Positions 1 through 64,000 of a stretch of DNA of 64,000 nucleotides are shown here, piece after piece. The first letter of the stretch is position 1, and each line of letters starts with the position of its first letter. Origin of the DNA: Roseomonas indoligenes (GTDB lineage: Bacteria; Pseudomonadota; Alphaproteobacteria; Acetobacterales; Acetobacteraceae); the NCBI RefSeq assembly GCF_017813365.1, contig NZ_JAGIZA010000008.1, positions 124,001-188,000 of the forward strand. Reading direction: 5' to 3'. The position numbers and the translations under genes were made by a program. Under the pieces are notes generated by a model that was given only the letters and a program-made list of their open reading frames with translations, made no database searches and was not told where the DNA came from.

Positions 1-381
1 GGAGGGCTCTCCGGCGGGGGCGCTGCGGGGCAGGGGCAGGGGGCGGCCCTCCGCATCCGCATAGCCGGGCAGGCCAAGCCAGCGGGCGATCACCTGGCTG
101 CCCAGCGTCACCACGGCCGGAACCTCCTCAACCTCGCGTGGGGTCTCCCGCAGGCGTCGCAGCTCCTTGCGGTGAACGCCAGTGAGAAGGCTGAGGCGGC
201 TATCCGTCCGTCCGCGCGCGTCCTCCGCCATGCTCGCCGCCACCTCCACGTAGAGGCCGCGCAGCAGCTCCGCCAGCACGGGAAAGGTGAAGCCGGCGCG
301 GATCAGCAGCCGCACCAGCGGGCGCAACAGGCGGCGGAGGGGGCGGAGCAGGGTGTCCGCCGGCGGGGGCGAGGGGGGCAT
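1..381 (-). CDS. DUF6502 family protein (3' end outside window)
   Basis: This minus-strand frame runs open from an ATG at 379-381 to the window edge, giving 127 codons without a stop. The product begins with a Pro-rich head, then an Arg/Leu-rich helix (LLRPLVRLLIRAGF), then a segment ending SLLTGVHRKELRRL, and further on VIARWLGLPGYADAEGRP. That order matches the DUF6502 family as I know it, whose function is not established. The SLLTGVHRKE stretch looks like a helix-turn-helix recognition region, so a DNA-binding role is possible but inferred. It is divergent from the histidine kinase at 511, and the 129-nt gap between them carries two identical palindromes that could be its own operator. 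The C-terminus lies outside the window. Confidence 0.8.
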   Translation of the reverse strand, partial: MPPSPPPADTLLRPLRRLLRPLVRLLIRAGFTFPVLAELLRGLYVEVAASMAEDARGRTDSRLSLLTGVHRKELRRLRETPREVEEVPAVVTLGSQVIARWLGLPGYADAEGRPLPLPRSAPAGEPS

Positions 382-423
382 GGAGTCCAGCAGAGGCCGG
401 CCCGTTCCATAGCACGCTGTCAT

Positions 424-442
424 TGTGGGAAAAAGTCCCACA
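424..442. promoter_or_regulatory. Palindromic operator candidate, copy 1
   Basis: TGTGGGA and TCCCACA arms enclose a 5-nt AAAAG spacer. The core GTGGGA-N5-TCCCAC recurs 28 bp downstream at 453-469. It sits in the gap between the divergent DUF6502 gene and histidine kinase gene. The spacing suggests a dimeric regulator bound at two sites on a similar helical face. The regulator is unknown. Confidence 0.6.
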
Positions 443-447
443 TTGGA

Positions 448-476
448 TTGACGTGGGAAATTTTCCCACATAACCT
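448..476 (+). promoter_or_regulatory. Sigma-70-type promoter with operator in its spacer
   Basis: TTGACG (448-453) and TAACCT (471-476) are separated by exactly 17 nt. The second GTGGGA-N5-TCCCAC palindrome (453-469) fills that spacer, the classical placement of a repressor site. The promoter reads toward the histidine kinase at 511. The -10 match is moderate (3 of 6), and the call rests on the combination of spacing and palindrome. Confidence 0.55.
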
Positions 477-510
477 CCGGCCAGCCCACCCAGGTTCCCG
501 AACGCCCCTG

Positions 511-1200
511 ATGGATCGCCCGAACATGACCTTCCTCTCCGCCCGCTCCCTGCGCCACGACACGCCCTGGTCCGCCCTGCCGCCCCGCCCGGCTGCCGGG
601 ACCCGCGAGGCGGAGGCGGTCTCGATCGGCCTGCTGCGGCACCACACGAAGAACGCGCTGCAGCGCATCCTCTCCGAGGTCTCCAAGGTGCGGGGCCTGG
701 AGGAGACGCGGGAGGGGCAGAGGCTGATGCTGGAGGTGGAGCGGCGCGTCATGCTCAGCGCCGCCCTCTCCAACGCCCTTTTCGGCTTCACCCATGCACC
801 GGGTGGCATGGAGGACCGGCTGCGCTCCGTCTGCGAGGCGACGCTGGAACTGATGGGCGACCCCGACCAGATCCTGCGCCTGGCCGTGACCGTGGAGGGA
901 GACTGCCCCGTTCCGCTACGCCCGACCGCCCTGCGGGCCGCGCACGAGATGGTGGGGAACGCCGTGAAGCACGGCATGCACGCCCGCCTGGTCGGCCATA
1001 TCCAGGTCTGCCTCTCCTCCGCGGAGGGCTGGACGCGGCTGGTGGTGGAGGATGACGGCTGGGGCTACTGCGGCGCGCGCGACGGCGGGGAAGGCCTGGA
1101 CCTGCTCCGCGCTCTGGCCGGGCTGCACGAGGGTACGACGACCCTGGAGCGCATCCAGGACGGCACGCGCGCCACGATGGACCTGCCGCACGGGCCGTAG
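511..1200 (+). CDS. Sensor histidine kinase, HisKA_2/HWE-like, no N-terminal sensor
   Basis: The protein has 229 residues. The phosphoacceptor helix is LLRHHTKNALQRI near residue 50, resembling the HisKA_2/HWE dimerisation box with H, K and N conserved. It is followed by an HATPase_c domain with an N-box (AHEMVGNAVKHG) and a G-box (VEDDGWGY). No transmembrane or PAS sensor segment precedes the H-box, so it is probably cytosolic and gets its signal from a partner or its short N-terminus. The ATG at 511 is chosen because it follows the 448-476 promoter; the same frame stays open upstream to 172, but that stretch is antisense to DUF6502. No cognate response regulator is adjacent. Confidence 0.8.
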   Translation: MDRPNMTFLSARSLRHDTPWSALPPRPAAGTREAEAVSIGLLRHHTKNALQRILSEVSKVRGLEETREGQRLMLEVERRVMLSAALSNALFGFTHAPGGMEDRLRSVCEATLELMGDPDQILRLAVTVEGDCPVPLRPTALRAAHEMVGNAVKHGMHARLVGHIQVCLSSAEGWTRLVVEDDGWGYCGARDGGEGLDLLRALAGLHEGTTTLERIQDGTRATMDLPHGP

Positions 1201-1234
1201 GACCTTGCGCTCGGGTCATCCTGCCCTGCGCTTG

Positions 1235-1476
1235 TTCTGATCGGTCCCGAGCCAAGGGCCTGAGGCCCTTGGATCCCCGTCTGGCTGCCGCCCGCGCCGT
1301 CCTGACATGGGATTTCGGCGTGAGGGGATTGATCCTGCCCTTGCAGTCGCCTGAGGTCATCGACCTCAGGCGCACCGTCAGGCGAGCCAAACCAACTCGA
1401 CGAAAAAGATGATGGATTCGAAGCACTGCTTCGAACGGGTCCGGGGAGAGGAAGAATTCCTTCGTCCTCTCCCCGG
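1235..1476 (+). repeat. Dispersed structured repeat, copy A
   Basis: This non-coding element lies directly downstream of the histidine kinase stop. It contains a TTCTGATCGGTCC lead, then hairpin P1 (1252-1272, CCAAGGGCCT/AGGCCCTTGG), a linker of about 75 nt, and P2 (1348-1358 with 1362-1372, CGCCTGAGGTC/GACCTCAGGCG). P3 (1417-1425 with 1427-1435, TTCGAAGCA/TGCTTCGAA) and P4 (1441-1452 with 1465-1476, CCGGGGAGAGGA/TCCTCTCCCCGG) follow. Copy B at 4701-4936 is its near-identical inverted partner and lacks P3. P4 also lies 8 nt past the ydfG stop and could end that transcript from the other strand. No ORF in it looks genuine. Confidence 0.85.
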
Positions 1477-1483
1477 GGCAGCG

Positions 1484-2239
1484 TCACGCCCCCGGCTTGT
1501 GCACCCGCAGCGGCCCGAAGCTCTGCGCGACCGGCATTACCTGTAGCGTGTTGATGTTCACGCGGGCAGGGCGGGAGGCGACCCAGTGGACGGCATCCGC
1601 GATGTCCTCCGGCGTCAGCGCCTCCGCGCCCTGGTAGACGGCCGCTGCCTTGGAGTCGTCGCCGTGGAAGCGGACGTTGCTGAACTCCGTGCCGCCGACG
1701 AGGCCGGGCTCGATATCCGTCACGCGCACGGGCGTGCCGAAGAGGTCGGCGCGAAGGTTGAGGGAGAAGTGGCGCACGAAGGCCTTGGTGGCGCCGTAGA
1801 CATTGCCGCCGGGATAGGGCCACTCCCCGGCGGTGGAGCCGATGTTGACGATGTGGCCGCGCCCGCGCTCCACCATGCCCGGCAGCACCGCGTGGGTGAG
1901 GTACATCAGCCCCTTCACGTTGGTGTCCACCATGGCGTCCCAGTCGTCGAGATCTGCCTTCTGCGCGGGCTGTAGGCCGAGGGCGAGGCCGGCATTGTTC
2001 ACCAGCACGTCCACGGCGGACCATTCGGTGGGGAGGCCGGCAATCGCCCTCTCCACCGCTGTGCGCTCGCGCACGTCGAGCGCCAGGGGCAGCACCGTCT
2101 CCGCGCCCAGCTCGTCCCGCAGCGCCTCCAGCCGCTCCGCGCGCCGGCCGGCGGCGATGATTCGCGCGCCGTCCCCCGCAAAGCGGCGGGCAATGGCCAG
2201 GCCGAAGCCCGCGGTCGCGCCGGTGACGAGGACGATCAT
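1484..2239 (-). CDS. ydfG: NADP-dependent 3-hydroxy acid dehydrogenase, YdfG-like SDR
   Basis: This 251-residue classical short-chain dehydrogenase matches E. coli YdfG closely along its full length, including the N-terminus (MIVLVTGATAGFG) and the TDIEPGLVGGTEFSNVRF stretch. The YdfG family reduces 3-hydroxy acids, malonic semialdehyde and serine with NADP. Visible motifs are the TGATAGFG cofactor loop, NNAG near residue 88, the catalytic Ser in NIGSTAG and Tyr-x3-Lys in YGATK. Its ATG overlaps the stop of the upstream CoxL-like gene by 4 nt, so the two are probably co-translated. The link between them is not obvious biochemically. The substrate remains inferred from homology. Confidence 0.9.
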   Translation of the reverse strand: MIVLVTGATAGFGLAIARRFAGDGARIIAAGRRAERLEALRDELGAETVLPLALDVRERTAVERAIAGLPTEWSAVDVLVNNAGLALGLQPAQKADLDDWDAMVDTNVKGLMYLTHAVLPGMVERGRGHIVNIGSTAGEWPYPGGNVYGATKAFVRHFSLNLRADLFGTPVRVTDIEPGLVGGTEFSNVRFHGDDSKAAAVYQGAEALTPEDIADAVHWVASRPARVNINTLQVMPVAQSFGPLRVHKPGA

Positions 2240-4569
2240 GCCGCGCCCTCGTGCAGGATGGACCAGAGCTTCGCGGGGGTGGCGGGCATGTCCACATGCG
2301 TCACGCCCCGCTCCGCCAGCGCGTCCACGATGGCGTTCATGACGGAGGGGAGGGAGCCCGCGCAGCCCGCTTCGCCGCAGCCCTTGGCGCCCAGCGCGTT
2401 GGTGCGCGCGGGCACGGGATGGCTGGCGAAGCCGAAGAAGGGCGCGTGCGCCGCGCGCGGCAGGCCGTAATCCATGTAGGAGCCGGAGAGGAGCTGCCCG
2501 TCCTCGCTATAGGCCGTCTGCTCCGTCAGGCACTGGCCGATGCCCTGCACGATGCCGCCATGCGCCTGGCCCGCGACGAGCATGGGGTTCACCAGCACGC
2601 CGAAGTCGTTGACGGTGGTGTAGCGCACCACCTCCGCCTCGCCCGTGTCCTCGTCGATCTCCACCTCGGCGATGTGGCAGCCGTTCGGGAAGGCGCTGTC
2701 CTCGTACTGGTCGGTGGTGGAGACATCCAGGCTCTCGCCCATGCCGCGCGCCGCCGTGGCCAGTTCCATGATGCCGATGCCGCGATCCGTGCCGGCGATG
2801 GCGAAGCGGCCACCATTCTCGGACGAGGGCTCGAACTCGATATCCTCCGCCGAGGCCTCCAGCACCTGCCCCGCGAGCTGGCGACCCTTCTCGATCACCT
2901 GCGCGCTGGCGGTGGAGAGCGCCTGGCCGCTGGCCATGATGGAGCGCGACCCGCCCGTGCCGCCACCGGCGATCAGCAGGTCGCTGTCGCCCTGCTGGAG
3001 GCGGATGCGGTCAAAGGGGATGCCGAGGCGGTCCACCAGCACCTGCGCGAAGGGCGAGGCATGGCCCTGCCCGTAGTCCAGCGTGCCCGTCAGAATCGTC
3101 ACGCCGCCGTCCTCGTCGAAGCGGATGCCGCCCATCTCCTTGTTCGGCGGCGCCGTGACCTCGAGGTAGTGGCCGATGCCGATGCCGCGCAGCTTGCCGC
3201 GGCGCCGGCTCTCCGCGCGGCGGGCGGGGAAGTTGTCCCAGTCCGCCGCGGCCAGCGCCTCCTCCAGGATCGCAGGGAAGTCGCCGCTGTCGTAATGCAT
3301 GCCGGACGGCGCCTTGTAGGGGATCTGGTCGGCGCGGATGTGGTTGCGGCGGCGCAGCTCCACCCGGTCGATCCCCATCTCCCGCGCGGCCGTGTCGACC
3401 AGCCGTTCCATGTAGTAGTTGCCCTCCGGCCGCCCGGCGCCGCGATAGGCGCCGACGGGGGTGGTGTTGGTGAGCATGCAGCGGGTGGAAACCTCCACCA
3501 GCGGCGTGCGGTACACGCTGATCACGTTCTTCACCGTGTTCATCGTGGCCGGCAGCGTGGTGGAGTTGCTGAGATAGGCGCCAAGATTGGCGAAGCCCGT
3601 CACGCGCAGCGCGAGGAAGTGTCCCTCCGCGTCCAGCGCCAGCGACACCTCAAAGTCATGGTCGCGGCCGTGGCTGTCCGACAGGAAGCTCTCGCTGCGG
3701 GAATCCGTCCACTTCACCGGCCGCCCGAGCATCTTCGCCGCGTGCAGCAGGGCCGGGTACTCGGGATAGACGCTGGACTTCATGCCGAAGGAGCCGCCGA
3801 CATTCCCCGTCAGCACGCGCAGCCCCTCGTTCTCCACATGCATGACCTTGGCGATGTTGCCGCGCATGCCGAACACGCCTTGGCTGCCCATCCGCAGCAC
3901 GTAGCGCCCGTCCTCGACCGTCGCGAGCGCGGAGCGCGGCTCCATCGGCGAGACGACGACGCGGCTGTTGCGGATCGCCATCCGCGTGACATGCGCGGCC
4001 CCCGCGAAGGCCGCCTCCACCGCCGCCGCATCGCCGTAGTGGAAGTCCGAGACCAGGTTGCCCGGCACGTCGTCATAGAGGATCGGCGCGCCCTCGGCCG
4101 CGGCGTCCCGCGCCTCGGTCACGGCGGGCAGGGGATCGATGTCCAGCACCACGGCCTCGGCCGCGTCCCGCGCGTCCTTCGCCGTCTCCGCCACCACCAT
4201 CGCCACGGGGTCGCCGACGAAGCGCACCTTGTCCGTGGTCAGCACGGGCTGGGTCGGGGTGCGGGCGGGCGAGCCATCGCGGTTCTTCTGGGTGATGCCG
4301 ACCGGCATGGGGCCAATTCCCGCCGCCTCCAGGTCGCGTCCGGTGATCACGGCCAGCACGCCCGGCATCGCCAGGGCCTCCGCGACGTCGATCCCGCGGA
4401 TCACCCCGTGGGCATAAGGGCTCCGAACCATCACCGCATGGGCCTGGCCGGGCAGGGAGAGGTCGTCGCTGTAGCGACCCTGGCCCCGCAGCAGCACCGG
4501 GTCCTCCTTGCGGGAAACGGGCTGGCCGATGCCGAACTTCAGCCGCGAGGGATCGATCGGAGCGTTCAT
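2236..4569 (-). CDS. Xanthine dehydrogenase family molybdopterin-binding subunit (CoxL form II-like)
   Basis: The 777-residue protein has the aldehyde oxidase/xanthine dehydrogenase large-subunit architecture: an a/b hammerhead domain to about residue 140, then the molybdopterin-binding domain. Its AYRGAGR motif marks form II CoxL-like proteins; true CO dehydrogenase (form I) has AYRCSFR. The GGGTGGSRS pterin loop and the catalytic Glu in GAKGCGEAG are intact. These enzymes hydroxylate aromatic or aldehyde substrates, and this substrate is unknown. The usual medium (FAD) and small (2Fe-2S) subunit genes are absent nearby. The start at 4569 is preferred over 4590 because AGGA lies about 8 nt upstream. 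It is followed by ydfG with a 4-nt overlap, and both lie between repeat copies A and B. Confidence 0.85.
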   Translation of the reverse strand: MNAPIDPSRLKFGIGQPVSRKEDPVLLRGQGRYSDDLSLPGQAHAVMVRSPYAHGVIRGIDVAEALAMPGVLAVITGRDLEAAGIGPMPVGITQKNRDGSPARTPTQPVLTTDKVRFVGDPVAMVVAETAKDARDAAEAVVLDIDPLPAVTEARDAAAEGAPILYDDVPGNLVSDFHYGDAAAVEAAFAGAAHVTRMAIRNSRVVVSPMEPRSALATVEDGRYVLRMGSQGVFGMRGNIAKVMHVENEGLRVLTGNVGGSFGMKSSVYPEYPALLHAAKMLGRPVKWTDSRSESFLSDSHGRDHDFEVSLALDAEGHFLALRVTGFANLGAYLSNSTTLPATMNTVKNVISVYRTPLVEVSTRCMLTNTTPVGAYRGAGRPEGNYYMERLVDTAAREMGIDRVELRRRNHIRADQIPYKAPSGMHYDSGDFPAILEEALAAADWDNFPARRAESRRRGKLRGIGIGHYLEVTAPPNKEMGGIRFDEDGGVTILTGTLDYGQGHASPFAQVLVDRLGIPFDRIRLQQGDSDLLIAGGGTGGSRSIMASGQALSTASAQVIEKGRQLAGQVLEASAEDIEFEPSSENGGRFAIAGTDRGIGIMELATAARGMGESLDVSTTDQYEDSAFPNGCHIAEVEIDEDTGEAEVVRYTTVNDFGVLVNPMLVAGQAHGGIVQGIGQCLTEQTAYSEDGQLLSGSYMDYGLPRAAHAPFFGFASHPVPARTNALGAKGCGEAGCAGSLPSVMNAIVDALAERGVTHVDMPATPAKLWSILHEGAA

Positions 4570-4700
4570 GCGGGCATCCTGTCGGGGCATGGGGGCCAGG
4601 AAGCCCCGGCCTATCCGCGCAAGTTGGGCCGGGTTGCTGCGACGCGGAAGCCCCCCTCGCGCTCATTCGATCAGGGGCCGTCCTTCGGTGGCGGTCTGTC

Positions 4701-4936
4701 CCGGGGAGAGGAAGAAAGAATTCTTCCTCTCCCCGGACGCCTCACCATCATCTTTTTCTTCGAGTTGGTTTGGCTCGGCTGGCGGTGCGCCTCGGGTCTA
4801 TGACCCGAGGCGACTGCAAGGGCAGAATCAATCCCCTCACGCCGAAACCCCATGTCAGGACGCCACGGCGGCAGCCAGACGGGGTTCCAAGGGCCTCAGG
4901 CCCTTGGCGGGGGTTCCAGGGGGCGGAGCCCCTTGG
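4701..4936 (-). repeat. Dispersed structured repeat, copy B
   Basis: This copy is the inverted partner of copy A, lying just after the minus-strand glycosyltransferase stop at 4954. Read on the minus strand it has P0 (4936-4916, a GC-rich hairpin), P1 (4907-4887), a linker nearly identical to that of A, P2 (4812-4802 with 4798-4788, CGCCTCGGGTC/GACCCGAGGCG) and P4 (4736-4721 with 4716-4701, a perfect 16-bp stem). P2 differs from copy A at two adjacent positions, and both changes are compensated on the other arm. P3 is missing. This element fills most of the 384-nt gap 4570-4953; the rest (4570-4700) holds only a small GGGGC/GCCCC hairpin near 4591. Confidence 0.85.
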
Positions 4937-4953
4937 GGGCCACCCGCACCGCG

Positions 4954-6108
4954 CTAATCCCCGAGCGGCACTGGATTGCGCCCGCGGAACTCACGGCTGG
5001 TCAGAAGGGCGGTGCGGGCCTCGTGCAGCGGGCGGCCGACCAGGCCGGTGCCCACCTCGGATTCCGGCACGCGGTCCAGCAGCATCCTGAAGAGGAAGGC
5101 CACGTCTTCCGGCGTGGCCGGGCGGTTGCGGTCCATCCAGACCGCGCCTTTCTCCTGCAGCAGGCGGGCCAGGCGCTTCTGGCGGTGCTCCGTCTGCATG
5201 GCCAGGGATTCGGCCATGATGCGGGAAACGGCGCCTTCCACCCCTTCGGCCAGGTGGTGCTCCGGGCCTTCCCGCCACCCCGCGCCCTCGAAGCCCATCT
5301 CGCGGAACACGCCCTCGTCGAAGGAGGAGCCCTTCTCGCCGATGTAGCGGGCGAAGCAGACCTCGGTCATCACGCGGGCGATGCCGAGCGCGTCGCAGCC
5401 CAGGGTCTTCGCCGTGTCCTGGGAGGAGAAGGGGCGGGAGACGGGCAGGGTCTCCATCCAGCGGAAGATCGCGAGGTGGTCGCGATAGGCGTAGTCCGCC
5501 CCGTCCAGGATGCGGTCATAGGGCACGAGGAACTCGCAGAGCCGGCGCCAGGCGTCCCGCTTCAGCCCGAAGCCCCAGTTGTGCTGCATCCGCACCAGCC
5601 AGACATAGGGGCCGGTGGGGGCGATGTGGTGGTCGCCATAGGCGGCGAAGTAGCCGATGCGGGCGTCGCGCTCGGACAGAGCGCGCAGTTCCCCCATCAT
5701 GCGCAGGTAGTCGGGGCCCAGTTCCAGGTCGTCCTCGAAGAAATAGGCGAGGTCGGCACCCAGGGCCTCGAAGGCCAGCACCTCGCCGCGGCGGATATTG
5801 GCGGCGATGCCGAGATTGTGGGGCGCGGCGGCGACGTGGCCGCGCGGGAAATGGCGGCGGAAGGCGGCGATGGAGGCCTCGACCTGGGAATCCTCCGCGT
5901 AGCGCAGGCCGGAGCGCGGGGAGACGGCGCCGTCCTGCAGGAGGAAGACCCGGCGCGGATCCAGCGCCGCGCCGCGCTGGCGGAGGAGAGAGGCGCAGAC
6001 GCGGTCCAGGTAGTCCGGCCGGTTGAAGGCGAAGAGGACCACCGGCACGTCCAGCACGGCGGGCGCGGGGCGGGCGTGCAGCGCGGGAAGAGGGGGCGCG
6101 TCGCTCAA
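4954..6108 (-). CDS. GT-A fold glycosyltransferase, GNT-I-like
   Basis: The protein has 384 residues. Residues 20-45 read VVLFAFNRPDYLDRVCASLL, the opening strand and nucleotide-sugar region of GT-A enzymes. YFFEDDLELGPDYL near residue 125 supplies the acidic EDD metal-binding motif seen in GNT-I-like families, and PHNLGIAANIRRG lies between. The last 50 residues (LLDRVPESEVGTG) look like the short domain attached to some bacterial glycosyltransferases. It probably transfers a sugar to a surface glycan or protein; donor and acceptor are unknown. It starts with TTG at 6108, supported by GGAG 8 nt upstream and no nearby alternative. It has no signal peptide or TM segment. Repeat B follows its stop. 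Confidence 0.75.
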   Translation of the reverse strand: MSDAPPLPALHARPAPAVLDVPVVLFAFNRPDYLDRVCASLLRQRGAALDPRRVFLLQDGAVSPRSGLRYAEDSQVEASIAAFRRHFPRGHVAAAPHNLGIAANIRRGEVLAFEALGADLAYFFEDDLELGPDYLRMMGELRALSERDARIGYFAAYGDHHIAPTGPYVWLVRMQHNWGFGLKRDAWRRLCEFLVPYDRILDGADYAYRDHLAIFRWMETLPVSRPFSSQDTAKTLGCDALGIARVMTEVCFARYIGEKGSSFDEGVFREMGFEGAGWREGPEHHLAEGVEGAVSRIMAESLAMQTEHRQKRLARLLQEKGAVWMDRNRPATPEDVAFLFRMLLDRVPESEVGTGLVGRPLHEARTALLTSREFRGRNPVPLGD

Positions 6109-6228
6109 TCTGCTCTCTCCGTCCGGGGCCGCTTGGCCTAGGGCTGGGCGTGAGGGATGGCAACGGTCGGTGGTTGATCGGCCGGCGGGGCAAGCGCATG
6201 TTTCCCGCGTCGATCACAGGGTCGCCCC

Positions 6229-6465
6229 ATGAGCGCTGCCGCCGAGTACGCAGACCGCCTGAACTTCGCCGAGCAGGTCGCCCGCATCGAGCGGGCGCAG
6301 GAGGAGACGCGCAAGTTCGTGGCGGAGCAGCACAAGCTGCAGGCGGAGGCCGCGAAGTTCCAGCGCGACACGCGCCTGGCGCCCTGGCTGGCGGGCGGTG
6401 CCGTGGCGGGCGGGGTGGTCACGGTGGCCACCCTGCTGTTCCGGGCGCTGGGCGTCCTCTCCTGA
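6229..6465 (+). CDS. Small coiled-coil protein with one C-terminal TM helix
   Basis: The protein has 78 residues. Residues 1-50 are charged and predicted helical (FAEQVARIERAQEETRKF), likely a short coiled coil. Residues 55-75 (LAGGAVAGGVVTVATLLF) form a single hydrophobic helix. The architecture suggests a tail-anchored inner-membrane protein with its coil in the cytoplasm. I do not recognise a family with a known function. It is convergent with rsmI, whose stop codon begins one base after this stop. Confidence 0.65.
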   Translation: MSAAAEYADRLNFAEQVARIERAQEETRKFVAEQHKLQAEAAKFQRDTRLAPWLAGGAVAGGVVTVATLLFRALGVLS

Positions 6466-6466
6466 A

Positions 6467-7405
6467 CTAGCCTTCCCGCCCGATCTCCAGCGCCCGCGCA
6501 TAGACCTGCCGCCGCGGCAGGCCGGTGGAGGCCGCCACCATCGCCGCCGCGTCCCGCAGCGATTCGCCGGCGGCCAGGGCGGCGCGCAGGCGGGCATCCA
6601 CCTCCTCCGCCCCGCTCGGCGCGTCGGCCTCGGCGGGACCGACCACCACGACGATCTCGCCCCGCGCCGCGTTCGCGGCGTAGTGCGCGGCTAGGGCCGG
6701 CAGGGTGTCGCGCCGCACCTCCTCGAAGCGCTTCGTCAGCTCTCGCGCCACGGCGGCCGGGCGGTTCCCGAACCCCTCCGCCAGGGCGGCAAGGCACTCG
6801 GCCAGGCGGTGCGGGGCCTCGAAGAAGACGAGGGTGGCGGAGAGGCCGGCGCCCTCGGCGGCGCGCAGGCGGGCGATGGCGTCGCGCCGCGCGCCCTCCT
6901 TCGGCGGCAGGAAGCCGTTGAACAGGAAGGGTAGCGGCGGCAGGCCTGAGAGGGTGAGGGCCATCACCGCCGCGTTCGGGCCGGGCACGGCGGAGACGTT
7001 CAGCCCCGCCTCCATCGCCGCGCGCGCCAGGCGGAAGCCGGGATCGCTCACCAGCGGCGTGCCCGCATCGGAGACAAGGGCGAGGCGCGCCCCGCCCCGC
7101 AGCCGCTCCAGCAGCTGGGGCACCTCCGCGGCCTCGTTGTGGTCGTGCAGCGCGCGCAGCGGCGTGCCGATCCCGTAGCGGGCCAGCATCGGCGCCGTGA
7201 CGCGCGTGTCCTCGCAGAGGACGAGATCCGCCGCCCGCAAGGTCACAAGCGCGCGGGAGGAGAGGTCCCCCAGGTTGCCGATGGGGGTCGCAACCAGCCA
7301 TAAACCCGGGGCCAGCGCGGCGGCGGCGCCGCCAGCAACAGAAGGGGCCCCGCGTGCATCCTCGCCAGTCTCGCCGGGTCCCGGCCCTGTCTCGTCTTCC
7401 TGCAC
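6467..7405 (-). CDS. rsmI: 16S rRNA (cytidine(1402)-2'-O)-methyltransferase RsmI
   Basis: RsmI methylates the 2'-O of C1402 in 16S rRNA using SAM. The core is unmistakable: LWLVATPIGNLGDLSSRAL, LCEDTRVT, LHDHNE, ALVSDAGTPLVSDPG and VVVGPAEAD, which is the tetrapyrrole methylase fold. A GTG at 7405 is chosen (312 residues) because it keeps the N-terminal extension shortest; the frame also has an ATG at 7441. Either start overlaps the 5' end of the divergent lipoprotein gene at 7354, by 52 or 88 nt. The rsmI/LpoA-type lipoprotein neighbourhood is common in Proteobacteria. The N-terminal region before LWLVATPIGNL is long and Gly/Ala-rich for the family. Confidence 0.92.
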   Translation of the reverse strand: MQEDETGPGPGETGEDARGAPSVAGGAAAALAPGLWLVATPIGNLGDLSSRALVTLRAADLVLCEDTRVTAPMLARYGIGTPLRALHDHNEAAEVPQLLERLRGGARLALVSDAGTPLVSDPGFRLARAAMEAGLNVSAVPGPNAAVMALTLSGLPPLPFLFNGFLPPKEGARRDAIARLRAAEGAGLSATLVFFEAPHRLAECLAALAEGFGNRPAAVARELTKRFEEVRRDTLPALAAHYAANAARGEIVVVVGPAEADAPSGAEEVDARLRAALAAGESLRDAAAMVAASTGLPRRQVYARALEIGREG

Positions 7406-8625
7406 GTTCCAGCCCCCCAAGTTCCAGCCCCCGTGCCGCATCGGCCGCACGCGGGTTGGGAACCCTGGCGGCGCTGATGGGGGTTGTGGGGCTGGCCGCC
7501 TGCGCCCCGCAACCCCGGCCCGCCCTTTACGGCAGCCCCGGCGGCTCTCTCTTCGGCGGCTCCACCATCGGCTCCGTCCCCTCCGCACCGGAAGCGCTGA
7601 CGGCGAAGGTGGCGGTGCTGCTGCCGATGTCCGGCCCGCAGGCCGCGCTCGGCCCGGCCATGATGAACGCCGCCACCCTCGCCCTGTTCGATTCGGGCGT
7701 GCGCGGGGTGGAACTGGTGCCGCGCGACACCACGGGCAGCGCCGGCGGCGCCTCGGAGGCCGTGCGCAGCGCCATCTCGGACGGCGCCCGCGTGGTGGTG
7801 GGCCCGCTGACGGGCGCGGAGACGGCCGCCGCCGCCGGGCAGGCCCGTGCCGCCAGCGTCCCCGTCCTCGCCTTCACCAACGACGTGGAGCAGGGCGGCA
7901 ACGGGGTGTGGGTGACGGGCATCACCCCCTCGCAGCAGGTGCGGCGCCTCCTGGCCTCGGCCCGGACCGCGGGGGTCCAGCGCGTCGGCCTCGCTGGGCC
8001 GGAAGGGCCCTTCACGCGCCAGCTCGCCGCCGCGCTCCGCAACGCCTCGCGGGAGGCGGGGCTGCCGCCGCCCGTGGTCGTCACCTATCCCAGCGGCGCC
8101 TCCCGCGCGCAGGCGGCCGGGCTGGTGGCCCAGCAGGCCGGCACCGAAGGCCTTGGCCTGCTCATCCTCGGGGAGGGTGGCGCGGGCGCGCGGGAGATGG
8201 CGGCGGCCCTGGCCGGCGCCGGGCTGCCCACGCCGCCGCTCCGCCTGGGCGGCACCGTCCTCTGGGCCAATGACGCGACGCTGGCCTCCGAGCCCGCCCT
8301 GGCCGGGGCGCTGGTGCCCGGGCCGGACCCGCTGGCGCGCAACGGCTTCGAATCCCGCTACCAGGCCGCCTATGGCGAGCGCCCGCCGCGCCTGGCCGCC
8401 ACCGCCTACGACGCCACGGCCGCCGCCCTGCGCGGCGTGCGGGGCGGCGACCCCCGCGCGGCGGCCCAGCTGCCGATCGGGGAGCCGCTGCAGGGCGCGG
8501 ACGGCACCTTCCGCCTGCTGCCGGATGGCCAGGTGCAGCGCGCCCTCGCCGTCTATGCCCTGACGCCCGGGGCGGAGCCGCGGATGGTCGAGCCCGCCAT
8601 CCTGCCCGGCGCCGCCGGGTCCTGA
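7354..8625 (+). CDS. Penicillin-binding protein activator (LpoA/LppC-like lipoprotein)
   Basis: The 423-residue protein has a lipoprotein signal at residues 34-50 (LAALMGVVGLAAC, lipobox Cys near residue 50) after an Arg/Ser-rich head. It continues with a type I periplasmic-binding fold starting at KVAVLLPMSGPQAALGPAM. It matches the C-terminal domain of LpoA, which in enterobacteria sits in the outer membrane and activates PBP1A. Alphaproteobacterial versions have only this domain. The start overlaps the 5' end of rsmI on the opposite strand. A PhoR-like kinase follows after 23 nt and may be co-transcribed. The precise start is uncertain because the head before the signal helix is long. Confidence 0.85.
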   Translation: MHPRQSRRVPALSRLPARSSPPSSSPRAASAARGLGTLAALMGVVGLAACAPQPRPALYGSPGGSLFGGSTIGSVPSAPEALTAKVAVLLPMSGPQAALGPAMMNAATLALFDSGVRGVELVPRDTTGSAGGASEAVRSAISDGARVVVGPLTGAETAAAAGQARAASVPVLAFTNDVEQGGNGVWVTGITPSQQVRRLLASARTAGVQRVGLAGPEGPFTRQLAAALRNASREAGLPPPVVVTYPSGASRAQAAGLVAQQAGTEGLGLLILGEGGAGAREMAAALAGAGLPTPPLRLGGTVLWANDATLASEPALAGALVPGPDPLARNGFESRYQAAYGERPPRLAATAYDATAAALRGVRGGDPRAAAQLPIGEPLQGADGTFRLLPDGQVQRALAVYALTPGAEPRMVEPAILPGAAGS

Positions 8626-8648
8626 CGCCGCGCCTCTCCCGGCGGGCC

Positions 8649-9992
8649 ATGCTGCGCGCCGTGGTGCTGGTGGGCGGCGTGCCCGTGGCGGGGCTGCTGG
8701 TGCTGATGCTGGCCGGCTGGGCGGAGCCCCTGCCGGCCTTCATCGCCATCCTGGCCACGCTCGCCGCCGCCTTCGTCTTCGGCTGGGCCTGGCTGGGCAC
8801 GCTTGCGGGGCTGGAGGCCGACCTGCGCGCGGCGGCCGACGGCAAGCCCGTGCCGCCGCGCCTGCCCTTGCTTCCGGCCGCCGCGCGCGTGGCCGATTCC
8901 GCCGCCCGCCTCTCCCGCGGCCTGGCGGAGCGGGAGGCGATGCTGCGCCAGCTCCGCCGCACCGACGCCGCCATCATCGACGCGCTTCCCGACCCGCTGC
9001 TGGTGATGAGGGAGGACCGCGAGGTCCTGCGCGCCAACCCGGCCGCGCGGCGTTTCCTCGGCACCGGCTCCGACGGGGTGGCCGATACCGCGGCCCTGCT
9101 GCGCCACCCCCGCATCGCCGCCGCCGTGGACGACGCCCTGGCCGAGGGGGAGCCGCAATCGGCGGAGGTGATGCTGCCCCTGCCCGTGCCGCAGGACCTC
9201 TCCATCCACGCCATCCCGCTGGACCCGCCCCTCTCCGACGGTGGTTGCCTGATGCTGGTGCTGGCGGACCGCACCCAGGCGCGGGCGGCGGAGCGGATGC
9301 GGGCGGACTTTGTCACCAACGCCAGCCACGAGCTGCGCACCCCGCTCGCCTCCATCATCGGCTTCGTGGAGACGCTGCGCGGCCCCGCCAAGGACGATCC
9401 GGAGGCCGGTTCCCGCTTCCTCGACATCATCGCCACCCAGGCGGAGCGGATGCGGCGGCTGGTGGAGGACCTTCTCAGCCTGTCCCGCATCGAGATGGCC
9501 GAGCACCGCGCGCCGGCCGGCGAGGCCCGGCTGGACTCCCTGGCGCGGGACGAGGCGGCCGCGATGGCGCCCATCCTGACCGCCCGCAACGTGACCCTGG
9601 CCCTGGAGCTGACCCCCGCAACCGCCACCCCTGCCGATGCCGGGGAACTGGCCCAGGTAATCCGCAACCTGCTGGAGAACGCGGTGCGCCACGGGCGGGA
9701 CGGCGGCACGGTGCGCCTCTCCGTCCGGCACCTCGCCGCGCCCGAAGGCGGACTAGCCCCCGGCGTGATGCTGGGCGTGGCCGATGACGGGCCGGGCATC
9801 GCCCGGGAACACATCCCCCGCCTGACCGAGCGCTTCTACCGCGTGGATGCCGGCCGAAGCCGCGCCGCGGGCGGCACCGGGCTGGGGCTGGCCATCGTGA
9901 AGCACATCGTGGCCCACCACCGCGGGCAGTTGCTGATCGACAGCACGGTCGGGCAGGGGACGGTGATGCGGGTCTGGCTGCCGGGGCGATAG
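8649..9992 (+). CDS. PhoR-like sensor histidine kinase
   Basis: The protein has 447 residues. Two hydrophobic segments (about 5-22 and 30-50) anchor it, a PAS-like domain spans about 105-205, and the HisKA box NASHELRTPL carries H227. The HATPase domain has its N-box at QVIRNLLENAVRHG and G-boxes at VADDGPGIA and GGTGLGLAIVKHI. The pattern of TM pair, PAS and HisKA_1 is that of PhoR phosphate-response kinases. No phoB, pst or phoU gene lies next to it, so the signal is inferred only. It follows the LpoA-like gene by 23 nt and probably shares its transcript, a possible tie to envelope status. Confidence 0.85.
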   Translation: MLRAVVLVGGVPVAGLLVLMLAGWAEPLPAFIAILATLAAAFVFGWAWLGTLAGLEADLRAAADGKPVPPRLPLLPAAARVADSAARLSRGLAEREAMLRQLRRTDAAIIDALPDPLLVMREDREVLRANPAARRFLGTGSDGVADTAALLRHPRIAAAVDDALAEGEPQSAEVMLPLPVPQDLSIHAIPLDPPLSDGGCLMLVLADRTQARAAERMRADFVTNASHELRTPLASIIGFVETLRGPAKDDPEAGSRFLDIIATQAERMRRLVEDLLSLSRIEMAEHRAPAGEARLDSLARDEAAAMAPILTARNVTLALELTPATATPADAGELAQVIRNLLENAVRHGRDGGTVRLSVRHLAAPEGGLAPGVMLGVADDGPGIAREHIPRLTERFYRVDAGRSRAAGGTGLGLAIVKHIVAHHRGQLLIDSTVGQGTVMRVWLPGR

Positions 9993-10047
9993 GTGCGCCG
10001 GGTGGCCCCGGGGCTCCGCCCACTGGACGCCCGTTCCCCGGCCACCT

Positions 10048-10536
10048 TCAGACCACCTCGAGCCCCGTAAGCCCCGCGGCCAGGGCCGCCCGGAGGTCGG
10101 GCCCGGCCAGGGCGATGCATCCTTCGGTCGGCGTGTAGTCCGCCCGGGCGAGATGGAGGAAGATGGCGCTGCCGCGTCCGCGCATCACGGGGTCGTCGTT
10201 CCAGCCGAGCACGCCGACGATGTCGTAGACGTGGTCCTCCCGCCACAGCGCCTCGTGCCGCGCTTCATGGGGCAGGGTGACCGGGCGGTTGTAGGCGCGG
10301 TGGGTGGGGTCGTCGCACCAGCCGTCGGAGGGCCCGATGGGTTCCACGGGCACGGCGCAGCGGGGCGCGGGGCCGCGGTCGGCGCGGTAGAGCACGCGGC
10401 GGAGCGGGAGGGTGGCGCGGGGAGTGGCGCCGTCGCCCTCCGCCTTGTCGGTGCGGATGCCGCCGCGGCCGATGGCGCAGCGCCAGCGATCTCGTTGCAG
10501 GATGAGGTAGGGGCCGTCCAGGCGGGCGAGAGTCAT
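10048..10536 (-). CDS. L,D-transpeptidase family protein (YkuD fold)
   Basis: The protein has 162 residues. The YkuD core is visible from residue 10 on, with the motif IFLHLARADYTPTEGCIAL near residues 128-146. The catalytic Cys lies in T-E-G-C-I-A-L, where the better-known family members have S/T-H-G-C. It has no signal peptide in this frame, so either it is exported another way or the start is incomplete. YcfS/YbiS-type members crosslink peptidoglycan or attach lipoproteins; small versions like this are poorly characterised. It stands alone between the convergent PhoR-like gene and ribA. Confidence 0.8.
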   Translation of the reverse strand: MTLARLDGPYLILQRDRWRCAIGRGGIRTDKAEGDGATPRATLPLRRVLYRADRGPAPRCAVPVEPIGPSDGWCDDPTHRAYNRPVTLPHEARHEALWREDHVYDIVGVLGWNDDPVMRGRGSAIFLHLARADYTPTEGCIALAGPDLRAALAAGLTGLEVV

Positions 10537-10653
10537 GCGCCGCCTTCTACCACTCAGGCCCTGCCGGAGCGTACCCGCTCCGCCTCGGCGGTTCCGGGAC
10601 GATGACGGCTGCGGGCATGCCCCTAAAGCCTTCCCAGGGCCGAGGGGGCGGGC

Positions 10654-11850
10654 TCAGCCCATCAGATGGCCGAAGCGGGCCTTCTTCGTGGCCAGATAGG
10701 CGTCGTTCACCCCGTTGGCGGCGAAGAGGTGGGAGACGCGGCCCGTCACCTCGATCCCGCAGGCGGAAAGCCCCGCCACCTTGTCCGGGTTGTTCGTCAG
10801 TAGGCGGATGCGGGGGAGGCCGAGTGCTTCCAGCATGGTCGCGGCCACGCGGAAGTCGCGCTCGTCGGCGCCGTAGCCCAGGGCGCGGTTGGCATCCAGC
10901 GTGTCCAGCCCGCCATCCTGCAGCGTGTAGGCGCGCAGCTTGTTCACCAGCCCGATGCCCCGTCCTTCCTGCGCCAGGTAGAGCAGCACGCCACCGCAGG
11001 GCTCCGCGGCCATGCGGGCGATCGCGCCGTGAAGCTGCGGGCCGCAATCGCAGCGCAGGCTGCCCAGAAGGTCGCCGGTGAAGCACTCCGAGTGGATTCG
11101 GGCCAGCGGTGCCACTTCCCCGGCCTCCTCCGGGCGGCCCACCAGGATCGCCAGGTGCTCGATCCCGCCATCGGCGGCGCGGAAGGCGGCGATGCGGGCC
11201 TCCGGAGCGTCCTGCAGCGGCACGCTGGCCTCGGCCACGCGGGTGAGGCTGGCGGCGGCAGTGGCCGGGTAGCCCAGCACCTCGGCCACGCCGACGGAGA
11301 GAAGCCCCAGGCGCGTCCCGGCCGCAGCGGAGGCCGGGGCGGCGACGAGGGCAGGGAGCAGCCGCCCGACCTTGGCCAGGGCGATCGCAGCGGGGGAGAG
11401 GGCCTGGGAGAAGCCGGGTGCCGGCATGATCTGCGGCGCTTCCGGCAGGAGCTGCTCGGCCACCGGATCGGCCAGTCGGCGCAGCGAATCGGGATCGAGC
11501 AGCGCGGGGGAGAGGCGGATCGCCACCGGCGCGTCCTCCGGCGCTGTGGCGGGCACGGGGCGGGCCAGCACGGCAGCGGCCCGGGTGGCGGCGAGCAGCA
11601 GCACGGGCGGGGCCAGCGCCGCCCGGGCCAGCTCGGCCAGGCCGCGCGCGCCCACTGTCTCGGCGGCGGCCAGGACGAGCGCCTCGCCACCGCCCTCCAA
11701 CAGGACCGGCGTTCCGCGGCGCAGGTCGGACACGGCGCGGTGGACCGCCCGCATGGCCGCGGCCCGCGGATCCGTTTCTTCCCCGGCTGCACGTCCGGGA
11801 AAGAGGGGCGCCGGAGCCCGTGTCGACACGTCGGCCATTCCCGATCCCAT
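10654..11850 (-). CDS. ribA: GTP cyclohydrolase II
   Basis: RibA opens GTP to 2,5-diamino-6-ribosylaminopyrimidinone phosphate, the first step of riboflavin synthesis. The C-terminal half (about 210-398) carries the full RibA core: Zn Cys ligands in SECFTGDLLGSLRCDC, the YLAQEGRGIGLVNKL catalytic stretch, LDANRALGYGADERDF and LLTNNPDKV. The N-terminal 200 residues look like a degenerate RibB-type domain and probably lack dihydroxybutanone phosphate synthase activity. At 398 residues it is about twice a minimal RibA. ATGs at 11850 and 11838 are equally possible starts. No other rib gene is adjacent. Confidence 0.92.
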   Translation of the reverse strand: MGSGMADVSTRAPAPLFPGRAAGEETDPRAAAMRAVHRAVSDLRRGTPVLLEGGGEALVLAAAETVGARGLAELARAALAPPVLLLAATRAAAVLARPVPATAPEDAPVAIRLSPALLDPDSLRRLADPVAEQLLPEAPQIMPAPGFSQALSPAAIALAKVGRLLPALVAAPASAAAGTRLGLLSVGVAEVLGYPATAAASLTRVAEASVPLQDAPEARIAAFRAADGGIEHLAILVGRPEEAGEVAPLARIHSECFTGDLLGSLRCDCGPQLHGAIARMAAEPCGGVLLYLAQEGRGIGLVNKLRAYTLQDGGLDTLDANRALGYGADERDFRVAATMLEALGLPRIRLLTNNPDKVAGLSACGIEVTGRVSHLFAANGVNDAYLATKKARFGHLMG

Positions 11851-12096
11851 CTTCAGGGCAACCTATGTTAACCGGCGGTGCCCACTGCCCCAGCAATATG
11901 GGATGGCCGCGGGCGCAGGAAGGGCCGTCGCCCGTGGAAGCGGCCCCGCATCCCCGTCATGACCCGGCAAACTAAGGCCCACGAAAAAGAGAGCCAAGGC
12001 TTGCCGGTTCCGGCCTAATGGCCCCATATCCGGACTTCACGGCTCCGGGATCGTCCCGTTTCACTGGACGGACCATGGCTATCAACGGGAGGGTGC

Positions 12097-12813
12097 ATGT
12101 CGGACCCCCGTCCGATCCTGATTGTGGACGACGATCCCGCGCTCCGCGCCACGCTGTCCGAGCAGCTGGCCGTCGATGGCGAGTTCGCCCCGAGTGAGGC
12201 GGCCACGAAGGCGGAGGCGGGGCAGATCCTCCTCGCCGATGGCTCGCGCTTCGACGCCGTGCTGCTCGATATCGGCTTGCCGGACGGCGACGGACGCGAC
12301 CTCTGCGCGGAGCTGAGGCGCGCCGGGCTGAAGGTGCCGATCATCATGCTCACCGGCGCCGACGGGGAGCAGGACGTGGTGCGCGGGCTCGATTCAGGGG
12401 CGAACGACTATATCGCGAAGCCGTTCCGCATCATGGAGCTGCTGGCCCGCCTGCGCGCCCAGCTCCGCGGCTTCGACAATTCCGAGGACGCGGTCTTCGT
12501 CATCGGCCCTTACACCTTCCGCCCCTCGGCCAAGATGCTGCAGGACCCCGGCCGCAACCGCCGGATCCGCCTGACCGAGAAGGAATGCGCGATCCTGAAG
12601 TTCCTCTACCGCGCCGGGGGCCGGCCGGTGGGGCGCCAGATCCTGCTGAACGAGGTGTGGGGCTACAACGCCGCCGTCACCACCCACACGCTGGAGACGC
12701 ATATCTACCGCCTCCGCCAGAAGATCGAGCCGGATCCGGCGACGGCTTCCCTGCTCCTGACCGAGGGCGGCGGCTACCGCCTGGACCCACAGGCCGGCCG
12801 CGCGGCCGCCTGA
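12097..12813 (+). CDS. OmpR/PhoB-family response regulator
   Basis: The protein has 238 residues. The receiver domain has the acidic triad in IVDDDPAL, the phosphoacceptor D58 in VLLDIGLPDGDG, Thr in MLTGAD and Lys in NDYIAKPF. The C-terminal winged helix (about 140-232) ends with the typical VTTHTLETHIYRLRQKIE and GGGYRL wing. It therefore should bind DNA when phosphorylated. GGGAGG lies 5 nt before the ATG. No kinase is adjacent; the orphan kinases at 511 and 8649 are candidates only by absence of partners. It is convergent with a 24-codon ORF at 12870 and shares its terminator. Confidence 0.9.
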   Translation: MSDPRPILIVDDDPALRATLSEQLAVDGEFAPSEAATKAEAGQILLADGSRFDAVLLDIGLPDGDGRDLCAELRRAGLKVPIIMLTGADGEQDVVRGLDSGANDYIAKPFRIMELLARLRAQLRGFDNSEDAVFVIGPYTFRPSAKMLQDPGRNRRIRLTEKECAILKFLYRAGGRPVGRQILLNEVWGYNAAVTTHTLETHIYRLRQKIEPDPATASLLLTEGGGYRLDPQAGRAAA

Positions 12814-12840
12814 GGGCAGGTCTCCATCCAGAAATGAAAA

Positions 12841-12866
12841 GGGCCGGAGGGATACCCCTCCGGCCC
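12841..12866. terminator. Bidirectional rho-independent terminator
   Basis: An 11-bp GC-rich stem, GGGCCGGAGGG (12841-12851) with CCCTCCGGCCC (12856-12866), closes a 4-nt loop. It is flanked by AAAA on the left and TTT on the right. It can end the response-regulator transcript on the plus strand. It can also end the small ORF transcript on the minus strand, where the T run is longer. Confidence 0.85.
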
Positions 12867-12869
12867 TTT

Positions 12870-12944
12870 CTACTTCCTGGGCTTCGCCGGCGCCGGCAGG
12901 GCCCCGATCGCCCGCAGGGCTGGGATCAGGATCGGTCGGACCAT
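12870..12944 (-). CDS. Microprotein or leader peptide, 24 residues
   Basis: A short ORF runs from an ATG at 12944 to TAG at 12870 and reads MVRPILIPALRAIGALPAPA followed by KPRK. An AGGGGAAG run lies upstream of the ATG at about ribosome-binding distance, and a strong terminator begins 4 nt after the stop. The peptide is amphipathic and basic at its end. I do not recognise a family. The tight ORF-terminator arrangement argues for a real small transcript. The alternative is a small RNA that contains an incidental ORF. Repeat copy C lies directly upstream. Confidence 0.5.
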   Translation of the reverse strand: MVRPILIPALRAIGALPAPAKPRK

Positions 12945-13012
12945 CGGTGCTTCCCCTCTCGACTGGTGGGCGACTCAACGAGGGATAGGAGGGACGGTTG
13001 CCCCCAAGGGAG

Positions 13013-13160
13013 GGGAGAAGGAATTCCCTCTCCCATGGACCCCACCCCTCATCTTTTTCTTGGCTTTCGGCTGATCCCGCTGACGGTGCGCCTTGGCTCG
13101 GGACAAATGCTCCGCGTTTTCCCGAGGGGCCGGGGGGGGACCGGGGCCCCTTGGGGCACC
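13013..13160 (-). repeat. Dispersed structured repeat, degenerate copy C
   Basis: This copy has the same orientation as copy B. It keeps a P4-like stem with a central GGAATTCC (arms 13013-13018 and 13029-13034), the CATCTTTTTCTT tract (13050-13061; at 4749 in copy B) and GACGGTGCGCC (13082-13092). P2 and P1 are eroded, and a GC-rich P0-like block CCGGGGCCCCTTGGGGC ends it near 13141-13157. Together with the terminator at 12841 and the ORF at 12870 it occupies most of the 401-nt gap 12814-13214. Confidence 0.6.
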
Positions 13161-13214
13161 AGATCTCACAATTCAGTGATGCGCCTCTCCAATCCCCCGC
13201 CTATCCTGGCCGCG

Positions 13215-13892
13215 ATGCGCCGTGCCCTGATTCTCCTTCCCCTTTTCCTGGCCGCCTGCGAGGTGCCGGACATGCTGGAGCTGGAGCGTGCGGCCGAGAA
13301 CACCCTGCGGGCGAGCGTGTTCCTGCCCCCGATCAAGGACGGGCTGCGGCCACGCCGGCATGAGGCGCCGGCCGGTGCCCTGGAGGAGGACGAGGTGGCG
13401 GTGACGAACGGCCCCACCCTCGTCGTCACCTACGGGCGGCAGCGCAAGGTGATGACGATGATCCAGGGACAGGGCGAGCAGCGCATGTGGCGCTCGGACG
13501 ATGGTACGGTGGTCGCGACGGACGGTGCGCGGGTCGTGGCCACGGCGGGGACGGAGACGAACCTCTCGGCCACGCGCTTCGACAGTCCGGACCCGCTGGA
13601 CGACGTGACGGCGCTGGTGGAGCGCCCGGCGATGGCGCGGCGGGTGGTGGACCTGTCCCCGGCGCAGCGCGATCCCGGGCGGATGCGCTTCGGCGTCTCG
13701 CTGGAATGCCGGATGCGGGCGGCGCGAGTGGCGGAGGGGCTGTATGTGGAGGAGCGCTGCGGCGGCGGGGCGCGCTTCCTGAACCGCTACTGGGCGGATG
13801 CGGAGACGGGGGCCGTGTGGCGGTCCGAGCAGTGGGTGGGGATGGAGGACCGGCCGATGACCATCGAGGTGGTCAGCCCGCCCGCCAACTGA
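13215..13892 (+). CDS. YjbF/GfcB family lipoprotein
   Basis: The protein has 225 residues. A short lipoprotein signal (MRRALILLPLFLAAC) puts the acylated Cys at residue 15. The rest is a beta-rich domain with TNGPTLVVTYGRQRKVMTMI and a conserved ending RYWADAETGAVWRSEQWVG, which fits the YjbF/GfcB group. These lipoproteins accompany group 4 capsule or other exopolysaccharide loci. No yjbEGH partners are adjacent, but the opposite strand carries a MraY/WecA-like glycosyltransferase gene whose end overlaps this one by 20 nt. An in-frame ATG at 13179 is possible; 13215 gives the more typical short signal. Confidence 0.75.
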   Translation: MRRALILLPLFLAACEVPDMLELERAAENTLRASVFLPPIKDGLRPRRHEAPAGALEEDEVAVTNGPTLVVTYGRQRKVMTMIQGQGEQRMWRSDDGTVVATDGARVVATAGTETNLSATRFDSPDPLDDVTALVERPAMARRVVDLSPAQRDPGRMRFGVSLECRMRAARVAEGLYVEERCGGGARFLNRYWADAETGAVWRSEQWVGMEDRPMTIEVVSPPAN

Positions 13893-14937
13893 GGCCCGCC
13901 CGCCGCACCCGCCACGCGACATAGGCGAGCCAGAGGAGCTGCACCGCCAGCGGCGGCAGCACGACCAGCGGCTTCGCCCAGGAATGGAGTTGTGGGAAGG
14001 CCAGCGCCAGCATGGCCTGGAACAGCACGAAGGCGCCGTGCACCGCGGCCACCCATGGCACGGACAGGCCGCTGCGCTGGGCCATCTGGTACAGATGGGT
14101 GCGGTGGGGGGCGCTGATCCTCTCGCCCATCACGGCGCGGCGGACGAGGGTGAAGCCCGTGTCGAAGAGGTGCGCGAAGAGCAGCAGCGGGACGATGAGG
14201 AAGGAGAGCTGCTCCGTGTCGAAGCGGGCGCAGGCGACGGCGAGCACGGCGAGGACGAAGCCCAGGAACTGGCTGCCGACATCGCCCATGAAGATGCGGG
14301 CGGGGTGCAGGTTGTAGGGCAGGTAGCCCAGCAGCCCGGCGGTGAGGAACAGGGCCGCGGCATAGACGAACCAGGCGCCCTGCTCCGCCCCGATGAAGCA
14401 GAGGGCGGCGCAGGCGACGAGGAGGGAGCCGCCGACGAGCCCGTCCATCCCGTCCATGAAGTTCACGGCGTTGGTGCAGGCGACGATCCAGAACAGCGTC
14501 AGCACCGGGCCCCAGATCCCGAGCTCCGTGACGCCCACCCAGGGGATGGCGAGGCGGGTGACCACGAGGCCGCTGGCCATCGCCACCAGCGCGGCCCCGG
14601 CCTGGGCAGCGAGCTTCACGACGAAGCGGAAATCCTTCAGGTCGTCCAGCAGCGCGACGCCGGCGATGGCGAGGGCGGCGAGGATGGTGCCGATGAACTC
14701 CGTCTCCGCGATGCGGGCGAAGCGGGCAGTGCCGTAGAGGACCAGCATCCCCGCCACGAAGGCCGCGACGATGCCGAGGCCGCCTCCTTTGGGCGTTGGG
14801 ACCTTGTGCGCGGTGGCGGCGCGGCGGGCCGGGTCGTCCAGCATCGGATAGGCGATGAGCAGGCGCACGACGCCCGCGGATAGCAGGACCAGCAGGGCCG
14901 CGAAGCCGAGATGGGGGAAGAAGGCTTCGGCGCGCAT
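13873..14937 (-). CDS. MraY/WecA family glycosyl-1-phosphate transferase (GT4)
   Basis: This 354-residue polytopic membrane protein has roughly ten hydrophobic helices. Family motifs are present in order: TPKGGGLGI, LLDDLKDF, NAVNFMDGMDG, ARIFMGDVGSQFLGF and the cytoplasmic HRTHLYQ. Members move a sugar-1-phosphate from a UDP-sugar to undecaprenyl phosphate, starting a lipid-linked glycan. It more resembles WecA-type initiators of O-antigen or exopolysaccharide than MraY, as it stands outside the dcw cluster. It is the last gene of the minus-strand run from 19651. Its start shares one base with the FkbM stop, and its 3' end overlaps the YjbF gene by 20 nt. Confidence 0.88.
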   Translation of the reverse strand: MRAEAFFPHLGFAALLVLLSAGVVRLLIAYPMLDDPARRAATAHKVPTPKGGGLGIVAAFVAGMLVLYGTARFARIAETEFIGTILAALAIAGVALLDDLKDFRFVVKLAAQAGAALVAMASGLVVTRLAIPWVGVTELGIWGPVLTLFWIVACTNAVNFMDGMDGLVGGSLLVACAALCFIGAEQGAWFVYAAALFLTAGLLGYLPYNLHPARIFMGDVGSQFLGFVLAVLAVACARFDTEQLSFLIVPLLLFAHLFDTGFTLVRRAVMGERISAPHRTHLYQMAQRSGLSVPWVAAVHGAFVLFQAMLALAFPQLHSWAKPLVVLPPLAVQLLWLAYVAWRVRRAGLSWRAG

Positions 14938-15686
14938 CAGGGGGTGATCCGGGCCGCATCGGGGCTGGCATAGACGTCGCCGCTATTGGCCGCGTGCGGC
15001 AGCGCCTCGATCCAGGCGCGCATGGCATCGGCCGTCACGGGGGCGGGGAGGGAGAAGGCCATGCTCTCGCCCAGCGCCACGTTGAAGCGATAGGGGCCGA
15101 GTGCCGCCAGGCGCGCCAGGCACCCTGCCGCCACGTCCCGCTGGATGGTGGTGAACTCGAAGGAGAGGGCGCGGGGGGCGAAGGAAAGGCCGGCCAGGGC
15201 CTCCGCCTCGAAGCCCTCCACGTCCAGCTTGATGAAATGCGGCGTGCCGTGCTCCGCCGCCAGGGCGTCCAGGGTGGTGACGCGGCGGGGGATGGCGCAG
15301 TCCCATTCCTGGCCCTCCCAGCCCGCGGCGTCCCTGGCGGCGGCGACGAAGGCGTCGGAGGCGGTGGCGACGGTGGGATTGCCGGTGTTCAGGCGCAGCA
15401 CCGCCTCGCCCGGCGCGGCGCCGATCAGGGCGGGGACGATCGCCACGCCGGAATCCCCGCCGAAGCAGCGGCGCAGCAGGCGGAACAGGGCGGGCTGCGG
15501 CTCCACCGCCACGGCGCGCGCGCCCAGGCGGCGGAAGCCCGCGGTGCGGTCGCCGACATGGGCGCCGATGTCGAAGCCCAGTTCGCCGGATGAGAGAAAG
15601 CGGGCCTGGAAAGTGTCCAGCGCGGCGTCCCGGCCTGGGGCGTAGTAGGTCTGCACGGAGCGGCGCAGGGGGCTGGCGCGCCTCAT
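14937..15686 (-). CDS. FkbM family methyltransferase
   Basis: The 249-residue protein has the Rossmann SAM-binding start GFDIGAHVGDRTAGF near residue 36, AVAVEPQPALF after it, and the FkbM hallmark HFIKLDVEGFEAEAL near residue 150. FkbM enzymes O-methylate sugars or polyketides, and bacterial ones often sit in surface-glycan loci. The neighbouring lipid-linked sugar transferase gene, joined by a 1-nt overlap, supports a glycan substrate. Its start overlaps the upstream VOC gene stop by 4 nt. The actual acceptor is not visible from sequence. Confidence 0.85.
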   Translation of the reverse strand: MRRASPLRRSVQTYYAPGRDAALDTFQARFLSSGELGFDIGAHVGDRTAGFRRLGARAVAVEPQPALFRLLRRCFGGDSGVAIVPALIGAAPGEAVLRLNTGNPTVATASDAFVAAARDAAGWEGQEWDCAIPRRVTTLDALAAEHGTPHFIKLDVEGFEAEALAGLSFAPRALSFEFTTIQRDVAAGCLARLAALGPYRFNVALGESMAFSLPAPVTADAMRAWIEALPHAANSGDVYASPDAARITP

Positions 15687-16513
15687 GGCGCGAAGATTAC
15701 GGCGCAGCCCGCCGCCTCGGCCTGCGGCACCATCAGCCCGGCGGGGGTCTCCAGGTGCATCACGCCGGACAGGGCGCGGCGCGCGCGGTCCAGTTCCGCC
15801 ACGCCCAGCACCATCGCCACCACGGCGGGCAGGGCCGGGGGGGTGAGGCCGGGGAACAGGGCGGCGGCGGTGTCCGGGTCCAGCACGCGCACGCGGGCGC
15901 CGTCCGGCAGGGGCAGGGCGAAGCCGCCGGCGGGGTCGGGCTCCAGCGCCAGGCCGGAGAGGCGGGAGAGGCGGGCGGCGCTCTCCGCCGGGCGGTCCGC
16001 GACGATGATCGCGGCGCGAAGCTCCGTGGCGGTGTTGGGATGCTCCATCCAGCGCGGCTGCCAGATGGCCTCCGGCGTCAGGTGCCGCACGAGCTGCACG
16101 CGGCCCTCCGGCGCGTCGGGCAGCGGCAGGCGCTCGAAGCGGGCCGTCGGCCCGCCGGGCTCCACGGGGCGCGAGAGGGGGGAGATGCCCGGGATCTCCA
16201 GCCCGGCACGGCGCAGGCGGGCGAGGTTGCCCTCCGAATCCGCCATGCCGAGCGCCAGGATGCGGGCGCCCTCGAACCCGTCCAGCAGCGCGCCCAGGCC
16301 GTTATCGGGCAGGGCCGGATCGACCACCGCGAGCAGCTCGATATAGCCCCGGCGCAGCATGGCGCAGCGGTTCGCCGTGCCCAGGGGCTGGTCGCCGCGC
16401 GACTGCCGGGCAAGGGGGGTGAGCGTGAAGCCCAGCCGCTCATAGGCGCCCCAGAGCGCCGCGGCGTCGCGCGAGCAGACGCCGACATGGTCCAGGCCGC
16501 TGGAGGAGGCCAT
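15683..16513 (-). CDS. VOC superfamily glyoxalase-like protein
   Basis: The protein has 276 residues. The N-terminus GLDHVGVCSRDAAALWGAYERLGFTLTPL is a clear vicinal-oxygen-chelate (Glyoxalase_3-like) opening, and a second weaker VOC repeat (ATELRAAIIVADRPAESAARL) begins near residue 160. Such two-module proteins bind a metal between modules; the reaction is not predictable here. The ATG at 16513 starts right at the conserved domain, and longer in-frame versions have no homology-like content. It lies 13 nt after the GST stop and overlaps FkbM by 4 nt, so it belongs to the same operon. Confidence 0.8.
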   Translation of the reverse strand: MASSSGLDHVGVCSRDAAALWGAYERLGFTLTPLARQSRGDQPLGTANRCAMLRRGYIELLAVVDPALPDNGLGALLDGFEGARILALGMADSEGNLARLRRAGLEIPGISPLSRPVEPGGPTARFERLPLPDAPEGRVQLVRHLTPEAIWQPRWMEHPNTATELRAAIIVADRPAESAARLSRLSGLALEPDPAGGFALPLPDGARVRVLDPDTAAALFPGLTPPALPAVVAMVLGVAELDRARRALSGVMHLETPAGLMVPQAEAAGCAVIFAP

Positions 16514-16526
16514 CAGGCCGCCCCTC

Positions 16527-17204
16527 TCAAGCAGCGGGCCCGGCCTCGTAATGCGCCAGCAGCCACTCCTTGGGCTCCTGCGCCGCCTCGTCGTACCAGC
16601 GCGCCACCAGCGGGTGCGCGCGCACCGCCGCCATGTAGGCGCGGCCGCGCGGGGAGACGGCGGGGGCATAGGTGATCAGGCGCGCGACCACGGGCGCGTA
16701 CATAACGTCCGCCACGCCCATCGTCGCGCCGTGCAGGAAGGGGCCGCCGCTGGCGTCCAGGCACTGCGACCAGATCGTCTCGATGCGCGCGATGTCCGCC
16801 AGCGCGTCCGGCGTGCCGCCGCGCCCGGCGAAGCTGCCGCCGAGATTCATCGGCATGGCCTGGCGCAGGGCGCGGAAGCCCGCATGCATCTCGCTCGCGG
16901 CGCTGCGGAGAAGGGCGCGCAGCACGCGATCCTCCGGCCACAGGGCGGGCGCGATCTCCGCGCAGTACTCGGCGATGGCGAGGCTTTCCCAGACCCGCGC
17001 GCCCTTGTGCTCGAGATAGGGCACGAGGCCGGTCGGGGTGGCCTGCTTGATGGCCGCGGTGTTGCCGCCGCCGGCCAGCGGGATCAGCACCTCCTCCACG
17101 TCCAGCCCGGCCAGGTGCACGGCCAGCCAGCCGCGCAGCGACCAGGAGGAGTAGCGCTTGGTGCCGATGAAGAGCTTGCCGTCAGCACCGGACTTCTCAG
17201 CCAT
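16527..17204 (-). CDS. Glutathione S-transferase family protein
   Basis: The protein has 225 residues. The N-terminal thioredoxin-fold domain includes LFIGTKRYSSWSLRGWLAVHLAG, with Ser/Tyr candidates for glutathione activation, and TPTGLVPYLEHKGARVWESLAIAEYCAE, where the cis-Pro and ES dyad contact glutathione. An all-helical C-terminal domain follows. It looks like a soluble detoxification enzyme with unknown electrophile. The ATG at 17204 overlaps the ferredoxin-NADP reductase stop by 8 nt, implying translational coupling. Redox function may be the link between the two. Confidence 0.87.
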   Translation of the reverse strand: MAEKSGADGKLFIGTKRYSSWSLRGWLAVHLAGLDVEEVLIPLAGGGNTAAIKQATPTGLVPYLEHKGARVWESLAIAEYCAEIAPALWPEDRVLRALLRSAASEMHAGFRALRQAMPMNLGGSFAGRGGTPDALADIARIETIWSQCLDASGGPFLHGATMGVADVMYAPVVARLITYAPAVSPRGRAYMAAVRAHPLVARWYDEAAQEPKEWLLAHYEAGPAA

Positions 17205-18216
17205 GAACAGGGACCCCCTTCGACGTGGAATACTCGAAGTGCAGCGCTTCGTTGGGATGGACGCGCGGGTGGATGGCATGGGCCGCCATCGCGGCCTCCG
17301 AGAAGCCCTGCAGGATCAGCTTCAGCTTGCCGGGATAGGTGGCCACGTCGCCGATCGCGTAGATGCCGGGGCGCGAGGTCTCGCAGGTGGCGGGCGTCAC
17401 GGTGACGTGGCTGCGGTCCATCCCCAGCCCCCATTCCGCGATGGGTCCGAGTTCCATGGAGAGGCCGAAGAAGGCCAGCAGGTGGTCCGCCTCCACGTCG
17501 CGCTCCTCGCCCTTCAGGGTCGCGAGCGTGACATGCGTCAGCTTCGCGCCGTCACCCTTCAGCGCGTGCAGCTGGTAGGGGATGGCCAGCTCCAGCTCGC
17601 CGCGGGCGGCGGCTGCTTCCATCTGTCCGGAGGTCTCGGGGGCCGCGCGGAACTTCGGGCGGCGGTGCACGACCGTCACCTTCGCCGCGAGCTCCTTGAG
17701 GGACAGCGCCCAGTCCACGGCGGAATCACCGCCTCCGGCGATCACCACCTTCTTGCCCCGGAAGTCCTCCCGCCGGGACACCATGTAGCGGACAGCGCCG
17801 GAGGCCTCGTACTGCGGCAGGTCCTCCAGCGGCGGGCGGTTCGGGCCGAAGGCGCCAGCGCCGGCGGCCAGGATCACGGCCTTGGCGCGCACGCTGTCGC
17901 CCTCGCTGGTGCCGAGGACGAAGCTGCCATCCTCCTCCAGCAGCCGCTCCACCCGCCGGCCCATCAGGTAGATCGGCGCGAAGGGCTGGGCCTGGGTCTC
18001 CAGCTCCCGGATCAGGTCCCCGCCCGCGATCCGCGGATGGGCGGGGATGTCGAAGATCGGCTTCTCCGGATAGAGGGCCGAGCACTGGCCGCCGATGGCT
18101 TCCAGCGCGTCGATCACCACGCATTTCATCCGCAGCATGCCGCACTCGAAGACGGCGAAGAGCCCGGCGGGGCCGGCGCCGATGATGGCGACGTCGGTCT
18201 CGATATGCGCGGTCAT
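17197..18216 (-). CDS. Ferredoxin--NADP(+) reductase, thioredoxin-reductase-like
   Basis: The 339-residue flavoprotein has an FAD loop IIGAGPAGLFAVFECG, an NADP loop VVIAGGGDSAVDWAL and a second FAD motif PGIYAIGDVATYPG. It lacks the CxxC redox pair of thioredoxin reductase, and its C-terminal extension (HPNEALHFEYSTSKG) is typical of the type 2 FNR found in Rhodospirillales, Chlorobium and Bacillus. It passes electrons between NADPH and ferredoxin. It sits in a minus-strand run with a Nudix gene 68 nt upstream and GST overlapping downstream. Confidence 0.92.
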   Translation of the reverse strand: MTAHIETDVAIIGAGPAGLFAVFECGMLRMKCVVIDALEAIGGQCSALYPEKPIFDIPAHPRIAGGDLIRELETQAQPFAPIYLMGRRVERLLEEDGSFVLGTSEGDSVRAKAVILAAGAGAFGPNRPPLEDLPQYEASGAVRYMVSRREDFRGKKVVIAGGGDSAVDWALSLKELAAKVTVVHRRPKFRAAPETSGQMEAAAARGELELAIPYQLHALKGDGAKLTHVTLATLKGEERDVEADHLLAFFGLSMELGPIAEWGLGMDRSHVTVTPATCETSRPGIYAIGDVATYPGKLKLILQGFSEAAMAAHAIHPRVHPNEALHFEYSTSKGVPVHG

Positions 18217-18284
18217 GGCGGCGGCCCGTCCCCCGATGGCGATGAGGGGAGGGGTGATACAGCGGGCGGGGAAGGGGGGGAAGC

Positions 18285-18875
18285 TTACCCCGCGCCGGCC
18301 CGCTCCAGGCGGAGGTGCTGGAGCAGCAGGACGGTCTTGGCGTCAATGATCTCGCCCGCCCCGACCATCGCCCATGCCCGGTCCAGGGGAAGTTCGAGAA
18401 CCTCGATGTCCTCCCCCTCCTCCGGCCGCCCGCCGCCCGGGCCCGCGCGCTCGGCAGGGTCGTAGCGGGCGGTGAACAGGTGCAGCTTCTCCGAGGTGGC
18501 GCCCGGGCTGGGGTAGAGGGTGAAGGCGTGGCGCAGGTCGCGGGGCCGGAACCCCGTTTCCTGCTCGGCCTCCTTCCGCACCGTCTCCTCCGGCGTGTCC
18601 CCTTCCTCCACCATCCCGGCACAGGCCTCGGCCAGCAGGGCGGGGTCACCGTTGACGAAGGGGGCAGCGCGGAACTGGCGGACCAGCACCACCGTGCCCC
18701 GCCGCGGATCCAGCATCAGAACGGCCGCGCCCTCGCCCACGCGGTAGATCTCGCGCTTCACGGTCTGCCACCCGCCATCCCGGCGCCGCTGCTCGATCTC
18801 GTGGGATTCCAGCGCGAAGCGGGCGTTCGACAGGGTTTTGGTGGCGCGGATCCTGGCCTGCGGCTCCTCGCCCAT
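18285..18875 (-). CDS. Nudix hydrolase, ADP-ribose/GDP-mannose pyrophosphatase-like
   Basis: The protein has 196 residues. The Nudix box reads G-MVEEG-D-TPEETVR-KEAEQETGF, so it deviates from G-x5-E-x7-REUxEExGU at three places (E to D, R to K, E to Q), while the last catalytic Glu and Gly are kept. KEA instead of REA also occurs in NudK. The N-terminal part (REIYRVGEGAAVLMLDPRRGTVVLVRQFR) is typical of the NudF/NudK group that cleaves nucleoside diphosphate sugars. The changes may lower activity or alter specificity. It starts 5 nt after the upstream hypothetical gene. Confidence 0.82.
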   Translation of the reverse strand: MGEEPQARIRATKTLSNARFALESHEIEQRRRDGGWQTVKREIYRVGEGAAVLMLDPRRGTVVLVRQFRAAPFVNGDPALLAEACAGMVEEGDTPEETVRKEAEQETGFRPRDLRHAFTLYPSPGATSEKLHLFTARYDPAERAGPGGGRPEEGEDIEVLELPLDRAWAMVGAGEIIDAKTVLLLQHLRLERAGAG

Positions 18876-18880
18876 ATCCC

Positions 18881-19450
18881 TCAGCCCTCGGCCGGCCCGG
18901 GGGCGGCGGCGGCGGCGTTCATCGTCAGCAGCCCCGCCGCCAGCCGCGTCAGGTAGCGCGCGGCGCGCAGGCGGACGGCGGCCTGGCTGGCCGCGCCCTT
19001 CGGGGCGTCCTCCGGCAGGGTGCAGCCGGCCAGGGTGATGGCGCTGCCGACGATCCGGGCCTCCAGCGCGGCGGCCAGGGCCTCCGGCGCAGCTTCCCGG
19101 GGGAATTCCGTGTCCACCGCCTCGCCCGCGCGGTCGATCTCGACCTCCACCCGATCGTCATCGGCCAGCACCGCCATGATCTCGGCGGGCGGGTCGGGCT
19201 CCTCCCCGGCGCCGATCGCCATCAGCCCGATGGCGCCGACCAGCATGTGCATGGGGCCGGAATCGTCGCCGTCCCGGGCGAAGGCGCCGTAGGCGACCGC
19301 CAGCGCCGCCTCCCCCAGCATGGTCCGGCTCTCCGGGTCCATGGCCTCGATGGCCGGGGATTCCTCATTCCCGGGCACCGCGCCCTCGGCGAAGGCGCGG
19401 CTGACGGTGGCCAGGGCATCGAACAGCTTTAGGTCGGACGCGCTCGGCAT
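18881..19450 (-). CDS. Hypothetical protein, Ala-rich, soluble
   Basis: The protein has 189 residues with no signal peptide or clear TM helix. It is acidic and Ala/Leu/Glu-rich with predicted helices, including LGEAALAVAYGAFARDG, MHMLVGAIGLMAIGAG and RYLTRLAAGLLTMNA. I recognise no family. It lies 21 nt after a small lipoprotein gene and 5 nt before the Nudix gene in the same operon. Codon use and GC3 match the neighbours, which supports coding. Confidence 0.65.
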   Translation of the reverse strand: MPSASDLKLFDALATVSRAFAEGAVPGNEESPAIEAMDPESRTMLGEAALAVAYGAFARDGDDSGPMHMLVGAIGLMAIGAGEEPDPPAEIMAVLADDDRVEVEIDRAGEAVDTEFPREAAPEALAAALEARIVGSAITLAGCTLPEDAPKGAASQAAVRLRAARYLTRLAAGLLTMNAAAAAPGPAEG

Positions 19451-19471
19451 GGCTGGGGTCCTGTCAGGCGT

Positions 19472-19651
19472 TCAGTTCGGCCGCACGCGGTCCACGGCGC
19501 GGTCCACGGCGCGCCCGGTCGCCTCGACGGGGCCGCTCGGCGGGTCCACCGCGTCGCGGGCGCGCTCGCCGAAGGTGCGGTTCCCGCCCGTGCAGGCGGC
19601 GAGGGTGGCGAGAAGCAGCACTGGCATCAGCGCGGCGCGGAGAGTGCGCAT
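19472..19651 (-). CDS. Small lipoprotein, 59 residues
   Basis: A lipoprotein signal spans residues 1-20 (MRTLRAALMPVLLLATLAAC), with the lipidated Cys at residue 20. The mature part is short and charged (TGGNRTFGERARDAVDPP, then VEATGRAVDRAVDRVRPN). The mature peptide has an entericidin-like size but no clear match. GGGAGA lies 4-5 nt before the ATG at 19651; a longer frame from 19690 would place residues before the signal and is less likely. It is the first gene of the run to 13873 and is divergent from tsaE. Confidence 0.7.
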   Translation of the reverse strand: MRTLRAALMPVLLLATLAACTGGNRTFGERARDAVDPPSGPVEATGRAVDRAVDRVRPN

Positions 19652-19776
19652 GGGGATCTCCCGGATCTGCGGCGGCCCCCCTCGGGCCACCTCTTCCCGG
19701 GCCTAACCGGCCGGGCTGCCATTCGGTTTCCGGCGCTTGCCCCGGCCGGGCGCGCGAGGGCAGATTGGGGCCGCCC

Positions 19777-20253
19777 ATGACCGCCCCGATCACCCTTTCC
19801 CTGCCGGACGAGGCGGCCACCGTCGCGCTCGCCGCCAGGGCCGCGCGCCTGGCCCGGCCGGGGGACGCCATCCTGCTGGAGGGGCCGCTGGGAGCCGGCA
19901 AATCCGCCTTCGCCCGCGCCTTCCTCCGGGCCGCGGCTGGGGATCCGGCGCTGGATGTGCCATCGCCCACCTTCACCCTGGTGCAGTCCTACGACCTGCC
20001 CGGAGGCGCCGCGCACCACATGGACCTCTATCGGCTGGAAGGGCCCGATGCCCTGCCGGAACTCGGCTGGGAGGAGATGCGGGAGGGGATCGTGTTGGTG
20101 GAGTGGCCGGAACGCCTCGGCCCCTGGGCCCCGGGCGACGCCCTGCGCCTGTCCCTGGCCCCGGCGGAGGAGCCGGATGCCCGCACCGCCACCCTCTCGG
20201 GCTGGGACTCGCCCCGCCTCGCCGCCCTTGCCGGAACATCCGTCGCCGCATGA
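19777..20253 (+). CDS. tsaE: tRNA threonylcarbamoyladenosine biosynthesis ATPase TsaE
   Basis: TsaE is the ATPase that helps TsaB/TsaD attach threonylcarbamoyl to A37 of ANN-decoding tRNAs. The 158-residue protein has Walker A GPLGAGKSAFARAF, the family signature VPSPTFTLVQSY, MDLYRLEGPDALPELGWEE and VLVEWPERLG. The ATG at 19777 is preferred to an upstream TTG at 19765. Its stop overlaps the amgK ATG as ATGA. The TsaC partner is encoded far off at 61924 in this window. It heads the five-gene plus-strand operon. Confidence 0.93.
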   Translation: MTAPITLSLPDEAATVALAARAARLARPGDAILLEGPLGAGKSAFARAFLRAAAGDPALDVPSPTFTLVQSYDLPGGAAHHMDLYRLEGPDALPELGWEEMREGIVLVEWPERLGPWAPGDALRLSLAPAEEPDARTATLSGWDSPRLAALAGTSVAA

Positions 20254-21269
20254 CCCCTGACGCCTTCCTTGCCGCCCACGGCTATGCCGGGGCCCTCCGC
20301 GCGCCCCTGCCGGGGGATGCCGGTCATCGCCGCTACCTGCGCCTCTCCGGCGGGCCGCGCCCGGCGCTGCTGATGGACGGATCGGGCGCCGCCGCCGTGG
20401 GCCTTCCCTCCGTCGAGGCCGACCTGCGTGCCTTCATGAACATCGCCGCGCATCTCCGGGGGCTCGGCCTCTCGGCGCCGGAGGTGATCGCGGCCGACCC
20501 GCCCGCCGGCCTGATGCTGCTCGAGGACCTGGGCGAGCCGACCCATGCCGCGCTGCTGGACGGGGGCGCGGACCCCATGCCGCTCTACCTCGCCGCCGCC
20601 GAGGCCCTGGCCGCGCTGCACGCGGCCCCGCCGCCGCCGGGCCTGCCGGCCTGGGAAGGGGAGGCGATGGCCCGCGCCGCGGCGGCCACCTTCCTGGAGT
20701 GGTGGTGGCCCGCCGCCATGGGCGCGGAGCCGACGCCGGCGCAGCGCGAGGGCTTCCACGCCGCCCTGCGCGCGATGCTGGCGCCGTTCGAGGGGGCGGG
20801 GGGCTTCGTGCACCGCGACTTCTTTCCCGCCAACCTGCTGCCGGTGAACCGTGAGGGCCCGGCAGGGGTGGGCATCATCGACTTCCAGGATGCCGGCCAC
20901 GGGCACCCGGCCTATGACCTGGTGAGCCTGCTGCAGGACGCCCGGCGCGACGTGGCGCCGGAGGTGCGCGCCGCCGCCACCGCCCGCTACATGGAAGCCC
21001 GCCCCGGCCTGGACCGTGCGGAGTTCGAGGCCGCCACCGCCGCAATGGCCGCGCAGCGCCACCTGCGCGTCGCCGCGCTCTGGGTGCGGCTGGACCGGCG
21101 GGACGGGAAGCCGCACTACCTCATCCACGGCCCGCGCTGCTGGCGGCTGCTGGGGGAGGCGCTTCGCCACCCCGCCACCGCCCCGCTGGCCGCCTTCCTC
21201 GACGAGCACGTGCCGCCCGCGCGGCGCGCCAACCCGATCACCCCCGCTGCCACGGAACACGCCGCATGA
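20250..21269 (+). CDS. amgK: Anomeric MurNAc/GlcNAc kinase AmgK
   Basis: The 339-residue aminoglycoside-phosphotransferase-fold kinase has the catalytic loop GGFVHRDFFPANLL and the metal-binding IIDFQDAGHGHPAYDL. AmgK phosphorylates MurNAc or GlcNAc at C1 in the recycling route that bypasses de novo UDP-MurNAc synthesis, known from Pseudomonas and Caulobacter. The assignment to AmgK rather than a generic phosphotransferase rests on position: tsaE precedes it and murU follows it, each with a 4-nt overlap. Confidence 0.9.
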   Translation: MTPDAFLAAHGYAGALRAPLPGDAGHRRYLRLSGGPRPALLMDGSGAAAVGLPSVEADLRAFMNIAAHLRGLGLSAPEVIAADPPAGLMLLEDLGEPTHAALLDGGADPMPLYLAAAEALAALHAAPPPPGLPAWEGEAMARAAAATFLEWWWPAAMGAEPTPAQREGFHAALRAMLAPFEGAGGFVHRDFFPANLLPVNREGPAGVGIIDFQDAGHGHPAYDLVSLLQDARRDVAPEVRAAATARYMEARPGLDRAEFEAATAAMAAQRHLRVAALWVRLDRRDGKPHYLIHGPRCWRLLGEALRHPATAPLAAFLDEHVPPARRANPITPAATEHAA

Positions 21270-22006
21270 TCCGCCTCACCCACGGCATGGTCCTCGCGGC
21301 CGGGCTCGGCACGCGCATGCGGCCGCTGACCGAGACCGTGCCGAAGCCCCTGCTCGCCCTGCGCGGCCGATCCCTGCTGGACCATGCGCTGGACCGGCTG
21401 GAGGAGAACGGGGTGCGCGACGTGGTGGTGAACGCCCATCACCTCGCGCCCCAGGTCGTGGCGGCCTGCGGGGCGCGGAAATCCCCCCGCTGCACCGTTC
21501 TGGTGGAGGACGTGCTGCTGGAGACGGGCGGCGGCGTGCGCAACGCCCTGCCGCATCTGGGGGATGCGCCCTTCGCCGTGGTGAACGGCGACGCCTACTG
21601 GCTGGACGGCCCCACCCCCGCCCTCGCGCGGCTGGCCGCCGCCTTCGACCCGGAGCGGATGGACGCGCTGCTGCTGATGGTGCGCGCGGCGACCGTGGAC
21701 GGCGAGGTGGGGCTGGGCGACTTCCTGCTGGACCCGGTGGGCCATCTCCGCTGGCCGGAGGAGCGGGAGGTGGCGCCCTACCTCTATGCCGGGGTGCAGA
21801 TCGTCCATCCCCGGCTGCTCGACGGCACCGAGCCATTCCACCAGACGGGGGGGCGCTTCGGCATGAAGGGGCCCTGGACGCGCGCCATCGAGGCGGAACG
21901 CCTCTACGGGCTGGTGCATGACGGGGCCTGGTTCCACCTCTCCACGCCGCCGGACCTGCAACGGGCGGAAGAAGCGCTGGACAAAGGGCTGGTGAAGCTG
22001 TTCTAG
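21266..22006 (+). CDS. murU: N-acetylmuramate alpha-1-phosphate uridylyltransferase MurU
   Basis: MurU makes UDP-MurNAc from MurNAc-1-P and UTP, the second step after AmgK. The 246-residue protein opens with the nucleotidyltransferase signature MVLAAGLGTRMRPLTETVPKPLL and contains VVNAHHLA, LETGGGVRNAL and VVNGDAYW, with the catalytic Lys in VPKPLL. Its short length without a C-terminal hexapeptide domain fits MurU rather than GlmU. It overlaps amgK by 4 nt, so the pair is translationally coupled. Confidence 0.92.
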   Translation: MIRLTHGMVLAAGLGTRMRPLTETVPKPLLALRGRSLLDHALDRLEENGVRDVVVNAHHLAPQVVAACGARKSPRCTVLVEDVLLETGGGVRNALPHLGDAPFAVVNGDAYWLDGPTPALARLAAAFDPERMDALLLMVRAATVDGEVGLGDFLLDPVGHLRWPEEREVAPYLYAGVQIVHPRLLDGTEPFHQTGGRFGMKGPWTRAIEAERLYGLVHDGAWFHLSTPPDLQRAEEALDKGLVKLF

Positions 22007-22013
22007 GCCTGTT

Positions 22014-22035
22014 CTCCGCCGCGGGGGCGGCGGAG
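22014..22035 (+). terminator. Hairpin between murU and addB
   Basis: A perfect 9-bp stem, CTCCGCCGC (22014-22022) with GCGGCGGAG (22027-22035), encloses GGGG. It sits in the only real gap (41 nt) of the tsaE-addA run and lacks a T tract. It may attenuate read-through into addBA or act as an RNA processing site. The addB start follows 12 nt after it, with a G6 run as ribosome-binding sequence. Confidence 0.5.
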
Positions 22036-22047
22036 CTGGGGGGCTGC

Positions 22048-25032
22048 ATGAATCTGTACGAGATTCCCGCGCATCGTCCCTTCCTGGACGATCTGGCGCA
22101 GGGCGTGGTCGCCATGGCGGGTGGGGATGACCCGGCGGCGCTGGCGCGCGTCACCATCCTGCTGCCGACCCGCCGCGCGGCGCGGAGCCTGCGCGAGTCC
22201 TTCCTGCGCGCCTCTGGCAAGCCCGCCCTGCTGCTGCCACGGTTGCGTGCGCTGGCCGGGCTCTCCACGGAGGATGCGGAGGAGCTTTCCCTCCCCGCCC
22301 TGATGGACCAGCCCCCGGCGGTGGACCCGGCGCGTCGCTTGGCCGTGTTGACGGGCATGGTGATGCGCCTGCCCCCGCACTTCGGCGGCCCTGGCAGCCC
22401 GGACCAGGCCTGGCGCCTGGCGCTGGAACTGGCGACGCTGCTGGACGAGATGGCGCTGGAGGGCTGCGATCCCGCCCGCATCCCGGAACTCGTCACGGGC
22501 GACCTGGCGAAGCACTGGGAGATCACCCACACCTTCCTCGGCGGCGTTATCGAGGCCTGGAACGGGTGGCTGGAGGAGCAGGGCCTCTCCGACATCGGCA
22601 CGCGCCGCGTGGCCGCGCTGCGCGCCCAGGCGGCGGCGTGGAAGGAGAACCCGCCGCGCGATCCCATTATCGCGGCCGGCATCGGCATCGGCGGCACCAT
22701 CCCCGCCGCGGTGGACCTGCTGCGGCAGGTCGCGCGCATGCCGAACGGCGCGGTGGTGCTGCACGGCGCGGGCGAGGAGATGGAGGTGGAGCTGTGGGAG
22801 GCGCTGCGCGACGCGCACAGCCACCCGCTGAACGGCACCGCCCGGCTGCTGCGCGGCATGGACGCCACCGCCGCCGACCTGCGCCCCTGGCCGGGCTGCG
22901 CGAGCGATGCCCCGGCGCCGAACGAAGCCCGCGCCGCGCTGCTGGCCCGCGCCCTGCGGCCGGAACAGGCCATCGCCTGCTGGCAGGACAGGGAGCCGGA
23001 GCGCTGGCGCCCGGCGCTGACAGGGCTGGACCAGCTCATCGCGCCGGACGAGGCGGGGGAGGCCGCCGCCATCGCCCTGCTGCTGCGGGAGGCGCTGGAA
23101 ACCCCCGGCGCCCGCGCCGCGCTGGTGACGCCGGACCGCGACCTCGCCCGCCGCGTTTCCGTGGAACTGCTGCGGCACGGCATCCAGGCCGATGATTCCG
23201 CCGGCCAGCCGCTGGGGATGACGCCGGCCGGCGCCTTCCTGCGGCTGATCGCGCGCATGGTGGAGGAGGGCTTCGCGCCCGTCGCCACGCTCTCCTGCCT
23301 CAAGCACCCCATGGCGGCCTGCGGGATGCCGCGCAGCGCCTGGATGCAGGCGGTGCGGGAGCTGGAGCGCTACGCGCTGCGCGGCCCGCGCCCCGCCGCC
23401 GGGCTGGACGGGTTGCGCCGCGCCGCCGAGGCGATCCGGCACGAGGCGCCGCGCGGGCGCGTGCTGGCGATGCTGGACGCGCTGGATGCGGCGCTGGGCG
23501 AGTTCCGCGCGCTGGAGCGGGCCGTGCGCCCGCCCGCCGACCTTCTGGCCGATCATCTCTCCGCCGCCGAGGCTTTGGCCTCCACGGACGAGTTGCCGGG
23601 CGGGATCCGGCTGTATCGCGGCGAGGAAGGGGAGCCGCTGGCCGTTCACCTCGCCGGGCTGGAACCGGCGATGCGGACGCTGCCGCCGCTGGAGGCGGCC
23701 GCCTGGCCGTCGCTGTTCGACGCGCTGCTGGAAGGGCCCCTGGCGCCGGGCGTGCGGACCATGCGCGGGCGCAAGGGCGGGTCGCACCCGCGCGTGCAGA
23801 TCCTCGGCCTTCTGGAAGCGCGGCTGCAGAGCTTCGACCGTGTGGTGCTCGGCGCGCTGGAGGAGAGCGTGTGGCCGATCGCCACCGATCCTGGTGCCTG
23901 GATGAGCCGCCCCATGCGGACGCAGTTCGGGCTGCCGGCGCCGGAGGCGCGCATCGGGCGGGTCTGCGCGGACTTCCTTCTCTCGGCGCTTTCCGCCCCG
24001 CGCGCCACGCTGTCCCGCGCGCGCAAGCGCGGCGGTTCGCCCACGGTGGCCGCGCGCTGGCTGACGCGGATCGACACCTTCCTGCGCGGGCAGGAGCTGG
24101 GCGGGCTGGAGAACTCCCCCGCCACGGGATGGGCGGGGCTGCTCGACGTGCCGGATCGGCCGCAGCCCTGCGCGCGCCCGGCCCCCGCGCCGCCCGCCGC
24201 CATGCGCCCGCGCAAGATCGGCGTGACCGATGTGTGGCTGCTGAAATCCGATCCCTATGCCTGGTACGCCAAGCGCGTGCTGCGCCTGCGCCCGCTGGAC
24301 GACCTGGACGCCGAGGCGGACGTGGCGGAGTACGGCAACATCGTGCACCACATGGTCTCGCGCTGGCTGACGCTCTGCGACGGCGACCCGCACTGCATCG
24401 ATGCCGCCGCGCATTTCGGGGTGGCGACGGAGGAGGCGCTGGCGGAGTTCGCGCCGCGCCCCGGCCTGATGGCCTACTGGCGCCCGCGCCTGTCGCGCAT
24501 CGCGGAGTTCGTGCTGGAGACGGAGCGCGGGCGCGACGGCGTGGCGAAGCGGCACGCCGAGATCAAGGGCGGCATCGACCTGCCCTGCGGCGTGCGGCTG
24601 GAAGGCCGCGCGGACCGGGTGGATGTGACAGAGGACGGACGCTTGGTCCTCATCGACCTCAAGACGGGCGCGCCGCCGAGCAATCCCGACATGGTCAGCG
24701 GCCGCGCGCCGCAGATGCCGCTGGAGGCCGCCATCGCCGCGCGCGGCGGCTTCGCGGACATCCCCGCTGCCGCGGTGTCGGGGCTTGAGCACTGGCACGT
24801 CTCCGGCGGCTGGGAGGCGGGCACGGTCGCGCCCTTCCGCCCGAAGGACACCACGCTGGAGGAGGTGAGCGAGGGGGCTTTCGAGGCGCTGAACGATCTG
24901 GTGAAGGACTTCCTGCTCGGCGACCGTCCTTTCCTCGCCCGCCCGCATCCCGCGCGCGCGCCGAAGGGGGATGAGTACGACCACCTCTCGCGCATCGCCG
25001 AATGGGGCGGCGCGGGGGAGGGGGATCTGTGA
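22048..25032 (+). CDS. addB: Double-strand break repair protein AddB
   Basis: The 994-residue protein is the alphaproteobacterial AddB subunit. The N-terminal half is helicase-like without functional motifs in full (ILLPTRRAARSLRESFL near residue 36 replaces Walker A). The C-terminal third carries the PD-(D/E)xK nuclease, with GVTDVWLLKSDPYAWYAKRVL and GRADRVDVTEDGRLVLIDLKTG. AddAB resects double-strand ends and loads RecA in place of RecBCD. Its stop overlaps the addA GTG start (GTGA). Length and order (addB before addA) fit Rhodospirillales. Confidence 0.94.
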   Translation: MNLYEIPAHRPFLDDLAQGVVAMAGGDDPAALARVTILLPTRRAARSLRESFLRASGKPALLLPRLRALAGLSTEDAEELSLPALMDQPPAVDPARRLAVLTGMVMRLPPHFGGPGSPDQAWRLALELATLLDEMALEGCDPARIPELVTGDLAKHWEITHTFLGGVIEAWNGWLEEQGLSDIGTRRVAALRAQAAAWKENPPRDPIIAAGIGIGGTIPAAVDLLRQVARMPNGAVVLHGAGEEMEVELWEALRDAHSHPLNGTARLLRGMDATAADLRPWPGCASDAPAPNEARAALLARALRPEQAIACWQDREPERWRPALTGLDQLIAPDEAGEAAAIALLLREALETPGARAALVTPDRDLARRVSVELLRHGIQADDSAGQPLGMTPAGAFLRLIARMVEEGFAPVATLSCLKHPMAACGMPRSAWMQAVRELERYALRGPRPAAGLDGLRRAAEAIRHEAPRGRVLAMLDALDAALGEFRALERAVRPPADLLADHLSAAEALASTDELPGGIRLYRGEEGEPLAVHLAGLEPAMRTLPPLEAAAWPSLFDALLEGPLAPGVRTMRGRKGGSHPRVQILGLLEARLQSFDRVVLGALEESVWPIATDPGAWMSRPMRTQFGLPAPEARIGRVCADFLLSALSAPRATLSRARKRGGSPTVAARWLTRIDTFLRGQELGGLENSPATGWAGLLDVPDRPQPCARPAPAPPAAMRPRKIGVTDVWLLKSDPYAWYAKRVLRLRPLDDLDAEADVAEYGNIVHHMVSRWLTLCDGDPHCIDAAAHFGVATEEALAEFAPRPGLMAYWRPRLSRIAEFVLETERGRDGVAKRHAEIKGGIDLPCGVRLEGRADRVDVTEDGRLVLIDLKTGAPPSNPDMVSGRAPQMPLEAAIAARGGFADIPAAAVSGLEHWHVSGGWEAGTVAPFRPKDTTLEEVSEGAFEALNDLVKDFLLGDRPFLARPHPARAPKGDEYDHLSRIAEWGGAGEGDL

Positions 25033-28000
25033 ACGAGGCTTTTTCCGCCCGCTCGCGCGCGCAGTACAGCCAGCGCGTCGCCTCCGATCCGCGGCTCTCG
25101 GCCTGGGTGGGCGCTTCCGCCGGATCGGGCAAGACGAAGGTGCTGACGGACCGCGTGCTGCGCCTGCTGCTGCGCGGCGACGCCCAGCCCGGCCGCATCC
25201 TCTGCCTCACCTTCACCAAGGCGGCGGCGGCCGAGATGGCGACGCGCCTCGCGCGACGGCTCGGCGAGTGGTCCGTGATGCCGGAGGCGAAGCTGCGCGC
25301 GGCGCTGGACGATCTGGCCGGGCAGCCGCCGACGGCCGACGAGGTGGCCACCGCCCGCAAGCTGTTCTGCCGCGTGCTGGAGCAGCCCGGCGGGATGCGG
25401 ATCGCAACGATCCACGCCTTCTGCCAGTCGCTGCTGCGCAGCTTCCCGTTGGAGGCCCGCCTGCCGCCCGCCTTCACCCTGCTGGAGGAGGCGGACAGCG
25501 CCACCCTGCTGGCGGAGGCGCGCGAGGCCGCGCTGGCCGGGCGCGCCATCCCGGAGGAGGCGCTGGCGGGGCTGGCGAAGCTCGTCTCCGCCGACAGCCT
25601 GGCGAAGGCGCTGCGCGAACTGGTGGGCAAGCGCGAGCGGCTGGCGCCGCTGATGGCGCGCGCCGATGGCTGCGACGGCGCGCTGCGCGAGGCGCTGGAC
25701 ATCCCCGACGGGGAGGAGGAGACGGCGCTCTCGGCGCAGATCACCCTCCCGCCGGATTCCTTCCGCGAGGCGCTGGCCACCCTGGCGCAGCACAAGAACA
25801 AGGTCCCGCGCGAGACGGCCAATGCCTTGCTGGCCCTGCTCTCCGAGGCCGAGGAGGTGCGCGCCGCGCGCTGGGCCTCCTGGCACACGCTGCTCTTCAC
25901 CGGCGAGGGCAAGCCGCGCGCGGCCCTCGTCAAGGAGGAGGCCTATGCGCGCGAGATTGAGCGGGTGGAGGAGATCCTCGCGCGGCAGTCCGCGCACCGC
26001 CTGCTCTCCGCCACCGGCTCTCTGCTCTCCGCCGCGCGGCCGGTGCTGGACGACTACAAGGCCCGCAAGCAGCGCCGCGGCGCGCTGGACTTCGACGACC
26101 TGATCCACCGCGCCCAGGCCCTGCTGCGCGATCCCGGATCGGCCTGGGTTCTCTACAAGCTCGATGGCGGGCTGGACCATCTGCTGCTGGACGAGGCGCA
26201 GGACACCAACCCCGCGCAATGGGGCATCGCCCAGGCGCTGGCGGAGGAGTTCTTCGCGGGCAAGGGCACGCATGAGCCGGGCGACCGCACGCTGTTCGTG
26301 GTGGGCGACGAGAAGCAGAGCATCTTCGGTTTCCAGGGCGCCGACGCGCGCGGCTTCGCGGAGTGGGAGAGGCGCTTCGACGCGCAGGTGACGCGCGGCG
26401 GATCCGTGTTCGAGCGCGTGCCGCTGAACGTCTCCTTCCGCTCCTGCGCGCCCGTTCTGGCGCTGGTGGACAAGGTCTTCGCCGGCGACGTGGCGCGGCG
26501 CGGCGTGGTGCGCGACCACGCGGTGCTGGAACACTCCGCCGATCGCGCGGGGCAGGCGGGCAAGGTGGAGATCTGGCCGCTGCTGGAGCACGCGGACGCC
26601 GCCACGCCGGAGCCCTGGATCGTGCCGCGCGACCCCGTGGCCGCGCAGGACGCGGAGGCGCTGCTGGCGGAGGCGCTGGCCGCGCGCATCGCCGGCATGA
26701 TCAGGGACGAGACCCTGCCCGCGCGCGAGGGGCGGCCCATCCGCCCCGGCGACATCATGGTGCTGGTGCGCCGGCGCACGCGGCTGATCGAGTTGCTGGT
26801 GCGGCAGCTGAAGCAAAAGAACATCCATGTCGGCGGCGTGGACCGCATCGTGCTGGTGGAGCAGATCGCCGTGCGCGACATGCTCGCGTTGCTCGACGTG
26901 CTGCTGCTGCCGGAGGACGACCTCTCGCTTGCCGCGCTGCTGAAGTCGCCGCTGGTGGGGATGTCCGAGGAGGACCTGCTGGACCTCGCCCATGGGCGCG
27001 AGGGGCCGCTGTGGCATGTCTTCGTCAAGCGGCGGGGGGAGAACTCCGGGATCGGCCGCGCGGCGTCCTGGATCGCCGGGCTGGCGGACCGCGCCGACCT
27101 CATCACCCCGCACGCGCTGCTCTCGGAGGTGCTGGGCGAGCATGGAGGCCGTGCGAAGCTGCTGGCACGCCTGGGCGCGGAGGCGGCGGAGGCGCTGGAC
27201 GAGCTTCTCTCCGCCGCGCTGCGGCATGAGAACAAGTATGCACCCTCCCTCCAGGGCTTCGTGCAGTGGTTGCGGCGCGGCGGCGCCGAGGTGAAGCGGG
27301 AGATGGAGAACGCGGTGGACGCCGTGCGGATCATGACCGCGCACGGCTCGAAAGGCCTGCAGGCCCCCGTCGTCATCATCCCCGATATCGGCCGCGGCGG
27401 CGCGCGCGACACGCTGCTCTGGAGCGGCGCGCGGGGCGCCGGCGCCAACATGCCGGAAGTACCGCCCCTGGAAATACCGCTCTGGGCGCCGCGCAAGGAG
27501 TTCCAGGCCGCGCCCTGGACGCAGGCCCGCAGCGCGCGGGAGGCGGCGGAGGCGGAGGAGGAGAACCGCCTCCTCTACGTGGCGCTCACCCGGGCGGAGG
27601 ACCGGCTGCTGGTCTGTGGCTTGGCGCCGCGCCGGGCGCCCGCCCATCCGCCCTGGCACCAGCTGGTGAGGGAGGGCTTCTTCCGCGGGCTGGAGGCGGG
27701 GCAGGACGGCTTCGCCCGTGTGCCCTTCGACCCTACCGCGCTCGGCCTGCCCGCGGATTGCGGCTTCGGCGAGGAGGGCTGGGAGATCACCGCCCCGCAG
27801 AGCGCCGAGCCGAAGGCGGACCCCGCCGTGCTGCGCGCGGAGGCCGCGATCCTGCCGCACTGGGCCACGGTGCCGGCCCCGGCGGAGGCGAGCCGCGACC
27901 CCATCGCCCCCTCATCCCTGGAGGGCGAGAGGGAGCCCCCCGCCGCCGCCCCGCACGGCGCGGGCGACCCCACCGGCCGCCGCTTCCGCCGCGGGCTGCT

Positions 28001-28484
28001 GATCCACGGGCTGTTGCAGCACCTGCCGGAGCACGATCCCGCATCCTGGGAGGGCATCGCCCGCCGCCACCTCGCCCGCCCCGGTCATGGCCTGAGCGCG
28101 GAGGAGCAGGAGGCCACCCTGGCCGAGACCCTCGCCGTGCTGCGCCACCCCGCGCTGGACGGCGCCTTCGGCCCGGACAGCCTCTCCGAGGCGCCGCTGG
28201 CCGGGGTGGTGGAGGGCCTCTCCATCGCCGGCCAGGTGGATCGCCTGCTGGTGATGCCGGATCGCGTGCTGGTGCTGGACTACAAGACGAACCGCCCGCC
28301 GCCGGCCGAGGTCTCCGCCGTGCCGGCGCTGTACCTGCGCCAGATGGCGGCCTATCGCGCCGTGCTGCGCGCCGCCTGGCCGGGGCGGCGGGTGGAATGC
28401 GCCCTCGTCTGGACCTGGTCCGGCCATGTCATGCCGCTGCCGGACGCGGCGATGGACCCGCACGCGCCCGGGGCGGGGGGCTAA
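25029..28484 (+). CDS. addA: Double-strand break repair helicase AddA
   Basis: This 1151-residue UvrD-type helicase-nuclease is complete. Walker A is ASAGSGKTKVL near residue 25, and the following motifs are CLTFTKAAAAEM, IHAFCQSLLRSFP, the DEAQDTN box, VVGDEKQSIFGFQGA, LNVSFRS, RIMTAHGSKGLQAPVV and YVALTRAEDRL. The C-terminal RecB-like nuclease has GQVDRLLVMPDRVLVLDYKTN. It works with AddB. The GTG at 25029 overlaps the addB stop. The 3' end overlaps the stop of the small minus-strand gene at 28481 by 3 nt. Confidence 0.95.
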   Translation: MNEAFSARSRAQYSQRVASDPRLSAWVGASAGSGKTKVLTDRVLRLLLRGDAQPGRILCLTFTKAAAAEMATRLARRLGEWSVMPEAKLRAALDDLAGQPPTADEVATARKLFCRVLEQPGGMRIATIHAFCQSLLRSFPLEARLPPAFTLLEEADSATLLAEAREAALAGRAIPEEALAGLAKLVSADSLAKALRELVGKRERLAPLMARADGCDGALREALDIPDGEEETALSAQITLPPDSFREALATLAQHKNKVPRETANALLALLSEAEEVRAARWASWHTLLFTGEGKPRAALVKEEAYAREIERVEEILARQSAHRLLSATGSLLSAARPVLDDYKARKQRRGALDFDDLIHRAQALLRDPGSAWVLYKLDGGLDHLLLDEAQDTNPAQWGIAQALAEEFFAGKGTHEPGDRTLFVVGDEKQSIFGFQGADARGFAEWERRFDAQVTRGGSVFERVPLNVSFRSCAPVLALVDKVFAGDVARRGVVRDHAVLEHSADRAGQAGKVEIWPLLEHADAATPEPWIVPRDPVAAQDAEALLAEALAARIAGMIRDETLPAREGRPIRPGDIMVLVRRRTRLIELLVRQLKQKNIHVGGVDRIVLVEQIAVRDMLALLDVLLLPEDDLSLAALLKSPLVGMSEEDLLDLAHGREGPLWHVFVKRRGENSGIGRAASWIAGLADRADLITPHALLSEVLGEHGGRAKLLARLGAEAAEALDELLSAALRHENKYAPSLQGFVQWLRRGGAEVKREMENAVDAVRIMTAHGSKGLQAPVVIIPDIGRGGARDTLLWSGARGAGANMPEVPPLEIPLWAPRKEFQAAPWTQARSAREAAEAEEENRLLYVALTRAEDRLLVCGLAPRRAPAHPPWHQLVREGFFRGLEAGQDGFARVPFDPTALGLPADCGFGEEGWEITAPQSAEPKADPAVLRAEAAILPHWATVPAPAEASRDPIAPSSLEGEREPPAAAPHGAGDPTGRRFRRGLLIHGLLQHLPEHDPASWEGIARRHLARPGHGLSAEEQEATLAETLAVLRHPALDGAFGPDSLSEAPLAGVVEGLSIAGQVDRLLVMPDRVLVLDYKTNRPPPAEVSAVPALYLRQMAAYRAVLRAAWPGRRVECALVWTWSGHVMPLPDAAMDPHAPGAGG

Positions 28485-28630
28485 TCCACCTTCAGGGTCG
28501 AGACCGGGTCGCTGGCCGGGAAGCTCTCGTCCAGCGCCTCGTCCAACTCCGCCTCCTCATGCGCGCGGGGCGGCTCGGGGGCGGGCTTCGGCGGCTCGGG
28601 CGGCGTGGGCGGGGTCTTCTCGTCGGGCAC
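28481..28630 (-). CDS. Small conserved protein with ESFPASDP motif, 49 residues
   Basis: A 50-codon minus-strand frame runs from GTG at 28630 to TAG at 28481. AGGAG lies exactly 8 nt before the GTG. The product has a Pro-rich head (TPPTPPEPPKPAPEPP) and then AELDEALDESFPASDPVS. That closing motif recurs in many short proteins of Proteobacteria as I recall them; its function is unknown. The stop codon overlaps the addA stop on the opposite strand. This gene is easily missed because it is short and begins with GTG. Confidence 0.75.
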   Translation of the reverse strand: MPDEKTPPTPPEPPKPAPEPPRAHEEAELDEALDESFPASDPVSTLKVD

Positions 28631-28722
28631 GGTGCCTTCTCCTGCATCGGGGGCCGGAGCATAGCGATATGGCGCCGCGCGCGTCTTGTCCGGACCGCTC
28701 GCGCCGTCCGGCCCGGCAGGGC

Positions 28723-30375
28723 TCAGCCCACCCCCGTCGGCCCGTCCAGCACGATCCGCACGCGCCGCGCCAGTTCCGCGCGGCCATAGGGCTTGTGGAT
28801 CAGGTCGAATTCCGTGCCGCCGGCATCGTCGCGGTTCACGCTGTCGTCGGCGTAGCCCGTGGTCAGCAGGATCTTCAGGCGCGGGCGCTGGCGGCGGGCT
28901 TCGCGCGCCAGCATCACGCCGTTCATGCCGCCGGGCATGATGAGGTCGGTGAAGAGCATGTCCAGCGGGGTGCCGCCGGCGATCATCCGCATCGCCTCGT
29001 GCCCGTCATGGGCGAGGTGCACGGTGTAGCCGAACTCCTCCAGGATGGCGCGGGCCAGCTCCGCCACCTCCGGCCGGTCGTCCACCACCAGGATCGTCTC
29101 CGTGCCCGGCCGCTCGGAGGCGCGGGGCGCGGCGGGGCGGTCGGCGACGTCCGCTTCCGCCTCGGGGAAGGAGAGATGGACGGTCGTGCCCTGGCCCGGC
29201 GTGCTCTCGATCCGCGCGGCGCCGCCGGACTGGCGGGCGAAGCCATAGACCATGGAAAGGCCCAGCCCCGTGCCGCGCCCCTCCTCCTTCGTGGTGAAGA
29301 AAGGCTCCATCACGCGGGACAGGATCTCGGGCGGCATGCCGCTGCCGTTGTCCGCCACGCTGATCGTCGCATAGCGTCCGGGCGTCAGGCCATTGGCCAT
29401 GAGCGGCCCGTCGTTCTCGACTACGAGGGTGCTGGTGGAGACCGTCACGGCCCCGTCCGCCCGCCCGGCCAGGGCATCGCGCGCGTTGATCAGCACATTC
29501 AGCAGCGCGACCTCCGCCTGGGTGGCGTCCAGCCGGCAGGTGCCGATGGCAGGGTCCAGGTCGAAGCGCAGGACGACGCCATCGCCCAGGCTGCGGGCCG
29601 CCATCTCCCGCAGGCCTTCCGCCAGGGCGTTGAGGCTCATGGTCCGCCCCTCCAGCCGCTGCTTGCGGGAGAAGGCGAGGAGCTGCGAGGTCAGCGTCGC
29701 CGCACGGTCGGCCGCGGCGCGGGCGGCGCCAAGGCTGCGCTGCATCCGCCCCCGGTCCGGGTCCGGCTTGCCCAGGGCGCTGTCCAGCAGGTCCATGTAG
29801 CCGCGCATGACCTGGAGCAGGTTGTTGAAGTCGTGCGCGATGCCGCCGGTGAGCTGTCCCAGGGCCTCCATCTTCTGCGCCTGGCGTAGCGCGTCCTCCG
29901 CGTCCCGACGCCGGCTGACATCCAGCTGGGAGGCGAAGAAGTAGATCAGCTCCCCCTGCGGGTTCAGGATGGGGGAGATGAAGAGGGCGTTCCAGAAGGT
30001 GGAGCCGTTCTTGCGGTAGTTCAGGATCTCCGTCGCGATCTCCCGCCGCGCCTCGACGGCGCGCCGCACCTCCGCCACGGTTTCGCGGTCGGTGTCCGGG
30101 CCCTGCAGGAAGCGGCAGTTGTGGCCGACGATCTCCTCGGGCGTGTAGCCCGTCATCTTCAGGAAGGCCTGGTTGGCGAAGGCGATCGGATTGTCGGGCT
30201 TGTTGGGGTCCGTGACGATCATCGGCATGCGCGTCATCTCGACGGCCGCGAAGAAGATGTCGGAATGCGTGCTGGAGAACCCGCTATCCGCGCCGCCCTG
30301 CACGGTTGGCCGCCCTGAGGGCAGGAGCCCCGCGGCGTCCGGCGCCATCTGGCCCGGCTCTGCTTCGTCGGTCAT
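28723..30375 (-). CDS. LOV-domain hybrid histidine kinase with receiver
   Basis: The 550-residue protein has a LOV/PAS domain (about 35-160) with the photoactive Cys at residue 87 in [14 protein letters not shown] HisKA box follows ([17 protein letters not shown]), then an HATPase ([23 protein letters not shown]) and a C-terminal receiver with D in [14 protein letters not shown] and K in LIHKPYG. LOV domains form a flavin-Cys adduct in blue light, so this is a predicted blue-light receptor kinase of the LOV-HK type. The ATG at 30375 precedes the folded part. No TM helix is present. Output targets are unknown because no effector is adjacent. Confidence 0.92.
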
Positions 30376-30478
30376 GCGTCGTTCTGGGCGGGCGGAAAGG
30401 GCAACACCGCGTGCATATCCACCCGCATCGCGAAATCGCAAGGGGGGCGGCCGGGCCTTCCCGGCCGGTCCCCGCGGC

Positions 30479-31177
30479 TCACGCCGCCAGGGCCTGGACT
30501 GCGCGCGTGTTCCGCACCTGAACGAGGGTGAAAAGGCCGCCCGGCGGGCAGGACTCCAGCGCCTCCACCTGCGCCTCGGCGTCCAGCAGGTCCGTCAGCG
30601 CGAAGTCCGGGTGCCAGCCGAGGATGCGGGAAAGGGGGGCCATCGCCCGCTCCACCCACCAGCGCGGCCCATCCTGGGCGGCGAAGTGGTTCACGAACAG
30701 CAGCTGCCCGCCCGGCCGCACCACGCGCGACATCTCCGCGAACAACCGCTTGGCATCCGGCACCACGCTGGCGGTGAACATCGCCACGGCCAGGTCGAAG
30801 CTGTCATCCGCGAAGGCCATGCGCTCCGCGTCCATCTCGATGAGCCCCTCGACATGGGAGAGGCCCTCCGCCGCCACGCGCTCTCGCGCCTTCTCCAGCA
30901 TCTCGCGGGAGAGGTCGACGCCGACGACGCGCTTCTCCCGTCGGTAGCGGGGCAGGGCGAGGCCGGTGCCCACCCCCACCTCCAGCACGCGGGTGCCGGG
31001 CAGGCGGTTCACCGCCGCCACCGCCCGCTTGCGCCCGAAGGAGGAGACGCCGCCGAAGACCGTGTCGTAAACGCCCGCCCAGCGACGATAGGCATCCCGC
31101 ACCGCCCCCGCGTCCAGAACCGCCCGCTTGTGGTCGCGGGACGGGTCAGCGGTCAGGTCGGGCAGGGGCGGCGCCAT
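30479..31177 (-). CDS. Phosphatidylethanolamine N-methyltransferase-like SAM methyltransferase
   Basis: The protein has 232 residues. [15 protein letters not shown] and [15 protein letters not shown] match the N-terminus of Rhodobacter/Sinorhizobium PmtA enzymes. The SAM-binding loop is [15 protein letters not shown], with [11 protein letters not shown] after it. PmtA methylates phosphatidylethanolamine stepwise to phosphatidylcholine, a membrane lipid common in Alphaproteobacteria. It is soluble or peripheral. The substrate call rests on these family features; a different class I methyltransferase is possible. ATG 31177 is chosen over 31258 because the longer head is low-complexity. Confidence 0.78.
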
Positions 31178-31334
31178 GTTGCGTTCTGGATCCGAGTGTG
31201 GGGCCGGCCGAGAGGCGGGCCGGAGGAGGGCGCTAAACCAGCCACCGCCGGGGCGCAAGCATCCGTGAGGGCGGCGGGGTTCAATCCGTCGGGAGAGTGG
31301 AGCGCGCCGGGTCCCGTTCGCCGGCGCGGGCGGA

Positions 31335-32543
31335 TCAATCCGCCGCGCCGCGCCCCGGGCCGGTCGGCCGGATCAGACGCACGCGCCGCCCTTCCACGCC
31401 GAGGGAGAGGTCGCCGTTCCGCAGTGCCAGGGCATCGGCGCCGAAGACCTTGCGGCGCCAGCCCTGCACGGCCGGCAGGTCCTCCGGCGCGTCGGACGCC
31501 AGGCGTTCCAGATCGTCGGAGCTGGCCAGCAGGCGCGGGGCCACCTGGTGCTCCTCCGCCTTTGCGGCCAGCAGCACCTTCAGCAGCGCCACCAGCGCCG
31601 GGGAGGCGGCGGGGCCGGACCTCTCGCGCGGGGCCTCGGGCAGCTCCGCCTCCGGCAGTTCCTTCGCGGCCTCGATCGCGGCCAGCAGGGAGGCTCCGGA
31701 CTTGCCGCGTGCGAAGCCCTCCGTCACGCCGCGGGCGCGGGCCAGGGCGCCGGCATCCGTGGGCGCGGTGGCCGCCACCTCCAGCAGGGATTCGTCGCGC
31801 AACAGGCGCTGGCGGGGGATGTTGACGCGCTGCGCCTCCCGCTCCCGCCAGGCGGTGATGGCGCGCAGCACGCCGAGGAAGCGGCGGTTGGTGGTGCGCG
31901 GGCGCAGCTTCTCCCAGGCCGTCTCGGGGTCGGTGCCGTAGGTGGCGGGGTCGATGAGGGCCGCCATCTCCTCCGCCACCCAGTCCAGCCGCCCCTCCTT
32001 CGCCAGCCGGTCGCGCAGCGCCACGTAGATGCGGCGGAGATGCGTCACATCGGCGGCGGCATAGGCGATCTGGGCGGGGGAGAGGGGGCGCGCGGACCAG
32101 TCGCTGAAGCGGTGGGCCTTGTCGATGGAGGCGTTGGCCAGGGCCCGGGCGAGGCTGTCATAGCTCGCCTGGTCGCCGAAGCCGGCCACCATGGCGGCGA
32201 TCTGGGTGTCGAACAGCGGCTGGGGCGTGGCGCCGTAGCGCAGCACGAAGATCTCCACGTCCTGCCGGCAGGCGTGGAACACCTTCACCACGTGCTCGTC
32301 CGCCAGAAGGGCGCCGAGCGGGGAGAGGTCGAGGCCGGGGGCCAGCGCATCCACCACCGCCGTGTCGTGCTCGCCACCGAGCTGCACGACGCAGAGTTCC
32401 GGCCAGTAGGTGCGCTCCCGCATGAACTCCGTGTCCACCGTCACGAAGGGCTCCTGGCGGAGCCGTTCGCAGAGCGGCACGAGCTGCTCCGTGGTGGTGA
32501 TGAGGACGGGCTCGGGGTCGGCAACAGCCGGGCGGCGGGACAT
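31335..32543 (-). CDS. rnd: Ribonuclease D
   Basis: The protein has 402 residues. The DEDD 3'-5' exonuclease domain has VTVDTEFMRERTYWPELCVVQL, FHACRQDVEIF, SYDSLARALANASIDKAHRFSD in part, and AYAAADVTHLRRIY, giving the DEDDy acidic residues and Tyr. An HRDC-like helical region (about 210-290) and a tail follow. RNase D trims tRNA precursors. The ATG at 32543 begins directly before the conserved region. The gene stands alone between pmtA and a hypothetical gene. Confidence 0.93.
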   Translation of the reverse strand: MSRRPAVADPEPVLITTTEQLVPLCERLRQEPFVTVDTEFMRERTYWPELCVVQLGGEHDTAVVDALAPGLDLSPLGALLADEHVVKVFHACRQDVEIFVLRYGATPQPLFDTQIAAMVAGFGDQASYDSLARALANASIDKAHRFSDWSARPLSPAQIAYAAADVTHLRRIYVALRDRLAKEGRLDWVAEEMAALIDPATYGTDPETAWEKLRPRTTNRRFLGVLRAITAWREREAQRVNIPRQRLLRDESLLEVAATAPTDAGALARARGVTEGFARGKSGASLLAAIEAAKELPEAELPEAPRERSGPAASPALVALLKVLLAAKAEEHQVAPRLLASSDDLERLASDAPEDLPAVQGWRRKVFGADALALRNGDLSLGVEGRRVRLIRPTGPGRGAAD

Positions 32544-32780
32544 GGGGCGCCGGTTTAGTCGGAGAATGCGCCGGTCACAAATCGCACCGGCGCCGGCGCT
32601 GTCGCCGCATGATCCGTGGCGCGATCCGTGGCGCACGGAAATCGCTGCCACCGGCGGCTGGCCTGCCCCCCGTGGCGGGCCGGGCGCCCCGCCGCGGGCT
32701 GCACGCCGGTCATGCGGCGGCAGGCCGGGCCGGGCGGCTCTTCCGACTCGTCGCCCTCCCGCGCCGCCGGCCGGAAAGCA

Positions 32781-33293
32781 TCAGCTCCGGGCAGCGGCGC
32801 CCGGAACTGTCCGCTGAGCCGCCTGCATCCCGTCCCAGTAATCCGGCTCCAGTTCCTGCGGGCCACGGAAGGAATAGGGCCGGCCCGCCTCTCCATCGAG
32901 GTAGCCGGACCGCCAGGCCGTCGCCTGGGCGGAGGGGGCCTGCAGCGGCGCCGGCGGCGGGGGTGCCTGCGGGTCGGCGACGACCCGTCGCGCCTCCGCC
33001 TCGATGCGGGAGGCCAGCCGGACCATGCTCCCGACCGCTCCCTCCGGCGTCGTCGTCGGGGCCGGGTTGGCCAGCAGCCCCGCCATCAGGCGCGACGCGA
33101 TCCGGGCCACCAGGGTGGCCTTCTTGCCCTCGGGTCCCTCCAGCGCGGGCGTTTCCACGCTGCCGGCCGTCTCGGCCAGGCTGGGCAGGGGGAACTGCCG
33201 GGCGCCATTGAGGCGGCGGGCCATGGCGCCGCGCCGGCCGGCCGGCATAGCCGGCATCGCGTTCCGCATGGCCCGTTGCTTCTCGCTCATCAT
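32781..33293 (-). CDS. Hypothetical protein, 170 residues
   Basis: The protein has a basic N-terminus rich in Met/Arg (MRNAMPAMPAGRRGAMARRL), a middle helix (LVARIASRLMAGLLANP), a Pro/Ala linker, and a C-terminal motif RSGYLDGEAGRPYSFRGPQELEPDYWDGMQAAQ. No signal or TM is evident. I do not recognise it. The C-terminal WRSGYLDGEAG/DYWDGM pattern looks like a conserved small domain. GGAAG lies about 10 nt before the ATG at 33293. A downstream function cannot be inferred from its neighbours. Confidence 0.6.
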   Translation of the reverse strand: MMSEKQRAMRNAMPAMPAGRRGAMARRLNGARQFPLPSLAETAGSVETPALEGPEGKKATLVARIASRLMAGLLANPAPTTTPEGAVGSMVRLASRIEAEARRVVADPQAPPPPAPLQAPSAQATAWRSGYLDGEAGRPYSFRGPQELEPDYWDGMQAAQRTVPGAAARS

Positions 33294-33450
33294 CGTCTCG
33301 CTTCCCAGTTTCTCGCTTCTCAGTGCGGTGTAGGGCCGCGGTGCCGGCCCAGCGGTTCCGGCACGAAAGGGCCGGATGATCCGGGCCAACCTGTCCCGGA
33401 TCGGCCGCCGTTCCGGCCATGGCGGGGCTGCCTGGCCTCCGCCCCGCCGT

Positions 33451-33639
33451 TCAGCCCGGCGTGAAGCGGCGGCCCTGCTCCGCCGCCTCGGGGCGGGACA
33501 GGGTGACCACGGCCCCCAGGGCGCCACCGAGAATGAGAACCACGCCGACCGCCCTTCCTACTCCACCGACGAGAAGGACCAGGGCCAGGCCGGCCGCCAG
33601 GGCGGCGAAGGAGAGGGCATAGACAGTGAGGGGGCGCAT
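33451..33639 (-). CDS. Small two-TM membrane protein, 62 residues
   Basis: Two hydrophobic helices (about 5-25, VYALSFAALAAGLALVLLVGG, in part, and 29-47) are followed by a short polar tail. AGGAG lies 6 nt upstream of the ATG at 33639, a strong start. Residue content is typical of small inner-membrane proteins. The function is unknown. It is separated from neighbours by long gaps, so it probably has its own promoter. Confidence 0.7.
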   Translation of the reverse strand: MRPLTVYALSFAALAAGLALVLLVGGVGRAVGVVLILGGALGAVVTLSRPEAAEQGRRFTPG

Positions 33640-34116
33640 ATCATTCTCCTGGGGGAATGGCAGCGCCCGTCGTGCCAAGGCGCCGCCACGGCGCGCATCG
33701 CGCGACCGGGTCGTCTTCAGCCCTTTTGCTGTGTGCTGGTGCCCTTACCGGAGGGCAGAGGCCCCCCGCTCCCGTCACCAGACCAGGAGCGTGCGGTAGC
33801 AACGCTTCGTATCATAAAAGAGATGGAGACCGCAAAAAGATATTTTTCTTCGGATCGCTGAAACCTCCTGGCTGTCCGGGCTTCCTTTCTGGCCCCGAGG
33901 GCGCCGTTGGCGGTGTCGTTCCCCGAAGTCCTCCTGCTCTCAAGCGCTCTGGTCGCTACCAATTCAGTCCAGCAAGGGGGCGCGGATCACCGTGCGGCGC
34001 GGGGACATGGCCGGGCCGGAGACCCGGACGAACGGGCGCTTCGACAGGATCTATGGAGATGCTGGACCGCGTGCTGGAAGCGCGCGGCGCCGGCGAGGAA
34101 CCCTCCGCCCGGCGGA
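33640..34116. other. Gap of 477 nt without a recognised gene
   Basis: This stretch is less GC-rich than its surroundings, with an AT-rich island near 33808-33860. Minus-strand frames such as 33717-33962 have no ribosome-binding site or family resemblance. The base composition could reflect acquired or decayed DNA or a promoter and small RNA. I see no supported feature. Confidence 0.4.
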
Positions 34117-34281
34117 TTATTCCTCCCGATCCCGGATCGGCTTCGGCTTGGGCAGCCAAGGATAGACCGGCAGGCCCAAGAGATGACGCGACCACTCCAC
34201 AGCTTCTTGCTTGCGCTGGATCACCTCGCGGATCTGTCCGCTTCTGGGCAGCTTCGGCGGGAACGGGCGAGGCTTCTTCAT
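34117..34281 (-). CDS. Small basic protein, 54 residues
   Basis: A minus-strand frame from ATG 34281 to TAA 34117 encodes MKKPRPFPPKLPRSG at the N-terminus, QIREVIQRKQEAVEWSRHLL in the middle and a Pro/Lys tail PKPKPIRDREE. It has a helical middle flanked by Pro-rich arms. No strong ribosome-binding site precedes the ATG. It begins 45 nt after the stop of the 34327 gene on the same strand and may be co-transcribed. I cannot assign a function. Confidence 0.5.
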   Translation of the reverse strand: MKKPRPFPPKLPRSGQIREVIQRKQEAVEWSRHLLGLPVYPWLPKPKPIRDREE

Positions 34282-34326
34282 CCGCTGACGTTGGCACGTT
34301 CCGGGAACCAGCCGCTTTCGCCTGTG

Positions 34327-34593
34327 TCAGTCACCGAGATCCGCGCCCGGATCATCTGTACCCGATGAGCGCCACCACTCCCGCATCGCCAACTCCCGCC
34401 GCAGGTTGTCGTGGAGCATTCCCTGGAAAACCTTCATGTTCCCAAGCAGGGCCCTCGCGGCATCGAGGGTGAGGGAAGTTCCCAGCCCTTCCAGGCGATC
34501 GACGCGGCCCTGCTGAGCCAAGACCCATTGGTCCCATTCGCGCGTGTAGCGATGGACCTGAGTAAGCCTCGGATCATCGTCGTTGGCGGTCAT
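34327..34593 (-). CDS. Hypothetical protein, 88 residues
   Basis: The protein is soluble and mostly helical: MTANDDDPRLTQVHRYT, WDQWVLAQQGRVDRLEG, ARALLGNMKVFQGMLHDNLRRE and MREWWRSSG. GGAGG lies 5 nt before the ATG at 34593, supporting this start over ATGs at 34605 and 34650. The family is unknown. A second small gene follows at 34281 on the same strand. Confidence 0.6.
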   Translation of the reverse strand: MTANDDDPRLTQVHRYTREWDQWVLAQQGRVDRLEGLGTSLTLDAARALLGNMKVFQGMLHDNLRRELAMREWWRSSGTDDPGADLGD

Positions 34594-34975
34594 GCCGACC
34601 TCCATTCCGAACCGGAACCGACCCTGGGCTGATGATCCCGGGCGTAGCAATCACCTGCGTTACCGCTGCCCGACGACCCCCGGGCAGCCCTGAAAACCCG
34701 GAGCGCCTTACGGCCACCATAGTCGGGTCTGTGGCGCCCGCGGCCTCGCTCCTTCCCCTCCGAAGGCCATGGAGCCCTGGGCTGGCGTCCGCATCCCGCC
34801 ACCGCCGGGGCGGTCGCCCCCTCCCGGTCCGTTGCTCTCTGCGGGATGTGCAACCCGTCTGGCTAGGGATGTGCTTCCGTCGGGAAGCGGATCTGGGGCG
34901 CTGGCGCAGGGGCAACCGGCCAGGCGGGCCGCCGGCCCCGGCCTGAACCGGTTCCGTCCGCCCGCAGACCCCTTC
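34594..34975. other. Gap of 382 nt without a recognised gene
   Basis: Several short frames exist on both strands but none has a convincing ribosome-binding site or protein pattern. No tRNA-like fold or repeat of the A-D family was seen. Confidence 0.4.
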
Positions 34976-35347
34976 TCAGCCCGCCGGCGGGTCGAGGAAG
35001 GTGTAGAGGGCGGCGATCCGGCCCCCACGCACCACCGCCACGTCCAGCCCCGTGACGCGCGGCGGCCCACCCGGCGGGCCGAAGCCCCAGTGCAGCCGCC
35101 CGGCCCCCTCCACCGCCTGGACAGGACCGGTCTCCGTGAAGACGAAGTCCGGCAGCTTCGCCTGTAGGGCCTGCACCGACTCGTCCAGGGCCGCCTGGCC
35201 GCGGCCGCTGCCATGCGGATCGGCGAAGACGAGGTCCTCCGCGTAGAGTTCCGCGATGGCGGCGCGGCGTCTGGCCGCGTCGCGCTCGCCGAAGACCCCG
35301 TGCAGGTTGCGCCGCATCAGCGCGGCGGTCCCGCTGTCCTGTTCCAT
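34976..35347 (-). CDS. NTF2-like/SnoaL-like protein
   Basis: The 123-residue protein has the NTF2-like alpha+beta pattern: MRRNLHGVFGERD, AIAELYAEDLVFADPHG, GQAALDESVQALQAKLPDFVF and a closing strand VRGGRIAALYTFLDPP. The W/Y-E-D-x-x-F-x-D stretch is typical of SnoaL-like proteins that bind small ligands. Enzyme activity cannot be assigned. It lies 14 nt downstream of the SDR on the same strand, so the two probably form an operon under the divergent LysR gene. Confidence 0.8.
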   Translation of the reverse strand: MEQDSGTAALMRRNLHGVFGERDAARRRAAIAELYAEDLVFADPHGSGRGQAALDESVQALQAKLPDFVFTETGPVQAVEGAGRLHWGFGPPGGPPRVTGLDVAVVRGGRIAALYTFLDPPAG

Positions 35348-35361
35348 GGTCCTGCTCCCTC

Positions 35362-36117
35362 TCAGACCTGCGCCATGCCGCCATCGACGAAGAACTCGGC
35401 CCCGGCGACGAAGCTGGCATCGTCCGAGGCGAGGAAGACCGCCGCCTTCGCGATCTCGTCCGGATCGGCCACGCGGCCCAGCGGCACCTGGGCGGCCAGG
35501 GCGTCCAGCAGGCCCTGCTGGTGCGCGGCCTCCGGCCCGGCCAGTTCCACCAGCCCCGGGGTCTTCACCGGGCCGGGGCTGAGGACGTTCACGCGGATGC
35601 CGCGCGGCTTCAGATCCAGCGTCCAGCTCCGCGCGAGGTTCCGCACAGCGGCCTTGGAGGCGCTGTAGATGCTGAAGGCCGGCGTGCCCATCGCCGAGGC
35701 GGTGGAGCCGACGAGGATGACGGAGGCGCCGTCCACCAGCAGCGGCAGCGCCTTCTGCACGGTGAAGACCACGCCCTTCACGTTGCGGTCGAAGATGTCG
35801 TCGAAGTGCTCCTCGGTGATGGAGCCCAGGGGCAGCATCGTGCCGCCGCCAGCCCCGGCGAAGAGGACATCGATCCGCCCCGCCTCCGCCTTCACCCGCT
35901 CATAGAGACGGTTGAGGTCGGCGGACCTCGCGGAGTCCGCCTGGATGCCGGTGGCGTTGGGGCCGATCGCGGCGACCGCCGCGTCCAGTTCCACCTGCCG
36001 GCGGCCGGTGACGAAGACGCGCGCCCCTTCAGTGGCGAAGCGCCGGGCGACCGCGAGGCCGATGCCGCTGGTGCCACCGGTGACGACGGCGACCTTGCCT
36101 TCAAGTCTGCGAGCCAT
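35362..36117 (-). CDS. Short-chain dehydrogenase/reductase
   Basis: The 251-residue classical SDR has the cofactor loop [17 protein letters not shown], an acidic loss after GRR that suggests NADP, AGAGGG in place of NNAG, Ser in ILVGSTAS and YSASK for the catalytic Tyr and Lys. The C-terminus ends [10 protein letters not shown]. The substrate is unknown. It is divergent from a LysR regulator, which is the usual arrangement for regulating the enzyme, and is followed by an NTF2-like gene. Confidence 0.88.
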
Positions 36118-36168
36118 GGGAGATACTCCGTGGTTGTTCGATGCACGGAAGATGTCGCCAGGAACGAC

Positions 36169-36184
36169 CTTTCAAAATAGAAAG
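36169..36184. promoter_or_regulatory. Candidate LysR operator
   Basis: CTTTC-AAAATA-GAAAG is an inverted repeat in the 96-nt gap between the divergent SDR and LysR genes. It fits the T-N11-A-type partial dyads bound by LysR regulators. The GAAAG arm recurs at 36190 (GAAAG in ATCGAAAGTC), suggesting a second half-site. Confidence 0.5.
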
Positions 36185-36213
36185 GATCGAAAGTCATCCT
36201 TGCAGGATTGTCG

Positions 36214-37116
36214 ATGTCGCGGCTGCCGGATTTCGAGGCCCTGGCCATGGTCGCCAAGGTGGCGGAGGAGCGCTCCTATGCCGGCGCGGCCCGGGCGCTG
36301 GGCGTCTCCGTCGCCACCGTCTCCCGCTCGATCACCCGGTTGGAGGAGCGGCTGGGCGGGCGGATCTTCAACCGCACCTCCCGTCGCCTGGCCCTGACCG
36401 ACCTGGGCCGTGGCCTGGCGGAGCGGGCCGGACGGGTGCTGTGGGAGGCGGAGGAGGCGGAGAGCGCGGCACGGGAGCTGGCGAGCCGGCCGCGCGGGCT
36501 GATCCGGCTGGCGGTGCCCATGTCCTTCGGCCTGCGCTGGGTGGCGCCGCTGCTGCCGGAGTTCTTCCGGCAATACCCGGACATCGCCGTGGACCTGCAC
36601 CTGAGCGATGCGAGCGTGGACCTGATCGGGGAGGGGTTCGACGCCGCCCTTCGCATCGCCGTGCTGGAGGATTCGTCCTTGATCGCGCGGCGGCTCTGCC
36701 CGGTGTCGCGGCTCGTCGTCGCCGCGCCCGCCTACCTCGCCCGCAACGGACGGCCGCATCACCCGCACGACCTCGTGGCGCATCACTGCCTCGGCTATGC
36801 CTACCGCGCGCGGGGCGACACCTGGCGCTTCACCGGGCCGACCGGCGAGGAGGAGGCGGTGACCCCGACCGGCCCGCTGCGGGTGACGAATGTGGAAGCG
36901 CTGCTGCCCACGCTGCTCGCCGGGCTCGGCATCGCCGAATTGCCGGACTTCATCGCCCGGGACTACCTCGCCAATGGCCGGCTTGAGGCGGTGCTGCCGG
37001 GCTGGCGGCTCGCCTCCGGTGGCCTCTACTTCATCACCCCCACGGCGCGGAACCGGCCGGCGAAGGTGGAGGTCCTGGCGGGCTTCCTCGCCGCGCGCCT
37101 CTCCCGGCCGGGCTGA
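36214..37116 (+). CDS. LysR family transcriptional regulator
   Basis: The protein has 300 residues. The HTH domain at residues 1-60 (FEALAMVAKVAEERSYAGAARALGVSVATVSRSITRLEERLGG) is unmistakable in pattern, in the style of the CrgA/DsdC-type group, and the ligand-binding domain begins near residue 90 (RGLIRLAVPMSFGLRWVAPLLPEF). It is divergent from the SDR and NTF2-like genes and probably controls them and itself. A candidate operator lies at 36169. ATG 36214 is preferred over TTG 36208 on the grounds of start codon and AGGA 8 nt upstream. The inducer is unknown. Confidence 0.92.
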   Translation: MSRLPDFEALAMVAKVAEERSYAGAARALGVSVATVSRSITRLEERLGGRIFNRTSRRLALTDLGRGLAERAGRVLWEAEEAESAARELASRPRGLIRLAVPMSFGLRWVAPLLPEFFRQYPDIAVDLHLSDASVDLIGEGFDAALRIAVLEDSSLIARRLCPVSRLVVAAPAYLARNGRPHHPHDLVAHHCLGYAYRARGDTWRFTGPTGEEEAVTPTGPLRVTNVEALLPTLLAGLGIAELPDFIARDYLANGRLEAVLPGWRLASGGLYFITPTARNRPAKVEVLAGFLAARLSRPG

Positions 37117-37256
37117 CGCCCGACAGCCGGCCCGGCGACGGAATCGTGCAAGACGGCAGGCCCGGCGATTGTAACCTATCCGTGAGGGCCAAGCGCCGAA
37201 TCGGGTCTAACCTGACCCAATCGACAGGCCGGACAGTCACGCTGAAGGAGCGCCCC

Positions 37257-38582
37257 ATGGCAACGATCAGGTCCGCGCTGCCCCGCCGCGCCCTTCTGGC
37301 AGGCGCGCCGGCCCTCGCCGCCCTGTCCGCCTGCGCGCCGGAGGTACCGCCCCAGGGGCTGCCGCCCGAAGGGGGCGAGGCGACGATGCGGCCCGCCGGG
37401 CACGATGCCGGCCCGGGCGCGCCCGCCCTCTTCGACAGTCCCGTCGCGACGTGGATCGACCTCGCCTCCCGCATCGGCGGTGCCCAGGACGGTGCGTGGC
37501 CCCGCGCCGCCACGGTGGCCCTGACCATGCGGGCCATGCACGACGCGCTGAACGCCATCGAGCCGCGCTACGCCCGCTGGATTCCCCGCGACCCCTCCGA
37601 GCCGGCCGGCACCGGCGCCTCGCCCCTCGTCGCGGTTTCCGCCGCGGCCCATACCCTTCTTGTCACTCGGGGCCCCCGCGCGGAGGCGGACGCGCTCCTC
37701 GCCGCCTGCGTGGCCCGGGAACCCTCCGGTTCGGCCCGGGAGGCCGGGATCGCCCTCGGCACCGCGGTCGGCACCGCCACCATGGCACGGGTCGGCACGG
37801 TCCCGCCGGAGCGCCGGCGCTTCGCCGTCTCCGACCAGGAGGCCGTGTGGCGGTCCACGCCCGCCCGTTTCAGCAATACCTACTTCTACCTCGATCCTCC
37901 CTTCCTCTTCCCGGACCGCAGCGCCCTGTTCGGCCCGCCGCCGCCCCGCATCCTCTCCGCGCGCTACCGGGAGGTGCTGGACGAAGTGCGCCGCCTCGGC
38001 GGGAAGGACTCCACGGAGCGGACCGCGGCGCAGACCGAGACCGCGAGCTTCTGGGTGCCGCAGCTCCTGCACCGCAACCTGATGATCGTGCTTCTCCTCC
38101 GCCTAGCGACCCAGCCGCCGCGCGGCGGGCTGTGGGACACCGCGCGGATGGTCTCCATCCTCGCCACGGCCAATTCGGACGCCGACGTCTTCGCCTATGG
38201 CGAGAAATCCCATTTCTCCTTCTGGCGCCCGGTCACCGCGATCAATCTCGGCAGCCCTGGCATCGCCCCAGACCCGCAATGGCAGCCGCTGCTCGAGACG
38301 CCCGCCCACCCCGACTATCCTTCGGGCCACAGCGTGGACGTCAGCACCGGCACCCTCGTCATCGCCGGGCTGCTCGGCGACGCGCCGCTCCGCTACCAGG
38401 CCTACGACCGACCGGACCGCCAGCCCCGCGAGTTCTCCAGCCTCGCCGCGCTGCGCCGCGAATGCTCCGACAGCCGCGTCTGGGCAGGCGCCCATTTCCG
38501 CTCGGCTTGTGAGGAGGGAGAGCGGATCGGCGGAGCCATCGCCGCCCGCGCCCTCGCCCAGGTGCCGCCTATCAGGGCGTAG
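37257..38582 (+). CDS. Vanadium-dependent haloperoxidase/PAP2 superfamily lipoprotein
   Basis: The protein has 441 residues. The N-terminus carries twin Arg (LPRRALLAG) and a lipobox LSAC at about residue 26, so it is likely exported and lipidated. The vanadate/phosphate pocket is intact in order: K-SHFSFW-RP, YPSGHS and SRVWAGAHF. These residues are shared by vanadium haloperoxidases and PAP2 phosphatases; the K-x6-RP form and the length favour the haloperoxidase family. The reaction is not certain. AAGGAG lies 7 nt before the ATG. A GGGTC/GACCC dyad lies at 37203-37218 upstream. Repeat copy D follows the stop. Confidence 0.85.
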   Translation: MATIRSALPRRALLAGAPALAALSACAPEVPPQGLPPEGGEATMRPAGHDAGPGAPALFDSPVATWIDLASRIGGAQDGAWPRAATVALTMRAMHDALNAIEPRYARWIPRDPSEPAGTGASPLVAVSAAAHTLLVTRGPRAEADALLAACVAREPSGSAREAGIALGTAVGTATMARVGTVPPERRRFAVSDQEAVWRSTPARFSNTYFYLDPPFLFPDRSALFGPPPPRILSARYREVLDEVRRLGGKDSTERTAAQTETASFWVPQLLHRNLMIVLLLRLATQPPRGGLWDTARMVSILATANSDADVFAYGEKSHFSFWRPVTAINLGSPGIAPDPQWQPLLETPAHPDYPSGHSVDVSTGTLVIAGLLGDAPLRYQAYDRPDRQPREFSSLAALRRECSDSRVWAGAHFRSACEEGERIGGAIAARALAQVPPIRA

Positions 38583-38598
38583 TTCCGGCATGTCCTGC

Positions 38599-38675
38599 TT
38601 CTGATCGGTCCGGAGCCAGGGGACGCTGCCCCCTGGAACCCCCGCCAAGGGCCTGAGGCCCTTGGATTCCCCGAC
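38599..38675 (+). repeat. Dispersed structured repeat, partial copy D
   Basis: This copy follows the haloperoxidase-like stop by 17 nt in sense orientation. It has the TTCTGATCGGTCC lead as in A, hairpin P0 (38616-38636, CCAGGGG/CCCCTGG), the AACCCCCG spacer as in B, and P1 (38645-38665), identical to A. The sequence then diverges, so P2-P4 are absent. It therefore combines features of A and B. Confidence 0.75.
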
Positions 38676-38790
38676 GGACTTTCGAGATCGCCGGCGCGGC
38701 GCTGCTGGAGGCGGGTATTAACGTCTCGGTCATGCGGCTTCCGCAGGTACGACACAGTCCAGCCGGGCCTGACCGGGCCCGCGGCGGTCT

Positions 38791-39171
38791 TCAGGCCAGG
38801 TCGTTCTGCTCGTCGGCCTTGGTGGCGAGAAGCGCGCGGTAGGTCTCGGCCAGCCCGACCGTGTCCTCCACGGTGGCGGTGAAGACGGTCTCCTCCTCCG
38901 CGCCCTCGGCCCGCACCACGAGCTGGAAGTCGTAATGGCCGGCCTCGTCGGAGGGGGCGAGGGTGGCGGTCAGGGCGCCCGGCCCGCCATCCACCAGCAC
39001 CGCGAAGTGCCCGCGCACGGTTTGCGGGCTGGAGGTGTCGTCGATCTCGAGGTCCAGCACGTCCTTGGGCTCCGTCGTCACCAGGACGGTGCTGCCGAGC
39101 TGCGTCTCGGCGGCGGAACTGACGATGGCCTGGGCCATGCTGTTGAAGATCTGCAGGGGATCGTTGGTCAT
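38791..39171 (-). CDS. Hypothetical protein, 126 residues
   Basis: The protein is soluble and beta-rich after a short helix (MTNDPLQIFNSMAQAIVSSAA). Strands include TVLVTTEPKDVLDLEI, RGHFAVLVDG and YDFQLVVRAEG. It is acidic and has no signal peptide, catalytic motif or family I recognise. Composition fits the neighbours. It is a single gene between the repeat D region and the ModA-like gene. Confidence 0.55.
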   Translation of the reverse strand: MTNDPLQIFNSMAQAIVSSAAETQLGSTVLVTTEPKDVLDLEIDDTSSPQTVRGHFAVLVDGGPGALTATLAPSDEAGHYDFQLVVRAEGAEEETVFTATVEDTVGLAETYRALLATKADEQNDLA

Positions 39172-39271
39172 CGACCGGCAACACCTCGTCCTGGCTCAAT
39201 GGCTCGCGCGCCGGGCATAGGCGCATGGCCGGCAGCGGCGGTCCATGGTCCCTGCCGGCAGCGGGCCTGGC

Positions 39272-40051
39272 CTACCGCGTCAGCGGCTCCAGCCCCGTCC
39301 TCGTCAGTGCCGGGGCCGCCTCGGCGGAGGCGAGATAGCGGATCAGGGCGCGCGCCGCCTCCGGCTCCCGCGCGTTCGCCGCGATGCCCGCGCAGAAGAT
39401 CGTGGGCTGCTGCACGGCCTCCGGGATGGTGCCGAGATAGTCGATGCCCTCGATCGGCAGCAGCTCGCTCACCTGCTGGAAGCCGATCTCGGCCTCGCCG
39501 CGGGCCACGACCGTGCCCACGCGCTCGCTGTAGATGCGGCGGCTCTTCGCCATCAGCTCGTCCTGCAGGCCAAGCTTCCGGTACATCTCCGTCTCGATAT
39601 AGACGCCGCTCGCGCTCGCGGAATAGGCGATGGACTTCGCGGCCAGCAGGGTCTGCCGGAAGGCTTCCAGGCTGGAGATGTCGGGCTTCGGCGCGCCCTT
39701 CCGCACGGCCATGCCGATGAGGGAGCGGGCGATGTCCACCCGGCTGCCGGGCTGGGCCTGGCCCTTGGCGATCAGCGCCTCCAGCCCGTCCGCGGCCAGC
39801 AGCACCACGTCCGCCGGCTCCCCGCGCGCCAGGCGCTGGGGGATGGCGTCCGGCGCGGCACCCATCGAGGCGCCCTGGTGGGTGGTGAGCTTGTGGCCGG
39901 TGCTGCTCTCGAAGCCCGGGATCAGGCTACGATAGGCGGCGGTGAGGCCGCCGGAGGTCAGCACCACCACCTCCGCCGCCGCCGCGCGGCGGGGGAGGAA
40001 GGGCAGGGTGGCGGCGCCCAGGAGCAGGGCGCGGCGCGAGGCGTGGATCAT
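39272..40051 (-). CDS. ModA-like extracytoplasmic substrate-binding protein
   Basis: The protein has 259 residues. A twin-Arg signal (SRRALLLGAATLPFLPRRAAAA, in part) ends at about residue 25, and the mature protein begins EVVVLTSGGLTAAYRSLIPGFE, as in molybdate-binding ModA-type proteins. Later it has ADVVLLAADGLEALIAKG and GEAEIGFQQVSELLP, also typical. No modB or modC permease gene is adjacent, so the ligand may be molybdate or another oxyanion or organic compound. It is on the same strand as lrgBA, 93 nt downstream. Confidence 0.85.
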   Translation of the reverse strand: MIHASRRALLLGAATLPFLPRRAAAAEVVVLTSGGLTAAYRSLIPGFESSTGHKLTTHQGASMGAAPDAIPQRLARGEPADVVLLAADGLEALIAKGQAQPGSRVDIARSLIGMAVRKGAPKPDISSLEAFRQTLLAAKSIAYSASASGVYIETEMYRKLGLQDELMAKSRRIYSERVGTVVARGEAEIGFQQVSELLPIEGIDYLGTIPEAVQQPTIFCAGIAANAREPEAARALIRYLASAEAAPALTRTGLEPLTR

Positions 40052-40144
40052 GGCGGGGTCCTCCTGGTTTGGCGGGGAGGCTAGAGCAGATCCCGCCCGG
40101 GCGGCACCGCCCGAACGCGTGAGGCCGCCCGCCGTGAGGGGCCT

Positions 40145-40864
40145 TTACAGCAGCGCCCGCAGCAGCACGGGCGCCAGAAGGGCGCTGACAAGCGCGTTCA
40201 GCGCCATGGCGATCCCCGCAAAGGTGCCGGCCACCGGGTTCACCGTGAAGGCGCGGGCCGTGCCCAGACCGTGGGCCGCCAGCCCCGCCGCGAAGCCGCG
40301 GGCGCGCATGTCCTTCATCCCCATGGCGTTCATCACGGGGGTGACGAGCACTGCCCCGATGGCGCCGGTGATGAGGACGAGCACGGCCGCCAGGGCCGCA
40401 TCCCCGCCCAGCCCCTCCGCGATGCCCATGGCGATGCCCGTGGTCACCGATTTCGGCGCGAGCGAGGCGAGGACCGAGCCGGAGACGCCGAGGGCGCGGG
40501 CGATCAGCAGGGCGGAGAGCATGGCCGTGAAGGAGCCGGCCAGCAGCGCCGCCAGCATCGGCAGGAGGGAGCGGAGCACCGTGTGCCGGTTGCGGTAGAG
40601 CGGCACGGCGAGCGCGACGGTGGCCGGGCCGATGAGGAAATGGACGAACTGCGCGCCCTCGAAATAGGTCCGGTAGGGCGTGCCGGTCGCGTAGAGGACC
40701 GCCGCCGTGATCACCACCGCGATCAGCATGGGATTCGCCACGGGGTGCCGCCGCAGCAGGGCCGAGACCCGGTCCGCCGCCAGGTAGGAGAGCAGCGTGA
40801 CCGTGAGCCAGAGGAGCGGCGTGCGGGAGAGATAGACCCAGAGGGAGAAATCGGGATCGCTCAT
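40145..40864 (-). CDS. lrgB: LrgB family protein
   Basis: The 239-residue integral membrane protein has about seven hydrophobic segments, with the family core LNPMLIAV-like VANPMLIAVVITAAVLY, GPATVALAVPLY and LAPKSVTTGIAMGIAEGLGG. LrgB works with LrgA in holin-like or carboxylate/murein-hydrolase-associated export in other bacteria; in Gram-negatives its role is less clear. Its ATG overlaps the lrgA stop by 4 nt. Confidence 0.88.
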   Translation of the reverse strand: MSDPDFSLWVYLSRTPLLWLTVTLLSYLAADRVSALLRRHPVANPMLIAVVITAAVLYATGTPYRTYFEGAQFVHFLIGPATVALAVPLYRNRHTVLRSLLPMLAALLAGSFTAMLSALLIARALGVSGSVLASLAPKSVTTGIAMGIAEGLGGDAALAAVLVLITGAIGAVLVTPVMNAMGMKDMRARGFAAGLAAHGLGTARAFTVNPVAGTFAGIAMALNALVSALLAPVLLRALL

Positions 40865-41244
40865 GCCTCGGTCTCCCCCGCCGCGTGGCGTTTGGTCAGG
40901 CGGGCCACCGCCACGAAGACGAGGGCGGTGACCACCAGGCCGAGCAGGGTGGAAACCACCAGCGACGCCGCGAGGGCGAACCAGTGCGCCGCCAGCACGT
41001 CCATCCGGTTCACGACCCCCACCCCGGCCGGGACGAAGAGAAGGGTGAGGTTCATCAGCAGCCCGTCCGCCGGGCCGGTGACGAAGCGGGTGTCGACCGG
41101 GTCCGCCAGCAGGTCGTTTCCGAGCAGGAGGAGCAGGAGGAGGACCATGCCCACCACGGGGCCGGGCAGGGGCCAGCCGGTGCCGTGCACCAGCGCCTCG
41201 CCCAGAAGTTGGCAGAGGAGGATGAGGGCCGCGCCTGGGATCAT
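40861..41244 (-). CDS. lrgA: LrgA/CidA family holin-like protein
   Basis: The 127-residue protein has four predicted TM helices, with CQLLGEALVHGTGWPLPGPVVGMVLLLLLLL and LFVPAGVGVVNRMD as family signatures. The ATG at 41244 marks the start of the first helix; the frame stays open far upstream only because GC-rich antisense DNA lacks stops. It is coupled to lrgB by a 4-nt overlap and divergent from pgi. Confidence 0.88.
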   Translation of the reverse strand: MIPGAALILLCQLLGEALVHGTGWPLPGPVVGMVLLLLLLLGNDLLADPVDTRFVTGPADGLLMNLTLLFVPAGVGVVNRMDVLAAHWFALAASLVVSTLLGLVVTALVFVAVARLTKRHAAGETEA

Positions 41245-41400
41245 GGGCCGGGGTTTAGCGAGGATCGTGCCGGGGCGGCCCCGCGATCCCGGCACATCCC
41301 CCATGCCCGCTCGCGGAGGCCCCGCGCGGAGATGATGGCGCCCCGGCTTTCCCCCGGGGGCGGCCCTCCCTAACCTCCCGCCGATTCGAAGGGGGCCTTC

Positions 41401-43026
41401 ATGGCGGATGGGATCGAGGCGGCCTGGGACCGGGTTGCGGAACTGGCGCGCACTCCTGGGGCGGGCGCCATCCGGCCGCTGATGGGTGATGCCGGCCGCG
41501 CCGACCGCCTCATCCGCCGCGCCGGCGACGTGCGGGCGGACCTGACCAAGACCTCCCTCTCCGCCGAGGTTCTGGACGCGCTGCTGGACCTGGCCCGGGC
41601 GCGCGGCGTGCTGGCGTCGCGGGACGCCATGGCGCGCGGCGAGGCGATCAACACGACGGAAGGCCGCGCCGTGCTGCACATGGCGCTCCGCGGGCCGCGC
41701 GGGGCCTTCAAGGCGGGAAGCGAGGACGCCTCGGCCGAGGTGCATGACACGCTGGACGCCATGCGCGCCTTCTGCGCCCGGGTGCACGGGGCCCAGTCGA
41801 ATGGGGAAATACGCTTCACCGATGTGGTGAACATCGGCATCGGCGGCTCCGACCTTGGCCCGCAGATGGCGGCGCGCGCCCTTTGGCGCGCGGGGATGCC
41901 GATGCGCGCCCACTACCTCTCCAACGTGGACGGCCATGCCTGGGAGGCGATGCGCCACGGGCTGGACCCCGCGCGCACCCTGGTCCTGGTGGCGAGCAAG
42001 ACCTTCACCACGGCCGAGACCATGGCGAACGCCCATCTGGTGCGGGACTGGCTGCGGGCGGGGCTCGGCGAGGCGGAAGCGGGGTCGCATCTCGTCGCCC
42101 TCTCGACCAACCTGAAGGCGACCGCCGCCTTCGGCGTGCCGGAAGCGCAGGTCTTCGGGTTCAAGGACTGGGTGGGCGGCCGCTTCTCCATGTGGTCGGC
42201 CATCGGGCTCTCCGTCGCGCTGGCCTGCGGGTGGGACGTGTTCCAGGCGCTGCTGGACGGCGCGCGGACCATGGACGAGCACTTCCTCTCGGCCCCGGAG
42301 GCCGAGAACCTGCCGCTGCTGATGGCGCTGGCCGAGGTGTGGCACGTGGACATGCTCGGCTATCCCACCCGCGCCGTGCTGCCCTATGACGAGCGCTTGG
42401 CCCGCTTCCCCGCCCATCTCCAGCAGGTGGAGATGGAGAGCCTGGGCAAGCGCGTGACCCTCGGCGGGCTGCCCGTGGCGCGCCCGACCGGGCCCGTGGT
42501 GTTCGGCGAGCCCGGCACCAACGCGCAGCACTCCTTCATGCAGTTGCTGCACCAGGGCACCACGCCCGTGCCCGCCGACATCGTGCTGGTCGCGAATCCC
42601 GACCACGGCTTCGAGGAGAACCACCGCCAGCTCCTGGCGAACGGCCTCGCCCAGGCCGAGGCGCTGCTGCGCGGGCGGGACGCGACCGAGGTGCGGGAGG
42701 AGATGGAGGCCAAGGGGATGGACGCGGCGGCGGTCGAGGCGCTGCTGCCCCACCGTCTCTTCCCCGGCGACCGCCCCAGCACCACGCTGCTGATCCCGCA
42801 CCTGGACGCGGCCACGCTGGGCCAGCTTGTCGCATTGTATGAGCACAAGGTGTTCTGCCTCGGCGCGCTATGGAACGTGAACGCCTTCGACCAGTGGGGG
42901 GTGGAGTTGGGCAAGCAACTGGCGGGCGTGCTGGTGCCGGAACTGGCGCCGGGGGCGCAGGCGGGGGCGCATGACCCCTCCACCACGGCGCTGATCGCGG
43001 AGATCCACCGGCTGCGCGGGGGCTGA
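41401..43026 (+). CDS. pgi: Glucose-6-phosphate isomerase
   Basis: PGI interconverts glucose-6-P and fructose-6-P. The 541-residue protein has the SIS sugar-isomerase fold with NIGIGGSDLGPQMA, VASKTFTTAETMANA, DWVGGRFSMWSAIGL, GEPGTNAQHSFMQLLHQG and the C-terminal FDQWGVELGKQLA signature. All catalytic motifs are intact. GAAGGG lies about 7 nt before the ATG. A GGGGG/CCCCC hairpin at 43064-43078 after the stop may end the transcript. Confidence 0.96.
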   Translation: MADGIEAAWDRVAELARTPGAGAIRPLMGDAGRADRLIRRAGDVRADLTKTSLSAEVLDALLDLARARGVLASRDAMARGEAINTTEGRAVLHMALRGPRGAFKAGSEDASAEVHDTLDAMRAFCARVHGAQSNGEIRFTDVVNIGIGGSDLGPQMAARALWRAGMPMRAHYLSNVDGHAWEAMRHGLDPARTLVLVASKTFTTAETMANAHLVRDWLRAGLGEAEAGSHLVALSTNLKATAAFGVPEAQVFGFKDWVGGRFSMWSAIGLSVALACGWDVFQALLDGARTMDEHFLSAPEAENLPLLMALAEVWHVDMLGYPTRAVLPYDERLARFPAHLQQVEMESLGKRVTLGGLPVARPTGPVVFGEPGTNAQHSFMQLLHQGTTPVPADIVLVANPDHGFEENHRQLLANGLAQAEALLRGRDATEVREEMEAKGMDAAAVEALLPHRLFPGDRPSTTLLIPHLDAATLGQLVALYEHKVFCLGALWNVNAFDQWGVELGKQLAGVLVPELAPGAQAGAHDPSTTALIAEIHRLRGG

Positions 43027-43242
43027 TCCCGGCGCTATTCTGTCCTGGGCTGCCGGGGAACCCGGGGGCTGAACCCCCTGGCCTCCGGTCAGCGCAGTGA
43101 AGCCCGGCCTGGGGAAGGCTGATGGCAGGGGGAAGGCAAATTCCTCTGGCCCTAAAGGATCAACGAAGCGCCCGGCCCGGCTGGATTGACGCGGAACCAC
43201 GGCCGGCTGAACGTGCCCTACTCGCAACGAAGGCAGGGCGGC

Positions 43243-43707
43243 ATGGACGACAATCCCATCCTGCCGCTCGCGATCGGAATGATCGCCTTCGTCTTCGTGC
43301 TCTCGACCGGGCTGGTGATCTGGCTCGTCGCGCAGCTGCGCCGGACATCGGACAAGCCGCTGTCGCAGGACGCGGCCGGGGTCATCGCAGTGCCGGTGCG
43401 GCGCCTCCAGCGCACGCTCGGCTTCTTCGGGCGATACGGCAACGGCATCGGCGCCCGGCTGGCCGTCGCGCCGGACGGGCTGCGGTTCAAGGTGTTCAAG
43501 CCCGACCACTGGCCGTTCCCCGATATCACCGAGGTGAACGCCCCGAGGATGCTGTTCGCCACCCGGATCACCATCCGCCACCGCGGCGGGGCGCGCCTCC
43601 TCATCGACCTGGCGGGCCGGGCGCGGGCACGGGACCTGCTCCGGGTTCTGCCGACATCCGTGCCGCTGACCCGGCGGGCGGCCGCGCTGCGCGACGACGA
43701 GGGGTGA
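43243..43707 (+). CDS. Hypothetical membrane-anchored protein, 154 residues
   Basis: One TM helix at residues 6-30 (LPLAIGMIAFVFVLSTGLVIWLV, in part) is followed by a soluble beta-rich domain (RRLQRTLGFFGRYGNGIG, LRFKVFKPDHWPFPDITEV, RITIRHRGGARLLIDLAG), resembling a PH-like or YcxB-like fold without a firm match. It is probably inner-membrane with the domain in the cytosol. The function is unknown. The ABC-F gene follows after 107 nt. Confidence 0.6.
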   Translation: MDDNPILPLAIGMIAFVFVLSTGLVIWLVAQLRRTSDKPLSQDAAGVIAVPVRRLQRTLGFFGRYGNGIGARLAVAPDGLRFKVFKPDHWPFPDITEVNAPRMLFATRITIRHRGGARLLIDLAGRARARDLLRVLPTSVPLTRRAAALRDDEG

Positions 43708-43814
43708 GCCCCGGGCATCGGCCCGGCAAACCCCCAGCGGTTGACGCCTGGCTGCCGGGCGTGTTCTCGGACGCCTCCCCGTGCCGCCGCGCCGATCCCA
43801 AGCCCTGAGTACCC

Positions 43815-45434
43815 ATGATCCGCCTCGATTCCATCAGCAAGCAGAGCGGCCAGCAGCTTCTCTTCATCGACGCCTCCGCCGCGCTCCAGCGCGGCGAGAA
43901 GATCGGCCTCGTCGGCCCCAATGGCGCGGGCAAGACCACCCTGTTCCGCATGATCACCGGGCAGGAGCAGCCGGATGAGGGCCAGGTGCTGGTGGACCGC
44001 GGCGTCAGCATCGGCCTGTTCAGCCAGGACGTGGGCGAGATGTCCGGCCGCAGCCCGGTGGCGGAGGTGATGGACGGCGCCGGCGATGTCAGCACGGTCG
44101 CGGCCGAGCTGGCGGCGCTGGAGGCCGCGATGGCGGACCCGGAGACCGAGGACCTGGACGCCGTCATCGAGCGCTTCGGCGAGGTGCAGGGGCGCTTCGA
44201 GGAGCTGGGCGGCTACGCGCTGGAGGGGCGGGCGCAGGAGGTGCTGGCGGGCCTGGGCTTCAGCGGGGAGATGATGGCGGGCGATGTCGGCAAGCTCTCC
44301 GGCGGCTGGAAGATGCGCGTGGCGCTGGCGCGCATCCTGCTGATGCGCCCCGACGTGATGCTGCTGGACGAGCCGAGCAACCACCTGGACCTGGAGAGCC
44401 TGATCTGGCTGGAGGGGTTCCTGAAGGGGTACGACGGCGCGCTGCTGATGACCTCGCACGACCGCGAGTTCATGAACCGCGTCATCAACAAGGTGGTGGA
44501 GATCGATGGCGGCGGCCTGAACTCCTACAGCGGCGACTACGCCTTCTACGAGGCGCAGCGCGCGATGAACGAGCGCCAGCAGCAGGCGCAGTTCGAGCGC
44601 CAGCAGGCGATGCTGGCGAAGGAGATCAAGTTCATCGAGCGCTTCAAGGCGCGCGCCTCCCACGCCGCGCAGGTGCAGAGCCGCGTGAAGAAGCTGGACA
44701 AGATCGAGCGCGTGGAGCCGCCCAAGCGCCGGCAGACCGTGGTGTTCGAGTTCGGCCAGGCGCCGCGCTCGGGCGACGACGTGGCGAGCCTGCGCGGCGT
44801 GCACAAGCGCTACGGCAGCAAGGTGATCTACGAGGGGCTGGACTTCCTGGTGCGCCGCAAGGAGCGCTGCTGCGTGCTGGGCACCAACGGCGCCGGCAAG
44901 TCCACGCTGCTGAAGCTGGTGGCGGGCTCCACCGTGCCGGATCAGGGCACGGTCTCGCTCGGCGGCAGCGTGAAGATGGGCTACTTCGCCCAGCACGCCA
45001 TGGAGCTGCTGGACGGCGAGCGCACCGTGTTTCAGTCGCTGGAGGACGCCTTCCCGCAGGCGGCGCAGGGATCGCTGCGAACGCTGGCCGGCTGCTTCGG
45101 CTTTTCCGGCGACGAGGTGGAGAAGCGGTGCCGCGTGCTCTCGGGCGGGGAGAAGGCGCGGCTGGTGATGGCGCGCATGCTCTACGATCCGCCGAACTTC
45201 CTGGTGCTGGACGAGCCGACGAACCACCTGGACATGGCGACGAAGGAGATGCTGATCGCCGCCCTCTCGGACTACGAGGGCACGATGCTCTTCGTCTCGC
45301 ACGACCGGCACTTTCTGGCCGCGCTGTCCAACCGCGTGCTGGAACTGACGCCGGAGGGCATCCACCAGTACGACGGCGGCTACACCGAGTACGTGGCGCA
45401 TACCGGGCAGGAGGCGCCCGGCCTGCACGCCTGA
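43815..45434 (+). CDS. ABC-F family ATPase
   Basis: The 539-residue protein has two ATPase cassettes without TM helices: Walker A GPNGAGKTTL and GTNGAGKSTL, signatures LSGGWKMR and LSGGEKAR, Walker B VMLLDEPSNHLD and FLVLDEPTNHLD. The charged linker between them (about 250-310) is the ABC-F linker that reaches the ribosomal P-site tRNA. ABC-F proteins act in translation, such as EttA/YbiT/Uup; which subgroup cannot be fixed here. C-terminal RNA-binding extension is absent, unlike Uup. Confidence 0.92.
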   Translation: MIRLDSISKQSGQQLLFIDASAALQRGEKIGLVGPNGAGKTTLFRMITGQEQPDEGQVLVDRGVSIGLFSQDVGEMSGRSPVAEVMDGAGDVSTVAAELAALEAAMADPETEDLDAVIERFGEVQGRFEELGGYALEGRAQEVLAGLGFSGEMMAGDVGKLSGGWKMRVALARILLMRPDVMLLDEPSNHLDLESLIWLEGFLKGYDGALLMTSHDREFMNRVINKVVEIDGGGLNSYSGDYAFYEAQRAMNERQQQAQFERQQAMLAKEIKFIERFKARASHAAQVQSRVKKLDKIERVEPPKRRQTVVFEFGQAPRSGDDVASLRGVHKRYGSKVIYEGLDFLVRRKERCCVLGTNGAGKSTLLKLVAGSTVPDQGTVSLGGSVKMGYFAQHAMELLDGERTVFQSLEDAFPQAAQGSLRTLAGCFGFSGDEVEKRCRVLSGGEKARLVMARMLYDPPNFLVLDEPTNHLDMATKEMLIAALSDYEGTMLFVSHDRHFLAALSNRVLELTPEGIHQYDGGYTEYVAHTGQEAPGLHA

Positions 45435-45513
45435 GCCCTGCCCTTGGCGCTCACGGAGGGCGGGTCCAGACTTCCAGGGGTGCCAAGGTGGTGCCGCGGT
45501 GGGGGGGCAGGTG

Positions 45514-47145
45514 ATGGCGGGTTTCGGACGTCGGGCATTCGGGCTGGCGACGCTGGCCGCACCGGCCCTGCTGCGGGGCCGGCCCGCCGCGGCGCAGGAC
45601 GGGCCGGTGGCGCGCCCGCCGGCCGGCGCGCTGCGCGGGGCCGCCCTGGACGGGGTGCTGGCCTTCAAGGGCATTCCCTATGCCGCGCCGCCGACGGGGC
45701 CGCTGCGCTACCGCTCGCCCCAGCGCCTGCCAACCTGGGCGGAGGAGCGGGACGCGACGCGGGCCGGCGCCGCTTCCATCCAGACCATCCCGCCCTGGGC
45801 GACCTGGCTCTACGACCGGCCGGCCCTCATGGGGGAGGACTGCCTCACCCTCAACATCTGGACGCCCGGGCTGGACGGGCGCCGCCCCGTCATGGTGTGG
45901 ATCCATGGCGGCGCCTGGCGCACGGGGGAGGGCGCGGCGGCCGGCAATGACGGAACGGCGCTCGCCCGGCTCGGCGACGTGGTGGTGGTGACCGTGAACT
46001 ACCGCCTGGGCGCGCTGGGCTTCCTCGCCCATCCCGACCTGAAGGACCCGGAGACGGGCGCGGCCGCGAACTGGGGCGTGCAGGACCAGGTGGCGGCGCT
46101 GCGCTGGGTGCGCGCCAATATCGAGGCCTTCGGCGGCGATCCGGAGAACGTCACCCTCTTCGGCCAGTCCGCCGGCGGCACCAGCGTGGCGAACATCGCG
46201 CCGAACCCGGCCAATCGTGGCCTCGTGCACAAGATGATCATCGAGAGCGGCGCCTTCCTCGGCCCGCCCGACCTGCCCGACGTTGCCGGCGCGGCCGGCT
46301 ACGCCGAGGCGCTGGCCGCGAGGCTGGAGACGACGGTGGCCGGCCTGCGCGACGTGCCGGCCGAGCGGCTCCACACGACGGAGCTGGCTCTGGCGCGCGA
46401 GTGGGGCGCGCAGAATGGCGGGCGCGTGCCGGTCCTGCCGATCGCGGACGGCGTGGTGATCCCCGCCGTGCCCCGCGGCGCCCGGCTTCCGGCGATGCCC
46501 CTGCTGATCGGCACGACGCGCGACGAGGCGGTGTTCTGGTACGACCTGCTGGACCCGGAGGGGCGCCGCATCCCCGGCCTGCCCTCCCCGACGGACGAGG
46601 CATCGCTGCTGCGGATGGCCGGCGCGCTGAAGGAGGGCAGCCGCCCGCGCGCCACGGCCCCGGCGGAGGCGGTGGTGGAGGCCTATCGCCGCGCCGCCGT
46701 CGCGCGGGGCGGGGCGGCGGACCTGAATACCCTGTGGATGGCGATCTACACCGACCTCCGCTTCCGGCTGGACGCGCTGGAGACGGCGCGGCGCCACGCC
46801 GCGTCGGGCCAGCCCACCTTCCTCTACGAGTTCGTCCATCCCCTGGCGGGGAAGGCGCGGGGCGTGCCGCACTGCGCGGAAATCCCCTTCGTCTTCGGCA
46901 GCCACACCGATCCCTACTTCGCCGCGAAATGCGGCACCGGACCCGCCGAGGCGGCGCTGGCCCGCGCGATGATGCAGGGCTGGTCGGCCTTCGCGCGGAC
47001 GGGCGTGCCGTCCTCCGAGGAAGGCGGCGCCTGGCAGCCGGTCTCCTCCGGCGGCGAGGGCGTGAACCTGCTCGGCGGGGAGGGCGGGCCGCGCCGGGTG
47101 GTGCCGGTGGTGCGGGCGGAGGAGCTGGAGGTCTGGAACCTCTGA
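45514..47145 (+). CDS. Type B carboxylesterase/lipase
   Basis: The protein has 543 residues. A Tat-like signal (FGRRAFGLATLAAPALL) is followed by the carboxylesterase core: GIPYAAPPTGPLRY, EDCLTLNIWTP, the oxyanion VWIHGGAW, nucleophile Ser in LFGQSAGGTSV, an acidic IGTTRDEAVFW and the catalytic His in GVPHCAEIPFVF. It should hydrolyse carboxylic esters in the periplasm; the substrate is unknown. GGCAGG precedes the ATG. It is convergent with the TonB receptor across a shared terminator. Confidence 0.9.
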   Translation: MAGFGRRAFGLATLAAPALLRGRPAAAQDGPVARPPAGALRGAALDGVLAFKGIPYAAPPTGPLRYRSPQRLPTWAEERDATRAGAASIQTIPPWATWLYDRPALMGEDCLTLNIWTPGLDGRRPVMVWIHGGAWRTGEGAAAGNDGTALARLGDVVVVTVNYRLGALGFLAHPDLKDPETGAAANWGVQDQVAALRWVRANIEAFGGDPENVTLFGQSAGGTSVANIAPNPANRGLVHKMIIESGAFLGPPDLPDVAGAAGYAEALAARLETTVAGLRDVPAERLHTTELALAREWGAQNGGRVPVLPIADGVVIPAVPRGARLPAMPLLIGTTRDEAVFWYDLLDPEGRRIPGLPSPTDEASLLRMAGALKEGSRPRATAPAEAVVEAYRRAAVARGGAADLNTLWMAIYTDLRFRLDALETARRHAASGQPTFLYEFVHPLAGKARGVPHCAEIPFVFGSHTDPYFAAKCGTGPAEAALARAMMQGWSAFARTGVPSSEEGGAWQPVSSGGEGVNLLGGEGGPRRVVPVVRAEELEVWNL

Positions 47146-47173
47146 GACGGGGCGGCCACGAGGCCGCCCCGTC
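47146..47173. terminator. Symmetric bidirectional terminator
   Basis: A perfect 12-bp stem, GACGGGGCGGCC with GGCCGCCCCGTC, closes a 4-nt ACGA loop in the 34-nt gap between the convergent carboxylesterase and TonB receptor genes. It lacks T tracts, so it may need Rho or act as a barrier. Confidence 0.7.
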
Positions 47174-47179
47174 CCGCCC

Positions 47180-49243
47180 TCAGAACCGGAACTGCATCCC
47201 GCCATAGACGCTGCGTCCGAAGCCCGGCTCGAAGACGGCCGAGGCGGGCGAGGCGACGGGGGCAATGGCGGCGCTGGAAATATAGCGCTTGTCCGTCAGG
47301 TTCCGGCCCTCCACGAAGACGGAGAGCCCGTTGCGGAACGCCCAGTCGCCGCGCAGCCCGAGCAGGGCGTAGGAATTACCCTGCAGCGTGTTGGCGTTGT
47401 CCGCGAACAACCCGCGCGGCACCCATTCCAGGTTCGGCGCGATGCTGGCGCCGGCGGGGTGGCGGTAGCGCAACTCCGCCCGCAGCAGGTGGCGCGGCAC
47501 GCCCGGCAGCTCGTTGCTGCCGTAGCGCGCGTCGCCGTCGAAGCGGAAGTCGTTCAGCGTGTAGGCGCCGCGCAGCGTCAGGCTGTCGCCCTCGGCCAGG
47601 GTGTTGCGCCGCGCGACCCAGCTTCCCGCCGCCTCGATGCCCTGGTGGATCGTGCGGTCCGCGTTCAGCGCGAAGCTGGCGCCGGTGCCGTTGGGGTCGA
47701 AGAGCTGGATCTCGTCCCGGATCCAGGAGCGATAAGCCGCCAGCTCCCAGCCGAGGTCGCCGGAGCGGCCGCGCGTGCCGATCTCCAGCGTGCGCGCCCG
47801 CTGCGCGCGGAGCGAGGCGAAGCCCGTGCTCGCCAGCGGTGTGAGGTCGCTGATCGTGGGCGGCTCGGTGGCCCAGGTGAGGTTGGCGAAGGCCTGCCAT
47901 TCCGGCGTCACCTCCCACACCGCGCCGAGCCGGGGATTGGCGTAGCGGTAGGTGGTGGAGCCGGAGGAATCGCCGTCCGAGAGGAACTTGTCCCGGCTGG
48001 CGCGATAAGCCTCGCCGAGCTGGATGCCGGCGACGACGCCGAGGGTCGGCAGGACGTAGAGCGTGTCCTGCAGGATCACCGTGTTCGTGCGCGCCCGGTC
48101 GGTGGAGGCATAGGTGAGGCGCCCGGCATGACCGGCGTTGTTGACGTAACGCCGGCTGTCATAGGTGCCGAGGCCGAAGGTGCCGCCGATCACGCCGACA
48201 TTCCTCATCCCGGCCGCCGTGCCCTCCAGCGTCAGCCGCGCGAAGCCGTTCACGTCATCCGTGCGCTGGTCCAGGTACTGGAAGATCGGGTGGTCCAGCT
48301 CCCGGTGGACGAAGGAGACCCCCGTCTCCAGCGCCACCCCGGGCGCGATGCGCCAGGTGGTGCGGTTGCCCACCCGGTTGCTCTCGATGTTGCGCTGGTA
48401 GTCCAGGGACAGGTTCGCGGCCGCGGCCCGGCGCGGGTCCGACAGCGCCAGGGCACGGGTCAGGGTGCCGGGGATGCGCTGCTCGATGTTGTTGTAGCCG
48501 TAGTAGAAGCGGGTCTCGACATCCTCCTTGATGCGCCAGCCGATATTGCCGTTGAAGCGCCGGCTATTACCGTTGGAGTGGTCGCGGAACCCCTCCTGGC
48601 TCAGCGCGGAGAAGCTGGCCCAGGCGTCGAAGGCCCCGGCCGCCACGCCATAGGCGGCCTGCCCGCGCAGGAAGCCGTAGCTCCCGGCCTCCCCGCGCAG
48701 AAGGGCGCCGGGGGCGCTGCGGCCGGTGGGGGTGACGGCGTTCAGCACCCCGCCGAGCGTCGCGGCGCCGAGGCCGAAGGCGTTGCCGCCGCGATAGACC
48801 TCCATGTGGTCGAGGGTGAGGGGGTCCAGCTCCTGGAAGTCCCCGGCGCCGTCGGCCTGGTTCAGCGGGATGCCGTCCTGCGTCAGCTGCACGCCGCGCA
48901 GGTGGTTGTTCCGCGCCAGGCCGGAGCCGCGGATGGAGAGGCGCGTATCCTCCCCCCATTTCGGCTGGGCGAAGACGCCGGGCTCGAACTCCAGCACGTC
49001 GCGGAGCGTGGTGACGCCGGCGCGGAGGCGGATCTCCTCCGCCGGCACGACGGAGACGTTGCCGGGAAGCTGGCGCAGCGCCGCCTCGGCTTCCAGGGTG
49101 TCGCGGGTGGTCAGCGCGCCCGCGGCGCCGCTGACGGTGACTTCCGGGATGGGGACGGGCGATTGTTGGGCAAGCGCAGGGGACAGCGGCAGCGCGGCCG
49201 CGAGCAGCGCGGCGCCGAGCGGGCCGGCATGGGGGCGGAACAT
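47180..49243 (-). CDS. TonB-dependent receptor
   Basis: The protein has 687 residues. A Sec signal ends at about residue 25 (LSPALAQ), the plug domain follows (PGNVSVVPAEEIRLRAGVTTLRDVLEFEPGVF and RLSIRGSGLARNNHLRGVQL, in part), and the 22-strand barrel ends in the outer-membrane C-terminal Phe (GGMQFRF). The plug style resembles FecA or siderophore receptors; the ligand is unknown. A DUF2946-like gene lies 66 nt upstream on the same strand, hinting at metal uptake, possibly copper. Confidence 0.92.
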   Translation of the reverse strand: MFRPHAGPLGAALLAAALPLSPALAQQSPVPIPEVTVSGAAGALTTRDTLEAEAALRQLPGNVSVVPAEEIRLRAGVTTLRDVLEFEPGVFAQPKWGEDTRLSIRGSGLARNNHLRGVQLTQDGIPLNQADGAGDFQELDPLTLDHMEVYRGGNAFGLGAATLGGVLNAVTPTGRSAPGALLRGEAGSYGFLRGQAAYGVAAGAFDAWASFSALSQEGFRDHSNGNSRRFNGNIGWRIKEDVETRFYYGYNNIEQRIPGTLTRALALSDPRRAAAANLSLDYQRNIESNRVGNRTTWRIAPGVALETGVSFVHRELDHPIFQYLDQRTDDVNGFARLTLEGTAAGMRNVGVIGGTFGLGTYDSRRYVNNAGHAGRLTYASTDRARTNTVILQDTLYVLPTLGVVAGIQLGEAYRASRDKFLSDGDSSGSTTYRYANPRLGAVWEVTPEWQAFANLTWATEPPTISDLTPLASTGFASLRAQRARTLEIGTRGRSGDLGWELAAYRSWIRDEIQLFDPNGTGASFALNADRTIHQGIEAAGSWVARRNTLAEGDSLTLRGAYTLNDFRFDGDARYGSNELPGVPRHLLRAELRYRHPAGASIAPNLEWVPRGLFADNANTLQGNSYALLGLRGDWAFRNGLSVFVEGRNLTDKRYISSAAIAPVASPASAVFEPGFGRSVYGGMQFRF

Positions 49244-49309
49244 GGAAGGGATATCCTGACGGCATGACGGGGCCGCGCCGGAAGGGGCGCGGCGGCGATG
49301 GCATGGCGG

Positions 49310-49684
49310 TCAGGCGGCTGGTGGCGCTCGGGGCTGCTGCGGCGGCGCGCGGGCGGGAAGCGGCGGCAGCCCGGCCCGGGAGGGTTCCGGCGGCGGGGCG
49401 GGGTGGGAGAGGCGTAGCGCCAGCACGGCCGGTTCCGGCGCCGCCAGTGCCGCCGGGGCCGCGTGCAGGTCGCAGCAGGAGAGGTCCGGCGCCGTGGGGA
49501 CGGGCCGCCCCTCCTCGTCCAGCAGGACGGTCCGCGTGCCCTCATGCGTGCAGAGCTCGACCCGCACGGCGCCCGCCAGGGCACCCAGGGCACGGGCATG
49601 CGGCAGCACCGCCCCCACCCATTGCAGGAGCAGCAGCAGCGCGACGAACCGCGCGAATCCTGCCCAGGGGCGGCGCATGGGCAT
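49310..49684 (-). CDS. DUF2946-like small Cys-containing protein
   Basis: The protein has 124 residues. An N-terminal hydrophobic segment (FARFVALLLLLQWVGAVLPHA) acts as a signal or anchor. The body has VELCTHEGTRTVLLD and LSCCDLHAAP, the Cys/His features of DUF2946 proteins, and a Pro-rich tail. Proteins of this type often lie beside TonB-dependent copper receptors. A metal-binding role is inferred. It is probably co-transcribed with the receptor at 49243. Confidence 0.65.
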   Translation of the reverse strand: MPMRRPWAGFARFVALLLLLQWVGAVLPHARALGALAGAVRVELCTHEGTRTVLLDEEGRPVPTAPDLSCCDLHAAPAALAAPEPAVLALRLSHPAPPPEPSRAGLPPLPARAPPQQPRAPPAA

Positions 49685-49750
49685 CCCGTTAACAGGGCCT
49701 GCGCCGCTTGGGGAGGAGAGGCGCTTACCATTCCTTCATCGGAGAGGGGG

Positions 49751-51661
49751 ATGATCGTCCCCCGTGGCTTGTGCCGGGACCGCGGAAACCCCATCCCCTC
49801 CGGCGTGAGCTTTCCCGTCATCCGCCGCCTGCCCCCCACCACCGCGGACCGCATCGCCGCCGGCGAGGTGGTGGAGCGCCCGGCCGCCGCGGTGAAGGAA
49901 CTGGTGGAGAACGCGCTGGACGCCGGCGCCCGCCGCGTGGCCGTGACGCTGGAGGGCGGCGGGCTCGACCGCCTGCTGGTGGAGGATGACGGCCGCGGCA
50001 TGGGGCCGGACGACCTGGCCCTCTGCATCGAGCGCCATGCCACCTCCAAGCTGCCGGACGAGGAGACGCTGTTCCGCATCGCCACCCTGGGCTTCCGGGG
50101 GGAGGCGCTGCCCTCCATCGGCGCCGTCTCCCGCCTGACGATCACCTCCCGCACGAGAGAGGGCGATGCCCACGCCATCCATGTGGAGGCCGGGCGGGTG
50201 AGCGAGGTGACGCCGGCCGCCGCGCCCCCGGGCACGCGGGTGGAGGTGCGGGACCTGTTCTTCGCTACCCCGGCCCGCCGCAAGTTCATGAAGACCCCGG
50301 GCACCGAGGCCTCCCACGCCGTGGAGGCCGTGCGCCGCCTGGCCCTCGCCTGGCCGGAGGTGGGGTTCCGCGTGACGGTGGAGGGCCGCACGGCGCTGGA
50401 CCTGCCCCCCGCCGACCGCGCCGGCCGCGCCGCCGCCCTGCTGGGGCCGGATTTCGCCGCTGCCAGCGTGGCGGTGCAGGGCCAGTGGCCGGACCTCGTG
50501 CTGGAGGGGCTGGCGGCCCTGCCCACGCATCACCGCGCCACCTCGGCCGAGCAGCACCTCGTGGTGAACCGCCGCCCGGTGAAGGACCCGCTGCTGCGCG
50601 CGGCGCTGCGCGTGGCCTATCGCGACGTTCTGGCCTCCGGCCGCCATCCCGTCGCCGCCCTGTTCCTGGAGATCCCGCCGGACCGGGTGGACGTGAACGT
50701 CCACCCCATGAAGACGGAGCTGCGCTTCCGCGACGCCAGCGGGGTGCGCGGCGCCCTCATCGCCTCGCTCCGCCGGGCGCTCGGTACCGGGGCCGGGGTG
50801 GGGATGGCGCGGGGCGGCTGGGATGCCGGCCCGGCGCCGGGTGCGGGCCTCGACCCCGCCTGGCCCAGCCTCGCCGGGCAGGCCGCGGAGGAGATGCCCG
50901 CCCCCGCGACCTCCTGGCCGTCGGACACCATGCCCGCCGCCCCGCGCGGTTTCGCCGAGACGGGCTTCGCCTTCACCGCCCCGCCGCCTTCCCGTCCCGT
51001 GCAGCCGCGCTTCGCCCTGCCGCCCGGGGCCTTCACCGTGCCGGCCGAGGCACCGGCCCTGCCGGAAGGAACGGAGGAGGGGCCTCTGGGCCGCCCCCTG
51101 GCCCAGATCCTCGATACCTATGTCCTGGCGGAGGCGCCGGACGGCGCGCTGGTGCTTGTGGACCAGCACGCGGCCCATGAGCGGCTGACGCATGAGCGCC
51201 TCTCCGCCCAGCTCCTGGGTGGGGGCGTGCGGTCCCAGCCCCTGTTGCTGCCGGCGGTGGTGGACATGCCCGCCGGCGAGGCCGCGCGGCTGGCGGAGCG
51301 GGCGGAGGACCTTGCGCGTCTGGGGCTGGAAATCGAGGCCTTCGGGCCGGGCGCCATCCTCGTCCGCGCGCTGCCCGCCCTGCTCGGCACGCCGGAGCCG
51401 GGGCCGATCCTGGCCGACATCGCCGCCGAACTGGCGGAATGGGAGGAGAGCACGGCGCTGGAGCGCCGGCTGGACGCCGCCGTGGCCCGGCTGGCCTGCC
51501 ACGGCAGCGTGCGCGCGGGCCGGCGGCTCAACGCGGCGGAGATGGCAGCCCTGTTGCGGGAGATGGAGGCGACGCCGCGCGCCGCGACCTGCTCCCACGG
51601 CCGCCCTACCTTCCTGCGGTTGGGGCCGGGGGATCTGGCGCGGATGTTCGGGCGGACGTGA
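49751..51661 (+). CDS. mutL: DNA mismatch repair endonuclease MutL
   Basis: The 636-residue protein has the GHKL ATPase half (IAAGEVVERPAAAVKELVENALDAGA, VEDDGRGM, TLGFRGEALPSIGAV) and the C-terminal endonuclease domain with DQHAAHERLTHE, ACHGSVRAG and CSHGRPT. It is thus the endonuclease-type MutL of bacteria without MutH. GGAG lies 6 nt before ATG 49751, while a GTG at 49805 would give the family-typical start but has no ribosome-binding site. The middle is a Pro/Ala-rich linker. It ends 1 nt from the convergent DUF4336 gene. Confidence 0.95.
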   Translation: MIVPRGLCRDRGNPIPSGVSFPVIRRLPPTTADRIAAGEVVERPAAAVKELVENALDAGARRVAVTLEGGGLDRLLVEDDGRGMGPDDLALCIERHATSKLPDEETLFRIATLGFRGEALPSIGAVSRLTITSRTREGDAHAIHVEAGRVSEVTPAAAPPGTRVEVRDLFFATPARRKFMKTPGTEASHAVEAVRRLALAWPEVGFRVTVEGRTALDLPPADRAGRAAALLGPDFAAASVAVQGQWPDLVLEGLAALPTHHRATSAEQHLVVNRRPVKDPLLRAALRVAYRDVLASGRHPVAALFLEIPPDRVDVNVHPMKTELRFRDASGVRGALIASLRRALGTGAGVGMARGGWDAGPAPGAGLDPAWPSLAGQAAEEMPAPATSWPSDTMPAAPRGFAETGFAFTAPPPSRPVQPRFALPPGAFTVPAEAPALPEGTEEGPLGRPLAQILDTYVLAEAPDGALVLVDQHAAHERLTHERLSAQLLGGGVRSQPLLLPAVVDMPAGEAARLAERAEDLARLGLEIEAFGPGAILVRALPALLGTPEPGPILADIAAELAEWEESTALERRLDAAVARLACHGSVRAGRRLNAAEMAALLREMEATPRAATCSHGRPTFLRLGPGDLARMFGRT

Positions 51662-51662
51662 C

Positions 51663-52868
51663 CTAGAGCGGGTCCACCGCGATCGTCGTCCGCCCGCCAT
51701 GCGTCAGCAGCGGCTCCACACCGTGCCGCACATCCGGCTCCCGGAAGCCGCCCGTCCAGACCCAGCGGAGCGAGCGGCGCAGATGCTCCGCCCCGTCCCG
51801 CTCGAACCAGCGGCCATGGGCGAAGACCACCCGCTCCGGCCTCCAGGCCAGCAGGCGCGCCGCGGCCTCGGCCAGCTCGGCATGGCGCCACTTCACCACG
51901 GCGCGCAGGTAGGGCGGCGGCATGCCGTCCGGCGCCGTCATGCCGAAAAGCCGGGCGACCGGGCGCAGCAGGGCCGGCAGCTTCGACGGCTCCAGGTTCA
52001 TCACCAGGTCCGTCATCATCAGCGTGCGGCTGGGGCGGTGGAACATCGCCATCTCGTGGAAGCCGATCGCGCCGGGGATGCCCACCAACTCGATGGCGCC
52101 GCCCCAGGACTCCGGCGCGGTCTCGCTCAGGTCGTAGTCCAGCCGCACGCCGCTGCGGCGCACCTGCCCGCGCTCCCGCAGGCCGGGGGCTGCCCAGCTC
52201 GCCGCCTCCGGGCAGGCCTGCTTCCAGTCCTTCAGGAACATCCAGTGCGCGATATTCGGCGCGACGAGGTGGCGGATCGGCCCGATCCGATCCAGCGCCG
52301 CCTTCAGCGCCAGGGAAAAGGGGGTGGGGGAGTGCAGCAGCAACCCGCCATCGGGCAGGCGGATCACCGTCATCCGAACCCCCAGCGGGCCGCCGGGCAG
52401 CACGCTGTCCACGATCCAGACATCCCCCGCCACGGGCTTGGGGGTGTCCAGTGGCGGGTAGCCGACCTGCCGCGCGTGCTCCTCCTCGTCCCGGCCCAGC
52501 AGCCGCCCGACCGGGCCGGAGCCCTGGCCCGGGCCGCGCTTGGGCTCGGCGCTGCTGAGGGCGACCACGGCAAGTTCCGCCAGCCCCATCCCGACCAGCA
52601 GGTTGCGGGAGGGGGCGTGCCGCAGGGCCAGCCCCTGGCCAACCAGGGCCAGCCCGCCCAGCGCATCGAGCGCGAGGTGCTGGCGCATGGAGAGCGCGGG
52701 CTTCACCCCGCCCTCGTAATCCGTCAGCAGGGCGTAGCCGGTATGGAAGGCGCTGGCCGTGCCGAGCGCGCGGCGTGCGGCCGGGTGCAGGCTCCGGCTC
52801 GCGGAGAGACCCCCCAGGAGGGCGGCCACGCCGTAGTCGATGAGCCCGTGAACTCGGGTGGGGATCAT
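51663..52868 (-). CDS. DUF4336 protein with N-terminal membrane domain
   Basis: The protein has 401 residues. The first 120 residues contain three to four hydrophobic helices (VHGLIDYGVAALLGGL, LALDALGGLALVGQGLAL, LLVGMGLAELAVVAL). The rest (about 150-400) is a metallo-beta-lactamase-like DUF4336 domain (LPDGGLLLHSPTPF, HLVAPNIAHWMFLKDW, FAHGRWFERDG), with few of the usual metal ligands. The two modules as one protein look like a fusion. Function unknown. ATG 52868 fits the first helix better than 52895. Confidence 0.78.
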   Translation of the reverse strand: MIPTRVHGLIDYGVAALLGGLSASRSLHPAARRALGTASAFHTGYALLTDYEGGVKPALSMRQHLALDALGGLALVGQGLALRHAPSRNLLVGMGLAELAVVALSSAEPKRGPGQGSGPVGRLLGRDEEEHARQVGYPPLDTPKPVAGDVWIVDSVLPGGPLGVRMTVIRLPDGGLLLHSPTPFSLALKAALDRIGPIRHLVAPNIAHWMFLKDWKQACPEAASWAAPGLRERGQVRRSGVRLDYDLSETAPESWGGAIELVGIPGAIGFHEMAMFHRPSRTLMMTDLVMNLEPSKLPALLRPVARLFGMTAPDGMPPPYLRAVVKWRHAELAEAAARLLAWRPERVVFAHGRWFERDGAEHLRRSLRWVWTGGFREPDVRHGVEPLLTHGGRTTIAVDPL

Positions 52869-52945
52869 GCTCGGGCATCCGTGTCGGGGTGCCATGGAAA
52901 CGGAATGGGGCCAGGATGGATGCGCCCGCGCCGGAGAGAACCGCC

Positions 52946-53410
52946 ATGACAGACCCCATCGCGGATCGCGCGGCCTGCCCGGGATCTGCGAGGGTGCCGG
53001 AGGGTGGCTTCGCAGCCCTGATGCCGGAGCTGTCCGTCACGGAAATCGCGGAAAGCCTGCGCTTCTGGTGCGGGCTGCTCGGGTTCCGTGTCGCCTATGA
53101 CTGCCCGGCGGCGCGCTTCGCCTTTCTCGCCCGCGGCGCCGTGCAGGTGATGCTCTGCGAGCGGAACGGCCGCTGGGACACGGGTGGGATGCAGCGTCCC
53201 TTTGGCCGCGGCATCAACCTCCAGATCATGGTGGAGCGGCTGGCCTCGATCCTGGAGGGGCTGGAGGCATTAGGCTGGCCACTCTTCGAGGCACCGCGCG
53301 AGGCCTGGTACCGCACGGGCGACCGGATGAGTGGGCAGCGCGAATTCCTAGTGCAGGACCCGGACAGCTACCTGCTCCGCTTCGCCGAGCGCCTGGATGA
53401 CGCGGCGTGA
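52946..53410 (+). CDS. VOC family (bleomycin-resistance-like) protein
   Basis: The protein has 154 residues. MPELSVTEIAESLRFWCGLLGFRVAYD, ARFAFLARGAVQVMLCER and REFLVQDPDSYLLRFAE give the glyoxalase/bleomycin-resistance fold. Such proteins either sequester drugs or act on small molecules; which is open. GGAGAG lies about 8 nt before the ATG at 52946. It is divergent from the DUF4336 gene. Confidence 0.82.
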   Translation: MTDPIADRAACPGSARVPEGGFAALMPELSVTEIAESLRFWCGLLGFRVAYDCPAARFAFLARGAVQVMLCERNGRWDTGGMQRPFGRGINLQIMVERLASILEGLEALGWPLFEAPREAWYRTGDRMSGQREFLVQDPDSYLLRFAERLDDAA

Positions 53411-53566
53411 CGGGTGGGGAGGGTTCCGCCCCTCTCCTCGTCCGCACTTCGCGCCCAGCGTCCCAAGTGCAAACGGCCCAGGGGCATGACGGGCGTGCCT
53501 GTCAGTCCTTTTGACGCGGCAGGGCCCGGGCGACGAAAGCCGAAATAGTAACAATACGTTAAGATG

Positions 53567-53581
53567 TGGCCCGTGGCTTGC
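53567..53581 (+). promoter_or_regulatory. Sigma-54 (RpoN) type promoter
   Basis: TGGCCCG-N4-TTGC matches the sigma-54 consensus TGGCACG-N4-TTGCW with one change (A to C), with the GG and GC 12 nt apart as required; the base after it is T. The predicted transcript would begin near 53593, about 29 nt before the PEP-CTERM ATG at 53622. PEP-CTERM genes in other bacteria are controlled by PrsK/PrsR with RpoN, which makes the match meaningful. Confidence 0.7.
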
Positions 53582-53621
53582 TCCCCGGTAGGCGCATCTC
53601 AGCGAAGTGGGAGTCCGTAGG

Positions 53622-54275
53622 ATGAAGTGTTGGCTAGCGACGATCGGTGCCGCCATCCTGTCGGCCGGGGTGGGTGCGGTCCCGGCAAGGGCGGACCGGA
53701 TCGTCAGCTTCGTGCAGACCGGCGGATCGCAGAATCCCGGGGGCTCGCAAGGTACGTTCCAGGGCGTCTACGGTTCGGGCTATATCGTCCTGACCGACAG
53801 GGCCTATGCGGACGGGGTGGACCTGCTCGTGCGGGACGGCATTTCAGGGCCATCGCCCATCCGGATCGACGGCGTGGTGGACATCCGGTTCACCACCAGC
53901 TTCGGCGGCGTCACCCTGGCCGCTTCGCTCTACGAATTCCTCAACCCGCCGCCCTACAGCGCCGTCTCGCCCCGCTACGAGCTGCGGCTCACCAGCGCAC
54001 CCGGCGAGCTGCCGACCGGTGTCGTTGCCTACAACAACACGGAGACGGATTTCCGCTTCATCCTCGGCAACCCGCTCGGCTCCGCAACCACTGCTTCCGA
54101 TGCCGGGGGCGGGTGCTTCTACGGCTGCAGCATCACGGGCTTCAGCACCGTGAGCGTGCCGGAGCCCGCCAGCCTCGCCCTGTTCTCGGCCGGGCTGGTC
54201 GGACTTGGCTGGGCCAGGCGGCGCGGTGCGGCCGCGCGCAGGCCTGCCCCGGGCCTTCTACCCCGGCGGGGATAA
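53622..54275 (+). CDS. PEP-CTERM sorting domain-containing protein
   Basis: The protein has 217 residues. A signal peptide (MKCWLATIGAAILSAGVGAVPARA, in part) is followed by a beta-rich body (IVSFVQTGGSQNP, GVVDIRFTTSFGGVTL). The C-terminal sorting signal is complete: VPEPASLALFSAGLVGLGW and an Arg-rich end RRRGAAARR. Exosortase (EpsH) would cleave at PEP and anchor or release the protein. GGGAG lies 8 nt before the ATG. A sigma-54-type promoter lies at 53567. No exosortase gene is nearby. Confidence 0.9.
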   Translation: MKCWLATIGAAILSAGVGAVPARADRIVSFVQTGGSQNPGGSQGTFQGVYGSGYIVLTDRAYADGVDLLVRDGISGPSPIRIDGVVDIRFTTSFGGVTLAASLYEFLNPPPYSAVSPRYELRLTSAPGELPTGVVAYNNTETDFRFILGNPLGSATTASDAGGGCFYGCSITGFSTVSVPEPASLALFSAGLVGLGWARRRGAAARRPAPGLLPRRG

Positions 54276-54378
54276 CCCGCCGGTCTTCCCGGACGCTGCC
54301 GGGCCGCGAAAGCGATCCCACAGGCGCCCGCCGCTGCCCCGGGCGGGGCGGGCGGAGGGCGCCACGCGGGGGGAGGGG

Positions 54379-54621
54379 TCAGCCCTCCTCCTCGTCGTCC
54401 GCGCCGCGCAGGTCGCAGGCGATGACATAGGCGGGGGAGCCGTCCTCGGCCTCCATCTCCTCGATGAGGTCGATGCCGTAGATGTCGATCTCGCCCTCCT
54501 CGCTCTCGTCGCCGCCGAGCATGATGCCGAGCGCGATGGGGCGGGAGGCGTCGAGCTTCTGCAACTCGGCGATCAGGGCGCCGACCGTCATGGTCTCGGT
54601 GGCCTGGGTATCGTCGGACAT
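54379..54621 (-). CDS. Small acidic hypothetical protein, 80 residues
   Basis: The product MTVGALIAELQKLDASRPI... in the N-terminal part and EGEIDIYGIDLIEEMEAEDG in the middle is strongly acidic and compact. AGGAG lies 8 nt before the ATG at 54621; an ATG at 54705 would add a low-complexity Pro-rich head and is less likely. I recognise no family. It lies on the minus strand after holC. Confidence 0.65.
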   Translation of the reverse strand: MSDDTQATETMTVGALIAELQKLDASRPIALGIMLGGDESEEGEIDIYGIDLIEEMEAEDGSPAYVIACDLRGADDEEEG

Positions 54622-54736
54622 GGAATGCGCTCCTGAGGGCCGCTGCGATGTGGCAGGCCCGGGCGGGCCCGGCAAGGGTGCCGGGGCGCCCGGCGGGCGA
54701 TTCACGCCACGGTAACCGCTCCGGTGGGCCGCAGGG

Positions 54737-55183
54737 CTATTCCCGCTTCGTCCAGCCGTTCGGCCCCTGCTGCCAGTAGGTCAGGGCATGGCCGGCGGCG
54801 CGCGCCCGGCGCCAGCGGTCCCGCGCCGCCTCCAGCGCGGCGGTGTCGTTGCCGTCGAACAGGTCGAAGACGCGGTCATAGGCCTCGGGGCGCGCCGTCT
54901 CCGCGCCGTCGGCCAGGAAGAGGTGGCGGGCGCCGTTGGGGGCATCGTCCTCGGTCGTCAGCCAGATCGGCTGCAGGTCGGGGTCGCCCGCGGCGGGGGT
55001 GCCGTGGGGCAGCCAGTCCGGGTCCGGGCAGGTCCAGAGGGCGCTGTCCAGCGCCGCCAATCGCTCCGGCCCGCCCACCCGCACCACGGCGCGGCCGCCC
55101 GTGGCCAGCACGCGGCCGAGCAACTTCGGCAGCGCCAGCTCCAGCGCCGTGCGGGTCAGGTGGTAGAAGCCGATCTCCGTCAT
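54737..55183 (-). CDS. holC: DNA polymerase III subunit chi
   Basis: The 148-residue protein matches HolC along its length (MTEIGFYHLTRTALELALPKLLGRVL, DSALWTCPDPDWLPHG and RVFDLFDGNDTAALEAARDRWRRARAAGHALTYW, in part). Chi links the clamp loader to SSB. Its ATG overlaps the stop of the second M17 peptidase gene by 4 nt. The pepA-holC linkage is conserved in many Proteobacteria, here with an extra peptidase between. Confidence 0.9.
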   Translation of the reverse strand: MTEIGFYHLTRTALELALPKLLGRVLATGGRAVVRVGGPERLAALDSALWTCPDPDWLPHGTPAAGDPDLQPIWLTTEDDAPNGARHLFLADGAETARPEAYDRVFDLFDGNDTAALEAARDRWRRARAAGHALTYWQQGPNGWTKRE

Positions 55184-56679
55184 GGCTCGAACCGGTCCTC
55201 CACCAGCCGGTCCAGCAGGCGCACGCCGTAGCCGCTGGGGCCGGGGGGAAGCGGGTAGGGGCCGGCCTCACGCCCTTCCTCCCGCAGGTCCATGCCCGCG
55301 ATGTCCAGATGCGCCCAGGGGATGGCGGGCGCGCCCTCCGGCGCCGCGAAGTCGCGCAGGAAGGCGGCGGCGTGGCAGGCATCCGGCAGGAACTTCCCGG
55401 CCCAGCCCGGCCCGCCCCCGCCCGGGGGAAGGCAGTGGCGGAGATCGGCGATCTCGCTCGCCAGGACCTCGCGGTGCCCCGCGCCGATGGGCATGGGCCA
55501 GAGCGGCTCGCCCACCGCCTCGCCGGCCGCCATCACCGCGTCGCGCAGCGCGTCGTCGTTGCCGAACAGCCCGGCGCGGTGGTGGCCGAGGGCGGAGACG
55601 ATGCTGCCCGTCAGCGTGGCGAGGTCGAGGATGGCGGAGGGACCCAGGCCGCGCGCGTGGTGCAGGGCGTCGGCCAGGACCAGCCGGCCTTCCGCGTCGG
55701 TGTCCACCACCTCCACCGTCAGGCCCGATCCCATGCGGAGCACGTCGCCGGGCCGGTAGGAATCGGCGCCCGTCATGTTCTCCGCGATCGCGAGCACCGC
55801 CACGGCGGGGGCGGGGCTGTCGCGCAGGGCCAGCGCCAGGATCGCGCCCGCACAGGCGGCGGCGCCGGCCATGTCGGCCTTCATCGCCTCCATCCCCGCC
55901 GCGCCCTTGATGGAGACGCCGCCCGTGTCGAAGGTGATGCCCTTGCCGACGAAGGCGACGGGCGGCGCGCCGGAATGCCCGGGCCAGCGCAGCTCCACCA
56001 GCCGCGGCGGATGGGCGGAGCCGCGCCCGACCGCGAGCAGGCCGCCATAGCCGTGACGCTCCAGCCAGTGGCGGCCATGCACCACCACCTCGATGCCGTG
56101 TTCTTCCAGCTCCCACAGGCGCTCGACGAACAACGGGGGCGTGAGGCGGTTGGCGGGCTCCGCCGCCAGGTCGCGCGCCAGGCCGGCGCCGCGCAGCACG
56201 GCCCGCGCGCGGGCGATGCCCGGCTCGTTCGCCGCCACGTCCTCCACCAGCAGTTCCAGGCGGCGCAGGGCAGGGGGTGGGGTGGCACCGTAATGGGGCA
56301 GGCGGTGGGCGCGGATCCCCGCGCCGATCGCGAGGGCGGCGACATCCGCCGGCGGCAGGCCGCGCGCGTCGATCACGCCGCGCCGGCCACCCGGTGCCTC
56401 CTCCCCCGCCAGGGAGGCGGCGGTCAGGGCCCCGGCGGCCTCCATGCCCATGGGGCCGGGCCTCACGCCGACCAGCCAGGTGGTACGGCCGCCCAGCGCG
56501 CCGTCCAGGCGCAGGGCCTCGCCCCGGGTGGAATCGAAGTGGGCGGGATTGAAGCCTGCGGCCGCAGCGGCGGCGGCGAAGCGGTCCGGCACCGCCGCGC
56601 CGGGCCGGACGGGCACGGCAAGGGGCGCACCCCCCTCCGCATGTCCCTCCGGCAGTTCGGCGAGGCGCAGTTTCAGCAC
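55180..56679 (-). CDS. Leucyl aminopeptidase family protein (M17), divergent paralogue
   Basis: The protein has 499 residues. The M17 metal and catalytic residues are present: FVGKGITFDTGGVSIKGAAG, KADMAGAA and VVDTDAEGRLVLADAL with the bicarbonate-binding Arg. The sequence outside the core differs clearly from the pepA neighbour. It starts at GTG 56679, 25 nt after pepA, with no strong ribosome-binding site, so translation may be coupled. It is a likely cytosolic aminopeptidase of different specificity. Confidence 0.88.
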   Translation of the reverse strand: MLKLRLAELPEGHAEGGAPLAVPVRPGAAVPDRFAAAAAAAGFNPAHFDSTRGEALRLDGALGGRTTWLVGVRPGPMGMEAAGALTAASLAGEEAPGGRRGVIDARGLPPADVAALAIGAGIRAHRLPHYGATPPPALRRLELLVEDVAANEPGIARARAVLRGAGLARDLAAEPANRLTPPLFVERLWELEEHGIEVVVHGRHWLERHGYGGLLAVGRGSAHPPRLVELRWPGHSGAPPVAFVGKGITFDTGGVSIKGAAGMEAMKADMAGAAACAGAILALALRDSPAPAVAVLAIAENMTGADSYRPGDVLRMGSGLTVEVVDTDAEGRLVLADALHHARGLGPSAILDLATLTGSIVSALGHHRAGLFGNDDALRDAVMAAGEAVGEPLWPMPIGAGHREVLASEIADLRHCLPPGGGGPGWAGKFLPDACHAAAFLRDFAAPEGAPAIPWAHLDIAGMDLREEGREAGPYPLPPGPSGYGVRLLDRLVEDRFEP

Positions 56680-56704
56680 GCGCGGTCCAGGCCGGGGATC
56701 GCGC

Positions 56705-58408
56705 CTAGCGGCGCGGGCGCCGCGTGGCCGGACGGCGCGGGGCCCGCGGCACCGGGGCGGCGGCCTCCGCCGGGCGGGTCACGGCGTCGGGCGTGGGCAC
56801 CAGCGGCTCGGAGGCGGGCGTGCCCTCCGACAGGGTGGCGGGGGAGGCGCTGTCGGCGCCGGTCACCAACGCCGCCGGCTCCTCCGCCGGCTCCGGCGCG
56901 GGCTGGGCGGCCACGGCACGGCCCTCATGGTGGTCGGCCACCATCCGGTCCAGCAGGCGCACGCCCCAGGCGGTGGCGCCCTTGGGTACGGTGGCGCTGT
57001 CCTTGCCGCTCCAGGCCACGCCGGCGATGTCCAGGTGCGCCCAGGGGCAGCCATCGACGAAGCGCTGGATGAACTGCGCGGCCGTGATGGAGCCGCCCGC
57101 GCGGCCGCCGCCCACGTTCTTCATGTCGGCGATGTCGGAGCGGATCTGGCGGTCATAGGCGTCGCCCAGCGGCATGCGCCAGGCCAGCTCCCCCACCGCC
57201 TTGCCCGCATCCTGGATGCGCTGCGCCAGGCCGTCGTCGTTGGAGAAGAGGCCGGCATGCTCATTGCCGAGCGCCACGATGATCGCGCCCGTCAGGGTCG
57301 CGAGGTTCACCATGAAGGCGGGGTCGAAGCGCTTCTTGCAGTAGGACAGCACGTCCGCGAGGACGAGGCGGCCCTCCGCATCCGTGTTGATCACCTCGAT
57401 CGTCTGGCCGGAATAGGAGGTGACGACGTCGCCTGGGCGGGTGGCGGTGCCCGAGGGCATGTTCTCCACCAGCCCGACGAGGCCGACGACATCGACCTTC
57501 GCCTTGCGGCCGGCGAGGGCTGCCATGAGGCCGGAGACGACCCCGGCGCCGGCCATGTCCCACTTCATGTCCTCCATCCCGCCCGCGGGCTTGATGGAGA
57601 TGCCGCCCGTGTCGAAGGTCACGCCCTTGCCGATGAAGGCGATGGGCTTGCTGTCCTTCTTCTTCTGGTCCGAGCCGTTCCAGCGCATCACCACCATGCG
57701 CGGCGGCTGGGCGGAGCCCTGGGAGACACAGAGCATGGAGCCGAAGCCGAGCTTCTCCAGGTCCTTCTGCCCGAAGACCTCCACCTCCACCCCAAGCTTC
57801 TCCAGCTTGCGGAGGCGGTCGGCGAATTCCGGCGGGTTCAGGATATTGGCGGGCTCGCTCACCAGTTCCCGCGTCAGGAACACGCCCTCCGCCACGGCGC
57901 GGCGGGAGGCCCATTCGGCCTTGGCGGCGGCGGGGTCCTCGCACAGCACCTTCACCCCGGTCAGGCGCGGCTTGTCCTCCGGCTTCTCCGTGGTGCGGTA
58001 GCGGTCGAAGCGCCAGGCGCGCAGCACGGCGCCGAGGGCGATGTCGGCCGGCATCGCGGCCCCGCCGCCGTTGGAAAGGGCGCGCGCGTCGATGGCCGCG
58101 AGGCTTTCCTTGCCCAGGGCCGCCACGGCCGCGCCGCCCGCCGCCTCGGCCGCGGTGGCGTCCAGCGCATCCCGCTTGCCCAGCCCGACGAGGACGAGGC
58201 GCGAGAGGCCGCCGCCCGGGGCGTAGAGGGTCGCGCTCTGCCCCTTGCGGCCCTTGAACTCCGCGGCGGAGATCCCGCGCGCGACATGCCCGCCCAGCAG
58301 CCGGTCCCACTCGGCCACGAGGCTGCCGCCCAGGTCGTCCTCGGTCAGCGGCAGCACCAGGGCGCCGCTCTCGGGCAGGGTGGGCTTGGCGAAGGCGATA
58401 TCGAGCAT
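56705..58408 (-). CDS. pepA: Leucyl aminopeptidase PepA with C-terminal extension
   Basis: The 567-residue protein is canonical PepA to about residue 497 (IGKGVTFDTGGISIKPAGG, MKWDMAGAG, NTDAEGRLVLADVL, TLTGAIIVALG). The remaining 70 residues form an unusual Pro/Ala-rich tail ending PRAPRRPATRRPRR. In E. coli PepA also binds DNA in Xer recombination and pyrimidine control; the basic tail could support nucleic-acid binding, but that is inference. It heads the pepA, M17 paralogue, holC operon. Confidence 0.93.
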   Translation of the reverse strand: MLDIAFAKPTLPESGALVLPLTEDDLGGSLVAEWDRLLGGHVARGISAAEFKGRKGQSATLYAPGGGLSRLVLVGLGKRDALDATAAEAAGGAAVAALGKESLAAIDARALSNGGGAAMPADIALGAVLRAWRFDRYRTTEKPEDKPRLTGVKVLCEDPAAAKAEWASRRAVAEGVFLTRELVSEPANILNPPEFADRLRKLEKLGVEVEVFGQKDLEKLGFGSMLCVSQGSAQPPRMVVMRWNGSDQKKKDSKPIAFIGKGVTFDTGGISIKPAGGMEDMKWDMAGAGVVSGLMAALAGRKAKVDVVGLVGLVENMPSGTATRPGDVVTSYSGQTIEVINTDAEGRLVLADVLSYCKKRFDPAFMVNLATLTGAIIVALGNEHAGLFSNDDGLAQRIQDAGKAVGELAWRMPLGDAYDRQIRSDIADMKNVGGGRAGGSITAAQFIQRFVDGCPWAHLDIAGVAWSGKDSATVPKGATAWGVRLLDRMVADHHEGRAVAAQPAPEPAEEPAALVTGADSASPATLSEGTPASEPLVPTPDAVTRPAEAAAPVPRAPRRPATRRPRR

Positions 58409-58501
58409 GGGGAATTCCGGGAGAGGTTGGATCAGAGATAGCATCCGGGGCGCGAAGTGCCATGGCGGTGCGCGCGACCGCACCGAGTCGGATGGGTTTC
58501 C

Positions 58502-59179
58502 ATGTCCCGCGCCGCCCGCCTGCTCGAACTCCTCCAGGCGCTGCGCCGCCGGCGGCGGCCGGTCTCCGCGGCGGCCCTGGCGGAGGAGACGGGCGTCTCC
58601 GCCCGCAGCATCTACCGCGACATCGCCACCCTCCGGGCTCAGGGCGCGCGGATCGAGGGGGAGGCGGGAATCGGCTACGTGCTGCGCCCCGGCTTCTTCC
58701 TGCCGCCCCTCTCCTTCACGGAGGACGAGGTGGACGCGCTGATCCTCGGCCTGCGCCTCGTCGCGCGGCGCGGGGACGAGACGCTGAAGGCGGCAGCGGC
58801 GGAGGCGCTGGCGAAGATCGAGGCCGTGCTGCCGCCCGGGGCCGCGGAGGATGCCGCCGCCAACGGAATGATGGCGGGCCCGGCGCGGGAGGCGCCGCAC
58901 CTGGCGGTGCTCCGCCGAGCCATCGCGGAGGAGCAGCGCCTGCGGCTGGACTACACGGACAAGAAGGCGGCGCGGACCCGGCGCGTGGTCTGGCCCGTGG
59001 CGATCGGCTTTTTCGAGACGGCGGAGGTGCTGGTGGCCTGGTGCGAGACCCGGCAGGGCTTCCGCCACTTCCGGCTGGACCGGATCGCCGAGGCCGCCCC
59101 GGAGGGCGGGCGCTATCCCCGCCGCCGCCGCGTGCTGCTGGCGGCGTGGCGAGTGGAACAGGAGATGGAAGGCTCCTGA
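58502..59179 (+). CDS. YafY-like regulator with HTH and WYL domains
   Basis: The protein has 225 residues. An HTH_11 motif (RLLELLQALRRRRRPVSAAALAEETGVSARSIYRDIATL, in part) is at residues 1-55. The WYL domain (about 130-215) has RRAIAEEQRLRLDYTDKK and FRLDRIAE. WYL regulators sense ligands such as nucleic-acid fragments. It is divergent from pepA and 56 nt upstream of a VOC gene that it probably controls. Confidence 0.88.
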   Translation: MSRAARLLELLQALRRRRRPVSAAALAEETGVSARSIYRDIATLRAQGARIEGEAGIGYVLRPGFFLPPLSFTEDEVDALILGLRLVARRGDETLKAAAAEALAKIEAVLPPGAAEDAAANGMMAGPAREAPHLAVLRRAIAEEQRLRLDYTDKKAARTRRVVWPVAIGFFETAEVLVAWCETRQGFRHFRLDRIAEAAPEGGRYPRRRRVLLAAWRVEQEMEGS

Positions 59180-59235
59180 CAGGAACTGTCGCGCGGCGGC
59201 GCGATAGGGGGCGGGCAATCCGGAGACCCCGCCCC

Positions 59236-59595
59236 ATGCTCGACCTCGGCCTCACCATCCTCCTCGTGGACAGCCCCGAGGCGAGCGCCGCCTTCTACGC
59301 CGCGCTGCTGGGGCGGGAGCCCGTGGAGGCCTCCCCCACCTTCGCCCTCTTCGTCACGCCGGGCGGGCGGATCGCGCTCTGGTCGCGGCACACGGTGGAA
59401 CCGGTCCCCGGCGCGGCAGCGGGCGGGGCGGAACTTGCCTTCATGGTCGAGGACGTGGACGCCACCCATGCCGCCTGGGCGGCGCGGGGGATACGGATCC
59501 TGATGCCGCCGAAGGACCTGGATTTCGGACGCAGCGCCCTGGCGCTGGACCCGGACGGGCATCGGCTGCGCGCCTATCGCCTGTCCGGGAAATGA
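59236..59595 (+). CDS. VOC family protein (glyoxalase/dioxygenase-like)
   Basis: This 119-residue single VOC module has LGLTILLVDSPEASAAFYAALLG, RIALWSRHTVEPV, ELAFMVEDVDATHAAWAARGI and ALALDPDGHRLRAY. Proteins like this are commonly paired with a YafY-type regulator, as here. The reaction is unknown. Confidence 0.83.
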   Translation: MLDLGLTILLVDSPEASAAFYAALLGREPVEASPTFALFVTPGGRIALWSRHTVEPVPGAAAGGAELAFMVEDVDATHAAWAARGIRILMPPKDLDFGRSALALDPDGHRLRAYRLSGK

Positions 59596-59599
59596 TCCC

Positions 59600-59746
59600 T
59601 CAGCGCGCGCGCCAGTCCGGCCGGTTGCCGGCCGGCGCGCGCAGCCACAGCCAGACGTCGCGTTTGAGCTTGGCGAACCACAGGCGGCCCACGGTGAGCG
59701 TGGGCCTCGGGGCGTTGCGGCGGGCGCCTTGGATATGGGACGGCAT
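59600..59746 (-). CDS. Small basic protein, 48 residues
   Basis: The peptide reads PTLTVGRLWFAKLKRDVWLWLRAPAG in its middle part, rich in Trp, Arg and Lys. It might be a membrane-associated peptide. The start at 59746 has no strong ribosome-binding site, so coding is uncertain. It is convergent with the VOC gene (stop to stop, 4 nt). Confidence 0.4.
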   Translation of the reverse strand: MPSHIQGARRNAPRPTLTVGRLWFAKLKRDVWLWLRAPAGNRPDWRAR

Positions 59747-59860
59747 CGTTGCGGGCCTGGGTGTCGGGGTGCTCTCAATATCGTGAGTTGCTGACGATTC
59801 GCTGACGGCCTCTCGGCGGTGGGGCTGGAGGCGGCGCGCGGCGCGCCCCAGGCTGCTGGG

Positions 59861-60607
59861 ATGCGAATCGCCGCCATCGCCGACACCCACGGGAACTGCC
59901 TCGCGCTCGAGGCCGTGCTGGACGACATCCGCGCCGAGGCGCCGGACCTGGTGGTGAATCTCGGCGACCTTGTCTCCGGCCCCTTCGACCCGGCGGGCGC
60001 CGCCGAGGCGCAGATGACGTTGGGCTGCCCGACGGTGGCGGGGAACCACGAGCGGCAGGTGCTGGAAGGGGGCGGGCTATCCGACACCTTCGCGCGCGGC
60101 TGCCTCTCTCGGGCTCACCGGGACTGGATCCTGGGGCTGCCGAAGACGCTCTCGCTGCTAGATGGGGCTGTCTTTGCCTGTCATGGCAGCCCGGCCGGGG
60201 GCGACCTGGACTACCTGCTGGAGGATGTCTCCTCCGGCCGCACGGTGCTGGCGGCGGCGGAGGCCATCGCGCCGAAGCTGGCGGGGATCGGGGATGCGGG
60301 GCTGGTGCTCTGCGGGCATACCCATACGGCGCGGGCGGTCCGGGTGGGCGGCGTGCTGGTGGTGAACCCCGGCAGCGTCGGCTACCCCGCCTATCGCGAC
60401 GCGGAGCCGGTGCCGCACGCGATGGAGGCGGGCAGCCCGCACGCGCGCTACGCCCTGTTGACGCGCGGCGCGGCCGGCTGGGCGGTGGATCTGCGCGTGG
60501 TTCCCTATGACTGGGAGGGGGCGGCGCGGCAGGCCGAGGCGAACGGGCGGCCGGATGCGGCCCATGCCGTGCGGACGGGGCGGGTGCTGCCGCGACTGAG
60601 AACGTAG
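59861..60607 (+). CDS. Metallophosphoesterase, YfcE-like
   Basis: The 248-residue protein has all phosphoesterase motifs: IADTHGN, LGDLVSGPF, GNHERQVL, CHGSPAG, GHTHTAR and NPGSVGYP. It is predicted to use two metal ions to cleave a phosphodiester or monoester. ATG 59861 starts right at the domain. The substrate is unknown. Confidence 0.88.
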   Translation: MRIAAIADTHGNCLALEAVLDDIRAEAPDLVVNLGDLVSGPFDPAGAAEAQMTLGCPTVAGNHERQVLEGGGLSDTFARGCLSRAHRDWILGLPKTLSLLDGAVFACHGSPAGGDLDYLLEDVSSGRTVLAAAEAIAPKLAGIGDAGLVLCGHTHTARAVRVGGVLVVNPGSVGYPAYRDAEPVPHAMEAGSPHARYALLTRGAAGWAVDLRVVPYDWEGAARQAEANGRPDAAHAVRTGRVLPRLRT

Positions 60608-60628
60608 CGGGCCGGACCGGCTTCGCGG

Positions 60629-61030
60629 TCAGGCGGCCAGGACCGTCACGTCCTTACCCTCCTCGCGCCTCATGGCCTGCGGGAAGCCGTCCACCTCGCG
60701 CTGGATGGCCGTGGCGGCGCCCGAGACGGCCTCGGCGGCAGCGGAGACGGTGCCGCTGCCCTTCCCGGCGCGGTCCGTGAGGCCGGCCACCTCGCGCATG
60801 GCAGCCGTCGCCTCCTCGGTCGCGCGGGAGACGTCCTGAACGCTCGCCGCGATCTCGCGCGTGGCGGCGCCCTCCACCACGGCGCGCAGGCCTTCCGCCC
60901 GGTGCTGCTCCAGCTCGACGGAGCGGGCACGGATCTCGCAGGCGGCGATGCCGACGAGGCCGAGCACCGCCATCAGCGTGCAGAGGTGGAGCCTGGCCGC
61001 GATTGGCCAGTCAGAGAGGGATCTGATCAC
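60629..61030 (-). pseudogene. Chemoreceptor (MCP) remnant with large internal deletion
   Basis: A 133-residue frame from GTG 61030 joins the two ends of a methyl-accepting chemotaxis protein. Residues 1-55 (SDWPIAARLHLCTLMAVLGLVGIAAC, in part, then RAVVEG) are the N-terminal cytosolic tip, TM1 and the start of a Cache-like domain. The next residues (ATREIAASVQDVSRATEEATAAM) and the tail (VDGFPQAMRREEGKD) are the end of the signalling domain. The Cache core, TM2, HAMP and the receptor tip that binds CheA/CheW are missing. The junction is near 60870. It is a decayed gene unless reused as a small protein. Confidence 0.7.
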
Positions 61031-61162
61031 GGGGAAAGACGCCGATTCCAGGTGGGAGGGATCGGCCGGAAGCTATTCCGCCTTCGCGAACCCAGTCTTA
61101 ACGCGGGGCGCGCCGCCTTCGCGCCGCTGTCCCTGGCGGAGCGGAGGGTTTATTCCCTGGCG

Positions 61163-61927
61163 ATGACCGACGAAGACCTGCTCGCTCTGGCGGCCACCCT
61201 GGCGGAGCGCGCCGCCCACGCCATCAACGCCATCCGCGCCGCGGGCTTCGCCGTGGAGCGCAAGTCCGACGAGTCCCCCGTGACGGAGGCGGACCGCGTG
61301 GCGGAGGCGTTGATCGTGGAGGGGCTGCGCGCGGCCACCCCCGACATTCCCGTGGTGGCGGAGGAGGAGGTCTCGGCGGGCCTCATCACGAAGCTCGCCC
61401 ATCGCTACTGGCTGGTGGACCCGCTGGACGGCACGCGGGAATTCGCGGCGGGGCGGGACAGCTTCGCGGTGAATATCGGGCTGGTGCAGGGGGATCGGGC
61501 GCATCTCGGCGCCGTGGCGGTGCCGGCCAGCATGGAGATCTTCGGGGGCATCGTGCCGCAGGGGCTCGCCTGGAAGCGGGATGCGGCGGGGCAGCGCGCG
61601 ATCCGCGCGCGGCGCATCCCGGAGAAGGGGGCGACGGTGCTCGCCTCCCGCCACTATTCCGACGACCCGCGGCTGGACCGCTTCCTGGACGGGCGGAAGG
61701 TCGCGGAGGTGCAGAAGATCGGGTCGGCCGTGAAGTTCTGCCGCCTGGCGGAGGGGGCGGGGGATCTCTACCCGCGCTTCGGCCGCACGATGGAGTGGGA
61801 CACGGCCGCGCCGCAGGCGGTGCTGGAGGCGGCGGGCGGCCGCGTGGTGTCCTTCGAGGACGCGCCGCTGCGCTACGGCAAGCCGGACTTCGAGAACGGC
61901 GCCTTCCTGGCCCTCGGCGCCGCGTGA
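61163..61927 (+). CDS. cysQ: 3'(2'),5'-bisphosphate nucleotidase CysQ
   Basis: CysQ removes the 3' phosphate from PAP and PAPS in sulfur metabolism. The 254-residue protein has the inositol-phosphatase-fold motifs VVAEEEVSAG, YWLVDPLDGTREFAAGRDSFAVNIGL and the C-terminal MEWDTAAPQAVLEAAGG, with SAVKFCRLAEGAGDLYPRFG between them. The ATG at 61163 is at the family-typical distance from the first motif. The stop overlaps the tsaC GTG as GTGA. Confidence 0.92.
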   Translation: MTDEDLLALAATLAERAAHAINAIRAAGFAVERKSDESPVTEADRVAEALIVEGLRAATPDIPVVAEEEVSAGLITKLAHRYWLVDPLDGTREFAAGRDSFAVNIGLVQGDRAHLGAVAVPASMEIFGGIVPQGLAWKRDAAGQRAIRARRIPEKGATVLASRHYSDDPRLDRFLDGRKVAEVQKIGSAVKFCRLAEGAGDLYPRFGRTMEWDTAAPQAVLEAAGGRVVSFEDAPLRYGKPDFENGAFLALGAA

Positions 61928-62883
61928 CGGCGCTGCTTCCCGCGGGGGAGGTGGCGCGGGCGGCGGAACTGCTGCGCGCGGGGGAACTGGTCGCCTTCCC
62001 GACGGAGACGGTCTACGGCCTGGGCGCGGATGCGCGGGATGGGCGGGCGGTGGCTGCGATCTACGCGGCCAAGGGGCGGCCGAGCTTCAATCCGCTGATC
62101 TCCCACTTTCCCGATGCGGAGGCCGCCTTCGCCGAGGTGGAGCCGGACGACCGCGCCCGGGCGCTGGCGGCGCGCTTCTGGCCGGGGCCGCTGACCCTGG
62201 TGCTGCCGCGCCGGGCGGAGAGCCGGATCGACCACCTGACGGGGGCGGGGCTGGACACGCTGGCGGTGCGGGTGCCCGGGCATCCCCTGGCGCTGGCACT
62301 CCTGCGGGCGGCGGGGGTGCCGCTGGCCGCGCCCTCGGCCAACCGGTCGGGCGGGGTTTCGCCGACCACCGCAGAGCACGTTCTGGCCGGGCTCTCCGGC
62401 CGGATCGCGGCGGTGCTGGATGGCGGGCCGTGCGAGGTCGGGGTGGAGAGCACGGTGCTGGACCTCTCCAGCCCCGCGCCGCTGCTGCTGCGGCCGGGCG
62501 GGGTGACCGTGGCGGCGCTGGAGGAGGTGGTCGGGCCGGTGGCGCGGCCCGTGGGGACGGAGCCGGGGACGCTGCGATCCCCGGGGATGATGCTCTCCCA
62601 CTACGCGCCGGGGCTGCCCCTGCGGCTGGAGGCGCGGGAGGTGGCGGCGGACGAGGCATTGCTGGCGTTCGGGCGACCTCTGGACGGGGCGGGGGCGGTC
62701 TGGAACCTCTCGGAGGCCGGGAATCCGGCGGAGGCGGCCGCGCGGCTCTTCGCGGGGCTGCGCTGGCTGGATGCCGAGGGGGCGCGGCTGGGGCTGCGCG
62801 GGATCGCGGCCATGCCGGTGCCGGCGGAAGGGCTGGGCGATGCGGTGAACGACCGCTTGCGGAGGGCGGCGGCGCCGCGCTGA
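61924..62883 (+). CDS. L-threonylcarbamoyladenylate synthase (TsaC/Sua5)
   Basis: The enzyme makes threonylcarbamoyl-AMP for t6A tRNA synthesis. The 319-residue protein has FPTETVYGLGADARDG, AAKGRPSFNPLISH, FWPGPLTLVL, AVRVPGHPLAL, AAPSANRSGGVSPTTAEHV and ESTVLDLS, and a Sua5-type C-terminal domain (GMMLSHYAPGLPL) from about residue 210. The extra domain marks it as Sua5 rather than the short TsaC. GTG start at 61924 is coupled to cysQ. Confidence 0.94.
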   Translation: MTALLPAGEVARAAELLRAGELVAFPTETVYGLGADARDGRAVAAIYAAKGRPSFNPLISHFPDAEAAFAEVEPDDRARALAARFWPGPLTLVLPRRAESRIDHLTGAGLDTLAVRVPGHPLALALLRAAGVPLAAPSANRSGGVSPTTAEHVLAGLSGRIAAVLDGGPCEVGVESTVLDLSSPAPLLLRPGGVTVAALEEVVGPVARPVGTEPGTLRSPGMMLSHYAPGLPLRLEAREVAADEALLAFGRPLDGAGAVWNLSEAGNPAEAAARLFAGLRWLDAEGARLGLRGIAAMPVPAEGLGDAVNDRLRRAAAPR

Positions 62884-62895
62884 GGCGGGTTGCCG

Positions 62896-62914
62896 GCCTG
62901 TTATTAATACAGGC
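62896..62914. promoter_or_regulatory. Palindrome upstream of FAD oxidase
   Basis: GCCTGT-TATTAAT-ACAGGC is a near-perfect dyad in the 81-nt gap after tsaC. Its AT-rich centre stands out in this GC-rich region. It could be an operator of the FAD-oxidase gene at 62965 or a weak terminator. Confidence 0.45.
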
Positions 62915-62964
62915 TGTTTCCGCCCTTGACCCGCGCCCCCGGGCCGGCGTTTGGTCCCCTTATC

Positions 62965-64000
62965 ATGCCCGATACGTTCACGCCCCGAACCGTCACGCCC
63001 CTGCCGCAGCCGCTGATGGAGGCGCTGCAGGCGATCCTCGGCCCGCGCGGCATCATCACCGATCCTTCCGACCTGGAACCGCACCTGTCCGACTGGCGCG
63101 GGCTGTACCACGGCGCCTCCCCTGCGCTGCTCCGCCCGGCCTCCACCGAGGAGCTCTCGGCGGCCCTGAAGCTTCTCTATGAGGCGGACATCCCGGTGGT
63201 GCCGCAGGGCGGGAACACCTCCATGGTCGGCGGGGCCATGCCGGACGAGAGCGGGCGGCAGGTGATCCTCTCGCTGTCCCGCATGAACCGCATCCGCGAC
63301 ATCGACCCGATCGACATGACGATGGTGGCCGAGGCGGGGGTGGTGCTGAAGACGGCGCAGGAGGCGGCGGCGGGGGCGGGCTGCCTGTTCCCCCTCTCCC
63401 TCGGCGCCGAGGGGACGGCGACGATCGGCGGCGTGCTCTCCACCAATGCCGGGGGCAACACCACCGTGCGCTACGGCAATGCGCGGGAGCTGATGCTGGG
63501 GCTGGAGATCGTGCTGCCCGATGGCGGGGTGATCCATGGCCTGCGCCGGCTGCGGAAGGACAACACGGGTTACGCGCTGCGCCACCTGATGGTGGGGGCG
63601 GAGGGATCGCTGGGGATCATCACCGCCGCCGTGCTGCGGCTGTTTCCCCGGGCGCGGGCGGAGGCGATCGCCCTCTGCGCGGTGGAGAGCGAGGAGGCGG
63701 CCCTCTCCCTGTTCCGCCGCTTCCGGGACCGGGACGAGACGGCGGTGCGGGCCTTCGAGTACATGTCCGGCACCGGCATGGACTTCGCCCTGAAGCACAT
63801 CGAGGGCGCGGTCCTGCCGCTCTCCGAACGGGGGGACCACTACGTTCTGGTCGACCTCGCCTCCTCCCGTGCCGACGCGGATCTTCGCGGGCTGATGGAG
63901 GCGGTGCTGGAGGAGGCGCTCGAGGCCGGCGAGGTGCTGGACGCCGCGCTAGCCGAGAGCGAGGCCCAGCGCCACGCGATCTGGCGCCTGCGCGAGGAGC
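62965..64000 (+). CDS. FAD-binding oxidoreductase, GlcD/D-2-hydroxyacid dehydrogenase family (3' end outside window)
   Basis: An open frame of 345 codons runs from ATG 62965 to the window edge. The FAD_binding_4 domain is clear: IPVVPQGGNTSMVGGAMPD near residue 75, GCLFPLSLGAEGTATIGGVLSTNAGGNTTVRYGNARELMLGLEIVLPDG in part, and LMVGAEGSLGIITAAVLRLFP. It resembles D-lactate, glycolate and D-2-hydroxyglutarate dehydrogenases. The C-terminal substrate domain is cut off, so the substrate cannot be assigned. Position after cysQ-tsaC with an intervening palindrome suggests separate regulation. Confidence 0.88.
   Translation, partial: MPDTFTPRTVTPLPQPLMEALQAILGPRGIITDPSDLEPHLSDWRGLYHGASPALLRPASTEELSAALKLLYEADIPVVPQGGNTSMVGGAMPDESGRQVILSLSRMNRIRDIDPIDMTMVAEAGVVLKTAQEAAAGAGCLFPLSLGAEGTATIGGVLSTNAGGNTTVRYGNARELMLGLEIVLPDGGVIHGLRRLRKDNTGYALRHLMVGAEGSLGIITAAVLRLFPRARAEAIALCAVESEEAALSLFRRFRDRDETAVRAFEYMSGTGMDFALKHIEGAVLPLSERGDHYVLVDLASSRADADLRGLMEAVLEEALEAGEVLDAALAESEAQRHAIWRLREE

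Follow-up and report, generated by a model that had tools for sequence, protein, structure and literature searches.

The repeat at positions 1235–1476 of the window, by which we mean the whole 64,000-nucleotide stretch of Roseomonas indoligenes contig NZ_JAGIZA010000008.1 that was analysed, is very probably one copy of a high-copy, intergenic, mosaic palindromic repeat of Roseomonas, similar in kind to the BIMEs and RIMEs of other bacteria. Our computations showed a family of copies assembled from recurrent hairpin modules, their position at gene ends, the turnover of their interiors and their clustering around the presumed replication origin. We assign a probability of roughly 0.55 to the explanation as a whole, in which a mosaic repeat is reshaped by gene conversion and acts as gene-end DNA, or on both strands, near the origin.

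The initial annotation had recognised two copies in the window, and both are real: copy A at 1252–1476 and copy B at 4701–4936, inverted. The window holds two further relatives beyond these, and its features are as follows.

1235–1251, plus strand: left-end motif of copy A (TTCTGATCGGTCCCGAG), a TGTTCTGATCGGTCCGG-like end common to many copies, not to all
1252–1272, no strand: hairpin P1 of copy A (pair table)
1348–1372, no strand: hairpin P2 of copy A, state TGAGGTC/GACCTCA (pair table and alignment)
1417–1435, no strand: optional hairpin P3 of copy A, TTCGAAG CACTG CTTCGAA, not in copy B
1441–1476, no strand: hairpin P4 of copy A, 16 pairs
4701–4736, no strand: hairpin P4 of copy B (copy B on the minus strand)
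4788–4812, no strand: hairpin P2 of copy B, state TCGGGTC/GACCCGA (copy B on the minus strand)
4887–4907, no strand: hairpin P1 of copy B (copy B on the minus strand)
4916–4936, no strand: hairpin P0 of copy B, not in copy A (copy B on the minus strand)
13004–13111, minus strand: third, divergent copy (P2-linker-P4 part), found with covariance model R1 at 55.1 bits and also in an inverted-repeat search
38616–38671, plus strand: half element with P0 and P1 only, present in two repeat/similarity listings

Complementarity between the inverted-repeat arms shared by copies A and B is 90% (124 nt), 94% (47 nt) and 93% (43 nt). The layout claimed for the pair holds for P1, the linker, P2 and P4, but a module-for-module match fails, with P3 confined to copy A and P0 to copy B. 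The reported two-pair change in P2, from CGCCTGAGGTC/GACCTCAGGCG in copy A to CGCCTCGGGTC/GACCCGAGGCG in copy B, is exact: the pairs are adjacent and both changes are compensated. The fold energies of 1235–1484 (z = −5.67) and of 4690–4945 on the minus strand (z = −7.27) are below those of all 200 dinucleotide shuffles. Copy A lies between converging genes, with a borderline match to histidine-kinase ATPases on the left (508–1200, plus strand; 27.2 bits where 26.4 are needed) and a short-chain dehydrogenase on the right (1484–2239, minus strand). Copy B lies between two minus-strand genes, at 4954–6108 (a 384-residue product with no family match) and at 2236–4590 (a molybdopterin-binding dehydrogenase subunit, whose relatives at 83–93% identity bear Roseomonas/Pararoseomonas names, e.g. 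R. populi, R. rosea and R. harenae). Mechanically called ORFs overlap both copies, and in other copies the pyrimidine-tract frame, inspected by eye, is interrupted by stops. Inspection by eye also showed a textbook hairpin that ends in a T-rich tail (GGGCCGGAGGGATACCCCTCCGGCCCTTTCT) at 12836–12875, some 130 nt away from the third copy; the genome therefore seems to use ordinary terminators too.

The unit is about 220 bases long and carries several near-perfect hairpins in the consensus order TGTTCTGATCGGTCCGG end, P0, P1, a linker of about 75 nt (75 nt in copy A), P2, a linker bearing RAAAAGATGATGG, optional P3, P4 and ACAGACCGNCAGCGAAGGATCAG end; neither end motif is universal, and extra palindromes such as AAACGCGAAGCGTTT occur in some copies. 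Compensated pairs beyond the P2 change between copies A and B are also present. P2 exists in four perfectly paired states (TGAGGTC, TCGGGTC, TCGGCTC and TCCGGTC), the arms of P3 vary in a paired fashion between genomes (copies of G007 and G011) around a constant CACTG loop, and P0 and P1 also vary pairwise. Two-sided change was found in 13 of 41 pairs in an alignment of 37 loci (without L015, L021, L024, L027, L036, L038–L041, L046, L048 and all loci from L095 on). A second alignment took 52 of the 100 loci with a P2–P4 stretch, which was not found in L096, L126 and L153 and whose start was misplaced in part of the 100 (stretches of 158 nt or more). Here 98.0% of cells are paired against 94.6% in shuffles, two-sided change affects 34 cells against 6.2, and the covariation score is 0.110 against 0.049 when shuffled and at most 0.038 when slid. 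The distinct pairs with two-sided change (4) and the pair types (18) are not above the shuffle level, being reached by 70 and 136 of 500 shuffles, respectively. Such an excess of cells without an excess of distinct pairs would fit few events and many copyings. Since P2 has decayed to a partly unpaired form in the orthologue of copy A in the near relative G013, and L030 has also decayed, not every copy is constrained.

Further genomic copies, for which the initial annotation had called, proved abundant, with at least 127 loci in the R. indoligenes genome and at least 139 in G013. These counts come from covariance model R1, built for the P2-linker-P4 part from 52 copies, and are lower bounds because the best 150 of 6087 candidates (R. 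indoligenes) and the best 150 of 6390 (G013) were scored; they omit opposite-strand duplicates and weak matches (below about 40 and about 52 bits, respectively), and two of the omitted G013 matches sit inside the origin-centred domain described below. BLAST of copy A against its own genome gave 40 places, whole or partial, at 69–100% identity (the best 40 of 177 candidates). Across 30 genomes including our own (E 0.001, at most 26 candidates scored per genome), matches occur in 12, all from the same genus (12 of 15), and in none of the 15 from other genera. Full-length or near-full-length copies are present in eight of the 15 genus genomes (G000, G001, G002, G006, G007, G011 and G013, all element-rich, and G008). 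The best match in G005, G009, G010 and G014 is a 30–45 nt piece of P2 joined to other sequence, and G003, G004 and G012 have no match at E 0.001, so the element is dispensable. The P2-like hairpin without the rest of the element in those four genomes (L038–L041) adjoins, in the first three, other large palindromes, e.g. CCGGGGAGCC..GGCTCCCCGG; other mosaics thus have the P2 module in common with the Roseomonas element. Within Acetobacteraceae, 39 of 150 genomes (own and G007 included, at most five candidates scored per genome) have matches; outside the genus, those among the matches listed cover only the P0–P1 double hairpin (query 1–64) or, in G131, the P4 side (query 159–229). The double hairpin is therefore found without the rest of the element across other genera of the family, as it is at 38616–38671 of the window. 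Variants with a different left half, either a GGTTGGACCTAAGGTCCAACC palindrome or no P1 (L167:131–433 and L167:11268–11506), match many places in G006, as sub-families amplified on their own. The claim that no family could be named for the repeat has held up: nothing in Rfam reached threshold for the window, and the sole match of seven loci at E up to 1 scored 24.8 bits against a cut-off of 145.1. A search of open-licence PMC text found no description of this repeat family.

Copies sit at the ends of genes. By codon-score gene calls, 103 copies, which are mostly the most A-like ones and include orthologues, so that not all are independent, fall between 58 convergent, 44 tandem and one divergent gene pairs. 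A script of the same kind applied to 20 sampled 20-kb stretches of G013 returned 47 convergent, 224 tandem and 47 divergent pairs as background (the excess of convergent pairs has a Fisher p of 8e-16 and the deficit of divergent ones a p of 2e-5, with the same dependence among the 103). On the left side the first hairpin follows the facing stop codon at a median of 20 nt, with 66 of 79 distances no longer than 40 nt; on the right side the median is 23 nt, and 64 of 81 distances fall inside the same limit. In tandem pairs the stop side is the closer one in 39 of 44 copies, with medians of 14 nt to the stop codon and 103 nt to the downstream gene, and in a number of copies the TGA stop of the neighbouring gene is the TGA inside the end motif CTGATC. 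Extragenic, in high copy, behind genes and rarely between divergent pairs, the element has the placement of REPs, which lie mostly between unidirectional and convergent genes according to the excerpt of the REP survey available to us (PMC3733652). We dropped integron attC sites as a candidate, as the copies are kilobases apart and do not follow successive cassettes. At L168:15530–15880, an element stands directly after a hairpin and T-run, and its G013 counterpart lacks P2 and has a P3-type hairpin.

Comparison of orthologous sites points to insertion, long persistence and internal replacement. The site between ybaB and recR is filled in G000, G013 and G006 and empty in 8 of 15 genomes (G007, G002, G009, G008, G005, G010, G011 and G001), where the two genes are about 25–50 nt apart, the exact gap varying with the start codon; in G014, G004, G003 and G012 a different sequence occupies this place. 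The C-terminus of YbaB is GFKLPF in 15 of 15 genomes, and the element therefore entered right behind the stop codon with the protein unaltered. No target duplication is evident at this site between species that are far apart. At the site of copy B the element is present in G013 and G006 and absent from G002, G010, G005, G008 and G009, and a longer insert lies there in the R. rosea locus. R. indoligenes and G013 are the two closest species compared; in colinear stretches, all five R. indoligenes sites that were checked carry an element in G013 too, and the modules at shared sites differ by gain or loss of P3 or P1, by a missing P2 in one case and by switched P2 states. Fourteen shared-site pairs were listed, of which two with a single matching flank were left out of the linker comparison (as were six of the 103 loci: L036, L046, L096, L097, L103 and L104) and ten entered the best-match test. 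The flanks at shared sites are 79–98% identical. The first linker has a mean identity of 0.714 between orthologues and 0.741 between unrelated copies, and the second is slightly higher between orthologues (0.829 against 0.779). At only 3 of 10 shared sites does the orthologue rank first in similarity among the copies of the other genome, and in one pair it is the most distant of them. Identical linkers occur at different sites (L012/L013, L026/L027 and L122/L123), and the sites of L013 and L132 (0.992) are common to sister species, so in these cases it is the interior, not the site, that is new. The identical tract starts variably in or near P0 and stops soon after ACAGACC or a variant of it. 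Judged from these sequences, the overwriting of interiors is likely to be ectopic gene conversion, with re-insertion at the same sites as the less likely alternative.

The family is concentrated around the presumed origin. The 5.47-Mb contig C1 of G013, which we treated as a circle, has parS-like sites at 1.6566 and 1.6602 Mb, beside mnmE. As a control, the reversed parS pattern gave 0 sites. parS and mnmE stand in for oriC because the GC skew, computed from 20 samples, was too noisy for locating the origin; the tRNA counts of these samples were uninformative. Within 1.0 Mb of parS lie 124 of the 139 loci, where 50.9 would be expected, and taken together the locus positions have their circular mean at 1.658 Mb, on parS. 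Judged by eye, the domain has sharp edges, one near −1.0 Mb and one near +0.9 Mb. An exhaustive scan of 20 evenly spaced 20-kb stretches of G013 found four loci in the five stretches inside the domain (two of which had no copy), two weak loci in the edge stretch at 1.40 Mb and none in the 14 others (p = 0.005, or 0.04 with the edge stretch counted outside). Between about 1.0 and 1.4 Mb of C1 a 0.4-Mb stretch of the domain has three loci only, and may be a later insertion. In R. indoligenes the parS contig C7 holds 10 of 127 loci, with 2.9 expected, and C24, C11 and C61 are denser than C7. The share of the parS contig among the matches listed is 8 of 26 in G007, 6 of 26 in G002, 6 of 24 in G006, 6 of 11 in G011 and 3 of 10 in G001 (with fewer matches counted than scored in the last three), and the enrichment in these five drafts and our own genome gives a combined p of 7e-18. 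The evidence for origin clustering thus consists of one near-complete rich genome, G013, plus contig enrichment in drafts. Because distal G013 DNA has convergent pairs (38 in 15 distal stretches, 9 in the five domain stretches), is colinear and about 90% identical at 2.80 and 3.08 Mb with the element-poor R. indoligenes contig C1 (0.8 loci per 100 kb), and encodes MinD above cut-off as well as MsbA-like and CCA-adding-enzyme-like proteins below curated cut-offs, neither missing targets nor a recent arrival of the distal DNA explains the clustering in the parts tested. A restriction to the core genome, as described for the abundant GTAG families of two other species in the excerpted survey (PMC3733652), could be part of the cause.

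The covariation that first drew attention to the repeat admits several readings. The initial annotation took the compensated change in P2 to mean that the folded nucleic acid is maintained. As independent evidence for a conserved RNA this does not survive, because whole cores are copied between loci and one compensated event is therefore counted many times, while distinct pairs stay at shuffle level and P2 has decayed in the G013 orthologue of copy A. A selected RNA strand should also show more G-U than A-C intermediates in all helices. On the plus strand the G-U to A-C cells number 6:26 in P1, 7:11 in P2 and 43:19 in P4, but a single position supplies 17 of the 26 A-C cells of P1 and another 19 of the 43 G-U cells of P4, and copies shifted by one base inflate both P4 counts; when each combination of position and type is counted once, the ratios are 5:7, 5:6 and 13:9. 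No strand is consistently indicated by these wobbles and mismatches, with P1 and P4 leaning opposite ways, nor by the orientation of tandem copies relative to the genes (21 against 23). It is a set of palindromic modules that is maintained, be it as RNA or as DNA. A new structured RNA family, non-coding or cis-regulatory, would account for the strong folding of both copies, the compensated pairs, the conserved RAAAAGATGATGG linker and the G-U excess in P4 alone. It fits poorly with the even tandem orientation, the convergent bias, the near-perfect DNA palindromes, covariation inflated through copying and the lack of an Rfam match, and we consider this reading weak and the proposal improbable; we rejected a single RNA gene or riboswitch as the main reading on account of the copy number, the occurrence in both orientations, the gene-end position and the lack of a consistent strand signal. 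Template switching is known to correct quasi-palindromes, and the covariation could likewise stem from mutation, with one palindrome arm corrected on the other and the result spread by copying. The near-perfect stems with few intermediates and the switched P2 states at the shared sites L020/L033, L023/L132 and L029/L129 agree with this, yet the same data are also compatible with selection, and the stop-codon position and origin clustering would go unexplained; we hold it to be unlikely. GGAG is the tag of some REPs, and it stands within 6 nt of P0 in 15 of 61 copies and of P1 in 12 of 94. This, presence or absence at orthologous sites, near-identical copies at different sites and imperfect TIR-like ends, CGGTCCG..CCAGGG, that some but not all copies carry (on the left CGGTCCGG..CCAGGG, on the right CGGTCYGTGGCCAGGG reversed, by eye) might point to a selfish MITE- or REP-like mobile element, whose hairpins would be transposase substrates kept only for moving. 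Yet no clear target duplication was seen, several sites are common to species while the interior is new, and the clustering around parS would lack an explanation. A search for the Y1 (HUH) transposase class (PF01797, Y1_Tnp, E 0.001) was negative in 15 of 15 genus genomes and positive in 5 of 14 control genomes, and the tags GTAG and CGTC occur within 6 nt of a stem foot just three times overall (GTAG at P2 in 2 of 100 copies, CGTC at P4 in 1 of 100, neither at P0 in 61 or P1 in 94). On these grounds we rejected an element derived from REP/RAYT or IS200/IS605 and regard the broader mobile-element reading as doubtful. With no Y1 transposase found and GTAG/CGTC nearly absent from the stem feet, the element lacks two marks of classical REPs and is filed as a BIME/RIME-like mosaic repeat and not as a REP.

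Two further alternatives concern the position of the copies. A bidirectional terminator or protector of mRNA 3′ ends between converging genes, and nothing else, would suit the median distance of 20–23 nt from the stop codon and hairpins usable on both strands, and the REP survey, in its excerpted form, likewise places REPs mainly downstream of genes (PMC3733652). However, a T-rich tail (4 of 8) follows none of the stems (P0 in 0 of 61 copies, P1 in 0 of 94, P2 and P4 in 0 of 100 each), and a scan of 1100–5100 found 0 terminator-like sites with 1.1 expected in shuffles, so that a canonical intrinsic terminator (G+C hairpin plus U-run) was rejected for the stems examined. One copy moreover splits ybaB from recR, whose separation in eight relatives is a few tens of bases, the L168 element from 15530 already lies behind a hairpin and T-run (by eye), and the sampled convergent pairs beyond the origin domain have no element. 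We consider this role on its own unlikely. The clustering, for its part, might be a by-product, either of more conversion or insertion at high gene dosage or of old sites surviving only in slow-changing DNA. Gene dosage peaks near the origin, and the REP families of two other species are confined to core regions, as the survey excerpt has it (PMC3733652). Against a by-product stand domain edges that look sharp by eye rather than graded and the 14 distal 20-kb samples with 0 copies, although two comparable ones are about 90% identical and colinear. This is the alternative that we take most seriously, while rating it short of probable.

For the function and the cause of the clustering we infer the following from the pattern as a whole. 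The comparisons show an element composed of exchangeable hairpin modules (P0, P1, P2, the optional P3 and others, and P4); in the preferred reading, a conversion-maintained mosaic repeat, ectopic gene conversion would overwrite interiors and homogenise copies at fixed sites. The hairpins would be kept for action on both strands at gene 3′ ends, and the element probably acts as DNA or as both-strand hairpins at the gene ends of the origin-proximal domain. The palindromes may serve there as double-strand sites for a topological or nucleoid factor, in a gyrase-like use resembling that of E. coli BIME-2, for which the available part of PMC6379681 describes cleavage by DNA gyrase, an Ori–Ter gradient and a surplus in the Ori region. 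By this analogy, a topological role of the putative double-strand sites is a tentative proposal at best. Hairpins at the 3′ ends of converging mRNAs could provide a secondary role, and we doubt that it is the main one. More speculatively still, the repeats would work in cis as putative architecture sites, marking out about 2 Mb of chromosome centred on the origin. Its more than 100 gene-end palindromes, homogenised through conversion, would then serve a nucleoid or topological protein in organising the transcribed, early-replicating DNA of this region or in relaxing it. If so, they would be the origin-side counterpart of Ter-specific sites.

Bacterial MITEs are short, repeated and hairpin-rich and show presence or absence at sites, and the Roseomonas element resembles them in all of these respects; unlike them, it has no target duplication that we could see and its ends are only TIR-like. 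With the BIMEs and REPs of E. coli, Pseudomonas and Stenotrophomonas, as far as the available excerpts describe them, it shares the form of a high-copy intergenic mosaic of palindromes behind genes or between convergent ones (PMC6379681, PMC3733652). REPs are 20–40 bp long, whereas the Roseomonas unit of about 220 bp has several different hairpins, almost no GTAG or CGTC, no Y1 transposase found in the genus and an origin-centred distribution. CGTC repeats are given as missing in Acetobacteraceae in the same excerpt (PMC3733652). The RIME, Sm and ABC repeats of Rhizobium and Sinorhizobium are likewise alphaproteobacterial intergenic repeats with conserved sequence and structure and, in the portion of the source at hand, a function described as unknown (PMC2573895). 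They belong to another taxonomic group, the likeness to RIME is one of description and not of sequence, and that portion does not mention origin clustering for them (PMC2573895). The matS sites of the E. coli Ter macrodomain are also short sites concentrated in one macrodomain, again from partial text (PMC6379681), but they are bound by a known protein, MatP, at the terminus, whereas the Roseomonas domain surrounds the origin.

Although intergenic mosaics of palindromes were described decades ago, their role has never been settled. In the present family the search for the usual transposase was negative, hairpin modules are acquired, lost and overwritten at fixed gene-end sites, and the bias to the origin is strong. 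The genus offers both rich and empty species, and if the bias holds in more complete genomes, the choice between selfish, transcript-end and chromosome-structure explanations would become directly testable. The crowding of copies around the origin suggests a testable link between these repeats and the layout of the Roseomonas chromosome.
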